Position numbers and translations under genes: made by a program. The notes beneath the pieces were generated by a model. It saw only the letters and a list, made by a program, of their open reading frames with translations. It was not told the origin of the DNA and did no database searches. From an uncultured Bacteroidia bacterium (GTDB lineage: Bacteria; Bacteroidota; Bacteroidia; Bacteroidales; UBA932): a DNA stretch of 64,000 nt. Location: contig CACZMF010000010.1 in NCBI GenBank assembly GCA_902782225.1, positions 27,045 to 91,044 of the forward strand, written 5' to 3'. Every line of letters begins with the position of its first letter. Position 1 is the first letter of the stretch. Below are positions 1 to 64,000 of this stretch, piece after piece.

Positions 1-132
1 CGCGCAGACGGCTCGATAATCCTCCAGGACACCAACAACACCACCGTGGATTTCACGGTCAACGACAAGCCCGAAATCCGCCGCTACGGCGTGAAACGTC
101 CTTCCTGGAGCACCTGGACCACGGCACAATGA
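1..132 (+). CDS. C-terminal end of an unidentified protein (gene starts before the window)
   Basis: An open frame runs from the first base and stops with TGA at 130-132, giving 43 residues that end in a Trp/Pro-rich tail (RPSWSTWTTAQ). The stop overlaps the ATG of the next gene (ATGA), so the two are translationally coupled and probably one operon. In Bacteroidales, beta-barrel genes like the next one often follow a DUF4876-type lipoprotein; that identity is a guess from context only. Confidence 0.6.
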   Translation, partial: RADGSIILQDTNNTTVDFTVNDKPEIRRYGVKRPSWSTWTTAQ

Positions 133-1655
133 CAAGAAAGTCAGCATATATGCTGGCCCTGCTGCTGGTGTCAGCCTTCGCCCGCGCCGGAGCCCCCGGT
201 GACGGAGCTTCGCTGCGCCTGAAGCTCCTGCCCTCTCTCTGGATGGACAGTTCCAATGCCGCAGGCCTGGCCTTCTCCGCCCCCGATCGTTTCAACACCC
301 TGCAGGCCGGCTACGGCCACGAAAGCGGAGATTACCGGAGGATGCAGGAAGGGGCTACGGTCTCCGAGCTCAGCTTCGACACCAGCGGAGCGATGGAAGT
401 GGGCAAGGTGCAGCTCTGGGGACATTTCCGCTACGACAACATCTCCGAGGCCGGCGCCTCGTTCAACACCCTGCTCTACGATCCCTTCGACGAGCGGTTC
501 CTCTACACTGCGGCCGACACCGTGGCCGGGCAGTGGAAGAAGCAGTCATACCTGATGGAATTCAAGGCCGCAATGCCCGTCTCCGAAAGCCTGTCGGCAG
601 GCGTCCACGTGCGCTACAACGACCGTATCGCCGCCGGGCAGATCGACCCGAGGGCCGAGTCCTACAACTACTCGGTCAGCGTCCGGCCGGGCCTGAGCTG
701 GCGCACGGGGAGCAGCATTTTCGGACTTAACGGACTCTATACCAACACCTTCGAGCGCTCCACCCCTTCCATCAGCAACAGCCAGGAAATACAGCGGGTC
801 TTCCTTCTGCGGGGCCTTGGCAACTGGGTGGGCGACCAGATCGGCGGCAGCGGCCTCAGCACCATGTATTTCCGCTGCAACAGCTGGGGAGGCAGCCTGC
901 AGTATTCCCTGGAATCTCCCTTCAAACTGCTGGCGTCCGTGGGATTCACATCCCACTCCACGGCTATACGCGAAAGCGCCACCCAGCCCAAGCCGCACGG
1001 CAGCACCATGCGCCGGGAGTTAGATGCCTCCATCCGCGCGGTCTTCGGAAGCGGGGTCCGGCATAAAGCCGGCCTTTCCGTCTTCGGAGCAAAGACCACA
1101 GGCACCGAACCCACCACCCAGTGGAACACCGCCAGCGGCGAATGGGAGGTGACTTTTTCTGCCGACCAGTGCGATTTCCTCACAGCTGATGCCCTTCTTT
1201 CCTACGAAGCCCTCATCCTCGAGGGTGAATCCTACTCCTGGCGTTTCACAGGCATTGCCGGATTCCAGGCCAAGCAAGACAGCTATGCAGTGCCGGCCGC
1301 CTCATTCAGCTACTCGAACCTGAGTCTTGAAGCCGGAGCGGAGCGCCGGATCGCATTCAAGGGCTCTTCCCTGCTGCTTGGAGCCGGAATCAAAGGCATC
1401 AAGAATCTGGGCCACTCCTACGACTACACCGGCCACCGGACGGGCACGGCTCCTGTCAGGGACCTTTACCCCCACGACATCGCGGTCCTTGGCGCCGACC
1501 TTCTCAGAGGCAGCCTGAGCGCCGAATTCGCCATTGCCCTGGGCAAGGGCCTGAGCCTCGCCCTTGCGGCCGAGGGCTCATATCTCGCCGCATCCTCCGA
1601 CATTGGTCCTCTCAGCCGCTGGGTAGCAGAGGGTGCGGTGAAGTTATATTTTTGA
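129..1655 (+). CDS. Outer-membrane beta-barrel protein, DUF6850-like
   Basis: 508 residues with an N-terminal signal peptide (MTRKSAYMLALLLVSAFARA) and a body rich in alternating aromatic and polar strands. The protein ends in Phe (VKLYF), the C-terminal signature of outer-membrane barrels recognised by BamA. Repeated glycine-rich, aromatic strand patterns support a large barrel of 14 or more strands. It resembles the DUF6850 family of Bacteroidales, which occurs beside DUF4876 lipoproteins and TonB-dependent receptors; the family name is recalled, not searched. Start ATG overlaps the stop of the upstream gene. A strong hairpin terminator follows the stop at once. Substrate or partner is unknown. 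Confidence 0.7.
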   Translation: MTRKSAYMLALLLVSAFARAGAPGDGASLRLKLLPSLWMDSSNAAGLAFSAPDRFNTLQAGYGHESGDYRRMQEGATVSELSFDTSGAMEVGKVQLWGHFRYDNISEAGASFNTLLYDPFDERFLYTAADTVAGQWKKQSYLMEFKAAMPVSESLSAGVHVRYNDRIAAGQIDPRAESYNYSVSVRPGLSWRTGSSIFGLNGLYTNTFERSTPSISNSQEIQRVFLLRGLGNWVGDQIGGSGLSTMYFRCNSWGGSLQYSLESPFKLLASVGFTSHSTAIRESATQPKPHGSTMRRELDASIRAVFGSGVRHKAGLSVFGAKTTGTEPTTQWNTASGEWEVTFSADQCDFLTADALLSYEALILEGESYSWRFTGIAGFQAKQDSYAVPAASFSYSNLSLEAGAERRIAFKGSSLLLGAGIKGIKNLGHSYDYTGHRTGTAPVRDLYPHDIAVLGADLLRGSLSAEFAIALGKGLSLALAAEGSYLAASSDIGPLSRWVAEGAVKLYF

Positions 1656-1658
1656 CAG

Positions 1659-1684
1659 AAAAAGCCCGGCGAACCGGGCTTTTT
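1659..1684. terminator. Bidirectional intrinsic terminator
   Basis: Perfect 11-bp stem AAAAAGCCCGG / CCGGGCTTTTT with a CGAA tetraloop. The A and T runs on both sides let it terminate the barrel gene from the left and the convergent GLUG lipoprotein from the right. Confidence 0.9.
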
Positions 1685-1705
1685 CATATTCAGCTGGACC
1701 GAGGC

Positions 1706-4700
1706 TTAGTCTGCCTTGCGGATGCAACGCAGCTCCATTCCGTGGAGATAGTTGCCGTAGCTCAGCATAAGCTTGCCAAGAGGACTGGCGGCGGTGAAAG
1801 TGCTCATCATACAGAAGTACTGCACATTGTTGCCTGCCGCGTTAGGCATGTAAGGCGTAGAGCACATGACCTGGTTGAGTGCGGGCTTGCCGACCCACTC
1901 GGAAACTGAGCAGGTGTTTTCCTTGGTTGCAGCCGCGTTATATTTTCCAGTCTGCGACAGGCTGGTCTTGGCACGTACTCCGAGGAACGCGAAATTCCAT
2001 CCGGCGTCATTGAACGCAGGAATGCTGGAGCCCGAATACGCAGCGACCCAATACACGGCGCTGGCGTCTGCCACAGCAGAAGTCTCGGGATTCACCGGCA
2101 GGGAGTCATCTTTGTTGGAAGCGCCAACGAGTTTCAGGAAGTCTGCACGGGTAGGGATGTACCAGCCCGGAGGGCAGATGCCCTGGACGCCTTCGAAGTC
2201 GCGGAAGTTGCCAATAACTGCGCCGGCCTGATATTCAGCCTTGGTGCCATAGGTGATTGCATCCTGGGCAACACCGAAAGCGGTAGGATAATCGTAGAGG
2301 TAGCCGTCTTTGAAATCGGTCCTTGCGGTCGTGTTGGTGCCGTCGGTAGTGTAGGTGTACCATATACCTGCATCCTCGACAGGGTCGGAGGAAACGGTCT
2401 TTCCTTCAGGCACATAGGCCATAGGAGCAGCCATCCACCAGCGGCCGTCGGCAAGCTTCACGAGAGGGTACTCCTTCCCGTGGTAGGTGAACTTGTTGTT
2501 CGCCAGATCCTCGACGAATACGGGAGCCTTGAAATTAGTGTATATAACGTGAAGACCGGAAGTGTTATTCTTTGAGCCGCTGACAAGGGACTCGAAATTG
2601 GTAGCGTCCACAGTAGTACCGTTAACGGAACCGGCTACCGAGATAGGTGATTCTGTCGTACCGAGGACAATATCCTTATCGTCGCCGTTGAACAGACCTA
2701 CCACGAGACCGGTAGCATCAGCAGGTCCGCCTATCAATGTGCAGTCCACGGAACATCCGTCCATACCGGTGAATGCTACGTTGCCCAGATTGCCCACAAG
2801 GCCGCCAAGAGCATTGATAGTGCACTGCGCTTCCACGGTGCCTCCGGCGGTACAGTTGGAGAAGGTATGAGCCTGGCTGTGGAAACCTGCAATGGAACCG
2901 GCGACAGAACCGGAATCTGCACTTATAATGGTAATTTTTCCTGTGTTGCTGCATCCGTCCATACGGCCTGTGCCGCCATGGATACCGCCGGCACGGATTT
3001 TAATACCTGCTCCTTCATAAGTGATGTCTCCGGAATTGTTGCAGTTCTTTGCAGTATACGGAGTCGAAGAATTTTCAGAACCAGGCCAGCCGGAAATACC
3101 GCCGATGGCATTGTTGGTCGAATGGGTATTGTCGGTCTTGTAATACAGGTTGCCGGTGTTGTTGCAATTCTCAAGGGTAAACTTGTTGAGTTTGTTGTTG
3201 TCTGTACCTCCGCTTGTAGTCGTTCCGCTGAAATTGTATCCAGAACCGACGATACCGCCGATATAGAAGGTATAACCCGCATTCTTGGGAGTGAAAGCAG
3301 TACCGTTGCCCAGAACGACAGACACATCTCCGTGGTTGTCGCAACCTGTCATAGGACCGGAGCAGTCGCCGACCAGGCCGCCAACCGAAGGACGTGCGGC
3401 GGTGTGGGTACCGTCGGTGCTGGAAGGATTGTTGAGAGTCAGGCTGACCTTGCCAAAATTCTCACAATCGGTAAACACGGGATTCGTGCCGGTTGCGGAC
3501 ACAAGGCCACCGGCAGTCAAACCGGCAGTGATGGCATTTGTACCATTATAAACTTTAGAGTTGATATCACCGATACCATTACGGCCGTTGATACGGGCAG
3601 CAGTCACGGTCACGTCGCCACGGTTCACGCAGCCGGACATGGTGTTGCTTGCAAAATAGCCCGCAATACCTGCAACGAAGGTAGCTTTCAGGGATGCACC
3701 GGACTGGAACGTGATCTTGCCGGTGTTCACGCAATCGGTAGTGGCACCTGTGGTGTAGCTGGACACACCGGCGAGGCAAAGTGCTGCCTCATGCCCGGCG
3801 CAGATGAAAGACACGTTTCCGGTGTTCTTCACCTTGATATTGTTGCTGCCATTGGTGGTTCCGCCTGCGACACCGCCCATGTAGAAGTTCTTGGTATTAG
3901 TTCCCGAGCAGGTTATCGAAAGAGCACCGTTATTGATGCATTCACTCAAGTTGTTAAGTGTCGAGCCACCCATGGAACCGACTATGGTTCCGACATACTG
4001 GGTACCGCCGGTATTGGCAACAGTAGTGATGATCATATCACCGTTATTGACACAGTTCTCAATGGTCAGGGCATCACTCGCAGAGGGGGATGTCGATACA
4101 CCGACAATGGCGCCGAGACGGCCGCCCTTGAAATTCACATCGGTGCCGCTGATATCGGCATTATTGGTGATACCGCAGACCCTTCCGAGGTTGCTTACCA
4201 CGACAAATGCGAAGTTGGTAATTTCGGCGGGAAGAGAGAGCTGGCAGCTTGCATCGAGCGTGAAATCCTTCACGGTTCCCTTGTTTTCAGCGAACAGTGC
4301 CGTGCCGTTGGAGGTCCAGTTCTTCAGGCTGAGGCCCTGGCCGTCGAAGGTGCCGGCGAAAGACGTTGCAGTGGGGAGAGTGACTCCGGTCAGGTCGATG
4401 TCGGACGTAAGCCTCACTTCCTCATCAGCCTTATAGGAGGCTGCGTTGTTGAGGAAGAACACCAGTTCATCGGCATTTGAGATATTCTGGATCATGCTGA
4501 CCGCCTTTGCGTTGGTGGCGACATCGCCAAGGTCAATCACCTGATTGCGCTGGAATTCTCCTTCAGCGTCAGTGGAGAGCACCTTGATGGAGCCGCCGAC
4601 ATAGGAACGCACGGTGAAACCCTTGTAGGCCCCGGGAGCGATTGCGGCGTAGTAGACCTGATCCTTGACAAAGCCATCCACGCACGCAATTTCGATGGAA

Positions 4701-5314
4701 GAAGAAACTGCATCGGCAGGGGCGATAGCGGGAGCTGCATCAGCGTCCACAGTCACGGACACTTCTCCGGAGAGGGATCCGGCCGTGTCGGCGGAAATCT
4801 TCACCCTGCTAACTCCGTCCACGCCCACCGTGAATTTCAGGAGGGTGGGGATGTTCTTGAAGGTCGGAACTGCAGTTGCATCGGCAAAGTATGCCACGGA
4901 GGCAAGGGCATCCGGGTCGACGCTCTGGCTGGGAAGGACACGCTGATCCGTGATATCCATCTTCACCACTTTTTCCTTGTCCCAGGTCACGGCCTTCTCA
5001 TAGGGATAAGCCGCAACGAAACTGGTAGTTCCTTCGGGGACCGAACCCTCGATCTTCACGGAAGTTCCTTCAACTTTGGTGACGCTGAATTCATTGGGCT
5101 CGACAGATGCCGGAGTGAACACAGCAACTTTCTCACCGACTTCCCACACGACCTGTTTGCCGTTGAGAGAGGCTTTGGAATCTACATCGCACTGGGCGGT
5201 AAGGGTCAGCTGGACGTAACCGGGTTTAACGGCTACTTCTTCTTTTGCAATCTCCTTCTTGCAGGAGACAAGGGCAGCAATCGCAATCGCTGCAAAGAAC
5301 AAATACTTCTTCAT
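1706..5314 (-). CDS. Large surface lipoprotein with GLUG-type repeats and C-terminal FISUMP domain
   Basis: 1,202 residues from the ATG at 5314 (an in-frame ATG at 5323 is possible; 5314 gives the MKKYL start shared with the paralogue). Lipoprotein signal: hydrophobic stretch then LVSC-KKE. Residues about 25-270 form a beta-rich N-terminal region. From about 290 to 930 there is a long array of degenerate repeats of the GGxVG / NxGxI type with Cys-Asn-Asn-x-Gly motifs, expected to fold as a right-handed beta-helix (GLUG type). From about 970 the protein has a FISUMP-like domain (DGRWWMAAPMAY, YLYDYPTAFG, GICPPGWYIPTRADF). It is a tandem paralogue of 5623-8439, which lacks the FISUMP part. Probably cell-surface adhesion or binding; this role is inferred. 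A small ORF ends 13 bases upstream of the chosen start. Confidence 0.8.
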   Translation of the reverse strand: MKKYLFFAAIAIAALVSCKKEIAKEEVAVKPGYVQLTLTAQCDVDSKASLNGKQVVWEVGEKVAVFTPASVEPNEFSVTKVEGTSVKIEGSVPEGTTSFVAAYPYEKAVTWDKEKVVKMDITDQRVLPSQSVDPDALASVAYFADATAVPTFKNIPTLLKFTVGVDGVSRVKISADTAGSLSGEVSVTVDADAAPAIAPADAVSSSIEIACVDGFVKDQVYYAAIAPGAYKGFTVRSYVGGSIKVLSTDAEGEFQRNQVIDLGDVATNAKAVSMIQNISNADELVFFLNNAASYKADEEVRLTSDIDLTGVTLPTATSFAGTFDGQGLSLKNWTSNGTALFAENKGTVKDFTLDASCQLSLPAEITNFAFVVVSNLGRVCGITNNADISGTDVNFKGGRLGAIVGVSTSPSASDALTIENCVNNGDMIITTVANTGGTQYVGTIVGSMGGSTLNNLSECINNGALSITCSGTNTKNFYMGGVAGGTTNGSNNIKVKNTGNVSFICAGHEAALCLAGVSSYTTGATTDCVNTGKITFQSGASLKATFVAGIAGYFASNTMSGCVNRGDVTVTAARINGRNGIGDINSKVYNGTNAITAGLTAGGLVSATGTNPVFTDCENFGKVSLTLNNPSSTDGTHTAARPSVGGLVGDCSGPMTGCDNHGDVSVVLGNGTAFTPKNAGYTFYIGGIVGSGYNFSGTTTSGGTDNNKLNKFTLENCNNTGNLYYKTDNTHSTNNAIGGISGWPGSENSSTPYTAKNCNNSGDITYEGAGIKIRAGGIHGGTGRMDGCSNTGKITIISADSGSVAGSIAGFHSQAHTFSNCTAGGTVEAQCTINALGGLVGNLGNVAFTGMDGCSVDCTLIGGPADATGLVVGLFNGDDKDIVLGTTESPISVAGSVNGTTVDATNFESLVSGSKNNTSGLHVIYTNFKAPVFVEDLANNKFTYHGKEYPLVKLADGRWWMAAPMAYVPEGKTVSSDPVEDAGIWYTYTTDGTNTTARTDFKDGYLYDYPTAFGVAQDAITYGTKAEYQAGAVIGNFRDFEGVQGICPPGWYIPTRADFLKLVGASNKDDSLPVNPETSAVADASAVYWVAAYSGSSIPAFNDAGWNFAFLGVRAKTSLSQTGKYNAAATKENTCSVSEWVGKPALNQVMCSTPYMPNAAGNNVQYFCMMSTFTAASPLGKLMLSYGNYLHGMELRCIRKAD

Positions 5315-5326
5315 AGCGCTCATCGA

Positions 5327-5464
5327 TTACCAGTTAAACGGGACATCATCAGTATAATCCTCTGTACCCCCAGTAGGACTCTGGCAGAGAAGGGCCTCCA
5401 GGCACTCCTCCGCTGTTTCACAAACCGGGGCGGTGTAGGCCCCGAAAAATGCTTTTTTGACCAT
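5327..5464 (-). CDS. Small protein (45 aa) preceding a surface lipoprotein, YxAP/LCxSP type
   Basis: Unannotated short frame from ATG at 5464 to TAA at 5327, 45 residues. Key residues: Gly8-Ala9-Tyr10, Ala12-Pro13, Cys15-Glu16, Leu26-Cys27, Ser29-Pro30, Thr34-Glu35-Asp36 and a final Phe-Asn-Trp. It aligns without gaps to the small ORF at 8453-8590, with 22 identical residues out of 45. It has no signal peptide and no membrane segment. It lies between a good promoter (5526-5555) and the lipoprotein start 13 bases downstream, so it is very likely translated and co-transcribed. No function is known to me; similar short YxxP...ExxL peptides precede many Bacteroidales surface genes. Confidence 0.75.
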   Translation of the reverse strand: MVKKAFFGAYTAPVCETAEECLEALLCQSPTGGTEDYTDDVPFNW

Positions 5465-5525
5465 ATTTTATATATAAAAAAAGAATTATCGGACTTGTCA
5501 AAAAATACTTCCCAATTTAACCTCA

Positions 5526-5555
5526 CAAATATAATAATTTCCGAAAATAAACAAA
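5526..5555 (-). promoter_or_regulatory. Bacteroidetes-type promoter for the small ORF and GLUG lipoprotein
   Basis: On the minus strand TTTG (5555-5552) is followed after 18 bases by TATATTTG (5533-5526), matching the Bacteroidetes sigma consensus. It is 62 bases upstream of the small-ORF ATG. Confidence 0.65.
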
Positions 5556-5577
5556 ACAACTTGACCACAAAACGGAA

Positions 5578-5602
5578 AAGGCCGCCCCGGAGGACGGCCT
5601 TA
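5578..5602 (-). terminator. Intrinsic terminator of the second GLUG lipoprotein
   Basis: Minus strand reads AAGGCCGTCC...GGCGGCCTTTT followed by a T-rich stretch, about 20 bases after the stop of the 5623-8439 gene. It separates the two GLUG transcription units. Confidence 0.75.
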
Positions 5603-5622
5603 ATCCAAGAATCATTTATCTA

Positions 5623-8439
5623 TCAGAAACTTGCGTAGACGGTATGCGCTTCCGAACTGTATCCGGTAGCACCACAGAGCAGGTCTGCATAGTTGCCTGC
5701 GGTCACAGCGGTGCCGTTCACGGAACCGGCGACCTTGATAGGGTTCTCAGAGGTGCCGAGGGTGATGGTCTTCGTGCCGTTGAAATAGCCGACCACAAGA
5801 CCGGTCTTGCCGTCAGGGCCTCCGGTGAGGGTGCAGTTGACGGAGCATCCTTCCATACCGGAGAACTCGACGTTGCCCAGGTTGCCCACGATGCCGCCGA
5901 GAGCGTTGCAGGGAACTTCGGCCACGACTGAGCCTTCAGCGGAGCAGCCGGTCAGGGTGTGGGCCTGGCTGTGGAAGCCGGCAAGGCTGCCGAGCACGGA
6001 TCCGCTCTGGCCGGATTCGAGCTTGATGATGCCGGTGTTGACGCAACCTTCCATACGGCCTGTGCCGCCGTGGATACCGCCAATCCTGCACTTGCAGTTG
6101 CCCTTGCCGGTGATGTTGCCGGAGTTGCGGCAATTGCGGGCCACATAGACCGCCGTCTGGTCCTCAGACTGGGGCCAGCCGACTATACCGCCATAGGCGT
6201 GGTTGGTGGTGTGGTCGTTGTCGGTATATACCGTCACGTTTCCGCTGTTGTTGCAGGACTCCAGCGTGAAATTGTTGGCATAATTGGTGTCCTTGCCGCC
6301 TGAAGTCTTGGCTCCGCTCCAGTTGTAGCTGGATCCGACGATACCGCCCACGTAGAGGGTATAACCGGCATTCCTGCCCGTGAACGAAGTCCCGCCGTTG
6401 TTGATGGACACATTCACGTCGCCATAGTTGTTGCAGTTGGTCATCGGGCCGGAGCAGTCGCCCACGAGGCCGCCCATCGAAGGACGTGCAGCAGTGTGGG
6501 TGCCATAAGTTGTACTGCCTCCGTCCGTAGGATCGGTCAGGGTGAGGGTCACAGTGCCGTGGTTGTCCGAGTTCTCGAACACAGGATTCTTTCCTGTTGC
6601 GGACACGAGGCCACCGATCGTGAGGCCCGCAGCAATCGCATTGGTGCCGACATAGGCTTTGCTGTTGATGTCGCCGATACCGTTACGGCCGTTGATGAAA
6701 CCGCCCTGGACGGTCACGGCGCCGCGGTTCACGCAGCCGGACATGGTGTTGCTGGCGAAGTAGCCTGCAATACCTGCGCAGAAAGTCGCCTTGATGTTCT
6801 TCTCGCTGATATATGACACCGCGCCTGTGTTCTCGCAGTCGATGACGCTTCCGGTCGTGTAGCTGGTGATACCGGCAATGATCATTGCGCAGTCGTGGCC
6901 CTTGCAGTTGAACGTGATGTCGCCGGTGTTCTTCAGGCGCAGGTTGTCGGAGCCGTTGGTGGTGCCGCCGGCAACGCCGCCGATGTAGAAATTGCTGGTG
7001 TCGATACCGGTATGGGTGATGGTAATCTTACCATTGTTGGTGCAGTCCTTCAGCATATTGTCATCGGAATAGCCCATAGATCCGACAATGGTGCCGATAT
7101 ACTGGGTGCCGCCGGTATTTGCCGTACCGGTGATGGTGAGATTGCCGTTGTTGACACAGCTGTCGATGGTGATTCCGCGCTCGAGGCCAGTTGCATCGCA
7201 AAGACCCACGATGATGGCAGTGCGGCCGGCAGCATAGGAATCGATAGTGCCGGTCACGTCGGCGTTATTGATGATGTTTGCCACCATGCCGGTGCAGGTC
7301 TTTGCAACGAATGCGAAAGCTCCGGAGAGCGTGGAAGGGAGGGTCAGATTGCAGCTCGCATCGATGACAAGGCCCTCGATCACGCCAGTGTTGGTGCCGA
7401 ACAGGGCCACACCGTCGGAGGTCCAGTTCTTAAGGCTGCAGCCCTGGCCGTGGAACTGGCCGGCCCAGCTTTCAGCTGTGGTGAGCGTGATACCGGACAG
7501 GTCGATGTCGCCTCCGAGATACACCTCGTCGTCCTGCGTGTAGGTGGATGCCTCTGCAAGGAATTCCTTAAGCTCCTCGCCGGTTGTGATAAACTCATAC
7601 TTGAAGGCCACATCCTTCAGGGCGTCGCCGACGTTGTAGCCCTTGTTGCGTTCGAAGGCCTTGACTCCTTCGGACGTCCTGTGCCCGGACTTGCCGCCTG
7701 CCTTGGCAATCATCATAAAATCCTTGGCCTCGGGGCAGGGAGGCACGACAGCGTAGTACTTCTTGTCCTTCGCAAAGCCTTCGTTGGTGAAAACGGTGGT
7801 GGCGAAACCTCCCACGAGGTTGGTCACGACGGGAGCGTCGCTGCTGGTGCTCACCTCCACGGAGATATCTCCGGGAGCATATTCGGTGCTGGTGAAATCA
7901 GTGGCGAACACAACACCGTTGACGCCAGTGACGTTGCTCATCTCGAACTCGATCATCGAGAACACGTTCTTGAACTGGGCCTTGGCGGATGCGCTGGCAA
8001 AATAGGCCACGGAAGACATAGCAGAAGGGTCGATAGTGCCTCCGGCAGGAAGATCCTGAACATCCGGAATATGCATGTTGACCACGTTGCCGCTGCGGCT
8101 GACGGCCTGGGCGGCGGGATACACGGCAATGAAAGATTCGGTGCCGGCAGGCACGGAGCCGCTGAGCTTCACGGCATCGAAATCCACTGCTGTGACCGTG
8201 AAGGTCTCGGCAGTCGTCGAAGCGTCGGGATACACGGCGACCTGGTCGCCGACGGCCCAGACCACGGTGTTGCCGTCGAGGACGGCCTTGGAACCGGCCT
8301 CGAGGCCGGCGGTGAGGGAAACTTCCACATAGCCGTCACGGACGGGAGCTACGGGAATTTCATCGACTGATGCGGCCTCCTTCTGGCAGGAGACGAGCGC
8401 GGCACATGCAATCGCCGCAAAAGCAAAATACTTCTTCAT
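5623..8439 (-). CDS. Surface lipoprotein with GLUG-type repeats (paralogue without FISUMP)
   Basis: 938 residues from the ATG at 8439 (upstream in-frame ATGs at 8451 and 8472 exist; 8439 gives MKKYFAF and a normal lipoprotein signal ending LVSC-QKE). N-terminal region to about 290 is beta-rich. From about 300 to 900 it has the same beta-helix repeat array as its neighbour, with near-identical stretches such as FYIGGVAGGTTNGS and GRNGIGDINSK. It stops about where the neighbour's FISUMP domain would begin. The pair probably arose by tandem duplication. Its small ORF partner lies 13 bases upstream. Expected location: outer-membrane surface, anchored through Cys. Ligand unknown. Confidence 0.8.
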   Translation of the reverse strand: MKKYFAFAAIACAALVSCQKEAASVDEIPVAPVRDGYVEVSLTAGLEAGSKAVLDGNTVVWAVGDQVAVYPDASTTAETFTVTAVDFDAVKLSGSVPAGTESFIAVYPAAQAVSRSGNVVNMHIPDVQDLPAGGTIDPSAMSSVAYFASASAKAQFKNVFSMIEFEMSNVTGVNGVVFATDFTSTEYAPGDISVEVSTSSDAPVVTNLVGGFATTVFTNEGFAKDKKYYAVVPPCPEAKDFMMIAKAGGKSGHRTSEGVKAFERNKGYNVGDALKDVAFKYEFITTGEELKEFLAEASTYTQDDEVYLGGDIDLSGITLTTAESWAGQFHGQGCSLKNWTSDGVALFGTNTGVIEGLVIDASCNLTLPSTLSGAFAFVAKTCTGMVANIINNADVTGTIDSYAAGRTAIIVGLCDATGLERGITIDSCVNNGNLTITGTANTGGTQYIGTIVGSMGYSDDNMLKDCTNNGKITITHTGIDTSNFYIGGVAGGTTNGSDNLRLKNTGDITFNCKGHDCAMIIAGITSYTTGSVIDCENTGAVSYISEKNIKATFCAGIAGYFASNTMSGCVNRGAVTVQGGFINGRNGIGDINSKAYVGTNAIAAGLTIGGLVSATGKNPVFENSDNHGTVTLTLTDPTDGGSTTYGTHTAARPSMGGLVGDCSGPMTNCNNYGDVNVSINNGGTSFTGRNAGYTLYVGGIVGSSYNWSGAKTSGGKDTNYANNFTLESCNNSGNVTVYTDNDHTTNHAYGGIVGWPQSEDQTAVYVARNCRNSGNITGKGNCKCRIGGIHGGTGRMEGCVNTGIIKLESGQSGSVLGSLAGFHSQAHTLTGCSAEGSVVAEVPCNALGGIVGNLGNVEFSGMEGCSVNCTLTGGPDGKTGLVVGYFNGTKTITLGTSENPIKVAGSVNGTAVTAGNYADLLCGATGYSSEAHTVYASF

Positions 8440-8452
8440 AGGGCGATACATT

Positions 8453-8590
8453 TTACCAGGTGAAATCTTCAAAGCCGCCGAAATCTTCGGTCATGCCTTC
8501 AGGGCTCTCGCAGAGAACGCTTTCGCAATACTTCTCCGACAGTTCACAGAAAGGAGCGACATAGGCTCCGGAAGTGTGTTTTTTTAGCAT
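8453..8590 (-). CDS. Small protein (45 aa) preceding a surface lipoprotein, second copy
   Basis: ATG at 8590, TAA at 8453, 45 residues. It is a gap-free paralogue of 5327-5464 with conserved GAY (8-10), AP (12-13), CE (15-16), LC (26-27), SP (29-30), TED (34-36) and a final Phe-Thr-Trp. Both the spacing to the lipoprotein and the total length are conserved, which argues for a maintained gene. It begins 36 bases after the stop of the PHP-domain gene with no terminator between, so it may be read from that promoter. Confidence 0.75.
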   Translation of the reverse strand: MLKKHTSGAYVAPFCELSEKYCESVLCESPEGMTEDFGGFEDFTW

Positions 8591-8626
8591 AATGAAGTTA
8601 TGGAATTAGTGATAGATTATGTTGTC

Positions 8627-9823
8627 TTATTTGCGGTACTTGGCAGGCATCACGAAATGGTATGTGACTTCCAGGGGCTTGTCCACGTCGACCAGCCAGT
8701 TGGCCACCTTGAAGTGCACGTCGAACTCATCCAGGCCTATAGGCTTGCGGCTGTCGGTGCCGTTGACCGAGAAACTGATTTCCTCGTCGCCGCTGATGTA
8801 TTGCAGGCGGCAGTAGGTCAGATTCTCACTGCCGGGGGCTTTATTGAGGATGATAGGAATCGAGCTGAGGTTGCGTATCGTGAAAGTGACTTTCTTCTCG
8901 CTGTATTTGATATTGCTGATTTCGAAGCACGCCTTGAAAAGAGGCTCGAGCCATTCGGCCTTGCCATACACGCATCCGTCGGCATAAGCGGCGGTGCGGC
9001 GGGCATCGAGAGCCTCGCGGATGCCCTCCAGCGAACGCTCCCTGGCGAACACGAGGGTCATGGGCCTGTACTCTCCCTTCTCATAGTCGACCCACTGGAA
9101 CATGGGCTTGTGGGCATCGGTGCCAGTGACGATCGCCAGATCTTTCTCAATGGCCCAGTGGAAGGCCTCGGGGTCGAAGCCGCTGAAGCGGTTTATGATT
9201 TCTATGCCGTCGATGAGGCCGGCATTGAAGAGCTCCGTATGGATAGGCCACCACTTCGTCTCGTTGGGAGCCTGCTGCTCCCAGTCGGGATGGTTCCACA
9301 CCAGGAAGGCGCCCTGGCGCTTTGCCTCCTTGAGTCCGGCGCGGATTGCCTCTTCTTCCTGGCGGACTTCATCGGAGCCATACTTGCCGTCGTACGTCTC
9401 GGACTTCTCGGCTATGGCATTGCCGTCAGTGATGAACTGGGTGTTGAAATGCCCCGGGAAAATGCGGGTGCCGCGGGTGAGCTCGGCGCCGTGGATCACG
9501 AGGATGCCGTATTTCTTTGCAGCCTTTGCAGCCATTTCATAGGAGGTATTCCTGTCTGCCCTGGCGTTGAAATCCTTGAGCATATGCTGATGGTGGGTCT
9601 CCACGTGGTCGGTGATGGAGATGAAGTCAAGGCCGTCGAAATCAGCTTCATCCACACGGGTAACGGGCCACACGGAAGCATCGCTGAAATTGGTGTGGAT
9701 GTGGAAATCCCCCTTAAGGGTCTGATAACCCGGGATGTCGGGAATCCGGGCTTTATGGGGCACGGTGGCGGAAGCTGAAACCGTAACTGACAGCGCCACA
9801 AGGGCAAGCAATAATTTTCTCAT
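8627..9823 (-). CDS. Secreted PHP-domain metal-dependent phosphoesterase-like protein
   Basis: 398 residues. The ATG at 9823 gives a clean signal peptide (MRKLLLALVALSVTVSASA); the longer frame to 9847 would bury it. The mature protein opens with the PHP signature DFHIHTNFSD (HxH metal ligands), followed by SITDHVETH and later VWNHPDWEQ and TGTDAHKP, which supply the remaining metal ligands of the histidinol-phosphatase/PHP fold. A C-terminal domain of about 100 residues is beta-rich. Exported PHP proteins like this are common in Bacteroidetes; the substrate is unknown. Divergent from rpsU, with its own TATATTTG element at 9845-9852. Confidence 0.85.
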   Translation of the reverse strand: MRKLLLALVALSVTVSASATVPHKARIPDIPGYQTLKGDFHIHTNFSDASVWPVTRVDEADFDGLDFISITDHVETHHQHMLKDFNARADRNTSYEMAAKAAKKYGILVIHGAELTRGTRIFPGHFNTQFITDGNAIAEKSETYDGKYGSDEVRQEEEAIRAGLKEAKRQGAFLVWNHPDWEQQAPNETKWWPIHTELFNAGLIDGIEIINRFSGFDPEAFHWAIEKDLAIVTGTDAHKPMFQWVDYEKGEYRPMTLVFARERSLEGIREALDARRTAAYADGCVYGKAEWLEPLFKACFEISNIKYSEKKVTFTIRNLSSIPIILNKAPGSENLTYCRLQYISGDEEISFSVNGTDSRKPIGLDEFDVHFKVANWLVDVDKPLEVTYHFVMPAKYRK

Positions 9824-9844
9824 AATTTTTTCAAGTAAAGCATA

Positions 9845-9852
9845 CAAATATA
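9845..9852 (-). promoter_or_regulatory. -7 element for the PHP-domain gene
   Basis: TATATTTG on the minus strand, 22 bases upstream of the chosen ATG. No clear TTTG partner is visible upstream. Confidence 0.5.
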
Positions 9853-9863
9853 AAAAAAATATT

Positions 9864-9871
9864 TATCTTTG
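9864..9871 (+). promoter_or_regulatory. -7 element for rpsU
   Basis: TATCTTTG, 37 bases upstream of the rpsU ATG, in an A/T-rich divergent intergenic region. Confidence 0.5.
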
Positions 9872-9908
9872 CGGTCCATTTTTGAAGAAAAAGGGGGTGA
9901 TTTAAGGA

Positions 9909-10103
9909 ATGATTATCGTACAGGTAAAAGAAGGCGAAAATATCGAACGCGCCCTTAAGAAGTTCAAGAGGAAGTTCGAGAAGACCGGTGCCGTCCGTGA
10001 GATGCGCGCCCGCAAGAATTTTGAGAAGCCTTCAGTAAAGCGCCGTATCGCAAAGCAGAAGGCGATTTACGTCCAGCACCTCCGTCTCATGGAAGAGCAA
10101 TAA
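9909..10103 (+). CDS. rpsU: 30S ribosomal protein S21
   Basis: 64 residues, the usual length for bS21. It starts MIIVQVKEGENIERALKKFK, the family signature, and continues with a basic helix (FEKPSVKRRIAKQKA). Small-subunit protein near the anti-Shine-Dalgarno region of 16S rRNA. Own promoter upstream and a strong hairpin directly after the stop make it a single-gene unit. Confidence 0.97.
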   Translation: MIIVQVKEGENIERALKKFKRKFEKTGAVREMRARKNFEKPSVKRRIAKQKAIYVQHLRLMEEQ

Positions 10104-10131
10104 AAAAAGCCCGAAGTTTTCGGGCTTTTTT
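10103..10131. terminator. Bidirectional terminator between rpsU and gdhA
   Basis: Stem AAAAAGCCCGAA / TTCGGGCTTTTT with a short GTT loop. A and T runs flank both sides, so it serves rpsU and the convergent gdhA operon. Confidence 0.9.
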
Positions 10132-10147
10132 CTTTATATTCAATCGC

Positions 10148-11491
10148 TTAGACAGTTCCCTGCTCCAGCATTGCGGTGGCCACTTTCATGAAGCCGGCGA
10201 TGTTGGCGCCCTTGACGTAGTCGATGCTGCCGTCGGGCTGGGTGCCGTACTTGACGCACTGCTCGTGGATGGAATCCATGATGAAGTGGAGCTTTGCATC
10301 CACCTCGGCGCCGCTCCAGCTGATGTGGGAGGCGTTCTGAGTCATTTCCAGGCCGGAAGTCGCCACGCCGCCGGCGTTGACGGCCTTGCCGGGAGCGAAG
10401 AGCACCCCGTTGTGCTGGAAATAGTGGATGGCACCGGGCTGGCAGCCCATGTTGCTCACCTCGCAGCAGCACCAGCAGCCGTTGGCCTTCAGTTCCTTGG
10501 CATCGTCTTCGGAAAGCTCGTTCTGGAAGGCGCAGGGAAGCGCCACGTCGCATTTCACGCTCCAGGCCTTCTTGCCCGCGGTGAACTTGCAGGCTCCCGG
10601 GAACTTGTCTGCCATATCCTCCACGCGGTTGCGGTTGGACGCACGCATGATGAGCATATAGTCAATCATTTCCTTGGTGATGCCGTCGGGGATTTCGCAC
10701 ACGCCGTCGGGGCCTGAAATGGCCACGACCTTGGCGCCGAGCTCGGTGGCCTTGATGCAGGCGCCCCAGGCCACGTTGCCGAATCCGGACACCGCCACGC
10801 GGCAGCCCTTGATGTCCTTGCCTGCCTTGTGGAGCAGGTTCTGGGTGAAGTAGAGGGCGCCGAAGCCGGTGGCCTCGGGACGGAGGATGGAGCCTCCCCA
10901 GGTGGAGCCCTTGCCGGTCAGCACGCCGGTGTTGTACTCACGGGCGAGCTTCTTGTACATACCGTAGAGGTAGCCGATCTCGCGGCCGCCCACGCCCACG
11001 TCGCCGGCCGGGATGTCCTGGTCGGGGCCTATGCACTGCCAGAGTTCAAGCATGAAGGCCTGGCAGAAGCGCATGATTTCGTCGTTGCTCTTGCCCACCG
11101 GATCGAAGTCGGAACCGCCCTTGGCGCCGCCCATAGGCAGGGTGGTGAGGGCGTTCTTGAACGTCTGCTCGAATCCGAGGAACTTCAGCATCGAAGGGGT
11201 CACGGCCCTGTGGAAGCGGAGTCCGCCCTTGTAGGGGCCGATGGCGCTGTTGAACTGCACACGGTAGCCGGTGTTGGTCTGCACCTCTCCCCTGTCGTCC
11301 ACCCAAGTCACGCGGAAGGTGAAGATACGGTCGGGCTCGACCATACGCTCCACGATCTTGGCCTTCTCGAACTCAGGGTGCTGGTTGTAGACCTCTTCCA
11401 CTGATTCCAGAACTTCCTGTACTGCCTGGAGATACTCGTTTTCTCCCGGATACTTGGCCCTCAGGCGGGCCATGATGTCATTGGTTTTCAT
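10148..11491 (-). CDS. gdhA: NADP-type glutamate dehydrogenase
   Basis: 447 residues from the ATG at 11491 (MKTNDIMARL); the longer frame reaches back into korB and is rejected. Catalyses reversible reductive amination of 2-oxoglutarate to glutamate. Visible motifs: substrate site KGGLRFH (88-94), catalytic lysine in PMGGAKGG (Lys124), and the Rossmann motif VSGFGNVAWGA near 235. The length fits the hexameric GDH-I family (about 445). It lies 19 bases after korB on the same strand, so 2-oxoglutarate production and amination are probably co-expressed. NADP preference is inferred from the family. Confidence 0.95.
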   Translation of the reverse strand: MKTNDIMARLRAKYPGENEYLQAVQEVLESVEEVYNQHPEFEKAKIVERMVEPDRIFTFRVTWVDDRGEVQTNTGYRVQFNSAIGPYKGGLRFHRAVTPSMLKFLGFEQTFKNALTTLPMGGAKGGSDFDPVGKSNDEIMRFCQAFMLELWQCIGPDQDIPAGDVGVGGREIGYLYGMYKKLAREYNTGVLTGKGSTWGGSILRPEATGFGALYFTQNLLHKAGKDIKGCRVAVSGFGNVAWGACIKATELGAKVVAISGPDGVCEIPDGITKEMIDYMLIMRASNRNRVEDMADKFPGACKFTAGKKAWSVKCDVALPCAFQNELSEDDAKELKANGCWCCCEVSNMGCQPGAIHYFQHNGVLFAPGKAVNAGGVATSGLEMTQNASHISWSGAEVDAKLHFIMDSIHEQCVKYGTQPDGSIDYVKGANIAGFMKVATAMLEQGTV

Positions 11492-11510
11492 GATAAGTGT
11501 TATAAGTGTG

Positions 11511-12530
11511 TTATTTGACTTCCCATGTAGAACCGCTGTGGAGCAGTTCATCCACGGAATGGATTTTAGATGAACGCATCACGCTGATGACCTGGTCGCG
11601 CACGCCGTCGTCGTAGGTGATGTCCTTGACGTCGCGGATCACGCCGAGGGCCACCGGGTAGTCAGGCCCCTTCATCTCGGCGAGCGCCATGTGGAGGCCG
11701 ATGTTGTCGGTGTGGGCGTCGTGGACCAGGATATCATCAAGGGTGTAGCCGCCTTCGCCGATGTGGACGGCGCGTATCTTGCGTCCGTCGAACACCAGGC
11801 CGCGGTCGGAGTTCTTTCCGAACACCATCTTCTCCCCCTGGCGGAGTATGATGGTGCGGTCGGCGCGCCACTCGGGATCGGAGATCTCCTTGTGGGCTCC
11901 GTCGTTGAAAATCACGCAGTTGGTGAGCATTTCCATGACCGAGCAGCCGTCGTGGAGGGCGGCGGCGGTCATGATCTCCTCGTTGAGCTTGAGCTCCACG
12001 TCCAGAGAACGGGCGAAGAAGGTGCCTTTCGCTCCGAGCACCAGCGATCCCGGATTGAAGGGATGCTCCACGGTGCCGTAGGGAGAGGTTTTCGTGATCG
12101 CCCCGAACTTGGAGGTCGGGGAATACTGTCCCTTGGTCAGGCCGTAGATCTGGTTGTTGAAGAGGATTATGTTGATGTCGATGTTGCGGCGGATGGCGTG
12201 GATGAAATGGTTGCCGCCGATTGCAAGGGCGTCGCCGTCGCCGCAGGCCTGCCAGACGGTGAGGGTGGGGTTGGCCACCTTGATGCCGGTGGACACCGCG
12301 GTGGCGCGGCCGTGGATGCTATGGAATCCATAGGTATCCATATAATAAGGAAGACGCGAGGAGCATCCAATTCCGGACACCACCACATAGCGTTCCTTCT
12401 CGTAGCCGAGGGCCTGGCTCACCCTGGGAAGAGCCCTCTGGAGGGCTGCAAGCACGGCGTGGTCGCCGCATCCGGGGCACCAGCGTACTTCCTGGTCGGA
12501 CTTGAAATCCTTGAATGTGAGTGTTGCCAT
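11511..12530 (-). CDS. korB: 2-oxoacid:ferredoxin oxidoreductase beta subunit (2-oxoglutarate type)
   Basis: 339 residues from the ATG at 12530. Carries the cysteine motif WCPGCGDH (17-24), which contributes Fe-S ligands, and the thiamine-diphosphate motif GDGDALAIGGNH with a downstream NNQIYG. With KorA it interconverts 2-oxoglutarate and succinyl-CoA using ferredoxin, a key step of the incomplete reductive TCA branch in anaerobic Bacteroidetes. The start is 2 bases after the korA stop (translational coupling). Substrate choice (2-oxoglutarate over pyruvate) is inferred from the fused KorA and the adjoining gdhA. Confidence 0.92.
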   Translation of the reverse strand: MATLTFKDFKSDQEVRWCPGCGDHAVLAALQRALPRVSQALGYEKERYVVVSGIGCSSRLPYYMDTYGFHSIHGRATAVSTGIKVANPTLTVWQACGDGDALAIGGNHFIHAIRRNIDINIILFNNQIYGLTKGQYSPTSKFGAITKTSPYGTVEHPFNPGSLVLGAKGTFFARSLDVELKLNEEIMTAAALHDGCSVMEMLTNCVIFNDGAHKEISDPEWRADRTIILRQGEKMVFGKNSDRGLVFDGRKIRAVHIGEGGYTLDDILVHDAHTDNIGLHMALAEMKGPDYPVALGVIRDVKDITYDDGVRDQVISVMRSSKIHSVDELLHSGSTWEVK

Positions 12531-12532
12531 AA

Positions 12533-14371
12533 TCAGATCTCCTTCTTGATTGCGTCCACAAGCTCGCTCACGAGGAACGGCTGGCCCTGGACTTTGTTGT
12601 ACTGCACATAGTTGAACTGCGGCAGGACTCCGCGAAGATAGTTCACGAACTGGCCGCTGTTGAGCTCGCACACGAGAATCTTCCCGAAGCCGGAGAAGAT
12701 TTCCTCAGTGTTGGCGGGCAGAGGGTTGATGAAGTCGAAATGCACATAGGATACGTTCCCAACCTCTTCCACGGCACCGAGCAGATGCCCGTAGGTGCCG
12801 CCCCAGCCCACCACCAGGAGCTTGCCCCGGGCGGGACCGCGGAGAATCTCAAGCTTGGGAAGCCTGCGGGCTATCCTTGCCACCTTCTCGGCGCGTTCGC
12901 GCACCATCATCTCGTGGTTCTGGGGATCGGTAGAGAGTACGCCCTCGTGGGTCTTTTCCAGACCGCCCACACGGTGCTCGAAACTTTTCTGGCCGGGGAT
13001 GGCCCACTTGCGCACCAGCGTCTCGGGATCCCTGTCGAAGGGATGGAACTTCTCCCCTTCCGGAAGCACGCCGCTGACAAACGGGGGCTTGATTTCAGGA
13101 TAGTCGGCCATCGAAGGGATGCGCCAGGGCTCGCTGCCGTTGCCGAGGAAGCCCTCGGAAAGCAGCATCACGGGAGTCATGTGCTCAAGGGCGATCTGTG
13201 CGGCGCAGAAAGCGGCGTCGAAGCAGTGCGAAGGAGAATGAGCGGCGATTACCGGCATAGGGCATTCGCCGTTGCGGCCGTAAAGCGCCTGGTTGAGGTC
13301 GGACTGCTCGGTCTTGGTGGGGAGGCCGGTGGAAGGACCGCCGCGCTGCACGTCCACGACGACCAGCGGAAGCTCCGCCATCACGGCAAGGCCGAGGGCT
13401 TCGGTCTTGAGCGAAAGGCCTGGGCCGGAAGTGGTGGTGACGGCGAGGTTGCCGGCGTAGCTCGCGCCGATGGCGGTGCAGATGCCGGCGATTTCGTCCT
13501 CGGCCTGCAAGGTCTTGGCGCCGAGGCTCTTATGTATTGCGAGTTCCTCCAGGATGGCCGTTGCGGGCGTGATGGGATAAGAACCGCAGAACAGGGGAAG
13601 GCCGGACTTTTCGGACGCCGCGAGCAGGCCCCAGGCAGTGGCCTGGTTGCCGGTGATGTTGCGGTAGGTGCCGGGCTTCTTGTTCTTCGAAGGGGCCACG
13701 GTGTAGGTGTTGGGAATGGCCTGTATGTTGGCTGCATAGTTGAAGCCGTCATTGAGGACCTTCTTGTTGGGCGCGATAAGTTCAGGGTGCTTCTTGGAGA
13801 ATTTCCTTTCGAGATACAGGTAGATGTACTCCAGCGGGCGGCTGTAGATGTAGCAGGCCATTCCGAGGGTGAACATGTTCTTGCACTTGAGCACGGCCTT
13901 GGGATCCAGTCCGCTGTCTTTCAGCGACTCGCGGGTCAGCTCCGAGATGGGGGCCAAGATGATGGCGCGGTCCTCCACCTTGAGCTCGGTGAAGGGGTTG
14001 TCGGTCTTGAAGCCGGCCTTCTGCATGCCCTTCTCGTCGAACGCGTCGCCGTCCACGAGTATCATGGCCGTGGGCTTGCACCATTTGGCGTTGGACTTGA
14101 GTGCGGCCGGATTCATCGCCACCAGGAGGTCGCAGAAATCACCGGGGGTCTCGACTCCTTCGGATCCGATGTGGACCTGGAAACCGGAAACGCCGGACAC
14201 GGTGCCGTGCGGGGCGCGTATCTCGGCGGGGAAATCGGGGAATGTGGACAGTTCGTTGCCATAAATCGCAGACATATCTGCGAAAAGAGACCCGGTGAGC
14301 TGCATACCATCTCCCGAGTCTCCTGCGAATCTGATCACAACATCCTTTAAGTCAATGACTTTGTGTTGCAT
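12533..14371 (-). CDS. korA: 2-oxoacid:ferredoxin oxidoreductase, fused gamma-alpha subunit
   Basis: 612 residues from the ATG at 14371 (MQHKVIDLKDVV). Residues 1 to about 190 are the gamma domain (RFAGDSGDGMQLTGSLFA near the start). The rest is the alpha domain with FCGSYPITPATAILEELA and QAEDEIAGICTAIGASYAG, the pyrimidine-binding part of the ThDP enzyme. The gamma-alpha fusion is the usual Bacteroidetes/Actinobacteria KorA arrangement. It follows ompH by 25 bases and precedes korB by 2 bases. No separate ferredoxin-domain delta subunit is nearby, as expected for this two-subunit form. Confidence 0.93.
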   Translation of the reverse strand: MQHKVIDLKDVVIRFAGDSGDGMQLTGSLFADMSAIYGNELSTFPDFPAEIRAPHGTVSGVSGFQVHIGSEGVETPGDFCDLLVAMNPAALKSNAKWCKPTAMILVDGDAFDEKGMQKAGFKTDNPFTELKVEDRAIILAPISELTRESLKDSGLDPKAVLKCKNMFTLGMACYIYSRPLEYIYLYLERKFSKKHPELIAPNKKVLNDGFNYAANIQAIPNTYTVAPSKNKKPGTYRNITGNQATAWGLLAASEKSGLPLFCGSYPITPATAILEELAIHKSLGAKTLQAEDEIAGICTAIGASYAGNLAVTTTSGPGLSLKTEALGLAVMAELPLVVVDVQRGGPSTGLPTKTEQSDLNQALYGRNGECPMPVIAAHSPSHCFDAAFCAAQIALEHMTPVMLLSEGFLGNGSEPWRIPSMADYPEIKPPFVSGVLPEGEKFHPFDRDPETLVRKWAIPGQKSFEHRVGGLEKTHEGVLSTDPQNHEMMVRERAEKVARIARRLPKLEILRGPARGKLLVVGWGGTYGHLLGAVEEVGNVSYVHFDFINPLPANTEEIFSGFGKILVCELNSGQFVNYLRGVLPQFNYVQYNKVQGQPFLVSELVDAIKKEI

Positions 14372-14396
14372 CTTCAATATGTGGTTAAAAAATCTG

Positions 14397-14963
14397 TTAC
14401 TGTGCTGCTGCCGCTTCTGCCGCTGCCTGAAGCTCCTTCTGGAGGGATTCCATAGTCCTGTCGTCGGGGATGCCGAGAGCCTTGCGGGCTGCGGGGGTCA
14501 GGTCCACGCTCTGGGCCGGATCGATGTAGAGGGCGGAGGTCTGGTCGATGACGTAGATGTAACCGCCTTCCTTGGCAAGCTTCTCGAGTGCTTCCTGGGC
14601 CTTCTTGTAGATGGGAGCCATCAGCTGCTGCTGTTGCTGCTGGAGTTCGGCCTGCACGGTCTGCTGGAACTCCTGGATACGCTGCTGGATGTCGGTGAGT
14701 TCCTTTTCCTTGGTCTCACGTATAGCCTGGGTCCAGGTCTGGCCCTTCTGCTGATACTGCTGATACTTTGTATTGAACTCGTCGGCCATCGCCTGATAGG
14801 TCTCGCTGGCCTCCTTGCTGGAAGCGTCCATGGTGGCACGGGCCTGATCGGCCTCGGGCATCAACTGGACCAGTTCGGTGAAATTCACGTGGGCGAATTT
14901 CTGCTGTGCAAACGCTGCTGCGCTGATCATTGCCAATGCGGCAACCAAAAGAATCTTTTTCAT
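14397..14963 (-). CDS. OmpH/Skp-family periplasmic chaperone
   Basis: 188 residues. Cleavable signal peptide (ending AAAFA-QQ), then the Skp fold: a short N-terminal strand (KFAHVNFTELVQLMPE), a long Gln/Glu-rich coiled coil (about 45-120) and a C-terminal strand segment (YIYVIDQTSALYIDPAQSVDLT). Skp-type trimers hold unfolded barrel proteins in the periplasm. It sits 11 bases after bamA, the classic pairing. The C-terminal Ala/Gln tail is unusual but short. A second OmpH-like gene, a lipoprotein, lies at 19908. Confidence 0.9.
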   Translation of the reverse strand: MKKILLVAALAMISAAAFAQQKFAHVNFTELVQLMPEADQARATMDASSKEASETYQAMADEFNTKYQQYQQKGQTWTQAIRETKEKELTDIQQRIQEFQQTVQAELQQQQQQLMAPIYKKAQEALEKLAKEGGYIYVIDQTSALYIDPAQSVDLTPAARKALGIPDDRTMESLQKELQAAAEAAAAQ

Positions 14964-14974
14964 ATTTTCAAACT

Positions 14975-17563
14975 TTAAAATTGTTGTCCTATAACGAAGT
15001 GGAACTGACTTCCACCTATCTTTGCGTCGTCGAAACCGTAGCCCCAGTCCACGCCGAGCAAGCCTATCATCGGCAGGAAGATACGCACGCCCACACCGGC
15101 GCTTCGCTTGATTTCGAAGGGGTTGAATTCCTTTATATCGCTCCAGCAGTTACCGCCCTCCAGGAAGGCCAGCACGAAGATGGTCGAAGAAGGCTGCAGT
15201 ATCACGGGGTAGCGGAGCTCCACGGTGAATTTGTCATATACGTTGCCGATGCGGGCGGTTCCGCTGCTGTTGTATGGCGTAATCTTCTGGGGCGTCAGGG
15301 AATTGTTCTCGTAGCCGCGCAGGGATATGATTTCGTTGCCGTAGGTCATATATCCGGACATTCCGTCGCCGCCCACGAGGAAGCCCTCGAAGGGAGAGTA
15401 GCCCCATGCCCTGTTGTAGTAGCCGAGGTAGCCGAACTGGGCGCGGGTCATAAGCACCAGGTCGCCGATGAGCTTGGTGTAGATGGCGCCGTTGAACTTC
15501 CACTTGTTGTACTCAATCCAGCGGTAGCGCTGCTCCACGGTCCAGTTGTCGTAGTTGACGTCCCGCCAGCTGATCTTCCTGCCGTCACGTTCGGTGATGC
15601 GGTTGCCGGCGGCGTCGTAGTCGTAGTTTCGGAACAGCGAGAACGGAGGGGTCAGGGACACGGACATGGAGAAGTCGGATCCGGACCGGGGATAGATCTG
15701 CTGGTCGGTGGAATTACGCATCAGCGTGAGGGTGTAGCTGATGTTGTTGGAAACGCCGTTGTCGAAGATGAAGCCGTAGCCGCTCCAGTCCTTGAGCCGG
15801 TAGGTCTGCCAGCTCAGGCCGTTGTAGAGCACGAAGAAGTTGTCGGGCCACTTGAGCCGGTTGCCCAGGGATGCCGAGAAACCGAAGACCTCCATCTGGT
15901 GGCTGTTGTCGAGGATTCCGAGCCAGAGGTTGGAATTGGTGTAGCGGGTGTAGTAGCCGCTCAGGTTGAGGGAGGTAGGCTTCTTGCCGAAGAGCCAGGG
16001 CTCCGTGAAGCTGGCGGTCAGGGCCGTGTAGTACTGGCCGTTGGTCTGGAAGCGGAACGCCAGGTTCTGGGCGTCTCCCAGCGGCACGGGGCGCCAGGCC
16101 GTCTTGTCGAAGAAGCGGTTGGTGGAGAAGTTGTTGAAACTCACGCCCACGGTGGCCACGAAGGTGTTGCCGCCCCATCCTCCGGAAAGTTCCAGCTGGC
16201 TGGAAGGCTTCTCGGTGACGTTGTAGACTATGTCCACGGTGTTGTTGAGCTGGTTGGGGATGATGGAATAGCCCTTGCCCTGCTCCTGTATGGCTTCCGG
16301 GTCGAACTGGCCCAGGGAGGCGATTTCACGTATGGAGCGCTCGAAATCGGACTGGCGGAAGAGGTAGCCCGGTCTGGTGAAGATCTGGCGGCGCACCACC
16401 TTTTCGTTGGTCAGGTCGTTGCCGTTGATCACGATGTTGTTCAGCGTGGCCTGCTTGCCTTCGGAAATGCGGAGCTCCACGTCCACGGAGTCGTTCTGGA
16501 TATTGGTCTCCACCGGGGTCACGTTGAAGAAGAGGTAGCCGTTGTCGCGGTAGAGCTTGGACACGTCCAGCTCGGTCTGCTTGCCGCCGCCGTTGAGGCG
16601 CTTCTCCATCGACACCACGTCATAGACGTCGCCCTTCTGGATTTTCAGCACCTCGTTGAGCACCTCGGAAGGATAGACGGAGTTGCCGGTCCAGGTGATG
16701 TCCCTGAAATAGTATTTGTCGCCTTCCTCGAACACCAGGTCGATCGCGAGGCGGTTGGGCTCCATATAATAGACGGAGTCGCGCACCAGGCGGGCGTCGC
16801 GGTAGCCGGCCTCGTTGAAGGCGGAGAGTACCGTCTTCTTGTCGTTGAGGTATTCCTTCTCGTTGAACTTCTTGCTGTTGAAGAAGTTGTAGATCTTGTT
16901 GGACTTGGTCTTCTTCATCGAGCGGGCCAGCTTGAAATCGCCGACGTGCTCGTTGCCGATGAAGTGGATTTCCTTGATGCGCACGCGCTCTCCCCTGTTG
17001 ATGGCGAAGTTGACGCGTATGGCGTTCTTCACTATCGAGTCTTTCTGCACCTCGGCCTGGACCGTGGCGTTGAGGAAGCCCTTTTCGGCGTAGTAGCGCT
17101 TGATGATGTCGGAAGAGGTCTTCTCCACGTATTCGGAGAATTCCCCGCCGCGGCGCAGGTTCAGGCGGTCCTGGAGTTCTTTCTTGTCGCCGGACTTGAT
17201 GCCGGAGAAGGTCCAGCGGGACACCCTGGGACGCTCCTTGATGATGATCTTGAAATATGCCGAATCGGCATTCTCGCTCAGATGGTCGATGACGAGCGAC
17301 ACGTCTTCGAAATAGCGCTGCAGCCAGAGGCGGCGCACAATTCCGGACACGTCGTCACTGGGCACGGTCAGCTCCATGCCTTTCTGCATGCCAGTGAGCT
17401 GTATGATCTGGGCTGAGCTGAAATAACTGTTGCCTTCAACCTCGACACCCCCCACGAAATACTTCCTGGGGTGGTTGTAGTCCACTTCCACTTGCTTTTC
17501 CTGGGCCAGCACGACGGCACAGGAGAGCAAACACAGCAAGGCAACGATATATCTTCTTATCAT
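14975..17563 (-). CDS. bamA: Outer-membrane protein assembly factor BamA
   Basis: 862 residues: signal peptide (MIRRYIVALLCLLSCAVVLAQ), five POTRA-like domains (about 40-430; first opens YFVGGVEVEGNSYFS), and a C-terminal 16-strand barrel (about 460-862) with the LRGYENN element matching the conserved VRGF loop and a terminal Phe (IGQQF). It inserts beta-barrel proteins into the outer membrane. Next to uppS (32 bases upstream) and ompH, as in other Bacteroidales. BamD is encoded at 23735; no BamB, C or E was seen. Confidence 0.96.
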   Translation of the reverse strand: MIRRYIVALLCLLSCAVVLAQEKQVEVDYNHPRKYFVGGVEVEGNSYFSSAQIIQLTGMQKGMELTVPSDDVSGIVRRLWLQRYFEDVSLVIDHLSENADSAYFKIIIKERPRVSRWTFSGIKSGDKKELQDRLNLRRGGEFSEYVEKTSSDIIKRYYAEKGFLNATVQAEVQKDSIVKNAIRVNFAINRGERVRIKEIHFIGNEHVGDFKLARSMKKTKSNKIYNFFNSKKFNEKEYLNDKKTVLSAFNEAGYRDARLVRDSVYYMEPNRLAIDLVFEEGDKYYFRDITWTGNSVYPSEVLNEVLKIQKGDVYDVVSMEKRLNGGGKQTELDVSKLYRDNGYLFFNVTPVETNIQNDSVDVELRISEGKQATLNNIVINGNDLTNEKVVRRQIFTRPGYLFRQSDFERSIREIASLGQFDPEAIQEQGKGYSIIPNQLNNTVDIVYNVTEKPSSQLELSGGWGGNTFVATVGVSFNNFSTNRFFDKTAWRPVPLGDAQNLAFRFQTNGQYYTALTASFTEPWLFGKKPTSLNLSGYYTRYTNSNLWLGILDNSHQMEVFGFSASLGNRLKWPDNFFVLYNGLSWQTYRLKDWSGYGFIFDNGVSNNISYTLTLMRNSTDQQIYPRSGSDFSMSVSLTPPFSLFRNYDYDAAGNRITERDGRKISWRDVNYDNWTVEQRYRWIEYNKWKFNGAIYTKLIGDLVLMTRAQFGYLGYYNRAWGYSPFEGFLVGGDGMSGYMTYGNEIISLRGYENNSLTPQKITPYNSSGTARIGNVYDKFTVELRYPVILQPSSTIFVLAFLEGGNCWSDIKEFNPFEIKRSAGVGVRIFLPMIGLLGVDWGYGFDDAKIGGSQFHFVIGQQF

Positions 17564-17582
17564 CTTTCTACCGATAAATGCG

Positions 17583-17590
17583 CAAATATA
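17583..17590 (-). promoter_or_regulatory. Possible internal promoter before bamA
   Basis: TATATTTG on the minus strand between uppS and bamA, 20 bases before the bamA ATG. No good upstream box; it may give bamA-ompH extra expression within the longer operon. Confidence 0.4.
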
Positions 17591-17595
17591 CGGAA

Positions 17596-18276
17596 TTATT
17601 TGACTTTTCCGAAACGTCTGTCCCGGGAAGCGTATTCCAGAAGCGCATTCCTGTACTCCTCCTTTCTAAAATCAGGCCAAAGTGTGTCGGTGAACACAAA
17701 TTCGGTATATGCGAGCTGCCAGAGCATGAAATTGCTGATACGTTTTTCGCCGGAAGTGCGGATCAGGAGGTCCGGATCCGGGATTCCGGCCGTGACCAGA
17801 TAATCTTCGATATCGCTGCCTCCGTCCTCGGCCATGCGGCGGGCGGCCTGGCGTATATCCCATTTGCCGCTGTAGCTCAGGAACACGATGGCGGTCATGC
17901 GGGTGCCTTCCGCCGTGGCGGCCTCCAGGCCGTCGATGGCGTCGTTGAGCTTCTTAGAGAGGCGGGAGCGGTTGCCGAGCAGACGGAACCGGATGCCGTT
18001 GTCCAGGAAGGTCCGGAGTTCCCTGTGGATGGTGTCCATCATCAGCTCCATCAGGCCGTTGACCTCGGCCTCCGGACGGTTCCAGTTCTCTTCCGAGAAC
18101 GCGAAGAACGAAATGTATTTCACCCCGAACTCGACGCTCGCCTCCATCACGGCACGCACGCTTTCGACCCCTTCGAAATGGCCGAAGATGCGGTCTTTCC
18201 CGCGCTGGCGGGCCCAGCGGCCATTGCCGTCCATGATGAAGGCGACGTGGGTGGGAACTTTTTCGAGACTATTCAT
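17596..18276 (-). CDS. uppS: Undecaprenyl diphosphate synthase (cis-prenyltransferase)
   Basis: 226 residues from the ATG at 18276. The motif FIMDGNGRWA holds the catalytic Asp16; GHFEGVESV and FFAFSEENWNRP are conserved substrate-binding segments; the C-terminal region has DLLIRTSGEKRISNFMLWQ. Makes the C55 lipid carrier for peptidoglycan and surface polysaccharides. Starts 2 bases after nadK ends. The longer frame to 18312 overlaps nadK and has no family support. Confidence 0.96.
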   Translation of the reverse strand: MNSLEKVPTHVAFIMDGNGRWARQRGKDRIFGHFEGVESVRAVMEASVEFGVKYISFFAFSEENWNRPEAEVNGLMELMMDTIHRELRTFLDNGIRFRLLGNRSRLSKKLNDAIDGLEAATAEGTRMTAIVFLSYSGKWDIRQAARRMAEDGGSDIEDYLVTAGIPDPDLLIRTSGEKRISNFMLWQLAYTEFVFTDTLWPDFRKEEYRNALLEYASRDRRFGKVK

Positions 18277-18278
18277 AT

Positions 18279-19091
18279 TCAATCTTTTACGTTGCGGACA
18301 TCCCCTCCCCACATAAGGCGGGAGCGGAGTGCCTCGATGAAACTTGAGCCTCCCAGTTCGACCCTCTGCAGCACTTCGGGCACGCCCTCGATCTCGAGGC
18401 AGGCGGAAGAAGGGACGCTGTAGCCGCGGTTGTCGGCGGTCAGGGCGACCTGCGAGTCGCGGGACTGGAAGGTGATGCGTATCCGGGAAGTGTCCGGCAC
18501 CACGAGGGGACGGACGTTGAGGTTGTGCGGGGCCACGGGAGCCACGATGAGCACCCTGGAGTCGGGCATGCAGATGGGGCCGCCGGCGCTAAGGGAGTAG
18601 GCCGTCGATCCGCAGCTCGTTGCAACCAGCAGTCCGTCAGCCCAATACGTCGGCAGCGGGCGGGAATCTATCTCCACGTCCACGCCCAGCATCGCCGCTC
18701 CCTTGCGGAGCACGCATATCTCGTTCAGCGCCATCTGCGGGCCGTCTCCCCCGCAAAGGCCGGTCACCCGCACCATACCGCGCCTCCGCACGGAATAATC
18801 TTTGCATGCAAGAGCCCGGACCACGTCTTCCGGCTTGTTTTCGGACAGGAAGCCGAGACGGCCGAAATTGACGCCCAGCACGGGCAGGGACGCCTCCAGG
18901 GCAAGGGCGGCAGCCGACAGGAAGGTGCCGTCGCCGCCGAAACTCAGGAGCATGTCCGTGCCGGCCTCGATTTCCCGGGCGCTGAGCGCCGGGTACACGT
19001 CGAAACCGGCGGCGCCCAGGTCGGCGAGCAGGCCGAGCACGCGCTCGTCCAGTTCCAGACGCCTGTCCTTTAAATAATATGCTAACTTCAT
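18279..19091 (-). CDS. nadK: NAD kinase
   Basis: 270 residues from the ATG at 19091. The family motif FGGDGTFLSA is at 51-60 and the NAD-binding segment SCGSTAYSLSAGGPI near 160. Phosphorylates NAD to NADP in the cytoplasm. First gene of the run nadK-uppS-bamA-ompH-korA-korB-gdhA. A TAAATTTG box lies 10 bases upstream of the ATG; pdxJ diverges on the other strand. Confidence 0.95.
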   Translation of the reverse strand: MKLAYYLKDRRLELDERVLGLLADLGAAGFDVYPALSAREIEAGTDMLLSFGGDGTFLSAAALALEASLPVLGVNFGRLGFLSENKPEDVVRALACKDYSVRRRGMVRVTGLCGGDGPQMALNEICVLRKGAAMLGVDVEIDSRPLPTYWADGLLVATSCGSTAYSLSAGGPICMPDSRVLIVAPVAPHNLNVRPLVVPDTSRIRITFQSRDSQVALTADNRGYSVPSSACLEIEGVPEVLQRVELGGSSFIEALRSRLMWGGDVRNVKD

Positions 19092-19100
19092 ATCAGGCTT

Positions 19101-19108
19101 CAAATTTA
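19101..19108 (-). promoter_or_regulatory. -7 element for the nadK operon
   Basis: TAAATTTG on the minus strand, in the 54-base divergent region shared with pdxJ. Very close to the ATG, so the leader would be short. Confidence 0.45.
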
Positions 19109-19132
19109 GTACAATTTTTCGGATATAAATTT

Positions 19133-19140
19133 TAATTTTG
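19133..19140 (+). promoter_or_regulatory. -7 element for pdxJ
   Basis: TAATTTTG five bases before the pdxJ ATG. A promoter this close implies a leaderless or near-leaderless message, or the box is coincidental. Confidence 0.35.
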
Positions 19141-19145
19141 CAGTT

Positions 19146-19865
19146 ATGACGAGATTAAGTGTCAATATAAATAAAATAGCGACCCTGCGCAACGCGCGCG
19201 GAGGCAACATGCCCGACGTTGCGAAAGCCGCCCTGGACTGCGAGCGCTTCGGCGCCGAAGGCATCACGGTCCACCCCAGGCCCGACGAGCGCCACATCCG
19301 CTACTCCGACGTCCTGACCATACGTCCCCTCGTGAAGACCGAATTCAACATCGAGGGCAATCCAATTCCCCGTTTCCGCGAGCTCGTGCTCAAGGTGCGT
19401 CCCGACCAGGTGACCCTCGTGCCCGACGCGGAAGATGCAATCACGTCCAATGCCGGCTGGGACACTATTGCCCACAGGGACTACCTGACAGGGCTCTGCC
19501 GCGAATTCAAGGCCGCCGGCATAAGGGTATCGATCTTCGTGGACCCGGATCCGCAGATGGTCCGGGGTGCCGCAGCCTGCGGGGCCGACCGCGTGGAGCT
19601 CTACACCGCCGCCTACGCAGAGCAGTACCCGTCCGGCCCCGAAAAGGCCATAGCCCCCTATCTGGAGGCCGCGAAAGCCGCAAGGGAATGCGGCCTCGGG
19701 CTCAATGCCGGCCACGACCTCAACCTGGAGAACCTCGCCTTCTTTATCAGCACGATACCCTGGACCGACGAAGTGTCGATAGGCCACGCCATCATCTGCG
19801 ACGCACTTTACATGGGTCTCGAGCGCACAATCGACGCATATCTTAAAGAGATTCGGAAAAAATAG
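19146..19865 (+). CDS. pdxJ: Pyridoxine 5'-phosphate synthase
   Basis: 239 residues, the usual PdxJ length. Starts [20 protein letters not shown] and has the conserved [27 protein letters not shown] and [15 protein letters not shown] segments of the TIM barrel. Condenses 1-deoxyxylulose 5-phosphate with 3-amino-2-oxopropyl phosphate in vitamin B6 synthesis. Divergent from nadK. A promoter box for the next gene overlaps its 3' end. Confidence 0.96.
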
Positions 19866-19866
19866 T

Positions 19867-19874
19867 TACATTTG
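19867..19874 (+). promoter_or_regulatory. -7 element for the OmpH-like lipoprotein
   Basis: TACATTTG directly after the pdxJ stop and 33 bases before the ATG at 19908. Confidence 0.45.
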
Positions 19875-19907
19875 CATTCTGCAAAACAAGAAACCAAAAT
19901 ACAAGAA

Positions 19908-20525
19908 ATGAAAAAGATTACCCTCGGCATCATTGCCACACTCGGGGCCGCCGCCCTTCTCTCGATGACTGTTTCCAGCTGCAACTCCACCTCCGCTCCG
20001 GCCGCCAAGTCCGGTTCCGACTCCACCGCCGTTGCAGGCTCGATAGTGTTCTTCAACCTCGACAGGGTCCTCGACGAGTACGACATGGCCAACGACCTCC
20101 GCAGCGTGGCCGAGACCAAGATCAACAGCATCAACCAGGAAGTCAACCGCAGGGGCTCCAAGCTGGAGAAGGACATCAAGACCTTCCAGGACAAGATCAA
20201 CAAGGGCCTCATGACCCAGTCCGTCGCTGAAATCCAGGGCAAGAAGCTCCAGGACCAGCAGAACAGCTTTCAGCAGTATGCCGCCCAGAAGCAGCAGGAA
20301 ATCGCTGAGGAGCAGCAGGTCATGATGAACCAGATCGCAGATGCCATCAAGACCTTCATCGACCAGTACAACGCCGAAAAGGGCTACGCGATGATCCTCA
20401 CCACCCAGGGTGAAATCATGCCCGCCCCCGTCGTGGCCGGAGATCCCGCGCTGGACATCACCGACGACATTCTCGAAGGCCTCAACGCCGCCTACGTGAA
20501 GAGCAAGACCGAGAATAAAGAATAA
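19908..20525 (+). CDS. OmpH-family lipoprotein
   Basis: 205 residues from the ATG at 19908 (MKKITLG). Lipoprotein signal ends at SSC-NSTS, then a Ser/Thr/Ala linker and an OmpH fold: IVFFNLDRVLDEYDMAN, a coiled coil (about 70-150, Gln/Lys-rich), and the closing strand YAMILTTQGEIMPAP. Unlike the soluble OmpH at 14397 it should be tethered to a membrane. It may be a chaperone for barrel or surface proteins or a structural envelope protein; the family alone does not decide. Confidence 0.85.
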   Translation: MKKITLGIIATLGAAALLSMTVSSCNSTSAPAAKSGSDSTAVAGSIVFFNLDRVLDEYDMANDLRSVAETKINSINQEVNRRGSKLEKDIKTFQDKINKGLMTQSVAEIQGKKLQDQQNSFQQYAAQKQQEIAEEQQVMMNQIADAIKTFIDQYNAEKGYAMILTTQGEIMPAPVVAGDPALDITDDILEGLNAAYVKSKTENKE

Positions 20526-20531
20526 TTCCCT

Positions 20532-21653
20532 TTGAAGGTTGCCGTACTTTCCTGCTTCTACCCTTTCAGGGGAGGTGTAGCCCAGTTCAACGCGAGCCTG
20601 CTTGGCGAACTGGGCCGGGAGCACACGGTCAAGGCCTTCAATTTCACCACCCAATACCCCGACATTCTCTTCCCCGGCAAGACCCAGTACGTCTCCGCCG
20701 GGGATGATGCCATGCGGGTGGAATCCGAAGCCGTGCTGAGCACCGTGAACCCATTCACCTGGTGCAGGACGGCAAAAGCCATAAGGGAATGGGGGGCAGA
20801 GTTGCTGATCCTGCGCTACTGGATGTCGTGGTTCGCTCCCTCGCTGGGGTGGGTGGCCCGCCATGTGGGCCCCGGCTGCAAGGTGGTGGCCATCACGGAT
20901 AACATCATCCCCCACGAGCCCCATTTCTTCGACAAGCCCCTGACACGGTGGTTCCTCCGCGGCGTGGACGGCTGCGTGGCTATGAGCGGCGAAGTGGCCG
21001 CAGACCTTCTCCGCCTCAAGCCGGAGGCCCGCCACATCGTGCTGCCCCACCCCATCTACACCCACTTCGGCGACATGGTGCCCCGTGAAGAGGCCGAACG
21101 TAAACTCGGCCTGGAGAGCGGCCGCAGGAACCTCCTGTTCTTCGGGCTCATCCGCAAATACAAGGGTCTGGACATCCTCATCGACGCGTTCTCGGGGCTG
21201 CCGGATGACTACCAGCTCATCGTTGCCGGCGAGCCCTACGGCGACTTCGGCGAATACGCCGCCGCCATTGAAAAAAGCCCCGCGAAAAGCCGCATCAGAC
21301 TCTTCACGCGCTACATTCCGGATTCGGAAGTGAAGTGGTTCTTCTCGGCCGCCGACGCCGCCGTACTCCCCTACCGCAGCGCCACCCAGAGCGGCGTAGG
21401 AGCCCTCGCCTGCCATTTCGAAGTGCCCATGATAGTCACGGACACGGGCGCCCTGCGCAGCACCGTGGAAGGCCGAGGCACAGGGATGGTCGTGGACAGG
21501 GCGGATGCCGCCGCCGTGCGCGAGGGGATACTCCGCTTCTTCGGCACCCCGGGGCTGAAGGATGAATGCATAAGCCACATCAGGGACGAAAAAGTGCGCC
21601 TGTCGTGGTCCGGTTTCTGCAAGGAATTGATAAGATTTACGGAATCATTATGA
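20532..21653 (+). CDS. Glycosyltransferase, GT4-like
   Basis: 373 residues starting at a TTG 6 bases after the previous stop (MKVAVLSCFYPFRGGVAQFNA). Two Rossmann-like halves: N-terminal acceptor part with GGVAQ, C-terminal donor part with LLFFGLIRKYKGLDILIDAF and a GT4-like nucleotide-sugar segment (TQSGVGALACHFEVPMIVTD). The classical E-x7-E is changed (Gln-Ser-Gly-Val in place of the first Glu region), which may affect donor choice. Acceptor unknown; not inside a polysaccharide cluster. The stop overlaps the next ATG. Confidence 0.85.
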   Translation: MKVAVLSCFYPFRGGVAQFNASLLGELGREHTVKAFNFTTQYPDILFPGKTQYVSAGDDAMRVESEAVLSTVNPFTWCRTAKAIREWGAELLILRYWMSWFAPSLGWVARHVGPGCKVVAITDNIIPHEPHFFDKPLTRWFLRGVDGCVAMSGEVAADLLRLKPEARHIVLPHPIYTHFGDMVPREEAERKLGLESGRRNLLFFGLIRKYKGLDILIDAFSGLPDDYQLIVAGEPYGDFGEYAAAIEKSPAKSRIRLFTRYIPDSEVKWFFSAADAAVLPYRSATQSGVGALACHFEVPMIVTDTGALRSTVEGRGTGMVVDRADAAAVREGILRFFGTPGLKDECISHIRDEKVRLSWSGFCKELIRFTESL

Positions 21654-22816
21654 AACGATATCTATTTGCCACGCTGCTGCTCGCGATGCTGTTGCCGCTC
21701 GGCGCTTCCGCCCAGTGGTATCTGTTTCCCGGCAGCCGCCATGCCAAGGACAGCACCAGGGTGGAGAAGCGCGACCCCTTCAAACCCATCGGGATAGAGG
21801 AAGAAAAGACAGAGCCCGACTTCGAGGAGTTCGCCGTCACAAAGGTGTCCCTGATACTGCCCCTGCGCAGCACCGGCACCCCCAACAGCAACTTCCTGGA
21901 CTTCTACAGCGGAGTGCTCCTGGCCGCCGACAACCTTTCCACCGCCGGACGGCACTATGAGATTTCCGTGTTCGACTCCACCGTGGGTCTTCCCGACGCC
22001 GGCGAGCTCGAGCAGAGCGACATCATCATAGGCCCCGTGAGCTACGACGACGTGGAGAGGATACTCCCCCGGGCGCACGGCAAGTACATAGTGTCACCGC
22101 TCGACCCCAAGGTTGCAAGCCTCACGGACCGCCACAACATCATCCAGGCCCCCTCGGGATGGGAAGCCCAGGTCGATGAACTGGTGCGCTGGATAGGCGA
22201 CGACCTTCGCGGCGGCGACGCCGTGGTGCTCCTGCAGAGCGCAGATGAAAGGGGCGGAGCGATCACCGTCCGCATTGCCCAGAGGCTCTCGGAGGCAGGC
22301 ATCCCCTATGAAATCACCTCCACTCCATCCTCCAAGGAAGGCACCGTGGCCGGCACCTGCCGCTTCGTGATAGCATCCGAAAACGATGAATTCTGCAGCG
22401 CCGCCATACGCGAGATTGCACTGATGAACATACGCGGGGGCCGCAACGCCGTGTACAGCACTTCCAGGCTCCGCTCGCTCAGCGACCTCGAGGTGGAGAG
22501 CCTCCACGCCGCCGCCACCCGCATCACCGCCACCTACTACGCAGATCCCAACGACCTCACGGTCAAGCGCTTCGCCGACAAATACCGCCGTCTCTTCAAG
22601 GGCGACCCCGGGCAGTGGGTCTATCAAGGCTACGACCTGATGAACTATTTCGGCACCATCCTCAACAAGGATCCCGACTACTGGTATGCCGAAATCGCCG
22701 GAGCCCCGGCAAAGGGCCTGCAGACCGATTTCAGTTTCGACGCATCCGGAAAGAACAACACCGCCGTCCGCCGCCTGCGCTACAACGCCAACAACACAAT
22801 ATCCCTCGTACGCTGA
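21650..22816 (+). CDS. Exported periplasmic-binding-protein-like protein
   Basis: 388 residues from the ATG at 21650, which overlaps the glycosyltransferase stop. Signal peptide MKRYLFATLLLAMLLPLGASA. After an acidic linker (about 25-60) the sequence follows a type I periplasmic-binding fold: VSLILPLRS..., LDFYSGVLLAADNL, DIIIGPVSYDDVERILP, YIVSPLDPKVA, and YRRLFKGDPGQWVYQGYDLMNYFG. This resembles LpoA/YraM-like and ABC substrate-binding proteins, but no LysM or transporter genes are close. Function unknown; envelope location expected. Confidence 0.65.
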   Translation: MKRYLFATLLLAMLLPLGASAQWYLFPGSRHAKDSTRVEKRDPFKPIGIEEEKTEPDFEEFAVTKVSLILPLRSTGTPNSNFLDFYSGVLLAADNLSTAGRHYEISVFDSTVGLPDAGELEQSDIIIGPVSYDDVERILPRAHGKYIVSPLDPKVASLTDRHNIIQAPSGWEAQVDELVRWIGDDLRGGDAVVLLQSADERGGAITVRIAQRLSEAGIPYEITSTPSSKEGTVAGTCRFVIASENDEFCSAAIREIALMNIRGGRNAVYSTSRLRSLSDLEVESLHAAATRITATYYADPNDLTVKRFADKYRRLFKGDPGQWVYQGYDLMNYFGTILNKDPDYWYAEIAGAPAKGLQTDFSFDASGKNNTAVRRLRYNANNTISLVR

Positions 22817-22817
22817 T

Positions 22818-23738
22818 ATGGAAAAAGCCAAATGCCTCATCATAGGCGGAGGCCCTGCGGGCTACACCGCCGCCATCTACGCCTCCCGTGCCGACATCTC
22901 CCCCGTCCTCTATGAAGGAATGGAGCCCGGCGGGCAGCTCACCACCACCACAGTCGTGGAGAACTTCCCCGGCTATCCCAACGGGGTCGATGCCAACGCC
23001 CTCATGGCCGACATGCGCAAGCAGGCCGTGCGCCTGGGCGCCGACATTCGCAGCGGTGCGGTCAGCGCCGTGGACCTTTCCAAAAGGCCGTTCAAGGTCA
23101 CTGTGGACGGCAGCGTGGAGCTTGAGGCGGAAGCCCTTATCATCGCCACGGGCGCTACGGCCCGCTACCTCGGCCTTCCGTCCGAGCAGAAGTTCCGCGG
23201 CCTTGGCGTGTCCGCCTGCGCCACCTGCGACGGATTCTTCTACCGCAAGAAAGACGTCGCCGTGGTGGGCGGAGGCGACACCGCGTGCGAGGAGGCCACC
23301 TACCTTGCCGGCCTCTGCCGCAAGGTGTACATGATAGTGCGCAGGGACGTGCTGAGGGCCAGCGTGGCGATGCAGGAAAGGGTGAAATCCACCCCCAACA
23401 TCGAGATTCTCTGGAACTGCAACACCCAGGAGGTGCTAGGCGATTCCAGCGGAGTCACCGGAGCGCGCCTCCAGCGCAAGGACGGCAGCGTGTTCGACAT
23501 CGCCGTGGACGGATTCTTCCTTGCGATCGGACACACTCCCCAGTCCGCCCTCTTTGCCCCCTGGATCAAGACCGACGAGGCCGGTTATATCATCACCGAC
23601 GGCCGCACCAGCGCCACCAACGTGGAAGGCGTGTTCGCTGCCGGCGACGTGCAGGATCCCCGTTACCGCCAGGCCATCACCGCCGCAGCTTCCGGCTGCC
23701 GTGCCGCACTGGACGCAGAAAAATTCCTCAAACAATGA
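22818..23738 (+). CDS. trxB: Thioredoxin-disulfide reductase
   Basis: 306 residues from the ATG at 22818; the longer frame to 22686 lies over the previous gene. FAD motif GGGPAGYTAAIYASRA at the start, redox-active CATC near 133-136 (SACATCDGFFYRKK), NADPH motif VVGGGDTACEEA, and C-terminal GVFAAGDVQDPRYRQAITAAASGC. Reduces thioredoxin with NADPH. Its TGA overlaps the bamD ATG. Confidence 0.96.
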   Translation: MEKAKCLIIGGGPAGYTAAIYASRADISPVLYEGMEPGGQLTTTTVVENFPGYPNGVDANALMADMRKQAVRLGADIRSGAVSAVDLSKRPFKVTVDGSVELEAEALIIATGATARYLGLPSEQKFRGLGVSACATCDGFFYRKKDVAVVGGGDTACEEATYLAGLCRKVYMIVRRDVLRASVAMQERVKSTPNIEILWNCNTQEVLGDSSGVTGARLQRKDGSVFDIAVDGFFLAIGHTPQSALFAPWIKTDEAGYIITDGRTSATNVEGVFAAGDVQDPRYRQAITAAASGCRAALDAEKFLKQ

Positions 23739-24526
23739 AACTTACGCAGAAAATAGCTTTAGCTGCCCTGGTGCTGGCCGCACTTGCTGCCTGCAAGACC
23801 CAGTATGAGCTCCTGCTGGAAAGCAACGACGCCGACGCCAAGTATGAAGCCGCATTCGACCTTTTCAGCGAGGGCAAGTACGCCAAGGCCAGCCAGCTCT
23901 TCGAATCCCTGTCCGTGATCACCAACGGCACCGCCCGCGACGACACGGTCCAGTACTACTGGGGCCTGAGCAACTACCGTGCGAAGGACTACCTGACGGC
24001 CGAGACCAACTTCGAGCGCTTCATAAGCAATTTCCCCCGCAGCCCGTTCGCCGAATCCGCCGAATTCCTCCGCCTGGACTGCATGTTCCGCGGCTGCTAC
24101 CGCTATGAACTGGACCAGACGCCCACCTACAAGGCCATCACCGCCATCAGCGAATACCTCATCCGCCATCCCGGCACCGAGTACCGCACCGTCTGCGACC
24201 ACATGCTCGACGACCTCAACGGGCGCCTGGAGCGCAAGGCCTTCGAAAGCGCCTACCTCTATTATAAGATGGAGGACTATATGGCATCCCGCGTGGCCCT
24301 TCGCAACGTCCTGAAAGACAATGCAGAGAACCGCTACCGCGAGGACATACTCTACTACATAGCGATGTCCTCACACAAATATGCCTCCCTCAGCGTGCCC
24401 GCAAAGCAGAAGGAGCGCTTCCTGGTGTTCTACGACGACTACTTCAACTACGTGGGTGAATACCCCGACACCGACAGGGCCAGGGAACTGGAAAAACTCT
24501 ACAAAAAGGCAAAAGAAAAATATTGA
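23735..24526 (+). CDS. bamD: Outer-membrane assembly lipoprotein BamD
   Basis: 263 residues; ATG overlaps the trxB stop. Lipoprotein signal ending LAAC-KTQ. The mature part is tetratricopeptide-like: KYEAAFDLFSEGKYAKASQLFESL, DDTVQYYWGLSNYRAKDYLTAETNFERFISNFPRSPFAESAEFL, then further helical repeats. BamD joins BamA in barrel insertion. The position just before rpoZ is typical for Bacteroidales. Confidence 0.92.
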   Translation: MKLTQKIALAALVLAALAACKTQYELLLESNDADAKYEAAFDLFSEGKYAKASQLFESLSVITNGTARDDTVQYYWGLSNYRAKDYLTAETNFERFISNFPRSPFAESAEFLRLDCMFRGCYRYELDQTPTYKAITAISEYLIRHPGTEYRTVCDHMLDDLNGRLERKAFESAYLYYKMEDYMASRVALRNVLKDNAENRYREDILYYIAMSSHKYASLSVPAKQKERFLVFYDDYFNYVGEYPDTDRARELEKLYKKAKEKY

Positions 24527-24559
24527 AACTCCCGCTCCCGGGACTTTCGTATTAAAGAT

Positions 24560-24883
24560 ATGGATAATAAAGTACCCAACAACACAATCACGAGGGATAT
24601 CAAGGACCTCGCCGCCCCCACGGGCAATATCTATGAGACTGCAGTGATACTCGCACAGCGTGCGAACCAGATTGCACTCGCAGAGAAGAAAGAACTCAAC
24701 AAGCGCCTCGAGGAGTTCCGCAATGAGCGCGACACCATGGAGGAAACCTTCGAGAACAAAGAGCAGATCGAAATCTCCAAGTATTTCGAGCGCCAGCCCA
24801 AGCCCTGTCTCGTGGCCATTTCCGAATTCGAGGACGGGGAACTCTCCTACCGCTTCGCAAAGTCTGACGAAAAGGCTGAATAA
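24560..24883 (+). CDS. rpoZ: RNA polymerase omega subunit, Bacteroidetes type
   Basis: 107 residues. Contains the omega/Rpb6-like core NIYETAVILAQRANQIALAEKKELNKRL and a C-terminal tail characteristic of Bacteroidetes omega (QIEISKYFERQPKPCLVAISEFEDGEL). Helps assemble beta-prime in RNA polymerase. Between bamD and recN, the usual place. Confidence 0.88.
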   Translation: MDNKVPNNTITRDIKDLAAPTGNIYETAVILAQRANQIALAEKKELNKRLEEFRNERDTMEETFENKEQIEISKYFERQPKPCLVAISEFEDGELSYRFAKSDEKAE

Positions 24884-24895
24884 AGGGGAGTCGCA

Positions 24896-26518
24896 ATGCT
24901 CCGCAGCCTCCACATACGCAACTACGTGCTCATAGACTCTCTGGACATCAAGTTCCCGGAGGGTCTTGTGATCATTACGGGGCAGACCGGTGCCGGCAAG
25001 TCCATACTTCTCGGCGCCCTCGGCCTGCTTGCCGGAGAACGCGCCTCGGCCGAGATCATAGGCCAGGGCGGCGAGAGTTGCGTGGTGGAAGGCGAATTCG
25101 AGACTCCCGAAGGGCTCAGGATAATACGCCGCGTGGTCTATAACTCGGGCCGCTCCCGCAGTTTCATCGACGACTGCCCCGTGCAGCTGGAAGAGCTGTC
25201 GGAGCTTAGCTCGCGCCTCTTCGACATCCACTCCCAGCACCGCAGCCTCCTGCTCACCGACAAGCAGTTCCAGCTCTACCTTCTGGACCGCTACGCCGGC
25301 AACGGGAAGGCGCTCGAAGAGTGCAGGGAGCACTGGAAGGCCCTCGGAGCCTGCAGGAAAGAGCTTGACGAAGCCAGGGAAGAGCTGAGGCGCAGCACCG
25401 CCGAACGCGACTACAACGAGGCCCAGTTCCGCGAACTGGAGGCGGCCGCCCTGAGGGATGGCGAACTCGAAGAGCTCGAGGAGGAGCAGCAGGCCCTTGC
25501 CAACGCCGAAGAAATCCAGGAAAGGCTCTCCCAGGCCATCGGACTTTTCAATCCGCCGGATCGCCCCGGAATGGGTGAATCCCTGCGGGAAGCCCGCCGC
25601 TCCCTGGACCACGCCGGAAAATTCATTCCCTCGATGCTGGAGCTCGGCGAACGCCTGGAATCCGCAAGGATAGAACTGGAAGACATATTCTCCGAGGTGG
25701 AATCCGCCGCAGAGCGCACCGTCTCGTCCGGGGATCGCCTGCAGGCCGTGGAGGAAAGGTTGTCGCTTATCTACCGCCTTATGCACAAGCACGGCTGCGA
25801 CAGCATCGCCGGCCTGCTGGAAATCAAAGACAGATACTCTCGGGCCGTAAACGGCACGGAAGAGCAGGAAGAGCGGTGCTCCGAACTGGAAAAGCGCTTT
25901 GAAAGCCTCTCCAAGGCCCACGCGAAAGACTGCGCCACACTGAATGCAGCGCGCCTGAAGGCCGCCCCCGGCTTTGCCGCCGAAGTGGCCGGGCACCTGC
26001 ACTTCCTGGAGCTGGAAAGAGCCGGCTTCGAAGTGGAGCTTCTCCCCGCAGCGCCGGGAGCGCAGGGCTCCGATTCAGTGTGTTTCAAATTCTCGGCGGA
26101 CGGGGGCCGCAGCACCGATGTGGCCAAGTGCGCCTCGGGCGGCGAGATTTCCCGCATCATGCTGAGTCTCAAGGCAATAATGGCTAGGTTCGAAGGCATG
26201 CCGACCCTCATCTTCGACGAAATCGACAGCGGCGTGTCCGGCAGCGTGGCAGACAAGATGGGCTCGATGATCTGCGAAATGGGGCGCACCATGCAGGTGT
26301 TCTCCATCACCCATCTCCCGCAGGTGGCCGCAAAGGGCAGCGCCCACTACCTCGTGAGCAAGCAGTTCGACCCAGCCACCGGCCGCACGACCTCCGGCAT
26401 ACGCCTTCTCGAAGGAGACGGGCGCGTGCAGGAACTGGCCCGGCTGCTGAGCGGCTCCGTGGTCACGCAGGAGGCAGTCGCCAACGCCCGTGCCCTGCTG
26501 AAGGAGGCCGCGTCATGA
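24896..26518 (+). CDS. recN: DNA repair ATPase RecN
   Basis: 540 residues. SMC-like: Walker A GQTGAGKSILLGALGLL near 30, long coiled coils (about 150-360), ABC signature ASGGEISRIMLSLKAI, Walker B TLIFDEIDSGVSG and a switch histidine in SITHLPQVAAKG. Length fits the family (about 550). Acts in double-strand break repair. The stop overlaps the next gene by ATGA, so the Fur-like regulator is translationally coupled. Confidence 0.96.
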   Translation: MLRSLHIRNYVLIDSLDIKFPEGLVIITGQTGAGKSILLGALGLLAGERASAEIIGQGGESCVVEGEFETPEGLRIIRRVVYNSGRSRSFIDDCPVQLEELSELSSRLFDIHSQHRSLLLTDKQFQLYLLDRYAGNGKALEECREHWKALGACRKELDEAREELRRSTAERDYNEAQFRELEAAALRDGELEELEEEQQALANAEEIQERLSQAIGLFNPPDRPGMGESLREARRSLDHAGKFIPSMLELGERLESARIELEDIFSEVESAAERTVSSGDRLQAVEERLSLIYRLMHKHGCDSIAGLLEIKDRYSRAVNGTEEQEERCSELEKRFESLSKAHAKDCATLNAARLKAAPGFAAEVAGHLHFLELERAGFEVELLPAAPGAQGSDSVCFKFSADGGRSTDVAKCASGGEISRIMLSLKAIMARFEGMPTLIFDEIDSGVSGSVADKMGSMICEMGRTMQVFSITHLPQVAAKGSAHYLVSKQFDPATGRTTSGIRLLEGDGRVQELARLLSGSVVTQEAVANARALLKEAAS

Positions 26519-26961
26519 AAAAGACGGGAAGACATCCGGCCGACGAAGAGGCCTTCCGCAAGCGCTTGGGAGCCAAGGGGCTGAAGGTCACCGCCCAGCG
26601 CCTCGCCGTGCACGGCGCGATGTCTGAACTCATCCACGGCAGCGCCGACGCGGTCTATGAAATGGTGCGCGACAAATGCCGGATACGGCCTTCCACCGTC
26701 TATAACATACTCTCCGAACTTGCCGACAACGGCATCTACGGCCGGCGTTTCAGCGCCAACAACAAGATGTACTTCGACGTGTTCCCCGACAGGCACGTCC
26801 ACCTCTACGACATACGCAACAACGCAATCTTCGACGTGGAAGCCGGCGACCTCGCCGCCCAGGTCGAAGCCGGCCTCAGGCGCAGGCGCTTCCGCGGCTA
26901 CAAGATCGAAGGCATCGACATACAGATAGTCTGCCACCAGACACGAAAAAAGTATTTATGA
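26515..26961 (+). CDS. Fur-family transcriptional regulator without the usual CxxC zinc motif
   Basis: 148 residues. The winged helix is clear (KGLKVTAQRLAVHGAMSEL ... ADAVYEMVRDKCRIRPSTVYNILSELADNGI). The dimerisation domain keeps a metal-ligand-like segment, RHVHLYDIRNN, but the cysteines that normally follow (HHHLxCxxC) are Tyr and Asn here, so the structural zinc site is absent or altered. A single Cys sits near the C-terminus. May sense iron, manganese or peroxide; cannot be decided. Overlaps recN and the next lipoprotein gene. Confidence 0.85.
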   Translation: MKKTGRHPADEEAFRKRLGAKGLKVTAQRLAVHGAMSELIHGSADAVYEMVRDKCRIRPSTVYNILSELADNGIYGRRFSANNKMYFDVFPDRHVHLYDIRNNAIFDVEAGDLAAQVEAGLRRRRFRGYKIEGIDIQIVCHQTRKKYL

Positions 26962-27632
26962 TGATAAAGAGACTACTCCCCCTTGTGCTCGCCCTGAGCG
27001 TTCTCGCATCATGCGACATGAAAAGCGACCCGTTCCTCTACCGGGGATTCATGATGGGATTCATCCAGGAAGACGGATCCTTCAAGGGTGACGACGGACG
27101 CACCTACGTGTTCTCCAACCTGTCGGCCGGCTACGACTGGCAGGGCGCCACCCGCCTTCTCGCCCTCTTCGACGTGACCGAAGAGATGGCCGACGGGCGC
27201 TATGATTCCAGGCTCCTGGAATGCAACGCACCTCTCTACAAAGAGCCGCTCAAGAGCGGCGAGGTGGAGAATATCGACGCCTTCGGGCCCGACCCCATCG
27301 ATGTGCAGGACGCCTGGTACTCAGGCGGTTGCATCAATATGAGCAACTGCTTCCGCTACCGCTCCGACGAGCAGGGGCTCCACAAGGTGGACCTCATAGT
27401 GGACCTGAGCCGTCCCGTCACCGACACCCTGCACCTGCTGCTCAGGCACGATGCCGGTGCCGACAGGCTCGAAACCGACGTACCCCCGGCAGAATACAAC
27501 CTCCACCGCTTCTACTCCTCCTTCCCCGTGGCTTCATTCTTCCCCGAGGGCAAGGACGCGGGCGTGATAGAGATCAAATGGAAATGGGAAGACGGCGACA
27601 AGAAACTGTGCAACAAAGTGAATCTTAAGTGA
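26958..27632 (+). CDS. Lipoprotein of unknown function, possibly NigD-like
   Basis: 224 residues. Lipoprotein signal ends VLASC-DMKSD. Two beta-rich domains: an OB-like N-terminal part (TYVFSNLSAGYDWQGATRLLALFDVTEEMADGRYDS is spread over about 45-80) and a C-terminal part with DTLHLLLRHDAGAD and SFPVASFFPEGKDAGVIEIKWKW. The two-domain layout recalls NigD-like lipoproteins of Bacteroidetes, but the match is by eye. ATG overlaps the regulator's stop; its own stop overlaps the permease ATG. Confidence 0.65.
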   Translation: MMIKRLLPLVLALSVLASCDMKSDPFLYRGFMMGFIQEDGSFKGDDGRTYVFSNLSAGYDWQGATRLLALFDVTEEMADGRYDSRLLECNAPLYKEPLKSGEVENIDAFGPDPIDVQDAWYSGGCINMSNCFRYRSDEQGLHKVDLIVDLSRPVTDTLHLLLRHDAGADRLETDVPPAEYNLHRFYSSFPVASFFPEGKDAGVIEIKWKWEDGDKKLCNKVNLK

Positions 27633-29044
27633 TGGATAAGGCAACGATCAAAAAGTACAATTACTGGCAGTGGCGCACCCTCATCATCCTGATGCTGGGT
27701 TATGCCCTGTTCTATTTTGTCCGGAAGAACTTCAGCATTGCGATGCCTGCCCTCGAGAGCGAGCTTGGGCTGAGCAAGACCCAGCTCGGTATCTTCCTCA
27801 CGCTCAACGGAGTCATCTACGGCGTGTCCCGCCTCGTGAACGGCATGCTTGCCGACCGTTTCAGCCGCAAGCGCATGATGGCCCTCGGCCTCCTGCTTTC
27901 CGCCATCGTGAACATTGCCATCGGCTTCATCCCCGCCGTGAACGGTTTCTTCAACGTGCTGGACACCTCGGGCAAGGCCACCATAGGATTCGTGTATCTA
28001 CTTGGTTCACTGTGGCTTATCAACGGCTATCTGCAGGGCATGGGCTATCCGCCCTGCTCGTCCCTCATGGCCCACTGGATCAGGCCTTCCGAGCTCGCCA
28101 CGAAGCAGTCCATCTGGAACGCGTCGCACTCCATCGGAGCGGGCCTCCTTTCCGTGATGATAGGCGCCATACTCGGGACCTTCGGCAATTCTGCCTGGCA
28201 GTGGTGCTTCTGGGCCCCCGCCGTGCTCGCCATATTCGGTGCTGCAATGATTTTCTTCGGCCTGAAAGACACTCCCGCCTCCGTGGGCCTGCCCAATCCT
28301 GAAGACATGGACGCCCATAAGGAGAAGGACGCGCCCGCCGAGGCCGAAGACCCGGCCCTGACCCGGCTGGCCTACAAGAAGTTCGTCAGCAAGATGGCGT
28401 TCGGCAACCCCATCATCTGGATCATCGCCATCGCCGACTTCTTCGTGTACGTGATCCGCTTCACCATACTTGACTGGGGCTCCACCATCCTGGTGCAGGA
28501 CAAGGGGCTGGAAATCTCCCTTGCGGCTTCCATCATAGGCGCCTGCGAAATCGTGGGCGGCATCGTGGGCATGCTCGTCGCCGGTTGGGCCACCGACAAG
28601 TTCTTCCACAGCAAGACCCAGTGCACCAGCGCGATTTGCACCATCATGGCAGTGGTCTGCCTCTTCGTGTTCTGGCAGGTGAAAGACATCCCCTGGCTGT
28701 TCATCACCATGCTGATCCTCTCCGCATTCTTCATCTACGGGCCCCAGGCCCTGCTCGGCATCGCCGCCTCCAACCAGGCCACCAAGAGGGCCGCAGCCAC
28801 AGCCAACGGCATCGTGGGCATAGTCTGCTACCTGAGCCCCATCGTGTCCGGCGCCGTGTTCGGAGCCATCGCAGACAACCCCAGGCTCGGCTGGGACGGA
28901 GTCTATATCGTGGCCATCGCTATGGGCATAGTCGGAGCCATACTGCTCGCAGCGCTCTGGCGCAAGCCTGCCGACGGCTATGCAAAGGCCGAGAAGCTGA
29001 TGGAAGAAGTCAGGGCCGAATACGAGGCCGGCAAGAAAAGTTGA
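27632..29044 (+). CDS. Organophosphate:phosphate antiporter family permease (sugar-phosphate or glycerol-3-phosphate)
   Basis: 470 residues from ATG 27632 (a GTG at 27629 is in frame). Twelve hydrophobic segments of the major facilitator fold. OPA-family marks: FYFVRKNFSIAMPALESELGLSKTQLG, DRFSRKRMMALG between helices 2 and 3, INGYLQGMGYPPCSSLMAHWI and SIWNASHSIGAGL. Exchanges an organic phosphate for inorganic phosphate across the inner membrane. GlpT versus UhpT-like specificity cannot be told. Last gene of a tightly coupled run from recN. Confidence 0.88.
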   Translation: MDKATIKKYNYWQWRTLIILMLGYALFYFVRKNFSIAMPALESELGLSKTQLGIFLTLNGVIYGVSRLVNGMLADRFSRKRMMALGLLLSAIVNIAIGFIPAVNGFFNVLDTSGKATIGFVYLLGSLWLINGYLQGMGYPPCSSLMAHWIRPSELATKQSIWNASHSIGAGLLSVMIGAILGTFGNSAWQWCFWAPAVLAIFGAAMIFFGLKDTPASVGLPNPEDMDAHKEKDAPAEAEDPALTRLAYKKFVSKMAFGNPIIWIIAIADFFVYVIRFTILDWGSTILVQDKGLEISLAASIIGACEIVGGIVGMLVAGWATDKFFHSKTQCTSAICTIMAVVCLFVFWQVKDIPWLFITMLILSAFFIYGPQALLGIAASNQATKRAAATANGIVGIVCYLSPIVSGAVFGAIADNPRLGWDGVYIVAIAMGIVGAILLAALWRKPADGYAKAEKLMEEVRAEYEAGKKS

Positions 29045-29062
29045 CAGAAACATCCCAAGGTT

Positions 29063-29575
29063 ATGAATTTCAAAAAGGTACTACTGATTTTAGCCCTTAG
29101 TTTTATGATTCCTTCCATCAACAGCTGCAATCTCTGGTCCCAGGCCCCCAAAGGAAAGCTGATCTACTGCAGCTATTCACAGACTGGAGCCGCAGGGCTT
29201 GGCAAAGACTACTGCGAACTCGTCGCAGACCCCGGCCAGCAGCCCAAGGTGGTGGTGGTGCTCGACGAAGACTGCCGCTTCGCCCTGGAGCGCAGGCAGG
29301 AATTCGAGGTCGATTCCACCGTTGTCGCCAGCCTGCAGAAGCAGCTCGAGGAGGCCAAGGTGTGGAAACTCGACGGCTACAACCTCGACGAGCCCATCTG
29401 CGGCGGCCACGCGAACCGTATCTACATGGAATACGACTCCGGCGAAAAAATCAACGCCCGATGGTACGGCACCAAAATCAAGAAGCAGGCCATCGACGCC
29501 TACAATATGATAGAATACTTCTTCAAGCCCTGGAGGGACCAGATGCCGCCGCAGCGGGATCGTCCCGAGCTTTGA
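29063..29575 (+). CDS. Hypothetical lipoprotein
   Basis: 170 residues, lipoprotein signal ending SINSC-NLW. No recognised domain. Visible segments include GKLIYCSYSQTGAAGLGKDYCEL and a PKVVVVLDEDC strand; a late GGHANRIYMEYDSGEKINARWYG piece suggests a small alpha/beta fold. It follows the permease by 18 bases and is followed by a separate promoter. Confidence 0.65.
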   Translation: MNFKKVLLILALSFMIPSINSCNLWSQAPKGKLIYCSYSQTGAAGLGKDYCELVADPGQQPKVVVVLDEDCRFALERRQEFEVDSTVVASLQKQLEEAKVWKLDGYNLDEPICGGHANRIYMEYDSGEKINARWYGTKIKKQAIDAYNMIEYFFKPWRDQMPPQRDRPEL

Positions 29576-29601
29576 GCTTAGGATAGTTTTGCTTATATTT
29601 G
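29571..29601 (+). promoter_or_regulatory. Consensus Bacteroidetes promoter for the lipoprotein-SPOR-rpoN unit
   Basis: TTTG (29571-29574), a 19-base spacer, then TATATTTG (29594-29601), matching the consensus. It overlaps the end of the previous gene and is followed by the ATG at 29606 after only 4 bases, so the message would be near-leaderless or start at the second ATG (29609). Confidence 0.6.
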
Positions 29602-29605
29602 CAGG

Positions 29606-30076
29606 ATGATGAGAAGACTTGCTGAACTGATGCTGCTCGCTTTGTCGGCGCTGTTGCTGACATCCTGCGGCAAATCGCTGAAGGACATCGAAGTCACTTC
29701 ATGCAAGGTCACGTCCATATCCCCCAAGGGGCTGTCGGCCTTCGACGCCACCGTGGACCTGGGCGTGAACAACCCTTCGGTGCAGCTGACCATCACGAGG
29801 ATGAACGCCACCGTGAAGATGGACGGCGCCCCCTGCCTCTACCTGACCGCCGACGACGTGACTCTCGAGCCCCGCAGCGAGCAGGTCTACATTCTGTCGA
29901 TCCACGGCCTGCTGGACGGCAACTTCAATCCCTTCGCCCTTCTGACCCTGCTCGACAGCCCCGACATGGACCCTATGACCATCGACGTCTCCTGCCATGC
30001 CAGCCTCAAGAGTGGTCTGGGCAAGGACCTGATTTATAAAGATATACCTCTGAAGGAGCTCTTAGGAAAGATATGA
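29606..30076 (+). CDS. LEA-type-2-like lipoprotein
   Basis: 156 residues (155 if the second ATG at 29609 is used). Lipoprotein signal ending LLTSC-GKS. The mature part is a single beta-sandwich resembling water-stress/LEA14 domains: VTSISPKGLSAFDATVDLGVNNPSVQLTITRM, then a basal-strand pair. The typical N-P in VNNPS fits the LEA_2 family. Probably periplasm-facing. Stop overlaps the SPOR gene by ATGA. Confidence 0.65.
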   Translation: MMRRLAELMLLALSALLLTSCGKSLKDIEVTSCKVTSISPKGLSAFDATVDLGVNNPSVQLTITRMNATVKMDGAPCLYLTADDVTLEPRSEQVYILSIHGLLDGNFNPFALLTLLDSPDMDPMTIDVSCHASLKSGLGKDLIYKDIPLKELLGKI

Positions 30077-30507
30077 AAAGGTTAATTTTGACACTGCTGC
30101 CCCTGCTTTGCTGCCTGTGCCTGAGCGCCCAGGAGGCAAAGGACACTACCGCCACCTACGACGTGTTCGACAAGCTGTCGGAGAATCTCTCCGTAAAGCA
30201 GCCCGAGGCCGTGCGTGCCGCCATGGCCGCCCACGTGGAGCGCAACGAGAAACGCGCCGCTTCCGGGCTTGAAGGCCAGACCTTCCGCATCAGGATCTTC
30301 TTCGACAGCGGCCAGAGCGCCAGAGGCGCCTCCGAGGCGGCCGCAGCCCGTTTCCGCAACCTCCATCCCGGTGTGCCCGTGTCCAGGACATTCACCGACC
30401 CGTTCTTCAAGGTCACCGTCGGCAACTATGCCACCAAGGCCGATGCCGCAAACGCCCTGAAGACCATACAGCAGGAATTCCCCACGGCTTTCATAGTGCG
30501 TAACTGA
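30073..30507 (+). CDS. Exported SPOR-domain protein
   Basis: 144 residues with a signal peptide (MKRLILTLLPLLCCLCLSAQ). The C-terminal 70 residues form a SPOR domain (TFRIRIFFDSGQSARGASEAAAARF, then DPFFKVTVGNYATKADAANALKTIQQEFPTAFIV), which binds denuded glycan strands of peptidoglycan. Small periplasmic SPOR proteins are common in Bacteroidetes. The stop shares a base with the rpoN start. Confidence 0.85.
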   Translation: MKRLILTLLPLLCCLCLSAQEAKDTTATYDVFDKLSENLSVKQPEAVRAAMAAHVERNEKRAASGLEGQTFRIRIFFDSGQSARGASEAAAARFRNLHPGVPVSRTFTDPFFKVTVGNYATKADAANALKTIQQEFPTAFIVRN

Positions 30508-31910
30508 TGATCAAGACAGGACTCGAACTCAAGCAGCAGCAGAAGCTCTCCCCTCTCCAGATCCAGACCATCAAGCTTATCCAGATGCCGATCCAGGAGC
30601 TGGAACAGAAGGTCCGGGAGGAGCTGGAGAGCAATCCCGTGCTTGACGACGAGCCGGCTCCGGACAGCGAGTCCGAGACCAAGGACGTCTCCATCGACGC
30701 CATCAAGGAAGACGGCGACATCCCCGCCTACAGGCTGAAAGTCAACAACTGGGGCAAGGACCCCCGCCCTGAATACAACACCTTCTCCGTGAAGGAAGGC
30801 TTCACCCAGAGCCTCCAGCGCCAGCTCGGCTTCCGCGACCTCAGTCCCCACCAGCGCGAGATCGCGTCGTTCATCATCGGAAGCCTCGACGACGACGGCT
30901 ACCTGCGCCGCGACATCGAGACCCTCGTGGACGACCTTGCCTTCCGCGCCAACATCGAGACCAATCCCGAAGAAGTGGAGGAAATGCTGAAGGTGATCCA
31001 GGATTTCGAGCCCGTAGGAGTGGGCGCGCGCGACCTGCGCGAGTGCCTGCTGATCCAGCTCCGCTCCCTCAAGCCCTCCCCCGAAGTGGACACCGCGAAG
31101 CGTATCATCGGCGACTGCTTCCAGGACTTTTCCAACAAGCATTTCCAGAAGATCTGTAGCAAGCTGGGCATAAGCGAGGAGCAGCTGAAGGCTGCCTTCG
31201 GCAAGATAGTGAAGCTGAATCCCGCTCCCGGCGGCCAGGTGGACGATTCCTACAACGACCAGTCGCAGCAGATAGTCCCCGACTTCATCCTGGACGAGCA
31301 CGACGGCGTGCTGGACTTCACCATGCCGCGCTTCAACGTGCCCGAGATCCGGGTCAACAAGAAATACGCCGACCTGCTGCTGGACGCCAAGGGCAGCACC
31401 GAGCAGGCCCAGAAAGAGGCGGCCGCTTTCGTGAAGCAGAAGCTGGACTCGGCAAAGTGGTTCGTAGAGGCCCTCAAGCAGCGCCAGAACACCCTCAGCA
31501 AGACCATGCGCGCCATCCTCGACTACCAGCACGACTACTTCCTGGACGGCGACGAGAGCAACCTCAAACCGATGGTGCTCAAAGACATAGCTGAAATCAC
31601 CGGCTTCGACATCTCCACCATCAGCCGCGTGGTCAACAGCAAATTCATCGAAACCCACTTCGGTATCTTCCCGCTCAAGTACTTCTTCTCCGAAGGCATG
31701 GAGAACAGCGAGGGCGAGGAGGTCTCCACCCGCGAGCTGAAGAAAGTCCTTCAGGAATGCATCGGCGAAGAGGACAAGAAGAAGCCCCTGACCGACGAGC
31801 AGCTGGTGGTGGAGATGAAGAAACGGGGCTACAACGTGGCCCGCCGCACCATCGCCAAATACCGCGGCCAGCTGGGCATTCCTCTCGCCCGCTGGCGCAA
31901 GGAGATCTGA
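30507..31910 (+). CDS. rpoN: RNA polymerase sigma-54 factor
   Basis: 467 residues. Region I activator-interacting helix (LKQQQKLSPLQIQTIKLIQMPIQELEQKVREELESNPVL is spread over 5-45), core-binding domain (about 90-290), helix-turn-helix (ITGFDISTISRVVNSKFIETHFGIFPLKYFFSEG region) and the RpoN box near the end (ARRTIAKYRGQLGIPLARW), which reads the -24 element. The full set of regions is intact. Needs AAA+ activators, none of which lie in this window. Convergent with the CDF transporter, 6 bases apart. Confidence 0.96.
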   Translation: MIKTGLELKQQQKLSPLQIQTIKLIQMPIQELEQKVREELESNPVLDDEPAPDSESETKDVSIDAIKEDGDIPAYRLKVNNWGKDPRPEYNTFSVKEGFTQSLQRQLGFRDLSPHQREIASFIIGSLDDDGYLRRDIETLVDDLAFRANIETNPEEVEEMLKVIQDFEPVGVGARDLRECLLIQLRSLKPSPEVDTAKRIIGDCFQDFSNKHFQKICSKLGISEEQLKAAFGKIVKLNPAPGGQVDDSYNDQSQQIVPDFILDEHDGVLDFTMPRFNVPEIRVNKKYADLLLDAKGSTEQAQKEAAAFVKQKLDSAKWFVEALKQRQNTLSKTMRAILDYQHDYFLDGDESNLKPMVLKDIAEITGFDISTISRVVNSKFIETHFGIFPLKYFFSEGMENSEGEEVSTRELKKVLQECIGEEDKKKPLTDEQLVVEMKKRGYNVARRTIAKYRGQLGIPLARWRKEI

Positions 31911-31916
31911 TATCCG

Positions 31917-33020
31917 TTATTCGCTGTAGTTGTGGTCGATCACCACGGCCACGTTATTTCCGGGCACCAGTGCCTGGATTTCGTCCGTGAGCGCGCGGTA
32001 GAGGGCAGGTTCATCGTGCACTGATATATCCGGCACCACATCCACCGAGAGGTATTTGTCCTTTTCGGAATAATAGAACCCGTGCACCTGCACTATTTCC
32101 TTGTGGGCGGCGAGGGCCTTCACCACCTTTGCCTGGAATTCGGCCCCTTCGTTCTCTCCGGTGGCATGGGAATAGACGCCGACGGTCAGGATGATCTTGT
32201 GGCGCTCGAACATCAAGATGGAAATCCTGCGGGTGAGGCCGTGGATATCATGGGCCGACATGGTGTCGGGCACGGTGATGTGCAGGGAGCCTATCATCAG
32301 GTCCGGGCCGTAGTTGTGGAGGATGATGTCGAAGACGCCGAGCACGCCGTCGATGTCCATTATTTCGTGCTTGATCTCCTTGACGAGCTCCTGAGACACC
32401 CTGGCTCCCAGCAGCTCATTGACGGGGGAAGCGAGCATCTCGATACCGGCCTTGATGATGACGATGGATATGAGCGCGCCGAGGATGCCGTCCAGGGAGA
32501 AGCCCCAGATCAGCATGATTCCTGCCGAAATGAGCGTTGCCGTGGTGATGATGGCGTCGAACAGGGCGTCGGCCCCGGAGGCCACAAGGGCGTCGCTCTT
32601 GAGCTGCTTTCCCTTTTTCTTCACGTAGTAGCCAAGCACCAGCTTGACCACGATCGCCACGATGATGACGATCAGCGTGGCCGTGGTGTAGCTGGGCTCC
32701 GTGGGGTTGAATATCTTCTTCACGGACTCGATCAGCGAAGTGATGCCGGCGGAGAGCACGATGACGGCGATGATGATGGCGCTGAAGTACTCGATGCGCC
32801 CGAATCCGAATGGGTGTTCCCTGTCGGCCGGACGGCGGGAGAGCTTGGTGCCGATGATGGTGATGACGCTGGAAAGGGCGTCGCTGAGGTTGTTCACGGC
32901 ATCCATCACGATGGCCACGCTGCTGGCGATGATGCCCACCACTGCCTTGAAGGCCGCCAGCAACACGTTGGCGACTATGCCGATTACGCTTGTGCGTATG
33001 ATTTGGGCGCTGCGATCCAT
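31917..33020 (-). CDS. Cation diffusion facilitator family transporter
   Basis: 367 residues from the ATG at 33020; the frame to 33176 runs into repeats and is rejected. Six membrane segments with VAIVMDAVNNLSDALSSVITIIG (the metal-binding D-x-x-x-D element near 40) and ALVASGADALFDAIITTATLISAG (second ligand pair near 165). C-terminal cytoplasmic domain with HDIHGLTRRISI and a long soluble extension. Exports zinc, iron or manganese; metal not determinable. A TATATTTG lies 22 bases upstream. Confidence 0.9.
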   Translation of the reverse strand: MDRSAQIIRTSVIGIVANVLLAAFKAVVGIIASSVAIVMDAVNNLSDALSSVITIIGTKLSRRPADREHPFGFGRIEYFSAIIIAVIVLSAGITSLIESVKKIFNPTEPSYTTATLIVIIVAIVVKLVLGYYVKKKGKQLKSDALVASGADALFDAIITTATLISAGIMLIWGFSLDGILGALISIVIIKAGIEMLASPVNELLGARVSQELVKEIKHEIMDIDGVLGVFDIILHNYGPDLMIGSLHITVPDTMSAHDIHGLTRRISILMFERHKIILTVGVYSHATGENEGAEFQAKVVKALAAHKEIVQVHGFYYSEKDKYLSVDVVPDISVHDEPALYRALTDEIQALVPGNNVAVVIDHNYSE

Positions 33021-33041
33021 ACTTTCAGTTTTTAGGAGATA

Positions 33042-33049
33042 CAAATATA
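33042..33049 (-). promoter_or_regulatory. -7 element for the CDF transporter
   Basis: TATATTTG on the minus strand, 22 bases before the ATG at 33020. No clean TTTG upstream. Confidence 0.4.
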
Positions 33050-33164
33050 CGTGAAAAATACGTAAATATTGGCCGCTGGCACAAAACTGCACTGACAGTA
33101 GAGATTTCATAGGGAAATCGGCTGCATCATTCCCGATCGGAAGGAGAATCGGCCATGCTGACTG

Positions 33165-33290
33165 ATAATTGCCCAAAATCCGTCAGGAAGCCGGCAAAAA
33201 CACCCGTTCTGACGGATTTTCGGCCAAAAGTCGCCAGGAAGCCGGCAAAAACACACGTTCTGACGGAAAATCGCCCAAAATCCGTCCGTG
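33165..33290. repeat. Dispersed palindromic intergenic repeat, copy 1
   Basis: Alternating half-sites AAAATCCGTCAGGA and TTCTGACGGATTTT, separated by GCCGGCAAAAACAC segments; the roughly 32-bp block CAGGAAGCCGGCAAAAACAC...CGTTCTGACGGA occurs twice in direct repeat. The same half-sites occur at 59083-59157. It fits a REP/BIME-like non-coding element. It ends where the 55-bp direct repeat begins. Confidence 0.7.
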
Positions 33291-33336
33291 GAGAATGACT
33301 ACAAGAATGCACTCGCAGCCATTGAGCGGATGAAAT
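33282..33336 (+). repeat. 55-bp direct repeat, left copy
   Basis: 54 of 55 bases identical to 39697-39751, same orientation, 6,415 bases apart. Begins CCGTCCGTGGAGAATGACTA. May be an attachment-site core or scar of an integrated module whose right end lies in the recombinase-like gene. Confidence 0.8.
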
Positions 33337-33344
33337 GCTCTTAA
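33282..33344 (+). pseudogene. 3' tail of a second copy of the recombinase-like gene at 38341
   Basis: The last 20 codons of a frame (PSVENDYKNALAAIERMKCS, stop TAA) match the end of the 38341-39756 protein, PSVENDYKNALAAIERMKS. The DNA is identical over 55 bases except one (A at 33317 against T at 39732). No upstream coding part is present; the palindromic repeat abuts it. Its stop overlaps a convergent minus-strand fragment, as the intact gene's stop overlaps ridA. Confidence 0.75.
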
Positions 33345-33556
33345 ACGCCGTCGGTGCCGTCTTCCCGGTGCTTGCGCTCGTAGGCGAGCAGTTTGGCGTC
33401 CTCATAGCGGGAGCGGTTTTCGTCGAACTGGCGGTCCCATTCGCGGTAGTACTCCATCTTCGGGTCCTCGAAGAGCGACATCTGGATGGCGGATTCGTGG
33501 GTAAGCTTGCTCACGCCGAGGCCGACCTGGCGGAGAGGGGTGACGCCGTCCCACCG
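33341..33556 (-). pseudogene. C-terminal fragment of a Y-family DNA polymerase (DinB/UmuC-like)
   Basis: The homologous part begins at RWDGVTPLRQVGLGVSKL and continues ESAIQMSLFEDPKMEYYREWD, the typical little-finger end and SLFDD clamp-binding-like tail of Bacteroidales DNA polymerase IV. The catalytic part is missing. The open frame runs on to 33706 but that extension (MEVDSNFFFRKS...) is unrelated. The cut lies in a 27-bp repeat (33551-33637). Confidence 0.6.
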
Positions 33557-33637
33557 ATGAAGCAGGGTAGGAGCATTCCGCCCCATTTTTGCTCCTACCG
33601 TTCCACCAAAGAAGCAGGGTAGGAGCACTCTACCCCA
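33551..33637. repeat. 52-bp-period duplicated motif with hairpin
   Basis: GAAGCAGGGTAGGAGCA occurs at 33559 and 33611, each preceded by CCACC and followed by a similar CCCCA segment. Between them GTAGGAGCA / TGCTCCTAC can pair. It sits exactly at the truncation of the polymerase fragment, so it may be a recombination scar. Confidence 0.6.
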
Positions 33638-33778
33638 ATATGTTAAAAAGGTGTTTATAAAAAACCGGCAACTTTTTCTAAAGAAAAAATTGGAATCCAC
33701 CTCCAAAATTTGTAATTTGGCAACTTGAAATGAGGGTATAGCAAATCAAACGTTATATTTAGACGGCGGCGCGCCCAT

Positions 33779-33803
33779 AGCGCCAATGCTTAAGGCGTAG
33801 ATG
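33779..33803 (+). repeat. 25-bp inverted repeat, left copy (candidate inversion site)
   Basis: Perfect reverse complement of 38294-38318. Begins AGCGCCAATGCTTAAGGCGT. Within it AGCGCC and GGCGT face each other across about 9 bases, the arm-spacer-arm form of a tyrosine-recombinase core site. The enclosed 4.5-kb segment holds an intact tyrosine recombinase gene. Confidence 0.85.
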
Positions 33804-33850
33804 ATACCCGCGTAAGATGTTGATTATTTATACTTTAAACACATAACATT

Positions 33851-34012
33851 ATGGACAAAAACAAAGCGACGTATGAACGTCCTACAACCAATCTGCTCGT
33901 GGTACGATTCGAGCAGGGTCTTTTAACTGGCAGCCCTTATGGAACGAGAGGAGCCGCCGGTGGCACGATGAGCGTCAATAACCTTGGCGATACTGATGAA
34001 GATCTCTATTAA
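33851..34012 (+). CDS. Small protein (53 aa) preceding a surface lipoprotein
   Basis: ATG 33851 to TAA 34010-34012. It lies 12 bases before the lipoprotein ATG at 34025, the same layout as the 45-residue ORFs at 5327 and 8453. Shared pattern: Tyr8-x-x-Pro11, Glu21-x-x-Leu24-Leu25 and Ser28-Pro29, then a Gly-rich middle and an acidic end with a final aromatic residue (DEDLY). No signal peptide. Function unknown. It is inside the candidate invertible segment. Confidence 0.65.
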   Translation: MDKNKATYERPTTNLLVVRFEQGLLTGSPYGTRGAAGGTMSVNNLGDTDEDLY

Positions 34013-34024
34013 TCCTGCAGCCTT

Positions 34025-36388
34025 ATGAAGAATTTGTTTAGAATCCTGTGTGGCCTGTCGATAGTCGGTATTGCCACAGTTGCTTGCAACAAAGAGATTG
34101 AAAAAGAGGTTGCTCCCGAAACCCCTGTCATTTCCAAACACAGTGTAAAGGTGAAGGCTGGTTTCTCTGAGGAGACCAAGACAGTTATGCTTAGTTCTGG
34201 CGATCAGACCAAATGGACGGCTGGTGATGATGTCAATATGCATTTCTTTGAAAATGGTATTGCTCCAGATCCCAACGACTTAGCTGTATCTCTTAACGCG
34301 GAGGAGACAGAATTGACCATTATGGCTGAATTCGCTAACACATCTGCCACCAAGTACGTCTATACGTCTATCCTCGCGTCCAATCTTGATGCAGAAGGGA
34401 ATGCAACGATACCTGCTGCCCAGGATATTTTGGACGGCACTTTTGATCCCGATGCTGATGTCCTTGTAGCAAAGCCTGAAGAGTTCGCCGCAAGTCAGAG
34501 CCTTGAGGAGTTTACAATGCAGTACAAACGTGTTGTGGCTGTTAATAAGATTAAGATTAAGGGGCTTACCGCAGGCGACAAAATATCCTCTGTTACTATA
34601 AGCTCGAACAAGCCTTTCCTGGGCTCCTATAGTATGACTAATGATGCTTGGACCAATAGCGGAAATGAGCTGAACTTGAATGCAACATCAGAACCCATCA
34701 CAGTTCCTACCAGCGGCGAGGTCTCTCTCTGGTTCATCACTGCTCCAGTGTCTGATGCTACCCTTTCAATCTATGTCGTGACTGACAATCACCAGTATGA
34801 GAAGGATTTCACAAAGACCATATCCTTTGCCGCCAACACTGTAACTTCTTTTGCAACTACAGTTGCTGCAAGTGAAGTTGGTACTGGTGGTGGTGATTTT
34901 GTTAAGTTCACTTCTACAGCAGGTATTGAGGCTGGTGAGTATGTTCTTGTTCACGAAGATAATTCTTCTCCGAAGATTTTTACAGGCGTTAGCTCATCTT
35001 CTTATGGAATTGGTGAAAATGTAACTATTGATGAAAATAAGATACTCAATGAGAACGTCAGTGCATCATCCGTTCTCACTGTTGCGGCAGCAAGTGAAGG
35101 AACAGCGTGGGTAATCAAGCAAGGGAGTTCATTCTTTAATTGGAGTTCCGGTAACTCTTTGACTTTTGCTACCAGCGAAAGTAATAATACAAGATGGACT
35201 ATTTCATTCGATAACAGTGGAAATGCAACAATAGCAAACGTTTCCGATTCCAATCGCAAACTTCAGTGGAATAGTAGCAACCCTCGTTTTGCGTGCTACA
35301 CATCGTCACAAGCCAAGGTTCAGTTATATAAGAGGGAGGCAGGTGGACTTGCTAAATCTGCTCTTGCCAAACCTATTGTGACTCTGGAGCGCAACGCTAC
35401 TAAGGACGGAATCATCGTTTCTTGGGCTGATGTCAACAAGGCAGGCAGTTACACGGTAACCTGCACAGGTCAGGAGCCCAAAACCATTGATCAAGGAATC
35501 CAAACAGCCGAATTTACAAATCTTGATCCCTCAAACTACACTGTTACTGTTACTGCAAACCCCGCTAATGCAGATCGCAATACAGCTACCACTTCTGACG
35601 AGGTAAGTATTGAGATTTATAATTACAATCTTGTTGCGCCTACCATGTCCTTCGTCGCTGGTGATGATAATATTGTTGTCTCTTGGAATGCTATCCCGAA
35701 TGCTTCAAGTTATACTTATTGTGTTTTGAAAGGAGAAGAGGTGGTAGTGGCTGAAACCACTATTCAGGGAACCACTTTCACGGCTAGTAACTTAGCAGAT
35801 AACACCGAATATACATTTAAGATTAAGTCTATTGGCGAAGGTGATTTCATATCTTCGGATTATGCCGTTCAGCAACAGAGTACTCTAGAGCTCAAGCCTG
35901 GTAGTAAAAAGACTTATTCTATCTCGAGTTCTACATCCGCCGCTAATTCTTTTAACAAGTTATTTGGTGGCACAAATAATAGTGCCGTTACTGTTAACCA
36001 TGTTACCAATAAGCAAATTACCCTTAACTCTGATAGCTGGTTCATTACAACTACAGGTAACGGCACCGTAATATATGCATCTGGTCAACAATTAGGAGCA
36101 AAAGCAAGTAGCAATGTCATTCGTGATATCACATCTTTGACGATGTCAACAGCTGCATATACTGACCGTATTAGTAATGTAACAGTTAACACACAATCAA
36201 ATGGCGAAACGACGCTATCGTTGTATGTCAATGATGTTTTAATTGACACTAAAGATATTACTAGTGCCGCTACTGACTATACATTCACTTTGTCAGAATT
36301 GACCAAGGGTAGTATTAAACTTGTTTGGAATAATAGTTTGGCTAGTAAGAGTATTACTTTGGCCTCAATTACGATTAACAATGATTGA
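34025..36388 (+). CDS. Surface lipoprotein, fimbrillin-like N-terminus with fibronectin type III domains
   Basis: 787 residues. Lipoprotein signal ending IATVAC-NKE. Residues about 40-290 resemble fimbrillin-like proteins (FSEETKTVMLSSGDQTKW, WTAGDDV). About 300-440 is a beta-rich module. Two fibronectin type III-like domains follow (about 455-545 and 547-620; KDGIIVSWADVNKAGSYTV, DNIVVSWNAIPNASSYTY), then a beta-sandwich end (about 625-787). Codon use is visibly more A/T-rich than the core genes, suggesting transfer. A Gly-rich linker and remnant nuclease sequence follow the stop in another frame, so the protein may once have been longer. Confidence 0.75.
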   Translation: MKNLFRILCGLSIVGIATVACNKEIEKEVAPETPVISKHSVKVKAGFSEETKTVMLSSGDQTKWTAGDDVNMHFFENGIAPDPNDLAVSLNAEETELTIMAEFANTSATKYVYTSILASNLDAEGNATIPAAQDILDGTFDPDADVLVAKPEEFAASQSLEEFTMQYKRVVAVNKIKIKGLTAGDKISSVTISSNKPFLGSYSMTNDAWTNSGNELNLNATSEPITVPTSGEVSLWFITAPVSDATLSIYVVTDNHQYEKDFTKTISFAANTVTSFATTVAASEVGTGGGDFVKFTSTAGIEAGEYVLVHEDNSSPKIFTGVSSSSYGIGENVTIDENKILNENVSASSVLTVAAASEGTAWVIKQGSSFFNWSSGNSLTFATSESNNTRWTISFDNSGNATIANVSDSNRKLQWNSSNPRFACYTSSQAKVQLYKREAGGLAKSALAKPIVTLERNATKDGIIVSWADVNKAGSYTVTCTGQEPKTIDQGIQTAEFTNLDPSNYTVTVTANPANADRNTATTSDEVSIEIYNYNLVAPTMSFVAGDDNIVVSWNAIPNASSYTYCVLKGEEVVVAETTIQGTTFTASNLADNTEYTFKIKSIGEGDFISSDYAVQQQSTLELKPGSKKTYSISSSTSAANSFNKLFGGTNNSAVTVNHVTNKQITLNSDSWFITTTGNGTVIYASGQQLGAKASSNVIRDITSLTMSTAAYTDRISNVTVNTQSNGETTLSLYVNDVLIDTKDITSAATDYTFTLSELTKGSIKLVWNNSLASKSITLASITINND

Positions 36389-36720
36389 GATGGCTCCGGA
36401 GGCGGAACCTTCGGGGTGGGAACACCACAAATGATGATTCCGGTTATGGAACGGGGTGGCTGGAGCTGCCCCGCTCCTCCGCCGGGAGCAATTTGATGAC
36501 GGGAACGTACCGGGACGGCAACGGAGAAGTAGAAAGCGCTTGCTCGATCGGCTTCTGGTTCGTCCATCAGGAATACTCCGACAGCTCGTACGGCAACTAT
36601 GCCGTCAGCGTGAACACAATCGAGGAACGGACAGGATTGGACCTCTTCTCCAACCTCTCCGATTCAATCGAAGAGAGTGTCGAGAACAACAGCAACTGGC
36701 AAAGCTTCCAGAACTTCTAA
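36389..36720 (+). pseudogene. Internally deleted DNA/RNA non-specific endonuclease domain
   Basis: After the lipoprotein stop, a Gly-rich linker leads by a frame change into GYGTGWLELPRSSAG, the opening of Bacteroidales NUC1-type endonuclease domains. About 25 residues later it jumps to CSIGFWFVHQEY and AVSVNTIEERTGLDLFSNL, the last part of the same domain. The central roughly 200 residues, including the DRGH catalytic motif, are missing. No credible start codon exists (only TTG at 36385). It reads as the relic of a C-terminal nuclease domain of the upstream lipoprotein. Confidence 0.7.
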
Positions 36721-36739
36721 GGAGTATATACAAACTTTT

Positions 36740-36770
36740 AGTGGCAGTCACAATTACAGTGGCTGCCACT
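36740..36770 (+). repeat. Small inverted repeat
   Basis: AGTGGCAG / CTGCCACT with a 15-base loop, 20 bases after the nuclease relic ends. No T-run follows, so a terminator role is weak. A related ACAGTGGCTGCC block recurs near 37228. Confidence 0.4.
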
Positions 36771-36789
36771 ATTGCACAGGACAAGGTGG

Positions 36790-36838
36790 CCCTGGTCCGA
36801 GATTGGCGACTGGCGGCTTGACTTGATGATTGGATTGT
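36790..36838 (-). pseudogene. Short diverged duplicate of the adjoining Rpn fragment
   Basis: On the minus strand it reads NPIIKSSRQSPISDQGHL, closely matching DPIFESSRQSPIPDQDKL inside the fragment at 36842-37159. Too short to be a gene; it shows that the Rpn sequence was partly duplicated. Confidence 0.5.
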
Positions 36839-36841
36839 GTT

Positions 36842-37159
36842 TTATTTAATACTGTTTAGTTCTTCAATGGAAAGGCCTGTGTATTTTGACACCAGGTCCG
36901 GGTCTACTTCATCTTGCAGCATCTGCCGCGCCACCTCTGCGCGACCTTTAGCATAGTACTCCTCGGCTATCTCTTTGCGGTCTTCGTCGGTGAGGTATGA
37001 GCGAACGTCGTCGTTGAACATAGAGCGAAAGTATTGAAGTTTGTCCTGGTCCGGAATCGGTGACTGGCGGCTCGACTCGAATATCGGATCGTACTTCCCG
37101 CCGTACTGCTCCGGCTTTCTGGCAAAATTACTCATATTTTGCAGAATATAAAACCATAC
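36842..37159 (-). pseudogene. C-terminal fragment of an Rpn-family PD-(D/E)XK nuclease/transposase-like protein
   Basis: Homology starts at VWFYILQNMSNF and runs through KYDPIFESSRQSPI, YFRSMFNDDVRSYLTDEDRKEIAEEYYAKGRAEVARQML to the usual tail DPDLVSKYTGLSIEELNSIK. Full proteins are about 300 residues; the N-terminal nuclease domain is missing. Rpn proteins promote recombination and are often fragmented. On the opposite strand 37141-37296 carries another unassigned open tail (EAFFAKLPDSNKEFEALTTT). Confidence 0.7.
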
Positions 37160-37311
37160 TTGACGATGGAGAGGCCTTTTTCGCCAAACTTCCCGACTCA
37201 AACAAAGAATTCGAGGCACTCACAACAACAGTGGCTGCCTCTTATAGCCTGTATAAAGACTACTTGGATTTTTGTTATAATCCCGACTTGTTATAATAAT
37301 TCAAGTATACT

Positions 37312-38247
37312 ATGACTCAACTGACATTCTCACAAGTCGCTTCCCTATGGAAAGCAGACAAACGACAGTATGTGAAACCATCTAGCTATGCAGCCTATGT
37401 GCTGCACCTGAACAAACATTTATTGCCTGTATTTGGCAACAAACTCACAATCACACATAATGATGTGCAGGATTACGCCAACAGGAAACTCGAGCAAGGC
37501 CTCGCTCTTAAGACAGTTAAAGATTCACTGCTGATCTTCAAAATGATCTACCACTACGGCGAAAGGATGAGCCTGTGGCCGCATCTCGATTTCAGGGTGC
37601 ATTATCCTACCTTCTCTGACAATAATAAACCTTTGTCTGTTCTATCGGTGCCGCAGCAACAGCGGCTGCTCAACTATTTGAAAGATAACTTCTCATTCCG
37701 GAACCTGGGCCTTCTTATATGCCTGCACAGCGGACTGCGTATTGGAGAGATTTGCGGGCTGCAATGGAACGACCTTGATGTCAAGACAGGTGAGATACAC
37801 GTCCGAAAGACGGTGTCTCGTATTTGGCTTTCAGACGGAGAAGAAAAGGAGTATTACCTTACCGTCGGTACTCCAAAAACGTTAGCATCCATACGAGACA
37901 TTCCTATTCCCAGGCTTCTTTTAGAGCTGGTGCGTCCACTCAGGAAGATTGTTAATCCGGATTTCTATGTGGTCTCCAATGGGCCTAAACCTCTGGAACC
38001 ACGATATTACCGGGACTATTACGCGAAAGTCTTGCGCGAACTGAATATTCCTCACATCCGGTTCCATGCTCTGCGCCATAGCTTTGCCACCAGGTGCGTT
38101 GAGAGTAAGTGTGATTATAAGACTGTGTCAGTTATACTCGGACATGCTTCCATCTCCACCACTTTGGATCTGTATGTGCACCCTGGTTACGATGAGAAAA
38201 GAAAATGTATTGAAAAGGCTTATCATCCACTATTGCAGAAGAAATAG
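37312..38247 (+). CDS. Tyrosine site-specific recombinase with intact active site
   Basis: 311 residues. N-terminal SAM-like core-binding domain (about 5-100). Catalytic domain with Arg143 (HSGLRIGE), a lysine near 189, His252-x-x-Arg255 (HALRHSFATR), His278 (LGHASISTT) and nucleophile Tyr288 (LYVHP). All catalytic positions are present, so it should be active. It ends 46 bases before the right 25-bp inverted repeat and lies inside the segment those repeats enclose, the arrangement expected of a local invertase. A/T-rich composition like the adjacent lipoprotein suggests they moved together. Confidence 0.92.
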   Translation: MTQLTFSQVASLWKADKRQYVKPSSYAAYVLHLNKHLLPVFGNKLTITHNDVQDYANRKLEQGLALKTVKDSLLIFKMIYHYGERMSLWPHLDFRVHYPTFSDNNKPLSVLSVPQQQRLLNYLKDNFSFRNLGLLICLHSGLRIGEICGLQWNDLDVKTGEIHVRKTVSRIWLSDGEEKEYYLTVGTPKTLASIRDIPIPRLLLELVRPLRKIVNPDFYVVSNGPKPLEPRYYRDYYAKVLRELNIPHIRFHALRHSFATRCVESKCDYKTVSVILGHASISTTLDLYVHPGYDEKRKCIEKAYHPLLQKK

Positions 38248-38285
38248 ATTAAAGCGGGAAAAATGGAGGTTTCGGGAGATTTTAT

Positions 38286-38293
38286 TATATTTG
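38286..38293 (+). promoter_or_regulatory. Promoter -7 element abutting the right inverted repeat
   Basis: TATATTTG ends exactly one base before the inverted repeat starts. It reads outward over the repeat into the 38341 gene. On inversion the same promoter would point leftward out of 33779. The upstream box is weak (TTTC only 12 bases away). Confidence 0.55.
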
Positions 38294-38318
38294 CATCTAC
38301 GCCTTAAGCATTGGCGCT
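38294..38318 (+). repeat. 25-bp inverted repeat, right copy (candidate inversion site)
   Basis: Perfect reverse complement of 33779-33803. Begins CATCTACGCCTTAAGCATTG. The expected transcription start of the adjacent TATATTTG box falls within it, 40 or so bases before the ATG of the recombinase-like gene. Confidence 0.85.
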
Positions 38319-38340
38319 TAAAACGCCCCGACGCACTTAT

Positions 38341-39756
38341 ATGAACCCGATAAGCCCTCTATATGCCCTCGCTCTCCGATGGGAAAAAGAGAACGGAGAC
38401 CTCTTCAGCAAAGAGACCCTCGAGCTCTACGACCACTTCATCGTCACCCAGATAGACCCTTACTTCGAAGGCAAAACCGAAATCCCCGAACAGAAGGTCC
38501 GCGACTTTATGAAAGACAAAGCGGAAGCAGGCTTCTCCGAATCTGCCATCTACAAGATGCAGCGCATCCTGGCCAGAGTCCTCGAATACGGAGCCGCCAT
38601 CGGCGAATGCCCCGCACCCGGATGGAACCTCGAACTCGGCATCCCCAAAGCCAGAAAAGGAGCCACGATCCTCACCCCGGAAGAGCAGAGCCGTATGGAA
38701 CGCTTCCTCACTGACAACCCCGACACCAAGCACCTCTGCCTCTTCCTGATGCTCACAACCGGCATCGGCGTAGGCGAAGTGATGGACCTCAAATGGGAAG
38801 ACATACAGATGCGCACGAACAAAATCCGCGTACGCACAGAGCGCGGAATGGTCTCCAGACGCAAAGCCAAATACAGATTCGTCCCCATCGGCGAGCGCCA
38901 GAAAATCTACCTCAGGAAGATGGAGTCCCTTCCCACCATCTACCTTTGGACCGGCAAGCCCAAACAGATGTCCCCTACCGGCCTTCGCAGCAGCCTGATG
39001 CGTGTCCTGGACGAACTCCTCCTGCCCCAGATCCGTCTCTCCGACCTCCGGCATACATATGCCGTGAGAGCCCTGGAAGCCGGCACTACCTATAAGGTCC
39101 TAACCAAGGAACTGGGCCTTCTGGACACCCGCGACGTCCGCAAATACTACGAAGGATTCCTCGCCCCCGAAGTGCGCGAAGCCCGCGAGAAGGAATACAC
39201 CGACGACTTCCTCCCCAAAGTGTGGCCCAAGCACACCGAGCACCTGGGACCGGACCAGTACCCCGAAGCCGTGGAGATCCGCAAGAAGATAGAGGCCAAA
39301 AAAAAAGAACTCCAGTACGTGCTGGACAACCTGGAATTCGACCTGGACATCATACGCACCCTCCGGAACTCCGATTGCGTGCAGGGGAAGGCACGAGAGG
39401 GGCTGTACAAGTTCGTAGAGAAGGTCCTGGGGCCGGACGACAAGGACGGGCAGTACCTGGTGGAATATATGCGCTATAACATGCGCGTGGCCACGATGCC
39501 GCTGCGGGTTAATAACGTGACCACTGTCCAAGCCATCCGCAGCCGGGTATCACACGGCTTTGAGAAGCTGTGCAAACGGCTGGACGAGATAAATGCCGTA
39601 GAGGGTTGGGATATCCTGGGGATGTTCAAGGACTTGTGCGCCCGGATCGAGGAGGTGGCCCCTGCTGCCCCGCCCCGGAAAGGCCGCAGCCCCAAGCCGT
39701 CCGTGGAGAATGACTACAAGAATGCACTCGCTGCCATTGAGCGGATGAAATCATAA
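38341..39756 (+). CDS. Tyrosine-recombinase-like protein with altered catalytic residues and long C-terminal extension
   Basis: 471 residues from the ATG at 38341, 23 bases after the right inverted repeat. Residues 1-110 are a core-binding-like domain; 110-275 match the recombinase catalytic fold. The first catalytic Arg is Gly143 (TTGIGVGE for the usual GLRxGE), the HxxR His is Ser234 (SDLRHTY), and the LGH His is Leu260 (ELGL); Arg237 and Tyr269/270 remain. Residues 275-471 are an extra helical region of unknown role with a coiled stretch (about 310-345) and a basic Pro-rich linker. Likely DNA-binding but weak or inactive in strand cleavage. Its 3' end is duplicated at 33282. Confidence 0.8.
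   Translation: MNPISPLYALALRWEKENGDLFSKETLELYDHFIVTQIDPYFEGKTEIPEQKVRDFMKDKAEAGFSESAIYKMQRILARVLEYGAAIGECPAPGWNLELGIPKARKGATILTPEEQSRMERFLTDNPDTKHLCLFLMLTTGIGVGEVMDLKWEDIQMRTNKIRVRTERGMVSRRKAKYRFVPIGERQKIYLRKMESLPTIYLWTGKPKQMSPTGLRSSLMRVLDELLLPQIRLSDLRHTYAVRALEAGTTYKVLTKELGLLDTRDVRKYYEGFLAPEVREAREKEYTDDFLPKVWPKHTEHLGPDQYPEAVEIRKKIEAKKKELQYVLDNLEFDLDIIRTLRNSDCVQGKAREGLYKFVEKVLGPDDKDGQYLVEYMRYNMRVATMPLRVNNVTTVQAIRSRVSHGFEKLCKRLDEINAVEGWDILGMFKDLCARIEEVAPAAPPRKGRSPKPSVENDYKNALAAIERMKS
39697..39751 (+). repeat. 55-bp direct repeat, right copy
   Basis: Lies within the last codons of the recombinase-like gene; 54 of 55 bases match 33282-33336. Together the two copies bound a 6.4-kb accessory module. 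Confidence 0.8.
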
Positions 39757-40128
39757 GACGGCGATGCACTCTATCTCCACGAGGGCGCCTTTCGGGAGGG
39801 CCTTCACCGCCACGGCGCTGCGGGCGGGGAAAGGAGCAGAGAAGAACTCCGAGTAGACCTCGTTCATGGCCGCGAAATCTCCCATGTCGGCAAGGAAGAC
39901 GGTCGTCTTGACGACGTTCCCGAGGCCAAGGCCGGCCTCCCGGAGAATGGCCGAGGCGTTGAGCAGACTCTGCTTCGTCTGCGCCTTCACGCCTCCTTCA
40001 GGGAAAGATCCGGTGGCTGGATCGATAGGAAGCTGGCCGGAAACAAACACCAGCCCGGCGCCACTGTCTATGGCCTGGCTGTAGGGGCCGATTGCCGCAG
40101 GGGCATTCGAAGTCTTGATTGGATTCAT
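39751..40128 (-). CDS. ridA: RidA-family enamine/imine deaminase
   Basis: 125 residues from the ATG at 40128 (MNPIKTSNAPAAIGPYSQA). Family marks: GPYSQAI, FVSGQLPIDPATG, the conserved Arg in FPARSAVAV and the end GALVEIECIAVL. Hydrolyses reactive enamines formed by PLP-dependent dehydratases. It converges with the recombinase-like gene, their stops overlapping, so the accessory module ends right at this housekeeping gene. Confidence 0.94.
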   Translation of the reverse strand: MNPIKTSNAPAAIGPYSQAIDSGAGLVFVSGQLPIDPATGSFPEGGVKAQTKQSLLNASAILREAGLGLGNVVKTTVFLADMGDFAAMNEVYSEFFSAPFPARSAVAVKALPKGALVEIECIAVL

Positions 40129-40170
40129 ATGTGTGTCTTTTCTATAACATCTGTTAAACATATCATTTCT

Positions 40171-40980
40171 TTAAATATGCAAATCGCGATTTTTCAAGGT
40201 GTTATCCTCTTCCAGCAAAAGGTTCCTTAAAAAACGGACAAGGTATTCATTTGTGGCAGATATTCCTTTCGGGTAGTTGTTATAATTGGCCCTGACCAAG
40301 GCATTTCGGAAATACCAGGAGTGATCTTTGAACATATCATTCTTCACTTCAAATCTGAACGATTGAAGATACTTCATGGTAAATACTGCGGTCGTACGTG
40401 TATTCCCTTCACCGAAAGGATGGATTTGCCAGATTCCAGATATAAATCTGGCAATTTGTTCAATGGCCTTGTCCGTGTCAAGAAGGGCATAATTGACCTG
40501 TCTCTCCTGAGAAAAATCATAGTTCAACGTTTCTTGAATCATTGACGCGCTGGCATACAAGACCGTATCGCCGTCTAACACCCATTCCCGTTTGGTGATA
40601 TCATAATCGCGATAACGCCCGGCGAACTTGAATATACCCTGAAACAAATGGCGATGAATTCTTGCTAAATACTCCGGAGAAAATGAGAAAGCTTTTTCTG
40701 TAAGAAGTTCTTCTATACGCGCGGACACCTTATCTGCTTCCTCAGCCCTCTCATCCTCAACTTCCGCCCTGGCAGTTTTGGACTTATAATAATCATCCAG
40801 CATCTGTTTGACATCGTCGATAGAGATGTCGCCCTCGATGTGTTTCCTGGCGGTATCAATCAAGTATGCCGACGGTTTCAGCCCGTCAACATCCTGAAGG
40901 CCGATAGCCGTCTGCCAAGCAGCTGCCTTCTCTTTTTTTCCGGGCTCTCCCTGCCGGATATACTCATCAAATTCGCTCAT
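40171..40980 (-). CDS. Fic-domain AMP-transferase-like protein with an N-terminal antitoxin-like segment
   Basis: 269 residues. Fic motif HPFGEGNTR with catalytic His187; the usual GNGR is GNTR here, keeping the acid Glu191 and Arg195. Upstream flap region IFKFAGRYRDYDITKREWVLDG is typical. Residues about 30-70 (RKHIEGDISIDDVKQMLDDYY) resemble a fused VbhA-type antitoxin helix that could block the ATP site; this part is inferred. It transfers AMP or a related group to target proteins. Stand-alone gene 42 bases upstream of ridA on the same strand. Confidence 0.85.
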   Translation of the reverse strand: MSEFDEYIRQGEPGKKEKAAAWQTAIGLQDVDGLKPSAYLIDTARKHIEGDISIDDVKQMLDDYYKSKTARAEVEDERAEEADKVSARIEELLTEKAFSFSPEYLARIHRHLFQGIFKFAGRYRDYDITKREWVLDGDTVLYASASMIQETLNYDFSQERQVNYALLDTDKAIEQIARFISGIWQIHPFGEGNTRTTAVFTMKYLQSFRFEVKNDMFKDHSWYFRNALVRANYNNYPKGISATNEYLVRFLRNLLLEEDNTLKNRDLHI

Positions 40981-41122
40981 GCCTTTAAGCCTCTATTAGT
41001 CTCCCTTAAAGATAAGAAAAATATAGCTCAGAAACAAGGATTTGACGCTTTTTTCTTTCAGATCATCCCCGGCCCGTCCGGGGATTTCATTTTCCTTTTA
41101 CATATCCGCCGCCGAAAAGTCG

Positions 41123-41130
41123 TATATTTG
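41123..41130 (+). promoter_or_regulatory. -7 element for the phosphotransferase gene
   Basis: TATATTTG, whose start point would fall near 41137. This makes the second ATG (41152) the better translation start. Confidence 0.45.
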
Positions 41131-41151
41131 TAGTCTATGAAAGAATCGGCA

Positions 41152-41991
41152 ATGTATAATAGAATCAATCTTGATGACTACCTCCAGTCCGGCGAGGGCG
41201 GGACAGCCGTCACGTACAAACACAAAAGCCGCAATTCGCTGGCCAAGCTGTATAATCCCGGATTCGAGGCCGATATGGCAAGAGACGAGTTCATCACAGC
41301 CACGGCGGTTTATGACATGGGAATTCCCACGCCCGAGCCCATCCGCCTCGTCACAGATGGCCAGCGCATGGGCGCAGAGTACGAATTCATTCCCGGAAAG
41401 CGTTCCTTTGCAAGGATTCTTTCAGAAGAGCCGCAGCGGGAAGCGGAAATCGCCCGGGCATTTGCCCAGGCCGGGAAACTCCTTCACGGCACCCGCGCGG
41501 ACACATCCCGGATTCCTTCCATCAAAGACATCCTCAGGGCATTTTACCAGAATAATGACTGCGTGACGGAAGAGTACAATCAGCGCGCCCTGGCCTTTCT
41601 GGACAAGGCCCCCGATGCCGACACCTGCCTGCATGGGGACTTCCACATCGGCAATATCATCACGGACGGAAGCCGGACTATGTGGATAGACATCGGCCAG
41701 TTCTGCCATGGAGTCCCGCAGTGGGACCTGGGATGGTTCTGGACCATCTGCCACAATCTTGGTGACAAACGCGCCGATTTTCTGCTTCATCTGACCCAGC
41801 GGGCCCTGATTTCATTCTGGGACGCCTTCCTGCCGGCATATTTGGGAACGACAGACCCGCAGGCCATAGCAGCATACATACGGGAGATTCTTTCGTTCTA
41901 TGCGGTAAGAGTCCCCTATATGTTCCGCCTGACCAACCGCACCCGCTTCCCGGAAGAGGGTTGCAGGGCCCTCATTAAGCTCATTCCGTAA
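41152..41991 (+). CDS. Aminoglycoside-phosphotransferase-like kinase, TIGR02172 type
   Basis: 279 residues from the ATG at 41152 (MYNRINLDDYL); an ATG at 41137 is in frame but sits on the expected transcription start. Protein-kinase-like fold: glycine-rich GEGGTAVTYKH, lysine in NSLAKLYNP, catalytic loop CLHGDFHIGNIITDG and metal site MWIDIGQFCHG. It matches the family first described as a Fibrobacter paralogous group (TIGR02172). The natural substrate is unknown; it need not be an antibiotic. Confidence 0.8.
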   Translation: MYNRINLDDYLQSGEGGTAVTYKHKSRNSLAKLYNPGFEADMARDEFITATAVYDMGIPTPEPIRLVTDGQRMGAEYEFIPGKRSFARILSEEPQREAEIARAFAQAGKLLHGTRADTSRIPSIKDILRAFYQNNDCVTEEYNQRALAFLDKAPDADTCLHGDFHIGNIITDGSRTMWIDIGQFCHGVPQWDLGWFWTICHNLGDKRADFLLHLTQRALISFWDAFLPAYLGTTDPQAIAAYIREILSFYAVRVPYMFRLTNRTRFPEEGCRALIKLIP

Positions 41992-42051
41992 GATCTCGTG
42001 GACGAGTTGGCCGTGTTGCCGGAGCCGGCCATGAGGTAGACTATGGCTTCT

Positions 42052-42141
42052 TCCACATTTTCCGGAAAAATTCCTCCACAATCGTCGGTTTTTTCTCTCC
42101 GCATATTCCGGAAAAATTTTTCCACATTCATCGGTTTTTAC
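42052..42141. repeat. Imperfect direct repeat of about 33 bp, two copies
   Basis: TTCCGGAAAAATT-CCACA-TCGGTTTTT occurs twice about 50 bases apart (near 42059 and 42108). The surrounding 190-base gap between the kinase and lipoprotein genes holds no other clear signal. It may be a degraded intergenic repeat; no stem with a T-run was found. Confidence 0.5.
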
Positions 42142-42180
42142 GCACAAGGTATTCATTTGCAGGTCTGCAATTGTATAGCG

Positions 42181-42795
42181 TTATGGCTGCTCAAACAATT
42201 CCTCAAAGATGTCTTTTGCAACAATCCTGTAATGCGGATGATAGGCTTGAGAAAACGCCATGCTATGATGCAGGATCAAATGATCTTCGGCAACAAGAGA
42301 GTCAATGGTGTCAAGGTCTTTCTCGGCATCAGGAATGTCATAGAAATCTTTCCTGATTATGGTTGAAATCTCCTTCCATTTCTCTTTCCATTGCTCTTCC
42401 GTAACGGTTTTTCCTTCATTGGCACTACGGACAAAGGCTTCAAGGAGTCTGTCTGCATCGCAGATTCCGTCCAGTACTACAGAGAGGTCAACCCGCACAT
42501 AGTTTCCCTTGTCGCCTACAGGGACGTACCGTGAGGCCGGTTTGTCATAGCGGGCGCTATCCAAATCGGCCCTATACAGTTCCAACTCCGTGAGGAGGTA
42601 TGACTTTGCCACCTCCGGATCCGGGACCAAATGTCCGGGACCTAGATTGTCCTGACAGAAATTCTTGTAGATGTCCTGCACACGGGTATCCGGATACTGA
42701 CGCAACTGTGCGGAAATAGCATCCTTGACAGCATTGTTCTGACAAGATATCAGGAGCAAAAGAGCGAAGACAAAGAAAACCCGTTTTGTTTTCAT
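42181..42795 (-). CDS. Small lipoprotein of unknown function
   Basis: 204 residues, lipoprotein signal ending LLLISC-QNNA. The mature part is largely helical with a conserved-looking segment IYKNFCQDNLGPGHLVPD and RYVPVGDKGNYVRVDLSVV. Similar GPGHL-containing proteins occur in Bacteroidetes as uncharacterised proteins. It lies between the kinase gene (convergent) and the defence island, with its own strand shared by the latter. Confidence 0.7.
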   Translation of the reverse strand: MKTKRVFFVFALLLLISCQNNAVKDAISAQLRQYPDTRVQDIYKNFCQDNLGPGHLVPDPEVAKSYLLTELELYRADLDSARYDKPASRYVPVGDKGNYVRVDLSVVLDGICDADRLLEAFVRSANEGKTVTEEQWKEKWKEISTIIRKDFYDIPDAEKDLDTIDSLVAEDHLILHHSMAFSQAYHPHYRIVAKDIFEELFEQP

Positions 42796-42882
42796 GTGTT
42801 GGAGCTGTTATTGAGCTTTGAAGCGCGTGCTGCCGCAGAGGGTTATGACGGGGTCTTTGCCGATCATATTATAAAAACGGTG

Positions 42883-44001
42883 TCAATGATTGATGAGTTT
42901 GCCGATTAATTCACGGACAGATAGCTCTTCTTTCCCGTGTTTAATGAGAAACTTAAAGAGTTTTTCTTTATCTTCTTTGATGTCTCCAGTCTTAATAATT
43001 TGGAGATTATTGAGGCCGAACAACGTTGAGAGATTCCAGTCTGTCATTTTCTCCAAAGACCGTTTGATTTGGAGTTCCGAAGCAGCATCACGAGTAAAGA
43101 TTGTAATGTCCTTTCGGCGAGTGCCGGCAAAGTTCGTTTGTTGGAGGAAAAAGGCTTTGAAATACTGGCGGTCATTTTCACCGATAGAATGACCAAAGAT
43201 AACTACTTCGTCAGCATCTTGCAGGTCAGCCACAAGAGCAGGCGGATTGAATGAGGGATCGAAGGATTTCTGAAGGAAGTCATAGTTTTCTATTATTTCA
43301 CCCTCATCACGCGTACCAATAATGATTTTGCCATCGCTGCAGCTTCCGTGCATATAATGGATGATAGCATCTTTGGCAGGATAAACAAAATGCTTGACAT
43401 CCGTATAGTTAAAGGAATAAATAGCCACAGAGCATTTTATTTCTCCTTCAATTGCCAAGAATTGAAGAACCTGATATGCTACTGTATTTCTTGCTTCCCG
43501 CTCATATTTAAGACTCTCCAGATATTTACAAAGACCATCTTTAATCCGTTGAAGGGCCTTCCTGTCTCGCAATACAGGCGATAGAGATAAGTCTTCCATG
43601 TATGGAACATAAAGCGGGCGAATAGCACTATCTGAGACGAGAATCACTCTCTTATCGATTAAGGACCGAACTATACTCACCTGGTCGTTATACTCCCCAT
43701 AGTCCCACTTGTACGGCTCGAAAACCATTAGGAAATCTTTCTCCTCCTCGGTAATGAAGTCTTCTGGGTTACCGGGCGAAGCCATGCCCATATAGTACTT
43801 CATTAGTTCATTCTCAAGGTCATACCATTTGACGGCTTCCAGGTTATCTGGCCAACACTGGTTCAGATGATGAATGAGCGGCGCAGGATAGTCCTTGGGG
43901 CAGAAATCAGACTCCCAAAAGTCTTTATATGACGTTTTGAGGCCAAGGTCAAGGTCAAAACCATTCCCAAGGATAAGGACTATTTTTCGTAATTCAGACA
44001 T
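42883..44001 (-). CDS. AbiH-like abortive-infection protein
   Basis: 372 residues from the ATG at 44001. The family signature is at the start: KIVLILGNGFDLDLGLKTSYKDF, a nucleotide-binding-like loop typical of AbiH proteins. Further family-like pieces: VKWYDLENELMKYY, IYSFNYTD, IHYMHGS, IIIGTRDEG and EVVIFGHSIGENDRQYF. Proposed role: phage-triggered abortive infection, mechanism unknown. It follows the STAND-like NTPase by 19 bases, so they form a two-gene unit. Very A/T-rich, unlike the core genome. Confidence 0.8.
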   Translation of the reverse strand: MSELRKIVLILGNGFDLDLGLKTSYKDFWESDFCPKDYPAPLIHHLNQCWPDNLEAVKWYDLENELMKYYMGMASPGNPEDFITEEEKDFLMVFEPYKWDYGEYNDQVSIVRSLIDKRVILVSDSAIRPLYVPYMEDLSLSPVLRDRKALQRIKDGLCKYLESLKYEREARNTVAYQVLQFLAIEGEIKCSVAIYSFNYTDVKHFVYPAKDAIIHYMHGSCSDGKIIIGTRDEGEIIENYDFLQKSFDPSFNPPALVADLQDADEVVIFGHSIGENDRQYFKAFFLQQTNFAGTRRKDITIFTRDAASELQIKRSLEKMTDWNLSTLFGLNNLQIIKTGDIKEDKEKLFKFLIKHGKEELSVRELIGKLINH

Positions 44002-44020
44002 ACAAATACTATCCGCACTC

Positions 44021-47000
44021 CTATCTATCAATATAATATAGTCTGCGAAAATAATCAATCGCTTTTTGGCAGTCTGTAATTTGCTGTTTAATGTAAGTAC
44101 AAATAGGAATCAATTTAACACCAAGTTTGGAAGAGTTGACATCCTCTAAAAGTCGTTCCCAGCGCTCTACTTCAATTTCTCCAGGGTTAACATTACCACT
44201 ATACACTACAGACTCTGGTCTTGTCCAATTGATCGCCTCGAAAAGCGCAACATCCGTAGTTTGATTCAAAAATTCACATACAATTGAACGCATGAGTCCT
44301 GGCATATTAGAAACCACGACTTTTACCACAGCATTCATTTTGATATGATTCGTATAATTACCCTTGACATAAGCAAGAAGGAATGCTTGGGCTCTTGGTA
44401 TTTGATTATTAGGAATACATTCAAACAGTTTTTCATATATACCATCAAACAAGTTCCAGTTATGTTCGATCATATGATCAAACGCCGACATCATCATTTC
44501 ATTGTCTTCCAATGACCAGAGAAAACCTAAAGCAGGAATCTCATCATCGTTTTTGAATGATTTAAGGTACTGAATCAAAAAGGAGTTGTCATACTGTAAC
44601 AAACGAAGCAATGATGATTTCTGATAATCAAAACTTGATTTCTTTTGACAAACCAAATAACTTTTCTCCACAAGATCAAGAGGAACATGATTATCTAATG
44701 CATACTCAATCCACTCTTCATCAAGAATCGGCAAGCTCTTGTCTATAATATGTTGAATTATCTGCTCCGTTACAATCGGGTGTTGCACAAGCAATTCCCG
44801 ATAAGGTTCACATCGTAAATACCCTTTTGCCGTGAGACTTTTCACTGTAAGTAAAAAACGATCTCTCCAGAGATTTGTAATACACTTTTGTGGTAAATTA
44901 GCAAAAAAGTGAAGTTGACTCTGAACATCGGCGACTTTAATCGCATCCCATATTTTTGAGTACTTGTACCTCAACTGCATATGATTACGAAAAGGGAGAT
45001 GTGGATGATAATCATATGGGATTAGTTCTCGGAATAACGATAAGCCTCTGGAGAAGCAATGCCTCATTGTTTCATCTACTATAAAATCCAAAGCCTCATT
45101 AAATCGATAATTGTCATAACTTTGAGTCCCTGATGCGATTATTCTGTAGTTATTAATAAATGCATTTTGATCATTTTGGCCTTTTATGAGATACGTTTTT
45201 CTCACAAGTCGTTCCCAGTTTTTATTACCATCATAGTTGTTGCCTTTAGTAAAAACAATATACATCTCAAATGCGGGACTCGTGAATGTTTTTGAGAGCT
45301 TTAGAAAAAGCGTATTCCGAATCTCGAGCCGTTTGTATAAGTTCTTTAGTTTCCTAACTGTAAGACAATGACAGAAATCGTTACGATACAAATGTTTATC
45401 TATAATATGATTGACATATTGGCGATCATATCTTACAACAGGTTTTGACACGTCATCTACGATACCACCATAATTGCTTAAGATTTTGTTGATGACGTTA
45501 ATTGGAAGTAAAGATACCATCTCCCAGGTTCGTTCTCGGATTGATTTGATATCCTCAGTAAGACCTATGTTTATGGTTGTAAATGTAAAGCTATTTCCTC
45601 GTCCTCCCTTTGTATCATGAAATGTGAAACTAAGCAGCATCTTTGCAACTTCAGGGAATGCGGCCAAAGCGATGGAATCATTAGGGATAAGAGGTTTAAA
45701 GAATTCTAATAGTTTCTTTTGCCGAATGTATCCGAATCGCCTATCTTCAAGGCCAAGATTGAATGATTCGTTTAGAGTGTATATTAGCAGGGGCATTTGT
45801 TCTGGGCGTTTGCGAACAATGTCGAGCATTATTTCCAGACAACTTGTAACGTAATCAAAATGATTACGACAAAGCCTTCCCAATAACTGCAAATCGTTGT
45901 GCTGTGAGAATACAAAATCATTGTTGTTGTACTCCGTCTGATATGCAACATTTGTAATATCAACAAGTCCTGTTAAATGCTTGAGTACAAAAGTGAGGGT
46001 GAGTTCCGGAATGAAAAAATAAAAAGTTTCATAGAAATCCCTCCGGCATTCCTCCGGCACCTTATGCGAGTATGAATTAAGAGACGATTCAATTCTCTCT
46101 TTGACTCCTTTGTATCCGTAAAGATTGGTAACAGGAATAATTGAATCCTTGAAATAAGAAACAGAGGAAGTAAAAAAACTCTCTAAAAGTGTATCGAATG
46201 AAAGTAAGCCATCCAAGAGAAAAGCCTTGTAAAAATAATAAAGTCCAAGGTTTTGTTCTGATATTTTTACGATGTCAGAGTCAATATCAACCAATTCACA
46301 ACTTGATAAATTGCTGCACGCCTCTATAAAATCGTCACGTCCGATTTCGAAGGCAGTTAACACTTCGTCTAATTTACTGGCATTTAATTCAATGTGGTGG
46401 AAAAAACCCAATAATCCCAAGACTTTAATGTAAAGTGTTTCTTTGATAAATGGGACATCTTTTTCTATTCTGGAAAAATAATTGCCAAATAAGTCTGCAG
46501 CATTATGAAGCGAATCCAAACTGTTTGTTTCTAAAGCCAACAAGGAGGCCATAATAGCAAGTCGGGGATTCCCTTTAGCAATATCATTTATCGCAGACTG
46601 AAAAGCGGTATTCCTAATATTAAACGGATCACTAGAAATAATACCAGTGATTTCATCATCTGTGAATGTTGAAATGGATATATCCTTATATCGATATTCT
46701 TTAATTATATGAACAACTTCATCAAGGAGATAATTTCTAACGGTAATTATAAGCTTTCTGGCAGGAAGATCCTTCCTTAAATAATTCTCCAAAAAAGAAT
46801 CTATCGAATCTTTGGAAATACGGTGTATATCATCTATAAACAGAAGGATATTTGAAGGCTCCGTCCGTAAACTGTTAAGCTCTTTTTTACAAGAATCATT
46901 TATACTATTCAAAGCAAAGCACTTCATACTGCTATTAAGGCGAAGACACGTTTCCACTGCAAGTTTTGTCTTCCCTGTTCCAGCTGAACCACTCAAGACT

Positions 47001-47614
47001 ATAATATCCTCCTTCTGTAATGCATCAATAATCTCATTTAAAATGGATTCACGATACTTAAAAGGAATAGCAAGTGGCGTAGCTAACTTTTTAGCAGAAG
47101 AGTCATATTTCTTAACGAAATCGCTAATCTCCAACAACTCAGAAGTGGCTAACTCTATATTAAGAAAAGTATTAGCAAGATCTGGATAGTGGAGAAAAAT
47201 ATCTTGCACTATCTTGTCTATAGCATATAAATATACGAAAGAGTTTAATCCATTTATTTCATTAATTTGCTTTTGCGATGGCCTGAAACTAGTGCAAATT
47301 ATAACTCGTTCAATTTGTTTCTCGGGAATGCCAGATTTTAAAGGATCTAAACATTTATTGATATCTTCATTTAATTTGCCTATAACATTTGTCTTTGCAG
47401 TAGAATGTTGAACTAGAATGAATTTTCCCGATGGGCTTATAAAAATAGAATCAGGAGTCCCTTTAATTGTCTGCTGTTTACCGAGTTGACTCCCAGAGCG
47501 TGATAATAATGACCATTCTGGATGAAGTTTAGCCAAATAAGCATCCGCTAAGTCTTGAAAGGCTGCTGAATTCATCCTTGTAATAGCACTCTCTATTTCG
47601 TGTAGTTTGACCAT
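44021..47614 (-). CDS. Large STAND-like NTPase with N-terminal nuclease-like domain, candidate anti-phage protein
   Basis: 1,197 residues. Residues 1-150 look like a restriction-endonuclease-type fold (FQDLADAYLAKL, GTPDSIFISPSGKFILVQHST); the aspartate of PD is present (55) but the usual ExK is Gln-His-Ser (69-71), so activity is doubtful. Walker A GSAGTGKTKLAVE is at about 209-221, Walker B LLFIDDIHR at 257-265, and a sensor-like KLIITVRNY near 290, as in NACHT/STAND ATPases. Residues about 450-1,197 are helical, probably repeat-like, fitting a sensor arm. Layout (effector, NTPase, long repeat) resembles Avs-type phage sensors. No homologue was searched. Paired with AbiH downstream; strongly A/T-rich. 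Confidence 0.75.
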   Translation of the reverse strand: MVKLHEIESAITRMNSAAFQDLADAYLAKLHPEWSLLSRSGSQLGKQQTIKGTPDSIFISPSGKFILVQHSTAKTNVIGKLNEDINKCLDPLKSGIPEKQIERVIICTSFRPSQKQINEINGLNSFVYLYAIDKIVQDIFLHYPDLANTFLNIELATSELLEISDFVKKYDSSAKKLATPLAIPFKYRESILNEIIDALQKEDIIVLSGSAGTGKTKLAVETCLRLNSSMKCFALNSINDSCKKELNSLRTEPSNILLFIDDIHRISKDSIDSFLENYLRKDLPARKLIITVRNYLLDEVVHIIKEYRYKDISISTFTDDEITGIISSDPFNIRNTAFQSAINDIAKGNPRLAIMASLLALETNSLDSLHNAADLFGNYFSRIEKDVPFIKETLYIKVLGLLGFFHHIELNASKLDEVLTAFEIGRDDFIEACSNLSSCELVDIDSDIVKISEQNLGLYYFYKAFLLDGLLSFDTLLESFFTSSVSYFKDSIIPVTNLYGYKGVKERIESSLNSYSHKVPEECRRDFYETFYFFIPELTLTFVLKHLTGLVDITNVAYQTEYNNNDFVFSQHNDLQLLGRLCRNHFDYVTSCLEIMLDIVRKRPEQMPLLIYTLNESFNLGLEDRRFGYIRQKKLLEFFKPLIPNDSIALAAFPEVAKMLLSFTFHDTKGGRGNSFTFTTINIGLTEDIKSIRERTWEMVSLLPINVINKILSNYGGIVDDVSKPVVRYDRQYVNHIIDKHLYRNDFCHCLTVRKLKNLYKRLEIRNTLFLKLSKTFTSPAFEMYIVFTKGNNYDGNKNWERLVRKTYLIKGQNDQNAFINNYRIIASGTQSYDNYRFNEALDFIVDETMRHCFSRGLSLFRELIPYDYHPHLPFRNHMQLRYKYSKIWDAIKVADVQSQLHFFANLPQKCITNLWRDRFLLTVKSLTAKGYLRCEPYRELLVQHPIVTEQIIQHIIDKSLPILDEEWIEYALDNHVPLDLVEKSYLVCQKKSSFDYQKSSLLRLLQYDNSFLIQYLKSFKNDDEIPALGFLWSLEDNEMMMSAFDHMIEHNWNLFDGIYEKLFECIPNNQIPRAQAFLLAYVKGNYTNHIKMNAVVKVVVSNMPGLMRSIVCEFLNQTTDVALFEAINWTRPESVVYSGNVNPGEIEVERWERLLEDVNSSKLGVKLIPICTYIKQQITDCQKAIDYFRRLYYIDR

Positions 47615-47649
47615 GCTTAAAAAAAGTAGTTAAACTGCCTCGTGAAAAT

Positions 47650-48345
47650 CTAAAGTGGCAGTGCAATAAACTCATTCAACTGCGCCCTTAGGCTCCTCCA
47701 ACCGGGAAGGCGCTGGTTCAATAGAGCCTCGAACAACTTGTTGTGGTTTTGTACCTTCAGGTGAGTCAATTCATGCACCACAACGTATTCGATGCATTCT
47801 TTGGGGACGCGGGCAAGTTCCAGGTTGAACAGCAGGGCGCGGCGTTTGATGCCGCAGCTGCCCCACATGGTTTTCATCTCTTTGACTTGCCAGGTGACGT
47901 CTGGCTCCTCGAGTTTCTCCACCCAGCGTTCGACCAGAGGGCCGATGTACTCCTTGAGCCGCTCGCGATACCATTCCATCATCAATTCGGCCCGGCGCTC
48001 TGTTGTGGAATCTTTTCGGACGCGCATAGTCATCGTATCGCCACGGACTTCCACGGAATTTGCTCCGCTGGTGATGTAGTTGACGCGGAGCCTGTACCGG
48101 ACGCCAAAGAAGTAATGGTTCTCGCCGGAGACGTACTCACGCTTGGTCTGCCGGGCCTGGGCCTCGATGTCGGCCTGCTGCTTCCTGATCCATTCCCACT
48201 TGGATATGACGTAGCTGCGGGCATCGGCCTCGCTCAGATAATCCGGCAGAGACAGATGCACACGGCCGTCGGGTGGGTACACCGACAGGTGCATATTCTT
48301 AATGGGTTTGCGCTCAACCTCTATTTCCAGTCCGTCGATGTTCAT
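47650..48345 (-). CDS. YgjP/SprT-like M48-family metallopeptidase
   Basis: 231 residues. Zinc-binding helix VVHELTHLKVQNHNKLF near the C-terminus (HExxH with a third ligand histidine), preceded by WGSCGIKRRALLFNLELARVP, the marks of the DUF45 family. The ATG overlaps the hsdR stop. Such genes often ride with Type I restriction loci; the reason is unknown. It has the higher G/C content of hsdR rather than the A/T-rich defence pair that follows. Confidence 0.85.
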   Translation of the reverse strand: MNIDGLEIEVERKPIKNMHLSVYPPDGRVHLSLPDYLSEADARSYVISKWEWIRKQQADIEAQARQTKREYVSGENHYFFGVRYRLRVNYITSGANSVEVRGDTMTMRVRKDSTTERRAELMMEWYRERLKEYIGPLVERWVEKLEEPDVTWQVKEMKTMWGSCGIKRRALLFNLELARVPKECIEYVVVHELTHLKVQNHNKLFEALLNQRLPGWRSLRAQLNEFIALPL

Positions 48346-51300
48346 CAGTTGCCAAACTCAGGGTTATGGATGACGATGTTCAGGATCTTCTCAGGGTCGA
48401 AGGAAGTGCCCACCAGCGCATTCTTGATGGCGATAAGGAGTTTCTTCTTACGAACCTCGCTGGTGCGGAAACCGTGGGCTGCATTGGCTTCAATGACGCC
48501 GTTCAGCATCAGAGCCAGATCCACATTCCTGCCCAGGTTATCGTAGAGCGCCTTCTTGCCCTCAGAATTGATACGAGGGTCAACGTTCTCTCCCTTGCGG
48601 ATTTCCTCGGCCAGTGCCTTGATGGACTTGAGCAGTTCCTTATACTCCAGCTTGGACTGCTGGTACTCTTCCAGCAGGCGGTTGATGCGTTCAGAGAACT
48701 TCTTGTACTCCTCCGGGTTACTCTCACGCTTACGGTTGATGACACGGCGCACATTGGCGGCCATCGTCTCGGCCACACCCTTCTGGCCACCCAGCTCGGT
48801 CTCAGCTCCGGGAGAGACTTCCACCTCACCGTCGTCCTTGATGTCGATGATGTCCAGGAAGGAGAAGTCGTCCAGCTTCTCGAGAACCTCGACGCGGGAA
48901 GAAACCACGTAGTCATCCAGAAGCGCCCGCATTTCGGCGTCAAACTTCTTCAGGTCCACGAAGTCACCGCAGCGCTTGGAGATGGCATTGCGAAGTTCGT
49001 CGTAGGTCTTGACTTTGAGGTAGATCTTATCGGCTTCCTCGTCGGTGTAACCGGCTTCTTTCATCTGCATGGCGATGGCCGTGTATCGGCGCACGAGCGC
49101 ATAGCAGGCGTCGTAGAAATCCTCACGCTTGCGGGCGTTGAGGATGATTTCGGCCTGGTGTTCCTCTTCGGTGCCCTTGTGCTGGTCGTAGCAGAACCAG
49201 TCGAAGAATTCGTCAACCTTCTTCGGTTCCTTGACAGGCTCGGAGAGACGGTCGCAGCGCTCCAAAGCGGCGTCAAGGTCTTTCTTACCTTCCTCTACCT
49301 TGCTCTTGAGCAGGCCTTCAATATCGGCCTTGTCGTAGCCGGAGAATGCACCGTTGGTATAGTCCTCGATGGCTCCTTCGATGTTCTCGAAGAGGTGCTT
49401 GTAATCAATGATGTAGCCATATTCCTTCTTCTCACCATTCACGCGATTCACGCGGCAGATAGCCTGGAAGAGGTTGTGGTCGCGCATCTCCTTGTCGATA
49501 TAGAGATATGTGGCTGCAGGGGCATCGAAGCCGGTGAGCAGCTTATCCACTACGATGAGGAGTTTCATGCTGCCGGGGTGATTGACAAACTCGTACTTGG
49601 CCCATTCCTCGAAGTCTTCGGGCGTCTTGTCGCCCAGCATCTTCTTGTTGGTGTTGTACTTGTAGTCGGCCTCGGTCTTCAATTCGCCGCTGAAGCCTTC
49701 TTCCAACGAAGGATCTGCGCCGTCGTAGCTAGTCACTACGGCACACTTCCCGGCCAGCGCGGTCTCCTGGAATGCGGACCAGAAGCGGTAGGCCTGATAT
49801 ATGCTCCCGGCCACCAGCATGGCATTACCCCAGCCTTCCTTAAGTGCCGGAATCAACTGGAAGTCCTTGGTGATTTGAGCCACAATGCGATTCACACGAT
49901 CCTTGCTGGAGAAGAGGCTCTGCATATCGGCCCAGCGATCCTGCAGAGCTTTCTTGGCCTTTGGCGTGAGTTTCTTGGTGGTGTCCTCAAAGAGTTCGTC
50001 AAAGGAAACGTCGTCAGAAAGGACCTGCTCCACGTCACGGGCTTCGTAACGGAGGTCCAGGATGACCTTGTCCTTGACGGCCTCGTCGAACTTGTAGGTG
50101 TGAATCCAAGGACCGAAGTTCTCACGACTGGTGAGACGGCCTTTTTCATCCTTGAGCAGCGGCGTGCCGGTGAAACCAATCATCATTACGCCATCGCCCA
50201 TAATCTTCTTCATGGCCTGGTTCAGGATACCGCCCTGGGTTCGGTGACATTCGTCCACGAAGACGTAGATGTTGCCCTTTGCGGAGAACCCCTCCGGCAG
50301 TTTGTCGGCCAGATCCTTCAGATACTGTTCAGGGGAACGAGCACCACGGAGTTTGGAATCACGACCTTCAATCTCTTCCGGATCATCGGCCAGGCCAAAT
50401 TTATGAATGAGGGTGCAGATAAGCGCAGGCATCTTTTCCTCGCCCTTCTTATCATTCTTGCCCTCCAGCATCTTGATGAGGTGGTCGCCACTCTTGGCAC
50501 GGATGGGATGCTCTCCGGCATCCTTGAAGCCGTTCTCTATCTGTTTGTCCAGCTCATCACGGTCGGTGATAATTACCACACGGCTGTCGTCGATGTTCTC
50601 GCGAATCCACTGGGCCAGCCATACCATGGTGAGGCTCTTGCCAGACCCCTGGCTATGCCAGATGATACCGCTCTGCTTGTTTCTGATGCGGGTTTTGGCG
50701 GCCACAATGGCGAAATACTGATTGGGACGAGCCACTTTCTTAATGCCACCGTCGAAAACAACACAATCGTGGATGAATTCCAGCAAGCGGTCCGGTTCCA
50801 GCATCTGCATCAATGAGCGGTCCAGTTCATTCGGGAACTCCTTCTGGCCGTACAAAGAGGATGAGACGGGCAGTTTGTCAGTATCATACGGATAACCGTC
50901 TCCTGCAGGTTCTTTCCAATGGAGGTAGAACTTGGGTGGAGTGAGCGTTGTGCCGTAGTAGACACCCTGGCTTTCACTTCCGGCCATCAGCAGCTGAGCC
51001 GTGGAGAAGAACTGCGGAATCTGTCCCTCCTGCTGGTTGCGCCAGTTCTGGTTGATTCCGTCCTCCACGCTCACGGTGGCCTTCTTTAGTTCAATGATGG
51101 CCACAGCTATGCCGTTGATGTAAACCACGACATCCGGACGGCGGTGCTCCTCACCAAGCGTCTGCTTGCGAACCGTCACCTCCTCAGCAATATGGAAGAA
51201 GTTGTTGTAGGAGTCCTTCCAGTCAATGAGCCAAACCTGCTTGTTCGGCAGGCCGGCACCCTGGCTGACCGCAACCGGATAGCGGAGCGTGTTGTACACG

Positions 51301-51554
51301 GCTTTGTTGCTGTTGTACAACGCCTCCTTATTGGCGCAGAATGCCGCTTCCTTAAGTTTGCGGATGGCTTCTGTAGCCTGGGCACTCGTCAGTTCCTGGC
51401 GCTCTATCAGGAACGCCCGGAGAATGTCCTCGCGAATGTTGGTATTCTCGGTATCCTTGAGGTTGCCGATATACTCGTAGCCATTCTTGTCGCATAGGAG
51501 TTTAATAACCCTGTTTTGGACGACCCTTTCGGGATTCATTGACGGTTCACTCAT
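48345..51554 (-). CDS. hsdR: Type I restriction enzyme, HsdR subunit
   Basis: 1,069 residues. N-terminal nuclease with RPDVVVYINGIAVAIIELKKA (PD...ExK, about 140-165). Helicase motor: Walker A WHSQGSGKSLTMVW, DEAD-type box FVDECHRTQGG, GFTGTPL, and motif VI in the AICRVNRVNG region. Long helical C-terminus for binding the methylase. Translocates DNA with ATP and cuts unmethylated DNA away from the site. The start overlaps the HsdM-S stop by ATGA, so the three proteins are co-translated. Confidence 0.95.
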   Translation of the reverse strand: MSEPSMNPERVVQNRVIKLLCDKNGYEYIGNLKDTENTNIREDILRAFLIERQELTSAQATEAIRKLKEAAFCANKEALYNSNKAVYNTLRYPVAVSQGAGLPNKQVWLIDWKDSYNNFFHIAEEVTVRKQTLGEEHRRPDVVVYINGIAVAIIELKKATVSVEDGINQNWRNQQEGQIPQFFSTAQLLMAGSESQGVYYGTTLTPPKFYLHWKEPAGDGYPYDTDKLPVSSSLYGQKEFPNELDRSLMQMLEPDRLLEFIHDCVVFDGGIKKVARPNQYFAIVAAKTRIRNKQSGIIWHSQGSGKSLTMVWLAQWIRENIDDSRVVIITDRDELDKQIENGFKDAGEHPIRAKSGDHLIKMLEGKNDKKGEEKMPALICTLIHKFGLADDPEEIEGRDSKLRGARSPEQYLKDLADKLPEGFSAKGNIYVFVDECHRTQGGILNQAMKKIMGDGVMMIGFTGTPLLKDEKGRLTSRENFGPWIHTYKFDEAVKDKVILDLRYEARDVEQVLSDDVSFDELFEDTTKKLTPKAKKALQDRWADMQSLFSSKDRVNRIVAQITKDFQLIPALKEGWGNAMLVAGSIYQAYRFWSAFQETALAGKCAVVTSYDGADPSLEEGFSGELKTEADYKYNTNKKMLGDKTPEDFEEWAKYEFVNHPGSMKLLIVVDKLLTGFDAPAATYLYIDKEMRDHNLFQAICRVNRVNGEKKEYGYIIDYKHLFENIEGAIEDYTNGAFSGYDKADIEGLLKSKVEEGKKDLDAALERCDRLSEPVKEPKKVDEFFDWFCYDQHKGTEEEHQAEIILNARKREDFYDACYALVRRYTAIAMQMKEAGYTDEEADKIYLKVKTYDELRNAISKRCGDFVDLKKFDAEMRALLDDYVVSSRVEVLEKLDDFSFLDIIDIKDDGEVEVSPGAETELGGQKGVAETMAANVRRVINRKRESNPEEYKKFSERINRLLEEYQQSKLEYKELLKSIKALAEEIRKGENVDPRINSEGKKALYDNLGRNVDLALMLNGVIEANAAHGFRTSEVRKKKLLIAIKNALVGTSFDPEKILNIVIHNPEFGN

Positions 51555-54500
51555 ATTAGACGTGTTTTACCGGTTAATAGTTCCTGCATTACACCCTGTT
51601 TAATAAGAGAGTATTTGTTGCTTTGGGTCTGAAGGCTCTTAATCTCTTTGTCAATAGCAGTAAAGATGCTCGCAATAGCATTTTCCTCATCTATTGTAGT
51701 TGGAACCCTAACCTTCAGATGAGAATACTCTGCTATCCAATATCGTTTATGATCTATCATAGGGAAATCAATCATCTGCATAATGTCATAGACAAACCGC
51801 AGATTATGACGGCTTTTATCTCTAAGGCTGAGCATCTTCATTGCAGAAGATTTTGCTTTGAAAGGAAAATCCACATACTTGGATTCCGTAACAAAATCAT
51901 CAAAGATAATAACCGGTAATTTGTCATATATCCCATTATTCTCAGTTGTATAGCCAAGAACGAAAGTCTTGCCAGCAGTAAGAACAGGTATGCCGCTATC
52001 GACATAATCCGTGGACTTTACAAGATATGGTGTAGGCTGTTCATAAGAAAGAATCTCACCCAGTTCAAGCTCAACCCATTCTTCCGTAAACCCCGATAAT
52101 CTCATTTCTCCATTCAGCAATTGACGCATAATACTATCATCAATTGTCTCCTTTCCTGCCATTGCTTTTAGTAGAGTGTCGAGAGCGCCACTCAATTCGA
52201 CGATTTCGTTGTTGATTACGGGCAATGGCTTTGCATATCGCTCGTTTAGAATTGTTGTTCGACTTGATATGGACTCACAAACTCGCTTAATTTCCGCCTC
52301 GCTGCGTTCCTTCAGCTCCTTTAACCACTTATCGTTGACAACAAGGTCTCGAATGTCATCGGCCATGAAAGTATCGTATTTCTTTCGCACCTTCTCAGTC
52401 AACACCTCCACCAGCACAGTAAGTGCCTTGGAAACATCCTTCTTCTTGCCGCAGAGTTCCAGGTACTTATTCCAAACTTTAACAGTAGCAGTATCAACCT
52501 CGATGGTATGCTTCTTCTGTGCTGCGACGGCTTTCTTAACATTGGTCTCGTTCACCTTCTCCAGCATCTCGTAGAGACCCTCATCGAAGGCATCCGGATT
52601 CTCTTCCGGAAGAGAATCAATCTCGTCGGCAAGCTGCTCTACCTCGCCTCGCTTGGCAAGTATGCTGGCATAATCGGCAGAGAAGAACTTGTCCACCACA
52701 ACGCTCACCGGAAGCAGATCACACTCCAGATCCTCGAAGGTAGATTTCTTCTTGGTCTCTCTGAGAGCCACCTTCCAGCCGTCTCGGCTGACCATGTAGC
52801 AGTCATCCTGCATAGCCTCGGCCCAGTAGTTCATCAGGATCTCGTACACGTTGTATGGGTCAACCAGTTTGAGGTCGGCCTTGGCGCTTTCCAGCAGCAT
52901 TCCGCTCCAGCGCTCGATTAGGGTCTTGGGCTCGCACTCCTCCTTCACGGAGGCCAGCATATCGACGGCAACCTTCTGGCACCAGTCCTCAACTACCTTA
53001 GCATACAAGGCGTTCTGCTTCTGGTAGGAAGCATCGGCATTCACGGAACCGGAGATTCTGTCCGGAGCAGGTACGAGGCTGTAGTAGCCGTTTGCCTCTT
53101 TATGGAAGAGATGGTCTTTCAGGCTGGGGCAGGCTTCCCAGAGCGGAGCAAGCACTTCCTCCACATCGTGAGCAGGAAGACCACCGTGAAGGTGCGCATA
53201 GATGTCCTGGCGGATTTCTTTATCCTCAGGCACCACGTAACGCGGGATGTTGAGGTTGTAGTCGTTGGCCGCGATGTCTGCAAACGGAACGAACTTGGCG
53301 TAATGAGGGACGGCTTCGTGCGCTTCCCAGGTGTCCACGATCAGTTTGATGTCCTGCTCGCGGAGGCGGTTCTTGGCTCCGTCTTTCTGGAAACCTTCCT
53401 TGGCATCAATCATAAAGATACCCTTGGAACCAGCTGCGTGCTCCTTATCAATGATAATGATGCAAGCAGGGATACCGGTCCCGTAGAAGAGGTTTGCCGG
53501 CAGACCGATGATGCCGCTGATCCAGCGCTTCCGTACCAGGAACTTTCGGATTTCAGCCTCTGCGCCACCACGGAACAAAACGCCGTGAGGCAGGATACAG
53601 GCGGCATGTCCCTGGGTTTTCAGCGACTGGACGATATGCAGAAGGAAAGCGTAGTCACCGCAGCCGGGAGGCGGTACAGGGGCGAAGTTGTCCCCGAAGC
53701 CCCAGCGGCCGAAGATATCCTGCTCTTTGGCGGATTTGCGCCAGCCCTTCATCGAGAAGGGAGGATTTGCAACCACATAGTCGAAGGTCTGCAGGGTGGT
53801 ATCATTCTCCTTGTGGAGCGGGTCGTTGAGGGTATCGCCGTGGCGCAGCTCGGCATCGTCCACGCCGTGGATAATCATAGACATACGCGCCATACCGATG
53901 GTGGCCAAGTCTTTCTCCTGACCGTCGATACTCACGTTATGCTTGGCTTCAGCCTTGGCGCGAAGCAGCAGAGAGCCGGAGCCGCAGGTGGGGTCGTAGA
54001 TGGAAATCATCTGGCGCTCGTCCTTTCCGATGCCAATCACTTTGGCCATGATGCGGCTCACCTCGGCCGGCGTATAGAACTGGCCCTTACTCTTACCGGA
54101 TTCGGAAGCGAAGTTCTTCATCAGATACTCGTAAGCGTCACCGATGAGGTCATCGTCCGCCGCCCGGTTATTGGAGAAATCCAACTCCTCACGCTGGAAC
54201 ACGGCAATCAGCTTGCTCACCGTCTCAACCAGGTCCTTGCCCTTGCCCAGCTTGTTCTCGTCCGAGAAGTCCGCATTGGTAATGACTCCGGTAAGGCCGT
54301 TGGCTTCCGCCAACTTCTCCAGGATCTTGTTCATCTCCTCACCGATATTGGTCTTGCCCTTCAGCGCCACCATATCATCGAAGGAGCAACCCTCCGGCAC
54401 GTCGATGAGCATGTTGGAATCCTTCTTGGCCTTGTCCGAGATGTACTTCACGAACAACACCACCAGCACATAATCCTTGTACTGGCTGGCGTCCATACCG

Positions 54501-54562
54501 CCACGCAGCTCATCGCATCCGTCCCACAGGGCGCTGTAGAGTTGGGATTTTTTTATTGCCAT
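51551..54562 (-). CDS. hsdM: Fused Type I methylase-specificity protein (HsdM-HsdS) with a single recognition domain
   Basis: 1,003 residues. HsdM part: N-terminal helical domain (1-150), SAM motif IYDPTCGSGSLLLRA near 190, catalytic motif VANPPFSMKGW near 268. About 440-780 is a large helical region not found in a basic HsdM. From about 798 (RLSGFTEEWVELELGEIL) there is one HsdS-type target recognition domain and the closing coiled helix (IFTAIDKEIKSLQTQSNKYSLIKQGVMQELLTGKTRLI is spread over the end). A normal HsdS has two such domains; no separate hsdS is present here. One domain could work as a dimer reading a palindromic site. Follows the DUF2971 gene by 14 bases. Confidence 0.92.
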   Translation of the reverse strand: MAIKKSQLYSALWDGCDELRGGMDASQYKDYVLVVLFVKYISDKAKKDSNMLIDVPEGCSFDDMVALKGKTNIGEEMNKILEKLAEANGLTGVITNADFSDENKLGKGKDLVETVSKLIAVFQREELDFSNNRAADDDLIGDAYEYLMKNFASESGKSKGQFYTPAEVSRIMAKVIGIGKDERQMISIYDPTCGSGSLLLRAKAEAKHNVSIDGQEKDLATIGMARMSMIIHGVDDAELRHGDTLNDPLHKENDTTLQTFDYVVANPPFSMKGWRKSAKEQDIFGRWGFGDNFAPVPPPGCGDYAFLLHIVQSLKTQGHAACILPHGVLFRGGAEAEIRKFLVRKRWISGIIGLPANLFYGTGIPACIIIIDKEHAAGSKGIFMIDAKEGFQKDGAKNRLREQDIKLIVDTWEAHEAVPHYAKFVPFADIAANDYNLNIPRYVVPEDKEIRQDIYAHLHGGLPAHDVEEVLAPLWEACPSLKDHLFHKEANGYYSLVPAPDRISGSVNADASYQKQNALYAKVVEDWCQKVAVDMLASVKEECEPKTLIERWSGMLLESAKADLKLVDPYNVYEILMNYWAEAMQDDCYMVSRDGWKVALRETKKKSTFEDLECDLLPVSVVVDKFFSADYASILAKRGEVEQLADEIDSLPEENPDAFDEGLYEMLEKVNETNVKKAVAAQKKHTIEVDTATVKVWNKYLELCGKKKDVSKALTVLVEVLTEKVRKKYDTFMADDIRDLVVNDKWLKELKERSEAEIKRVCESISSRTTILNERYAKPLPVINNEIVELSGALDTLLKAMAGKETIDDSIMRQLLNGEMRLSGFTEEWVELELGEILSYEQPTPYLVKSTDYVDSGIPVLTAGKTFVLGYTTENNGIYDKLPVIIFDDFVTESKYVDFPFKAKSSAMKMLSLRDKSRHNLRFVYDIMQMIDFPMIDHKRYWIAEYSHLKVRVPTTIDEENAIASIFTAIDKEIKSLQTQSNKYSLIKQGVMQELLTGKTRLI

Positions 54563-54576
54563 ATTAACAAATAGAT

Positions 54577-55341
54577 CTATAAAACTTGAACCTCTTTTAA
54601 TCGAAAAGCTTCAGTGTCTACTTCCATCTTATATACTCTGATATTTGGATTGCACCTTCTCGCCTCAAGAATAACTTGCTCTTTTTGTTTTTTGTCTATT
54701 TCGATTCCTAAATAGAGGGATTCAAAACATTCGCCTCCAATATGAGGATATGCCCGAACTCTTTTCCAGTCAACTACTTCATTTCTTTTGGGTTTAAAGA
54801 GCGAAGCCATTATTGTTGGACTAGGATCTTCAAGAACGAGCCTCACTTCCTGCTCATGCGCCCAATTATTAGCTTTTGTAGAAAGCAAATAATGAAAATA
54901 ATCCTTTGAATCGTTGAAATAGTCAGGTTTCTCAGCGACATCCCGGTACTGTACCTCAATCACCTTTGCGCCTATGTAAAAGCTACATTGAATCTTTGAA
55001 AGATAGCTTTTAGCTTTTTCTATATTGAGACCAATACAGACACCCATATGTTTGCTGTAATACGCCCACATAGGTACTGAGTTATGAAGTTTCGACAAGC
55101 TACATATCCATGCTCTATTCCTGAGATTCGACATATCTTTTTCTCCTTTGTCTTTGAGAAAAGATGCTGGAGGCCAATTATGTTCATTGACTGGCACATT
55201 AGAGAAATCAATTAACGCAGGATGGCAATCGAATGGATCATTCAATTGCGTAGCATTGGTGAATTGAAGATTGCTGTTGCGCAGCATTGCCAATCCACCT
55301 TTGACGTCTAGATACTTATATAACCAGACATTACTTGCCAT
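54577..55341 (-). CDS. DUF2971-family protein
   Basis: 254 residues. Typical DUF2971 pieces: VWLYKYLDVKGGLAMLRNSNLQFTNATQLNDPFDCHP at the start (spread over 5-42), WICSLSKLHNSVPMWAYYSKHMGVCIGL, and KANNWAHEQEVRLVL. The fold is thought to be an ADP-ribosyltransferase-like or sensor domain, but activity is unproven. First gene of the restriction cluster, 14 bases before the HsdM-S fusion, so it is probably part of the operon and may be a further defence component. Confidence 0.82.
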   Translation of the reverse strand: MASNVWLYKYLDVKGGLAMLRNSNLQFTNATQLNDPFDCHPALIDFSNVPVNEHNWPPASFLKDKGEKDMSNLRNRAWICSLSKLHNSVPMWAYYSKHMGVCIGLNIEKAKSYLSKIQCSFYIGAKVIEVQYRDVAEKPDYFNDSKDYFHYLLSTKANNWAHEQEVRLVLEDPSPTIMASLFKPKRNEVVDWKRVRAYPHIGGECFESLYLGIEIDKKQKEQVILEARRCNPNIRVYKMEVDTEAFRLKEVQVL

Positions 55342-55505
55342 AGGAGCATAGTTTAGTTCTGCGATTTAGCTAAAGCTTTTTTGTCGGTGTTGCTAATAAG
55401 CAAATTTAACGCTTTTTTATGTAAAAGCGTATAAGTTTGTGAAACAAAAAGAAAGCGCCAAAGATAATTGACGGACGGTTGTCAGAAAAAATGACTCCAA
55501 AATAC

Positions 55506-55536
55506 AAAAAGCCCAGATGCGTGAATGCATCGAGGC
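55506..55536 (-). terminator. Hairpin terminator, first of three alike
   Basis: GCCCAGATGC / GCATCGAGGC with a T-run on the minus strand. It resembles the hairpins at 55907-55938 and 57543-57574 and follows (on the minus strand) the amidase-tail copy at 55559. Confidence 0.65.
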
Positions 55537-55558
55537 AGTGGGATAGGGAGGGGCGGAA

Positions 55559-55703
55559 TTACAGCGGCTCGTTGGCCCGCTGGTTAATGAAGTCTATGAT
55601 GCCGTCCACGTGGAGGGCGATGATGGCTTTTTTGCCTTCGTCGGATTCCAGAAAGGCGAGGCTGTGACCGTAATACGTGTAGGCGCACCAGCCGGTGGCA
55701 TAA
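55559..55703 (-). pseudogene. Remnant of a peptidoglycan amidase C-terminus, copy 1
   Basis: Reads ATGWCAYTYYGHSLAF and continues EGKKAIIALHVDGIIDFINQRANEPL before a stop at 55559. The same 3' segment recurs at 55961. Upstream of ATGW the frame is unrelated and ends in a 28-bp palindrome. Copy 2 shows that this tail belonged to an N-acetylmuramoyl-L-alanine amidase-like gene. Confidence 0.55.
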
Positions 55704-55734
55704 TCGTGTAAAACACAGGGAATAAATATGAATG

Positions 55735-55762
55735 ACCATTTTCGTGAGGTCACGAAAATGGT
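55735..55762. repeat. Perfect 13-bp-arm palindrome
   Basis: ACCATTTTCGTGA / TCACGAAAATGGT separated by two bases. It is located where the amidase-tail homology breaks, so it may be an insertion scar or regulator site. No T-run follows. Confidence 0.6.
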
Positions 55763-55814
55763 TCGATTGGGTATCGGCATCGCCTTCCATGATGAGCAGG
55801 AATACAAGGTCTAG

Positions 55815-55895
55815 ATTTCGACAATTTTACCAGATAAACCAACTGAATTTCGACAATTTTACCCAGAAAACCTATTAGATTTCGACATTTTTACC
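55815..55895. repeat. Three 17-bp repeats with 32-bp period
   Basis: ATTTCGACAATTTTACC or one-base variants start at 55815, 55847 and 55879, with non-identical spacers of 15 bases. The pattern resembles multiple transposase-binding repeats near ends of IS21-type elements; this is recalled, no transposase is present. Too short and too few to be a CRISPR array. Confidence 0.6.
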
Positions 55896-55906
55896 CGTTA
55901 GAGCAC

Positions 55907-55938
55907 AAAAAAGCCCCGACACGGTTTGGTGTCGAGGC
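55907..55938 (-). terminator. Hairpin terminator, second of three alike
   Basis: GCCCCGACAC / GTGTCGAGGC with a run of A on the plus strand (T on the minus strand). It follows the amidase-tail copy at 55961. Confidence 0.7.
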
Positions 55939-55960
55939 GGAGGGATAGGGCGGGGTGGAA

Positions 55961-56180
55961 TTACAGCGGCTCGTTGGCTCTTTGCTGGATGAAGTCTATG
56001 ATGCCGTCCACGTGGAGGGCGATGATGGCTTTTTTGCCTTCGTCAGATTCCAGGAAGGCGAGACTGTGGCCGTAATAGGTGTAGGCGCACTAGCCGGTAG
56101 CGTTATGCCATTTCTTACCGTTGCCGGCGGCGTTTACGTGGATGGAGATGATATACACTTCCAACTGGGGCCGGGCCTTG
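55961..56180 (-). pseudogene. Remnant of an N-acetylmuramoyl-L-alanine amidase, copy 2 with nonsense codon
   Basis: On the minus strand: VYIISIHVNAAGNGKKWHNATG, then TAG where copy 1 has Trp (TGG), then CAYTYYGHSLAFLESDEGKK and on to RANEPL. The SIHVNAAGNG strand is the characteristic zinc-ligand region of amidase_3-type enzymes. The N-terminal half is missing. Typical of prophage lysis genes or their decay. Confidence 0.6.
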
Positions 56181-56301
56181 AACTAGAGATTAGATTTTTG
56201 AGGATAATGATGCACTGCTATTGCAAAAAACACCTCTAATACATATCTTTGTGTATCTGGTTCTCCATCCATGATCAAATGGAACTGTAATACGTGTAGA
56301 T

Positions 56302-56457
56302 ATGGATTGTGTAAGGTTGAGGGCTCAGACAGTTCCAGTGTCAAACCCGGTTTCTTTTGAAGAACATACCGCCTACCTTGTCCTTCGCCAAGATGACGAA
56401 GGTGGTATTGGCTTTCATACCCCGGCCTTCCCAATCTCAAAGGACGGGAATATATGA
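56302..56457 (+). CDS. Possible small ORF coupled to the nuclease-like gene
   Basis: 51 residues from ATG 56302; its TGA overlaps the ATG of the next gene (ATGA), which suggests coupling. The latter half (FEEHTAYLVLRQDDEGGIGF) reads like a folded beta region. No known domain. It could equally be the tail of a broken larger gene. Confidence 0.4.
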   Translation: MDCVRLRAQTVPVSNPVSFEEHTAYLVLRQDDEGGIGFHTPAFPISKDGNI

Positions 56458-56990
56458 TTATTAGTGACTTACGCCGGGAAGATAATTATCAAGAATACTT
56501 AAGGTTGTTAAATAACCCCAATTATGTAGACGTCCTTTTTGATGATGTTTCAGGCGGTGTGAGTGCTGTACATCGTGATCATCAATTTGATTCTCAAATC
56601 GGCGCCTTTGGAATAAAAAAAGGAGACTATGAAAAGATAGCCGTTAATACTCTTCGAGATAGAGGACACGCTGTCATCCTTGAATCTGAAATAGCTCCGG
56701 ATGGCATTATGAGTCCTGATGGATTTATAGATGGAACCATTATGGACATTAAAGCAATTGAAGGACATGGGAAATGGGCAATAAAAGACAAACTCCATAT
56801 TGCTACCAAACAAGGGGCTTCTTGTGTAATACTGTATTTTCACGACAAGGAGTTATACTCCTATGAAAGAATAGAAGACGGATGGGTCAAGTATTTAAAT
56901 GATCAGGCTTCCCAGAAATATAATAACAGCATAGAGCGAGTAATATGTATAGTGGGCGAGGATATTCAAGAGTTTAGCATCCCTAAATAA
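56454..56990 (+). CDS. Toxin-like nuclease domain, similar to CdiA/MuF C-terminal nucleases
   Basis: 178 residues. Layout: a lead-in (DVLFDDVSGGVSAVHRDHQFD), then KGDYEKIAVNTLRDRGHAVILESE, SPDGFIDGTIMDIKAIEG and KDKLHIATKQGASCVILYF. The D-x-K of MDIKAIEG plus upstream acids and the later Gln/His region suggest a PD-(D/E)XK-like RNase as found at the C-termini of contact-dependent inhibition toxins and phage MuF proteins. The lead-in segment is what precedes such domains in Bacteroidales phage head proteins, so this is probably a detached piece. No immunity gene is evident downstream. A terminator follows directly. Confidence 0.6.
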   Translation: MIISDLRREDNYQEYLRLLNNPNYVDVLFDDVSGGVSAVHRDHQFDSQIGAFGIKKGDYEKIAVNTLRDRGHAVILESEIAPDGIMSPDGFIDGTIMDIKAIEGHGKWAIKDKLHIATKQGASCVILYFHDKELYSYERIEDGWVKYLNDQASQKYNNSIERVICIVGEDIQEFSIPK

Positions 56991-57018
56991 TAAAACCGCC
57001 TTGCGGCGGTCTTATTTG
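56986..57018 (+). terminator. Intrinsic terminator after the nuclease-like gene
   Basis: CCGCC-TTGC-GGCGG with flanking AATAA / TTATT pairing, at the stop of the 56454 gene. Confidence 0.75.
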
Positions 57019-57089
57019 AAGGTTCAAAGGGGACAAGCCCCGAGGACCCATCCCCCCTTCTTTTGCAAAGATATAAATAAAACTGTGAT

Positions 57090-57400
57090 TTACAAACTAT
57101 TTGTCACCATCCTCTTGAAATACTCCCTCAGCGCCTCGTCCTCGCAGTACACGAAACAGCCCTTCTGGCCACGTGTGAGCAGGGTTTTGTAGGTATTGAG
57201 AATGAGCCGGCGGGCCAGGTCGTCGCTTGCTCCGCGGATGCCGGAAGATTTATCGTCCCTGGAGATCGCCTCCTTGTTTGTGCGCACCAGACCGCTTAGT
57301 GGATCATACGTTAGGTCTTTTCCAATCAAAACCCCGACGTAGTCAAATTCCAGCCCTTGGGCCGTGTGGCGAATACGTATTGTATTATATAAGCGGAGGT
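57090..57400 (-). pseudogene. C-terminal fragment of a DUF2075 helicase-like protein
   Basis: The frame carries IRHTAQGLEFDYVGVLIGKDL and later NTYKTLLTRGQKGCFVYCEDEALREYFK, the closing motifs of DUF2075 (Schlafen-like ATPase/helicase) proteins. The N-terminal ATPase part is absent; upstream is a T-rich hairpin region. A decayed remnant, probably of another mobile element. Confidence 0.65.
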
Positions 57401-57542
57401 CAAAAAATAAAAGCCGCCAGGTAGCGACTTTTCAATGAGGCTCGGATCAAGTTGCCTTGAGAGGGTTGTCATCCCTTCAAACGAAGTTCCTCTTCGACGA
57501 GCAAATGTAGCGTCTTTTTCTGGAAACACAAAACAATTTCAC

Positions 57543-57574
57543 AAAAAAGCCCCGACACCATTTGGTATCGAGGC
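57543..57574 (-). terminator. Hairpin terminator, third of three alike
   Basis: GCCCCGACACCA / TGGTATCGAGGC with T-run on the minus strand, ending the 57598 lipoprotein gene. Confidence 0.7.
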
Positions 57575-57597
57575 AGAGGGACAGGCTGCAGCAACTC

Positions 57598-58194
57598 CTA
57601 CTTCACCTCGCCGAGCATCTCCTTCACGCTCACGCCCACGCCGATGAATTTCTCGCCGTAGTCTTTCTTGAACTTCTGGAAGTAGGCCTTGTGGCCGGCG
57701 GTGATATTGAACCACTTTCCGTCGTGCTTGTAGAGGTACATGACCGTGGCAGCCGGTTTGTCGGCGGTGGGAGGAGTGGTGATTTCTTCGCCCAGCTCAT
57801 CGCCCGAGATGCCTTTGGCCTTGTAAACCGTGCCGCCTTCGGCCGCCTTCTTCACGGCAGCATAGACCTGCTGCAGATAGTCCTGGACCTTTGCCGCCGG
57901 GATGGCAGTGATGTCCGGTCCGGTGTAGAAATAGGCAGCGTCCTTCATCGGCTTGCTCTCCGAGCGGGGGTCAGTGAGCAGTTCACCGATTTCCGACGCA
58001 AAAGAAGGCACGAGGGCATCGCTTTCCAGGCCGGCGAAAGCGAATTTGTCGCCTATGGAGAGCTTGCTCTTGGCAGCAGCCGGAGCCTCTTTTTTGCCGT
58101 TTTCGGCGCCTTCGGAAGACTTGTTCTGATTGCTGTTGCCGCCGCAGGACAGCAGGAGCGCCGCCGCTGCAATGAGGAATAATACTTTTTTCAT
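57598..58194 (-). CDS. Lipoprotein of unknown function
   Basis: 198 residues. Lipoprotein signal ending LLLSC-GGNS, followed by a low-complexity linker rich in Asn, Ser, Lys, Glu and Ala (about 22-45). The folded part (LSIGDKFAFAGLESDALVPSFASEIGELL and later AATVMYLYKHDGKWFNIT) has no domain I recognise. Own promoter element at 58238-58245 and own terminator. Confidence 0.75.
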   Translation of the reverse strand: MKKVLFLIAAAALLLSCGGNSNQNKSSEGAENGKKEAPAAAKSKLSIGDKFAFAGLESDALVPSFASEIGELLTDPRSESKPMKDAAYFYTGPDITAIPAAKVQDYLQQVYAAVKKAAEGGTVYKAKGISGDELGEEITTPPTADKPAATVMYLYKHDGKWFNITAGHKAYFQKFKKDYGEKFIGVGVSVKEMLGEVK

Positions 58195-58237
58195 GATTGA
58201 CAGTTAATTAGTTATTATTGTTCGACCGTGTTCTGTG

Positions 58238-58245
58238 CAAATATA
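58238..58245 (-). promoter_or_regulatory. -7 element for the 57598 lipoprotein gene
   Basis: TATATTTG on the minus strand, 44 bases before the ATG. Confidence 0.5.
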
Positions 58246-58269
58246 AGACTTTTCACGTAAAAATGCATA

Positions 58270-58959
58270 TCAGTCTATCTCCCGCCGGTCGTCTTCCCAG
58301 TCGTGGTCCACTTCCATGTCCGGCGCATCTATGGGAGCGGCATCGAACTCCTGGACGGGGCACAGCAGTTCGCTCGCGCTCATCTCCTCGATGATTTCCT
58401 GGAGATGGGAAGGCAGTTTCGGGAAGAGGTCATAGCCGATGCGGCGTTCCAGCCAGTTGACGCTATGGCTGTAGTCCCAGATCTTCCCGGAGGCGGGTAT
58501 GCCTTCCCGGGGGATGAGGAATGCTATGGATTTCCAGCCAAGCGAGCCCCTGGTCTTCTTGCAGATGGCAACGAACCATCCGGCATCGTGCGGCCCCCAG
58601 ACAATGTCCACGGGCGCTTTCGGCCTTTCAGAGGCCCAGGCCGCACGCAGGTCCGGCACCGGGGCCGGCACTCCCCTGCCGTCCGGCCCTGCGGCACTGG
58701 CCATACTCCAGAGCGGAGCGGCATCGAGGGAATCGGCGCCGTGCCATCCCACGGAGTCCTGCCACACCACAGGATCCACTTGTCCGTCCAGGCGCCGGGG
58801 AAGGCCGGTGGGAGGCTGCCTTCGCAGCGCCCGGGCCCTGATCCGGGCCGGGCGCAGGACCTCCTGGGGCACAGCCCGGCCGGCCCGGCCAAAAGATGGC
58901 GGCGGCCAGCCCGCGCAAAGCCCCAGCAATACTGCAACGCACAATAGAACCCTTCGCAT
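58270..58959 (-). CDS. Hypothetical exported protein
   Basis: 229 residues starting MRRVLLCVAVLLGLCAG, a signal-like segment. The middle is Arg/Pro-rich (about 25-100), then a globular part with APVDIVWGPHDAGWFVAICKK and GKIWDYSHSVNWLERRIGYDLFPKLPSHLQEII. An acidic tail (MEVDHDWEDDRREID) ends it. No domain recognised. A TATATTTG box at 58980-58987 lies 20 bases upstream. Confidence 0.6.
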   Translation of the reverse strand: MRRVLLCVAVLLGLCAGWPPPSFGRAGRAVPQEVLRPARIRARALRRQPPTGLPRRLDGQVDPVVWQDSVGWHGADSLDAAPLWSMASAAGPDGRGVPAPVPDLRAAWASERPKAPVDIVWGPHDAGWFVAICKKTRGSLGWKSIAFLIPREGIPASGKIWDYSHSVNWLERRIGYDLFPKLPSHLQEIIEEMSASELLCPVQEFDAAPIDAPDMEVDHDWEDDRREID

Positions 58960-58979
58960 ATAAATGCCCTATTCTGAAG

Positions 58980-58987
58980 CAAATATA
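58980..58987 (-). promoter_or_regulatory. -7 element for the 58270 gene
   Basis: TATATTTG on the minus strand just before the ATG at 58959. Confidence 0.4.
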
Positions 58988-59082
58988 AGCATAATATCCC
59001 ATCCCCCGCCAGCGTGGCCCACAGATTTCGCCATGGTCTGCTACTGATGGCGGGCTTGCTTGGCGGGTTCCCCTGACGGATT

Positions 59083-59157
59083 TCGGGCCCAAAGTCGTCA
59101 GGATGTGGTGGTTTGGAGGCATTCTGACGGATTTTTGCCAACAATCCGTCAGAATGA
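59083..59157. repeat. Dispersed palindromic intergenic repeat, copy 2
   Basis: Contains CTGACGGATTT / AAAGTCGTCAGGA and the palindrome ATTCTGACGGATT / AATCCGTCAGAAT. Same half-sites as at 33165-33290. The second palindrome abuts the stop of the 59158 gene and could work as a terminator-like stem. Confidence 0.7.
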
Positions 59158-60993
59158 CTATTTTTCCTCTTCCCGGGCGAAGAGCCTCAGCAGAGTGTCC
59201 TTTTTCAAGCGGGTGAGGTCCAGCGCCGGATTCTCGGCTGCTTCCGTGAAACCTGCCTCGAGCAGCAGTTCGCGCAGCGACAGGAAGCAGTGCGCCTTTC
59301 GGGCCATGACGGCCTCCTTGCGCCCGGCATCCTTGCCGCCGGAGACGCGGCGGCTGCCGTTCGACAGGTCGCAGAGATAGATCCAGCCTCCGCACACGAT
59401 GGCGAGCATCTGCTCCTGCCGGTCGGAGACCAGCTCTTCATCCACGACCTTGGCGTTCGGGTCCACCATGTAGTTTTCCGTCACATCGGCAATTTCCTGC
59501 CGGCCGAAGTAGAAGCGGAAACGGCTGCCCGCCTGGCCGAAATAGCGGTTGCAGAACACGGTGCCGTCCGGACAGCCCCCGCGGACGTACAGCAGCTCTG
59601 CCGCTTCAGGATCGGCTTCCGTCATGTCGCCCGAATAGAGGGTCTCGCCGGTGTTGTATTCGGCGTTCCAGCCAGTCTTGCCGCCTTCCCAGTCCACGAA
59701 GCTGAGGTCGAAGTCGTGGCAGCCCCATTCGGCGCGCCAGTAGATGCCGAAGAAATTGTGGTCGCTCAGAGGGTAGCATGAGCCGAAGGGGAAATTGCCC
59801 ACAAAGGTTTTCTCCGATGCCGGGCATGTGAGCGTCAGCGCCCCCGGGAAACGGACGCTGCAGGCCTTGGCGGACAGGTTCTTCACCAGGCGGGCGCGCA
59901 GGACCCTCTCCAGCATCTTCAGGTATTCCGTCCTTTCGCTTTGAGCCGGAGCGTCCTTGAGCCAGACGCTGCCGTTGCGAATGATGTACATCACCGGATC
60001 CCCTTCCTGCAGGAGCAGGCGCTCGCGGATGGTCTGAAGGAGCCGGACCAGCTTGAAATTGGACACGCTGCCCAGACGGGCGGTCAGTTCCTCCTCAGTC
60101 ACATCCGCGGAGAGCAGGCACTCCCAGAAGCCCGTCTGCATGGGGACATGGCGCTTTGTGGCCAGGAGGCGGAGACGGTTGATGACGGCACGGTTGGGCG
60201 TGGGGCGCATGACCCAGGCATTGAGCTTGAAGTCGTATTCCTGCCGGTAGCGGAAAGCCAGCAGCAGCTTCTTGAAGCGGTAAAAGATGCTGGCGAGGCC
60301 CTCCAGCTCCGCCTGCGAAAGCTGACGGAAATCGAAGGGCGTCCCGGACATACGGATGCGGCCGAGCATCTCCTGGGACTTGATGAGAAGGGTCTGGTGC
60401 GTGGTCTCGTAGACGATGTAGCGCAGCAGGTCCACCGGCGCCGACGGACGCCGTCCAAGAGCCTTGCAGAGGATGCTGAGCGCCTCGCGGTTGCGGATGC
60501 GGTCGATGTCGAAAGGCGCCCCGGGATGCTTGCCCAGATGGTCCGTGACGGCGCTGCAAATAGCCTGCACCGTCTCAGTCTTAAGCGCCGCGCCGCCCTG
60601 CAGAAGGGCCAGGCAACGGCTGTAGAGTTCTTCCTCCGTCATAGGCACGATGACGGTGTACTCGCGCAGATACGGCGCCTCAGCTCCGTCATTGGGGACC
60701 CAGCCGTTACCCTCCTGGGTGAAACCGGTCCCGTAGGTGCTGGTATAGTGCATAATCTGGTCAAGGAACAGCGCAAACCGGTCTTTGTCCTGCACGTCCT
60801 GCCACCGCTTGTAGAAGGTGGAATTGGGGTCCGCCGTCTGCCTGGCCACGAAAGCCTCCAGGTCCGAATTGAGCAGGTCCGGATGGATGAGGAAACCGCA
60901 CTTGCTGGCATCCGCCTGCAATCTGGCTGGGTCGGCCACGGCCGGGGCTCCGGGAACGGCAGCCTTGAAGAATTGTATGAGGGTAGCGTCCAT
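59158..60993 (-). CDS. Large cytoplasmic protein of unknown function with a possible TerD-like end
   Basis: 611 residues from the ATG at 60993 (MDATLIQFFKAAVPG); a longer frame to 61026 runs into the promoter. No signal peptide or membrane segment. About 1-390 is helical (LFLDQIMHYTSTYGTGF, GRRPSAPVDLLRYIVYETTHQTLL, FKKLLLAFRYRQEYDFKLNAW). About 400-540 is beta-rich with GCHDFDLSFVDWEGGKTGWNAEYNTGE, which recalls TerD-like or stress domains; this is weak. The end is helical and Arg/Glu-rich. A palindromic repeat follows the stop. Confidence 0.55.
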   Translation of the reverse strand: MDATLIQFFKAAVPGAPAVADPARLQADASKCGFLIHPDLLNSDLEAFVARQTADPNSTFYKRWQDVQDKDRFALFLDQIMHYTSTYGTGFTQEGNGWVPNDGAEAPYLREYTVIVPMTEEELYSRCLALLQGGAALKTETVQAICSAVTDHLGKHPGAPFDIDRIRNREALSILCKALGRRPSAPVDLLRYIVYETTHQTLLIKSQEMLGRIRMSGTPFDFRQLSQAELEGLASIFYRFKKLLLAFRYRQEYDFKLNAWVMRPTPNRAVINRLRLLATKRHVPMQTGFWECLLSADVTEEELTARLGSVSNFKLVRLLQTIRERLLLQEGDPVMYIIRNGSVWLKDAPAQSERTEYLKMLERVLRARLVKNLSAKACSVRFPGALTLTCPASEKTFVGNFPFGSCYPLSDHNFFGIYWRAEWGCHDFDLSFVDWEGGKTGWNAEYNTGETLYSGDMTEADPEAAELLYVRGGCPDGTVFCNRYFGQAGSRFRFYFGRQEIADVTENYMVDPNAKVVDEELVSDRQEQMLAIVCGGWIYLCDLSNGSRRVSGGKDAGRKEAVMARKAHCFLSLRELLLEAGFTEAAENPALDLTRLKKDTLLRLFAREEEK

Positions 60994-61061
60994 AACAAAA
61001 AAGAGATCGCGGAAAGTAAGAAGCAAAATGCAGATAGGAACTTTCTATGCGATCTCGATTG

Positions 61062-61069
61062 CAAAGATA
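61062..61069 (-). promoter_or_regulatory. -7 element for the 59158 gene
   Basis: TATCTTTG on the minus strand, 69 bases before the ATG at 60993. A TTTG (61083-61086) lies 13 bases away, closer than usual. Confidence 0.4.
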
Positions 61070-61132
61070 GCAATTAAATTATCAAAGAGCAACCAGCCAG
61101 CTGGATAAAAAACCGCAACACATCAAGCGGAC

Positions 61133-61271
61133 TGCTCCCGCTGGAAAGTGTTTCTGTCCAGCGGCGTCACTTAGCGGTGATTTTGCTCCCGCTGGAAGGC
61201 TTTTCTGTCCAGCGGCGTCACTTAGCGGTGATTTTGCTCCCGCTGGAAAGCTTTTCTGTCCAGCGGGAGCA
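61133..61271. repeat. Tandem hairpin repeat, 51-bp period, 2.7 units
   Basis: Units begin with TGCTCCCGCTGGAAAG at 61133, 61184 and 61235. Each unit can form a CCGCTGGA / TCCAGCGG stem and most also a TCAC / GTGA stem. The last unit closes with TCCAGCGGGAGCA to make a 13-bp perfect stem. It lies between a minus-strand gene and mutT. Not a CRISPR (no unique spacers). Confidence 0.75.
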
Positions 61272-61353
61272 GTAATTCGCGCCCAAGGGAAAAGCAGATT
61301 CCGGGGTGCGGTCCTCAGACGTAATAGATTTTTCCTTTGTCGCTCTTTTGTGC

Positions 61354-61361
61354 TATTTTTG
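61354..61361 (+). promoter_or_regulatory. -7 element for mutT
   Basis: TATTTTTG, 18 bases before the ATG at 61380. TTTG at 61336-61339 is 14 bases away, shorter than the usual spacer. Confidence 0.4.
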
Positions 61362-61379
61362 CATATTTCGGCAATCTAT

Positions 61380-61793
61380 ATGAAAACAATAGAAGTAGTA
61401 GCTGCAATTATACAAAAAGGCGACAAGATATTTGCCACACAGCGCGGGTATGGGGATTTCAAGGACTGGTGGGAGTTCCCCGGCGGGAAGATGGAGCCGG
61501 GAGAGACGCCCGAGCAGGCACTTGTGCGAGAGATTCGCGAAGAATTATCCGCAGACATCAATGTGGGCAAATTATTGCGCACGGTTGAGTGGGATTACCC
61601 AAAGTTCCATCTCACCATGCACTGCTTCATGTGTACGCTCATCCATGATGCTGTGCATCTTAACGAGCACGAAGCAGCGAGATGGCTGGATATGGCAGAC
61701 ATCCATTCGGTAAACTGGCTGCCTGCGGATGAAATCCTTCTTCCGCTCATAGAGAAGGAGATGTTAGATTCAGGGAAGATCAATTCTGAATAG
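61380..61793 (+). CDS. mutT: NUDIX hydrolase, MutT-type 8-oxo-dGTP diphosphatase
   Basis: 137 residues from the ATG at 61380; an earlier in-frame start has no support. The NUDIX box is complete: Gly36, Glu42, Arg50-Glu51 and Glu54-Glu55 (GKMEPGETPEQALVREIREE). WWEFPGG just before it is typical of MutT proteins that clear oxidised nucleotides. A hairpin terminator follows 10 bases after the stop. Confidence 0.9.
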   Translation: MKTIEVVAAIIQKGDKIFATQRGYGDFKDWWEFPGGKMEPGETPEQALVREIREELSADINVGKLLRTVEWDYPKFHLTMHCFMCTLIHDAVHLNEHEAARWLDMADIHSVNWLPADEILLPLIEKEMLDSGKINSE

Positions 61794-61803
61794 TTCGACC
61801 CTC

Positions 61804-61853
61804 AAAAAGTCAGCCAAAAAAGAGAATTTTTTCGTGAATTTGGCTGACTTTTT
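61804..61853 (+). terminator. Intrinsic terminator after mutT
   Basis: 15-bp perfect stem AAAAAGTCAGCCAAA / TTTGGCTGACTTTTT with a 20-base loop. Two further inverted repeats follow in this 150-base gap (CGCCAA / TTGGCG and CGGCAA / TTGCCG), the last overlapping the next promoter. Confidence 0.75.
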
Positions 61854-61921
61854 CGCCAAATCGCAGACGCCAAGGCTTAGTGGTGGAGTAAACGCACTTG
61901 GCGAATAAATTATCGGCAAAT

Positions 61922-61952
61922 TTTGTGATTTTTGCCGAAAATTGTATATTTG
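61922..61952 (+). promoter_or_regulatory. Consensus promoter for the DUF4143 ATPase
   Basis: TTTG (61922-61925), 19-base spacer, TATATTTG (61945-61952), 54 bases before the ATG. Confidence 0.7.
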
Positions 61953-62006
61953 CATTACGAAATTCTGTCACAATTGCCAATATTTCGGAATAAACAATAG
62001 AGGATT

Positions 62007-63266
62007 ATGAAGAAAATTGAACGTCCTACCTATCTGGATGAGCTAATTAGCGCCCGTGGAGATGGTAATATCAAAGTCATCAGCGGTCTTCGCCGATGCG
62101 GAAAGTCATATCTATTGAAACACATCTTCAAGGATTGGCTCATCGCTGATGGCGTCCCTGCGAACCACATACTTCTTTATGACCTTGAGAACCGCCGTAA
62201 CAAGCACTTGCTTGATCCGGATGTGCTCATGGACACAATAGAAAATAAGATTACCGATGACGAAATCTACTTCATCCTCATCGATGAAGTGCAAAAAGTG
62301 AAAGAATTCACTGAGGTTCTTGAATCTCTTCTCCTGATAGAAAACGCCGAGGTTTACGTCACGGGAAGCAATTCCAAATTCCTGTCCAAAGACATCGTTA
62401 CCGAGTTCCGCGGACGTGCCACGGAAATCCATATGTACCCGCTGTCCTTCGCGGAATTCCTAACTGCCTACGACGGTCCCGAAAGCGAATCTTTCCTACA
62501 GTACATTAACTATGGTGGCCTGCCGCAGATTCTCACCCAGGCCACTCATGCCAAAAAGGCGGCCTTTCTCGGCAGAATCTACAAAACCGTCTATCTCAAG
62601 GATATCTATGAACGCTACACTATTGAGTACCCGGACGAATTTGAGGAACTGGTAAAGGTGCTTGCTTCAGCCATCGGCACTCCCACCAATCCGCTCAACC
62701 TGGCCAATACATTCAAGAGTAAGAAACACCTCAATAATATAACGGACAAAACCGTTTCTACCTACATTTCCTATATCGAAGACGCCTTCCTCGTCGAGAA
62801 GGCCGAGCGCTACGACATCAAAGGCAAGGCCTACATTGACTCGCCGTTTAAATATTACTTCCAGGATCTGGGCATACGGAACGCTATACTGTCCTTCCGT
62901 CAGGTCGAGGAAACCCATCTTATGGAGAACGCTATCTTCAATGAACTCCGCGTAAGAGGCTTCAGCGTGGATGTTGGCCAGGTGCCGGTGCGCATCGTAG
63001 ACGAAGAGGGCAAGCAAGTCCGCCGTACCTATGAAGTGGATTTTGTGGCAGGTAAGGACAGCCAGCGCTACTATATCCAGTCGGCCTGGAGAATGCCGGA
63101 CGAAGAGAAGGAAGAGCAAGAATCCCGCCCTTTCCGCAGCATAAGCGATTCCTTCAAGAAGATTATTGTTACGGGGGAAAACGTACTGCTGAAACGCGAC
63201 GAAAGCGGCGTTGTCACCATTCCCGTCACTCAGTTCCTCAAAGACCCGAACAGTTTGGACCTGTAA
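62007..63266 (+). CDS. AAA+ ATPase with DUF4143 domain
   Basis: 419 residues. Walker A SGLRRCGKSYLLKHI (26-40), Walker B YFILIDEVQKV near 92, sensor YVTGSNSKFLSKDI near 118, and the family segment GRATEIHMYPLSFAEFL. The C-terminal half is DUF4143 with the nuclease-like RRTYEVDFVAGKDSQRYYIQSAWRMPDEE (Asp...Gln, degenerate PD-(D/E)XK). A very common Bacteroidales protein of unknown role, perhaps defence or transposon-linked. Single-gene unit with its own promoter. Confidence 0.92.
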   Translation: MKKIERPTYLDELISARGDGNIKVISGLRRCGKSYLLKHIFKDWLIADGVPANHILLYDLENRRNKHLLDPDVLMDTIENKITDDEIYFILIDEVQKVKEFTEVLESLLLIENAEVYVTGSNSKFLSKDIVTEFRGRATEIHMYPLSFAEFLTAYDGPESESFLQYINYGGLPQILTQATHAKKAAFLGRIYKTVYLKDIYERYTIEYPDEFEELVKVLASAIGTPTNPLNLANTFKSKKHLNNITDKTVSTYISYIEDAFLVEKAERYDIKGKAYIDSPFKYYFQDLGIRNAILSFRQVEETHLMENAIFNELRVRGFSVDVGQVPVRIVDEEGKQVRRTYEVDFVAGKDSQRYYIQSAWRMPDEEKEEQESRPFRSISDSFKKIIVTGENVLLKRDESGVVTIPVTQFLKDPNSLDL

Positions 63267-63357
63267 TTGACAACTATCGAAACGAATTTCTTGCCGTTTC
63301 TTACGTGGTAATAAAGTTTACGCAAACTATCAATAAATCAATAAGTTAATAGGATTA

Positions 63358-63389
63358 TTTGGATAATTCGCTACTATGCTTTATCTTTG
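63358..63389 (+). promoter_or_regulatory. Promoter for the integrase
   Basis: TTTG (63358-63361), 20-base spacer, TATCTTTG (63382-63389), 57 bases before the integrase ATG. Confidence 0.65.
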
Positions 63390-63400
63390 CAAAAAGTCAA

Positions 63401-63424
63401 AAAGTGGGACGGAAAGTGGGACGG
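63401..63424 (+). repeat. Two 12-bp direct repeats before the integrase
   Basis: AAAGTGGGACGG occurs twice in tandem between promoter and ATG. Short repeats at this place may be integrase arm-binding sites. Confidence 0.6.
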
Positions 63425-63445
63425 AAAAAGTAGTGAATAAAAAAC

Positions 63446-64000
63446 ATGAAAATCAGGTTCTACCTTAAGCGGGGCGACATCAACAAATCAGGCGAATGCC
63501 CCATTCGCGCAGACATCAGCGTACGCGGAGCGCGTATCCAGAAACTGATAGGTTTTTCTATCTCGGAGGATAGGTGGGATGACAAGAAGGAGGAAGTCAA
63601 GAAAGGCGCCAGAAATGCCCAGGACAGGGATTATCGCCTCATCAACTCCCGCATTGCCGATATCCGTACCCACTTCTCGGCCTTCGAGCTCACGCTGGAC
63701 TATCAGCCTTCCGCCGACCAACTCAACAAAGAGTTCGAAAAGGCGGTAAACAAGAATTCCGCCCTGATCGCATCCATCAGCAGCAAGGATGCCCCCGAAG
63801 TCACTGAGAAGAAAGTACAGGCCGCGGAGAAGGAAGAACGCAAGCCCAAGGTCAAGCCTGCCGCAGAGTACATGGACGAGTTCATCCGGGAGGAAAGCCG
63901 CCTGAAGGAATGGAGCTGGGAGACACTCAAGATGGTCAAGTCTTTCAAGAATCACCTCCTGCGCTTCAAGAAGAGCGCCGGGCTGGACTTCTACGACAAG
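63446..64000 (+). CDS. Tyrosine integrase, N-terminal part (gene runs off the window)
   Basis: 185 residues are visible from the ATG at 63446 with no stop. It starts MKIRFYLKRGDINKSGECPI, the arm-DNA-binding domain of Bacteroidetes phage/ICE integrases (about 1-95, including KLIGFSISEDRWD). It then enters the SAM-like core-binding domain (AAEYMDEFIREESRLKEWSWETLKMVKSFKNHLL). The catalytic part lies beyond the window. It probably marks the start of an integrative element to the right. Confidence 0.85.
   Translation, partial: MKIRFYLKRGDINKSGECPIRADISVRGARIQKLIGFSISEDRWDDKKEEVKKGARNAQDRDYRLINSRIADIRTHFSAFELTLDYQPSADQLNKEFEKAVNKNSALIASISSKDAPEVTEKKVQAAEKEERKPKVKPAAEYMDEFIREESRLKEWSWETLKMVKSFKNHLLRFKKSAGLDFYDK

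Follow-up and report, generated by a model that had tools for sequence, protein, structure and literature searches.

A 4540-bp segment is probably a phase-variation switch that is inverted by its own tyrosine recombinase, Rec1, and that would turn a surface lipoprotein and Rec2, a recombinase paralogue encoded just outside, on and off together. This reading is drawn from the sequence of a 64,000-nucleotide stretch of DNA (the window) and its comparison with related genomes. That the segment flips is probable given its identical mirror-image sites and the recurrence of the layout in a related species, which has an identical site pair of its own.

Sites, genes and promoter-like elements of the segment

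In agreement with the original prediction, the segment is bounded by a perfect 25-bp inverted repeat, AGCGCCAATGCTTAAGGCGTAGATG, with 25 of 25 bases identical between the arms (Table 1). At up to three mismatches, the 25-mer pattern had no match in 100 shuffles of the window and two matches in the species' own draft genome (92% complete), where the reversed pattern gave none. The search of other genomes that had been suggested for this site returned, at the same threshold, a single positive among 400 genomes of the genus, namely its own, the 25-mer being absent from the other 399; viral contigs contained no exact match. The site thus occurs as a single pair beside an intact recombinase, and not as one of many unrelated copies without a recombinase, the case originally named as speaking against inversion. 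Identity stops at both ends of the 25 bases, and the similarity left outside is weak (83% in a 40-nt stretch that includes the 25-mer). The arm-spacer-arm symmetry that had been described for the repeat is present as CGCC-N9-GGCG only, which is weak when taken alone.

Table 1. Features of the segment and its surroundings, with positions in the window
Feature	Position	Strand	Basis or remark
58-bp relic of the Rec2 gene 3' end	33279..33336	+	Left of segment; 97% identical
C-terminal relic resembling DNA polymerase IV (DinB)	33341..33706	-	Outside left site; below cut-off
TATATTTA, P_out candidate	33754..33761	+	Outside left site, inward to lipoprotein; 7/8 match to TAnnTTTG
Proposed invertible segment, 4540 bp counting both sites	33779..38318	.	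Repeat pair and comparison with relatives
Left 25-bp recombination site (putative)	33779..33803	+	Leader region of small ORF/lipoprotein genes
53-aa leader ORF, 'Y..P....LVVRFE' kind	33851..34012	+	Relatives by eye; no Pfam match
Surface-lipoprotein candidate, 787 aa	34025..36388	+	Lipobox-like TVAC and acidic residues after Cys (by eye); fn3 domain
C-terminal relic, DNA/RNA non-specific endonuclease	36385..36720	+	Below Pfam cut-off
Weak Rpn-type nuclease/transposase relic	36842..37219	-	TIGR01784, E 0.004, below cut-off
Rec1, 311-aa tyrosine recombinase, proposed invertase	37312..38247	+	Phage_integrase PF00589 6.6e-25; Phage_int_SAM_3
TATATTTG, -7 element (P_in)	38286..38293	+	Inside segment, abuts right site, outward to Rec2; TAnnTTTG
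Right 25-bp recombination site (putative)	38294..38318	-	Between Rec1 and Rec2; promoter and site homologous upstream of Rec2 in G150, G300
Rec2, 471-aa tyrosine-recombinase paralogue	38341..39756	+	Just outside segment; catalytic centre incomplete, conserved C-terminal extension

Identical inverted sites bounding a segment, together with a site-specific recombinase, make the locus a probable inverton. A shufflon would have at least three sites, and the own draft genome holds two at up to three mismatches. An integrative element would carry attL and attR as direct repeats along with mobility or phage genes; here the sites are inverted, and none of the ORFs of 33-40 kb was recognised as a transfer gene or as a structural gene of a phage.

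The ORFs and Pfam searches bear out the content expected between the sites, a small ORF, a lipoprotein, nuclease relics and a recombinase, with the nuclease relics remaining below the cut-off. Similar leader ORFs, read by eye, precede such lipoproteins in G300, G061, G037 and G282, and in G054, G331 and G394 the gene of the lipoprotein is followed by long copies of the endonuclease. The stop codon of Rec1 lies 46 bases ahead of the right site, as predicted, and the protein is a tyrosine recombinase with a Phage_integrase domain and a complete catalytic set (R143, K189, H252, R255, H278 and Y288).

All seven Rec2 proteins compared, that of the window included, lack the first arginine, the lysine stretch, the box-II histidine and the second histidine. 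The second arginine is kept in all of them and the tyrosine in five, while G331 and G394 have phenylalanine instead. With its catalytic residues incomplete in 7/7 proteins, Rec2 does not qualify as an active tyrosine recombinase; in the seven genomes found to have it, the reading frame is preserved despite the loss of the catalytic centre. An AlphaFold model of Rec2 (two sequences) had a mean pLDDT of 51.4 and a pTM of 0.27. The relic left of the segment forms a 58-bp direct repeat (33279/39694) with the 3' end of the Rec2 gene. In the open-access literature, nothing was found on inactive, catalytically dead or catalysis-lacking relatives of tyrosine recombinases, nor on phase variation in Cryptobacteroides, the genus assumed here.

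The promoter element that had been predicted to abut the right site and read outward was found there, and a candidate for a second element lies outside the left site. No clear Bacteroides-type -33 box is present at P_in or at the P_out candidate in the window; in G184 and G300, -33-like boxes can be made out by eye. TAAATTTG occupies the P_in position in G150 and G300, and TAnnTTTG stands at the place equivalent to P_out in G300 and G184.

Related loci and the Rec1 family

Rec1 is 71% identical to its closest counterpart, in G150, 65% to that of G300 and 61% to that of G184. G300 has the gene layout of the window, split over two contigs, with Rec1, promoter, site and Rec2 on C131 and site, leader ORF and lipoprotein on C6. 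Its two site copies have 36 of 36 bases in common yet differ from the site of the window, which argues that each genome keeps its pair identical. In G184, a perfect 25-bp pair surrounds Rec1, a 59-aa leader ORF and a lipoprotein (B); TATCTTTG reads out to a further lipoprotein (A), and TATATTTG, located outside, reads in. The similarity to the window of the promoter and site upstream of Rec2 reached z = 13.6 for G150 and z = 4.9 for G300, and that of the leader side z = 20.5 for G300 (300 plain shuffles each). The layout and site pair of G300 and the pair of G184 support, as far as sequence comparison goes, the original proposal that the segment inverts and would thereby alter the expression of a surface protein or a recombinase-like gene.

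G150 yielded one copy of the site; 11 more matches all had three mismatches, and the reversed control gave 3. As its contig stops 777 bp past Rec1, the absence of a second site is indistinguishable from an unassembled copy. The orientation of Rec1 in the segment varies, towards Rec2 in the window and G300 and away from it in G150 and G184. The different direction in G150 was considered as a sign of inversion at the sites and dropped, because promoter and site remain with Rec2 there. The leader ORF and lipoprotein of G061 are oriented opposite to Rec2, which would fit inversion, but this species is distant and no Rec1 was detected in it. A close copy of the neighbouring cation-efflux gene was found in 7 of 61 genomes, its own included. 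An empty site sought by means of this gene was not found; the five full-length relatives examined (L194-L198; L199 is a fragment) had none of the other tested neighbours within 1.5 kb.

Relatives of Rec1 adjoin inverted hsdS pairs, SusC genes or lipoproteins; by Pfam, L068 and L102 have Methylase_S pairs and L084 has a TonB-receptor plug. Those beside inverted hsdS pairs within the genus (L068, L187-L190) are 55-57% identical to Rec1, and hsdS-linked relatives elsewhere 52% (L101) and 50% (L102, from Chryseobacterium contaminans). Of 53 Rec1-family genes, 13 had a perfect inverted-repeat arm of at least 20 bp no more than 300 bp away, compared to 10 of 248 other ORFs of the same loci (Fisher p = 1.2e-5); this count leaves out the window and two duplicate contigs, with which it becomes 14/56 versus 12/285. 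Near the other 40 of the 53 genes, the stretches read contain no such repeat, and in at least one of the 13 cases (L183) it is a 21-bp repeat resembling a common intergenic one. Contig ends near family genes are commoner than expected (n = 28), with 5, 6, 11 and 11 genes within 500, 1000, 1700 and 2000 bp of an end versus 1.3, 2.5, 4.1 and 4.7 expected (P = 0.004, 0.016, 3e-5 and 2e-4, respectively).

Proposed switch and alternatives

We propose that Rec1, encoded within the segment, recombines the two identical 25-bp sites, which would invert it. In the present orientation, the outside promoter would read via the left site into the leader ORF and lipoprotein gene, while the promoter at the right inner edge would read out via the right site to Rec2. 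After a flip, the start of the lipoprotein gene would face the Rec2 side and lack the outside promoter described above, and the inner promoter, now directed to the left, would no longer read towards Rec2, so that lipoprotein and Rec2 would be on or off jointly. The promoter of the lipoprotein gene probably lies outside the segment; with one element outside reading in and one inside reading out, a single flip would therefore cut both promoter-gene links. The orientation described is that of the single assembly available for the species, which shows no second one; we infer that inversion takes place today, that Rec1 is its agent and that the promoter elements are active. As a tentative and rather doubtful extension, Rec2, made from the inner promoter in one orientation only, may bind the sites of Rec1 or similar ones and hold or bias that orientation, or regulate the lipoprotein cluster. 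Such a self-latching switch would have a built-in memory derived from a retired recombinase.

The segment may alternatively have inverted only in the past, decay having since fixed one orientation, which we consider unlikely. The nuclease relics within the segment and the off-consensus outer -7 element would fit such a fossil, as would G331 and G394, which keep lipoprotein, nuclease and Rec2 and in which neither Rec1 nor an inverted repeat was found in the stretches read. However, the sites are identical over 25 bases, the frame and active site of Rec1 are intact, and the relics are passenger genes, neither lipoprotein nor Rec1.

It is very improbable that the repeats are the terminal inverted repeats of a mobile cassette moved by Rec1. 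No target-site duplication flanking them is apparent by eye, and Rec2 accompanies the site in three species although its gene lies beyond the repeat, which makes the sites unlike the ends of an element. Several family members, moreover, flank inverted hsdS pairs. The differing genes that flank the module in the window, G150 and G300 would agree with movement, as would the Rec2 3' relics left of the segment and in G164 and G308. Rec2 had 20 plasmid records and Rec1 611 phage records, all below 60% identity, with maxima of 27.7% and 35.9%, respectively, among the 8 listed for each; together with the viral-contig search for the 25-mer, these leave a phage, plasmid or ICE origin unsupported. Hardly to be expected, finally, is that the sites serve as operators, to which Rec1 or Rec2 would bind in the two leaders without strand exchange. 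In the compared species the site does adjoin promoter-like elements, either those of the leader ORF or those of Rec2, and one copy was found in G150, but an operator would not require inverted copies that agree at all 25 or 36 bases, and the hsdS relatives have their repeats within coding sequence.

Relation to known inversion systems

Inversions described in Bacteroidales flip promoters, larger segments or stretches within genes, or shuffle genes. The locus is probably a phase-variation switch of such a known kind, its design with two promoter-like elements and a catalytically dead recombinase being unusual. Hin of Salmonella is a serine recombinase requiring Fis and an enhancer; as in the present locus, its gene lies within the invertible segment and an edge promoter reads outward to an outside gene, but the Hin segment is not known to contain a structural gene that an outside promoter would serve. 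At the type I restriction loci, where relatives of Rec1 adjoin inverted hsdS pairs, inversion swaps coding segments, whereas the sites here lie in leaders and would alter promoter connections.

In Bacteroides fragilis, Tsr19 (BF2766) flips promoters at two places, and a SusC/SusD shufflon depends on Tsr0667 (PMC4747536, PMC12632263). As described there, the Tsr loci and this locus have in common the order Bacteroidales, a tyrosine recombinase encoded close to its target, inverted repeats, promoter elements of the TAnnTTTG type, which are candidates in this locus, and surface-protein or lipoprotein-cluster targets (PMC4747536, PMC12632263). Unlike the Tsr19 and Tsr0667 loci so described, the 4.5-kb segment here contains both recombinase and lipoprotein, with one promoter-like element inside and one outside, and Rec2 as the outward target.

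The locus marks a recombinase family that stands at hsdS, SusC and lipoprotein loci within one genus. A single flip here would connect or cut the outside and inside promoters together, tying a lipoprotein to a recombinase paralogue without a catalytic centre. Should Rec2 act on the switch, nature would offer in it a simple case of an orientation-dependent regulator that evolved from a recombinase.

The site pair and the enclosed segment

In the window, which spans positions 27045-91044 of contig C10, the perfect 25-bp inverted repeat of the original prediction is exact and located where predicted. The proposed search of other genomes was run across 400 same-genus genomes and found the site in its own genome alone, with two copies in the draft (2.58 Mb, 34 contigs, 92% complete) and none in the 399 others, even with up to 3 mismatches allowed. 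The following further observations on the segment agree with our analysis: all catalytic residues are present in the recombinase Rec1, 46 bases separate its stop from the right site, and the outward-reading promoter element, TATATTTG, directly adjoins this site. Words of the type TAnnTTTG occur 38 times in the 64-kb window, both strands counted, from which the chance of one falling, on one particular strand, into a 60-base stretch was calculated at ~2%.

Features of the segment and its surroundings, from left to right
Feature	Position (strand)	Details
Tandem repeat	33153-33286	51-bp spacing, two to three copies; directly left of the Rec2 relic
58-bp direct repeat, left copy	33279-33336	97% identical to right copy; relic of a Rec2-gene 3' end
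Outer promoter candidate	33754-33761	reads in to the lipoprotein
Left site	33779-33803 (+)	25 bp
Leader ORF		53 aa
Lipoprotein candidate		787 aa, with fn3 domain
DNA/RNA non-specific endonuclease		C-terminal relic
Rpn-type relic		weak; opposite strand
Rec1	37312-38247 (+)	tyrosine recombinase
Inner promoter element	38286-38293	reads out to Rec2
Right site	38294-38318 (-)	25 bp
Rec2	38341-39756 (+)	starts 22 bases beyond right site; 471 aa counted from its ATG
58-bp direct repeat, right copy	39694-39751	
Fic/DOC-domain protein	40171-40980 (-)	PF02661, 3.2e-15
AbiH-family protein	42883-44058 (-)	Pfam PF14253, 7.1e-26; ~3 kb right of Rec2; candidate abortive-infection gene

The window retains just the tail of the endonuclease gene, which is long and lies 3' of the lipoprotein gene in the same-genus genomes G054, G331 and G394 (loci L066, L130 and L131; Pfam match in L066 and L131, L130 by eye).

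Site pairs in related genomes

The same layout with a different site was found in G300, where contig C131 carries, in this order, Rec1, TAAATTTG, a site and Rec2. A pattern combining the G150 and G300 sites on the Rec2 side, with 3 mismatches allowed, matched 14 places in G300, 12 of them at 3 mismatches, a number close to that of the reversed control (13); the remaining two, the Rec2-side site and C6:3821, are identical in 36/36 bases. Downstream of the C6 copy, after 45 bases, come a 45-aa leader ORF and a 1042-aa lipoprotein; TAAATTTG is outside the site, reading in, and the segment is on the same side of both copies. The two sites form an inverted pair if C131 and C6 represent opposite ends of a single segment; as C6 terminates in an Rpn-type fragment, the middle of this segment is missing and we infer the join. 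The G300 site is unlike that of the window, yet the pair is identical within each genome, as should be the case for a recombination substrate.

A third site pair (25/25), in G184, whose locus is the reverse complement of L175, surrounds Rec1 together with a 59-aa leader ORF and lipoprotein B. Reading outward, TATCTTTG faces lipoprotein A and has a TTTG located 19 bases upstream; TATATTTG lies outside the pair, reading in. In G054, Rec1 is divergent from the lipoprotein and long endonuclease genes and is enclosed by a 107-bp inverted repeat (74%), the right arm of which is 9 bases from the contig end. Rec1 and Rec2 of G150, arranged head to head, are 71% and 65% identical to those of the window, and promoter and site are conserved ahead of Rec2; one good copy of this site was found, the 11 further matches all having 3 mismatches (reversed control, 3). 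In G061, a leader ORF and lipoprotein are divergent from Rec2. The G061 leader aligns with the left inner side of the window's segment (z = 14), and no alignment of its leader region was obtained with the window's promoter side (z = 0.4). This is the arrangement expected in the window after inversion; as no Rec1 is found in the G061 genome (68% complete), it is no more than suggestive.

Neighbours of Rec1 relatives

By eye, Rec1 relatives adjoin inverted pairs of hsdS, a gene of type I restriction systems (L068, L101, L102, L187-L190), SusC genes (L079, L081-L084, L086, L088, L093) and lipoproteins (among others L066, L074, L077, L089, L094, L100, L175). The hsdS genes of L068 and L102 were verified with Pfam, which also identified a TonB-receptor plug in L084. 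Neither a repeat nor a pair of this kind is seen in others, for example L067, L072 and L186. A perfect inverted-repeat arm of at least 20 bp was present within 300 bp of 13/53 Rec1-family genes versus 10/248 of the other ORFs in these loci that are at least 200 aa long and more than 2.5 kb distant (p = 1.2e-5), a count that excludes the window, two duplicate contigs and three loci with short pieces only; including window and duplicates, the numbers are 14/56 and 12/285. One of the 13 repeats, in L183, appears unrelated, and 40/53 genes have no such repeat nearby, some being cut by contig ends. Of 28 Rec1-family genes (E up to 3e-43, own gene excluded), 5, 6, 11 and 11 were no farther from a contig end than 500, 1000, 1700 and 2000 bp, respectively, with 1.3, 2.5, 4.1 and 4.7 expected.

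Beside the Rec1 relative in L074, a 140-bp inverted repeat (94%; 3546-3685 and 8881-9020) carries the leader-ORF start ahead of two convergent lipoprotein genes, which resembles a switch for swapping lipoproteins. In L086, the relative has a SusC-like gene on each side, the two being inverted with respect to each other (1.6 kb at 83%).

Rec2 and the proposed switch

Rec2, a paralogue with 25% identity to Rec1, carries a ~190-aa extension at its C-terminus; its sole Pfam match stops at residue 270, and searches of NCBIfam and PHROGs with the C-terminal 158 residues gave no match. Long Rec2 proteins (42-100% identity; E up to 1e-20) occur in seven of 400 same-genus genomes, the own genome (G000), G150, G300, G331, G394, G061 and G308. 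G308 has an additional short piece, G164 a short piece only, and the other matches were Rec1-like genes at 25-30%. All seven aligned proteins have lost the first catalytic Arg, the Lys stretch and both the box-II and second His, and all retain the second Arg; the Tyr is present in 5/7 and replaced by Phe in G331 and G394. As the frame is kept open without an active site, Rec2 probably has another job. Short Rec2 3' pieces occur in G164 and G308 as well as left of the segment, and therefore loss of these modules may have happened more than once.

In the present orientation, the outer promoter would switch on the leader ORF and lipoprotein, and the inner promoter Rec2; in the inverted orientation both lipoprotein and Rec2 would be off. 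The weakest step of this probable two-state scheme in the window is the outer promoter candidate, TATATTTA, which has no clear -33 box; in G300 and G184, the corresponding elements conform to TAnnTTTG. In the open-access papers searched, neither a two-promoter arrangement nor a dead recombinase as outward target was found. According to two papers (PMC12632263, PMC4747536), Bacteroidales inversions cover promoters and larger segments as well as restriction systems and SusC/D genes; the recombinase Tsr19 acts at a promoter of a cluster containing a lipoprotein gene. The locus in the window fits this kind of inversion.
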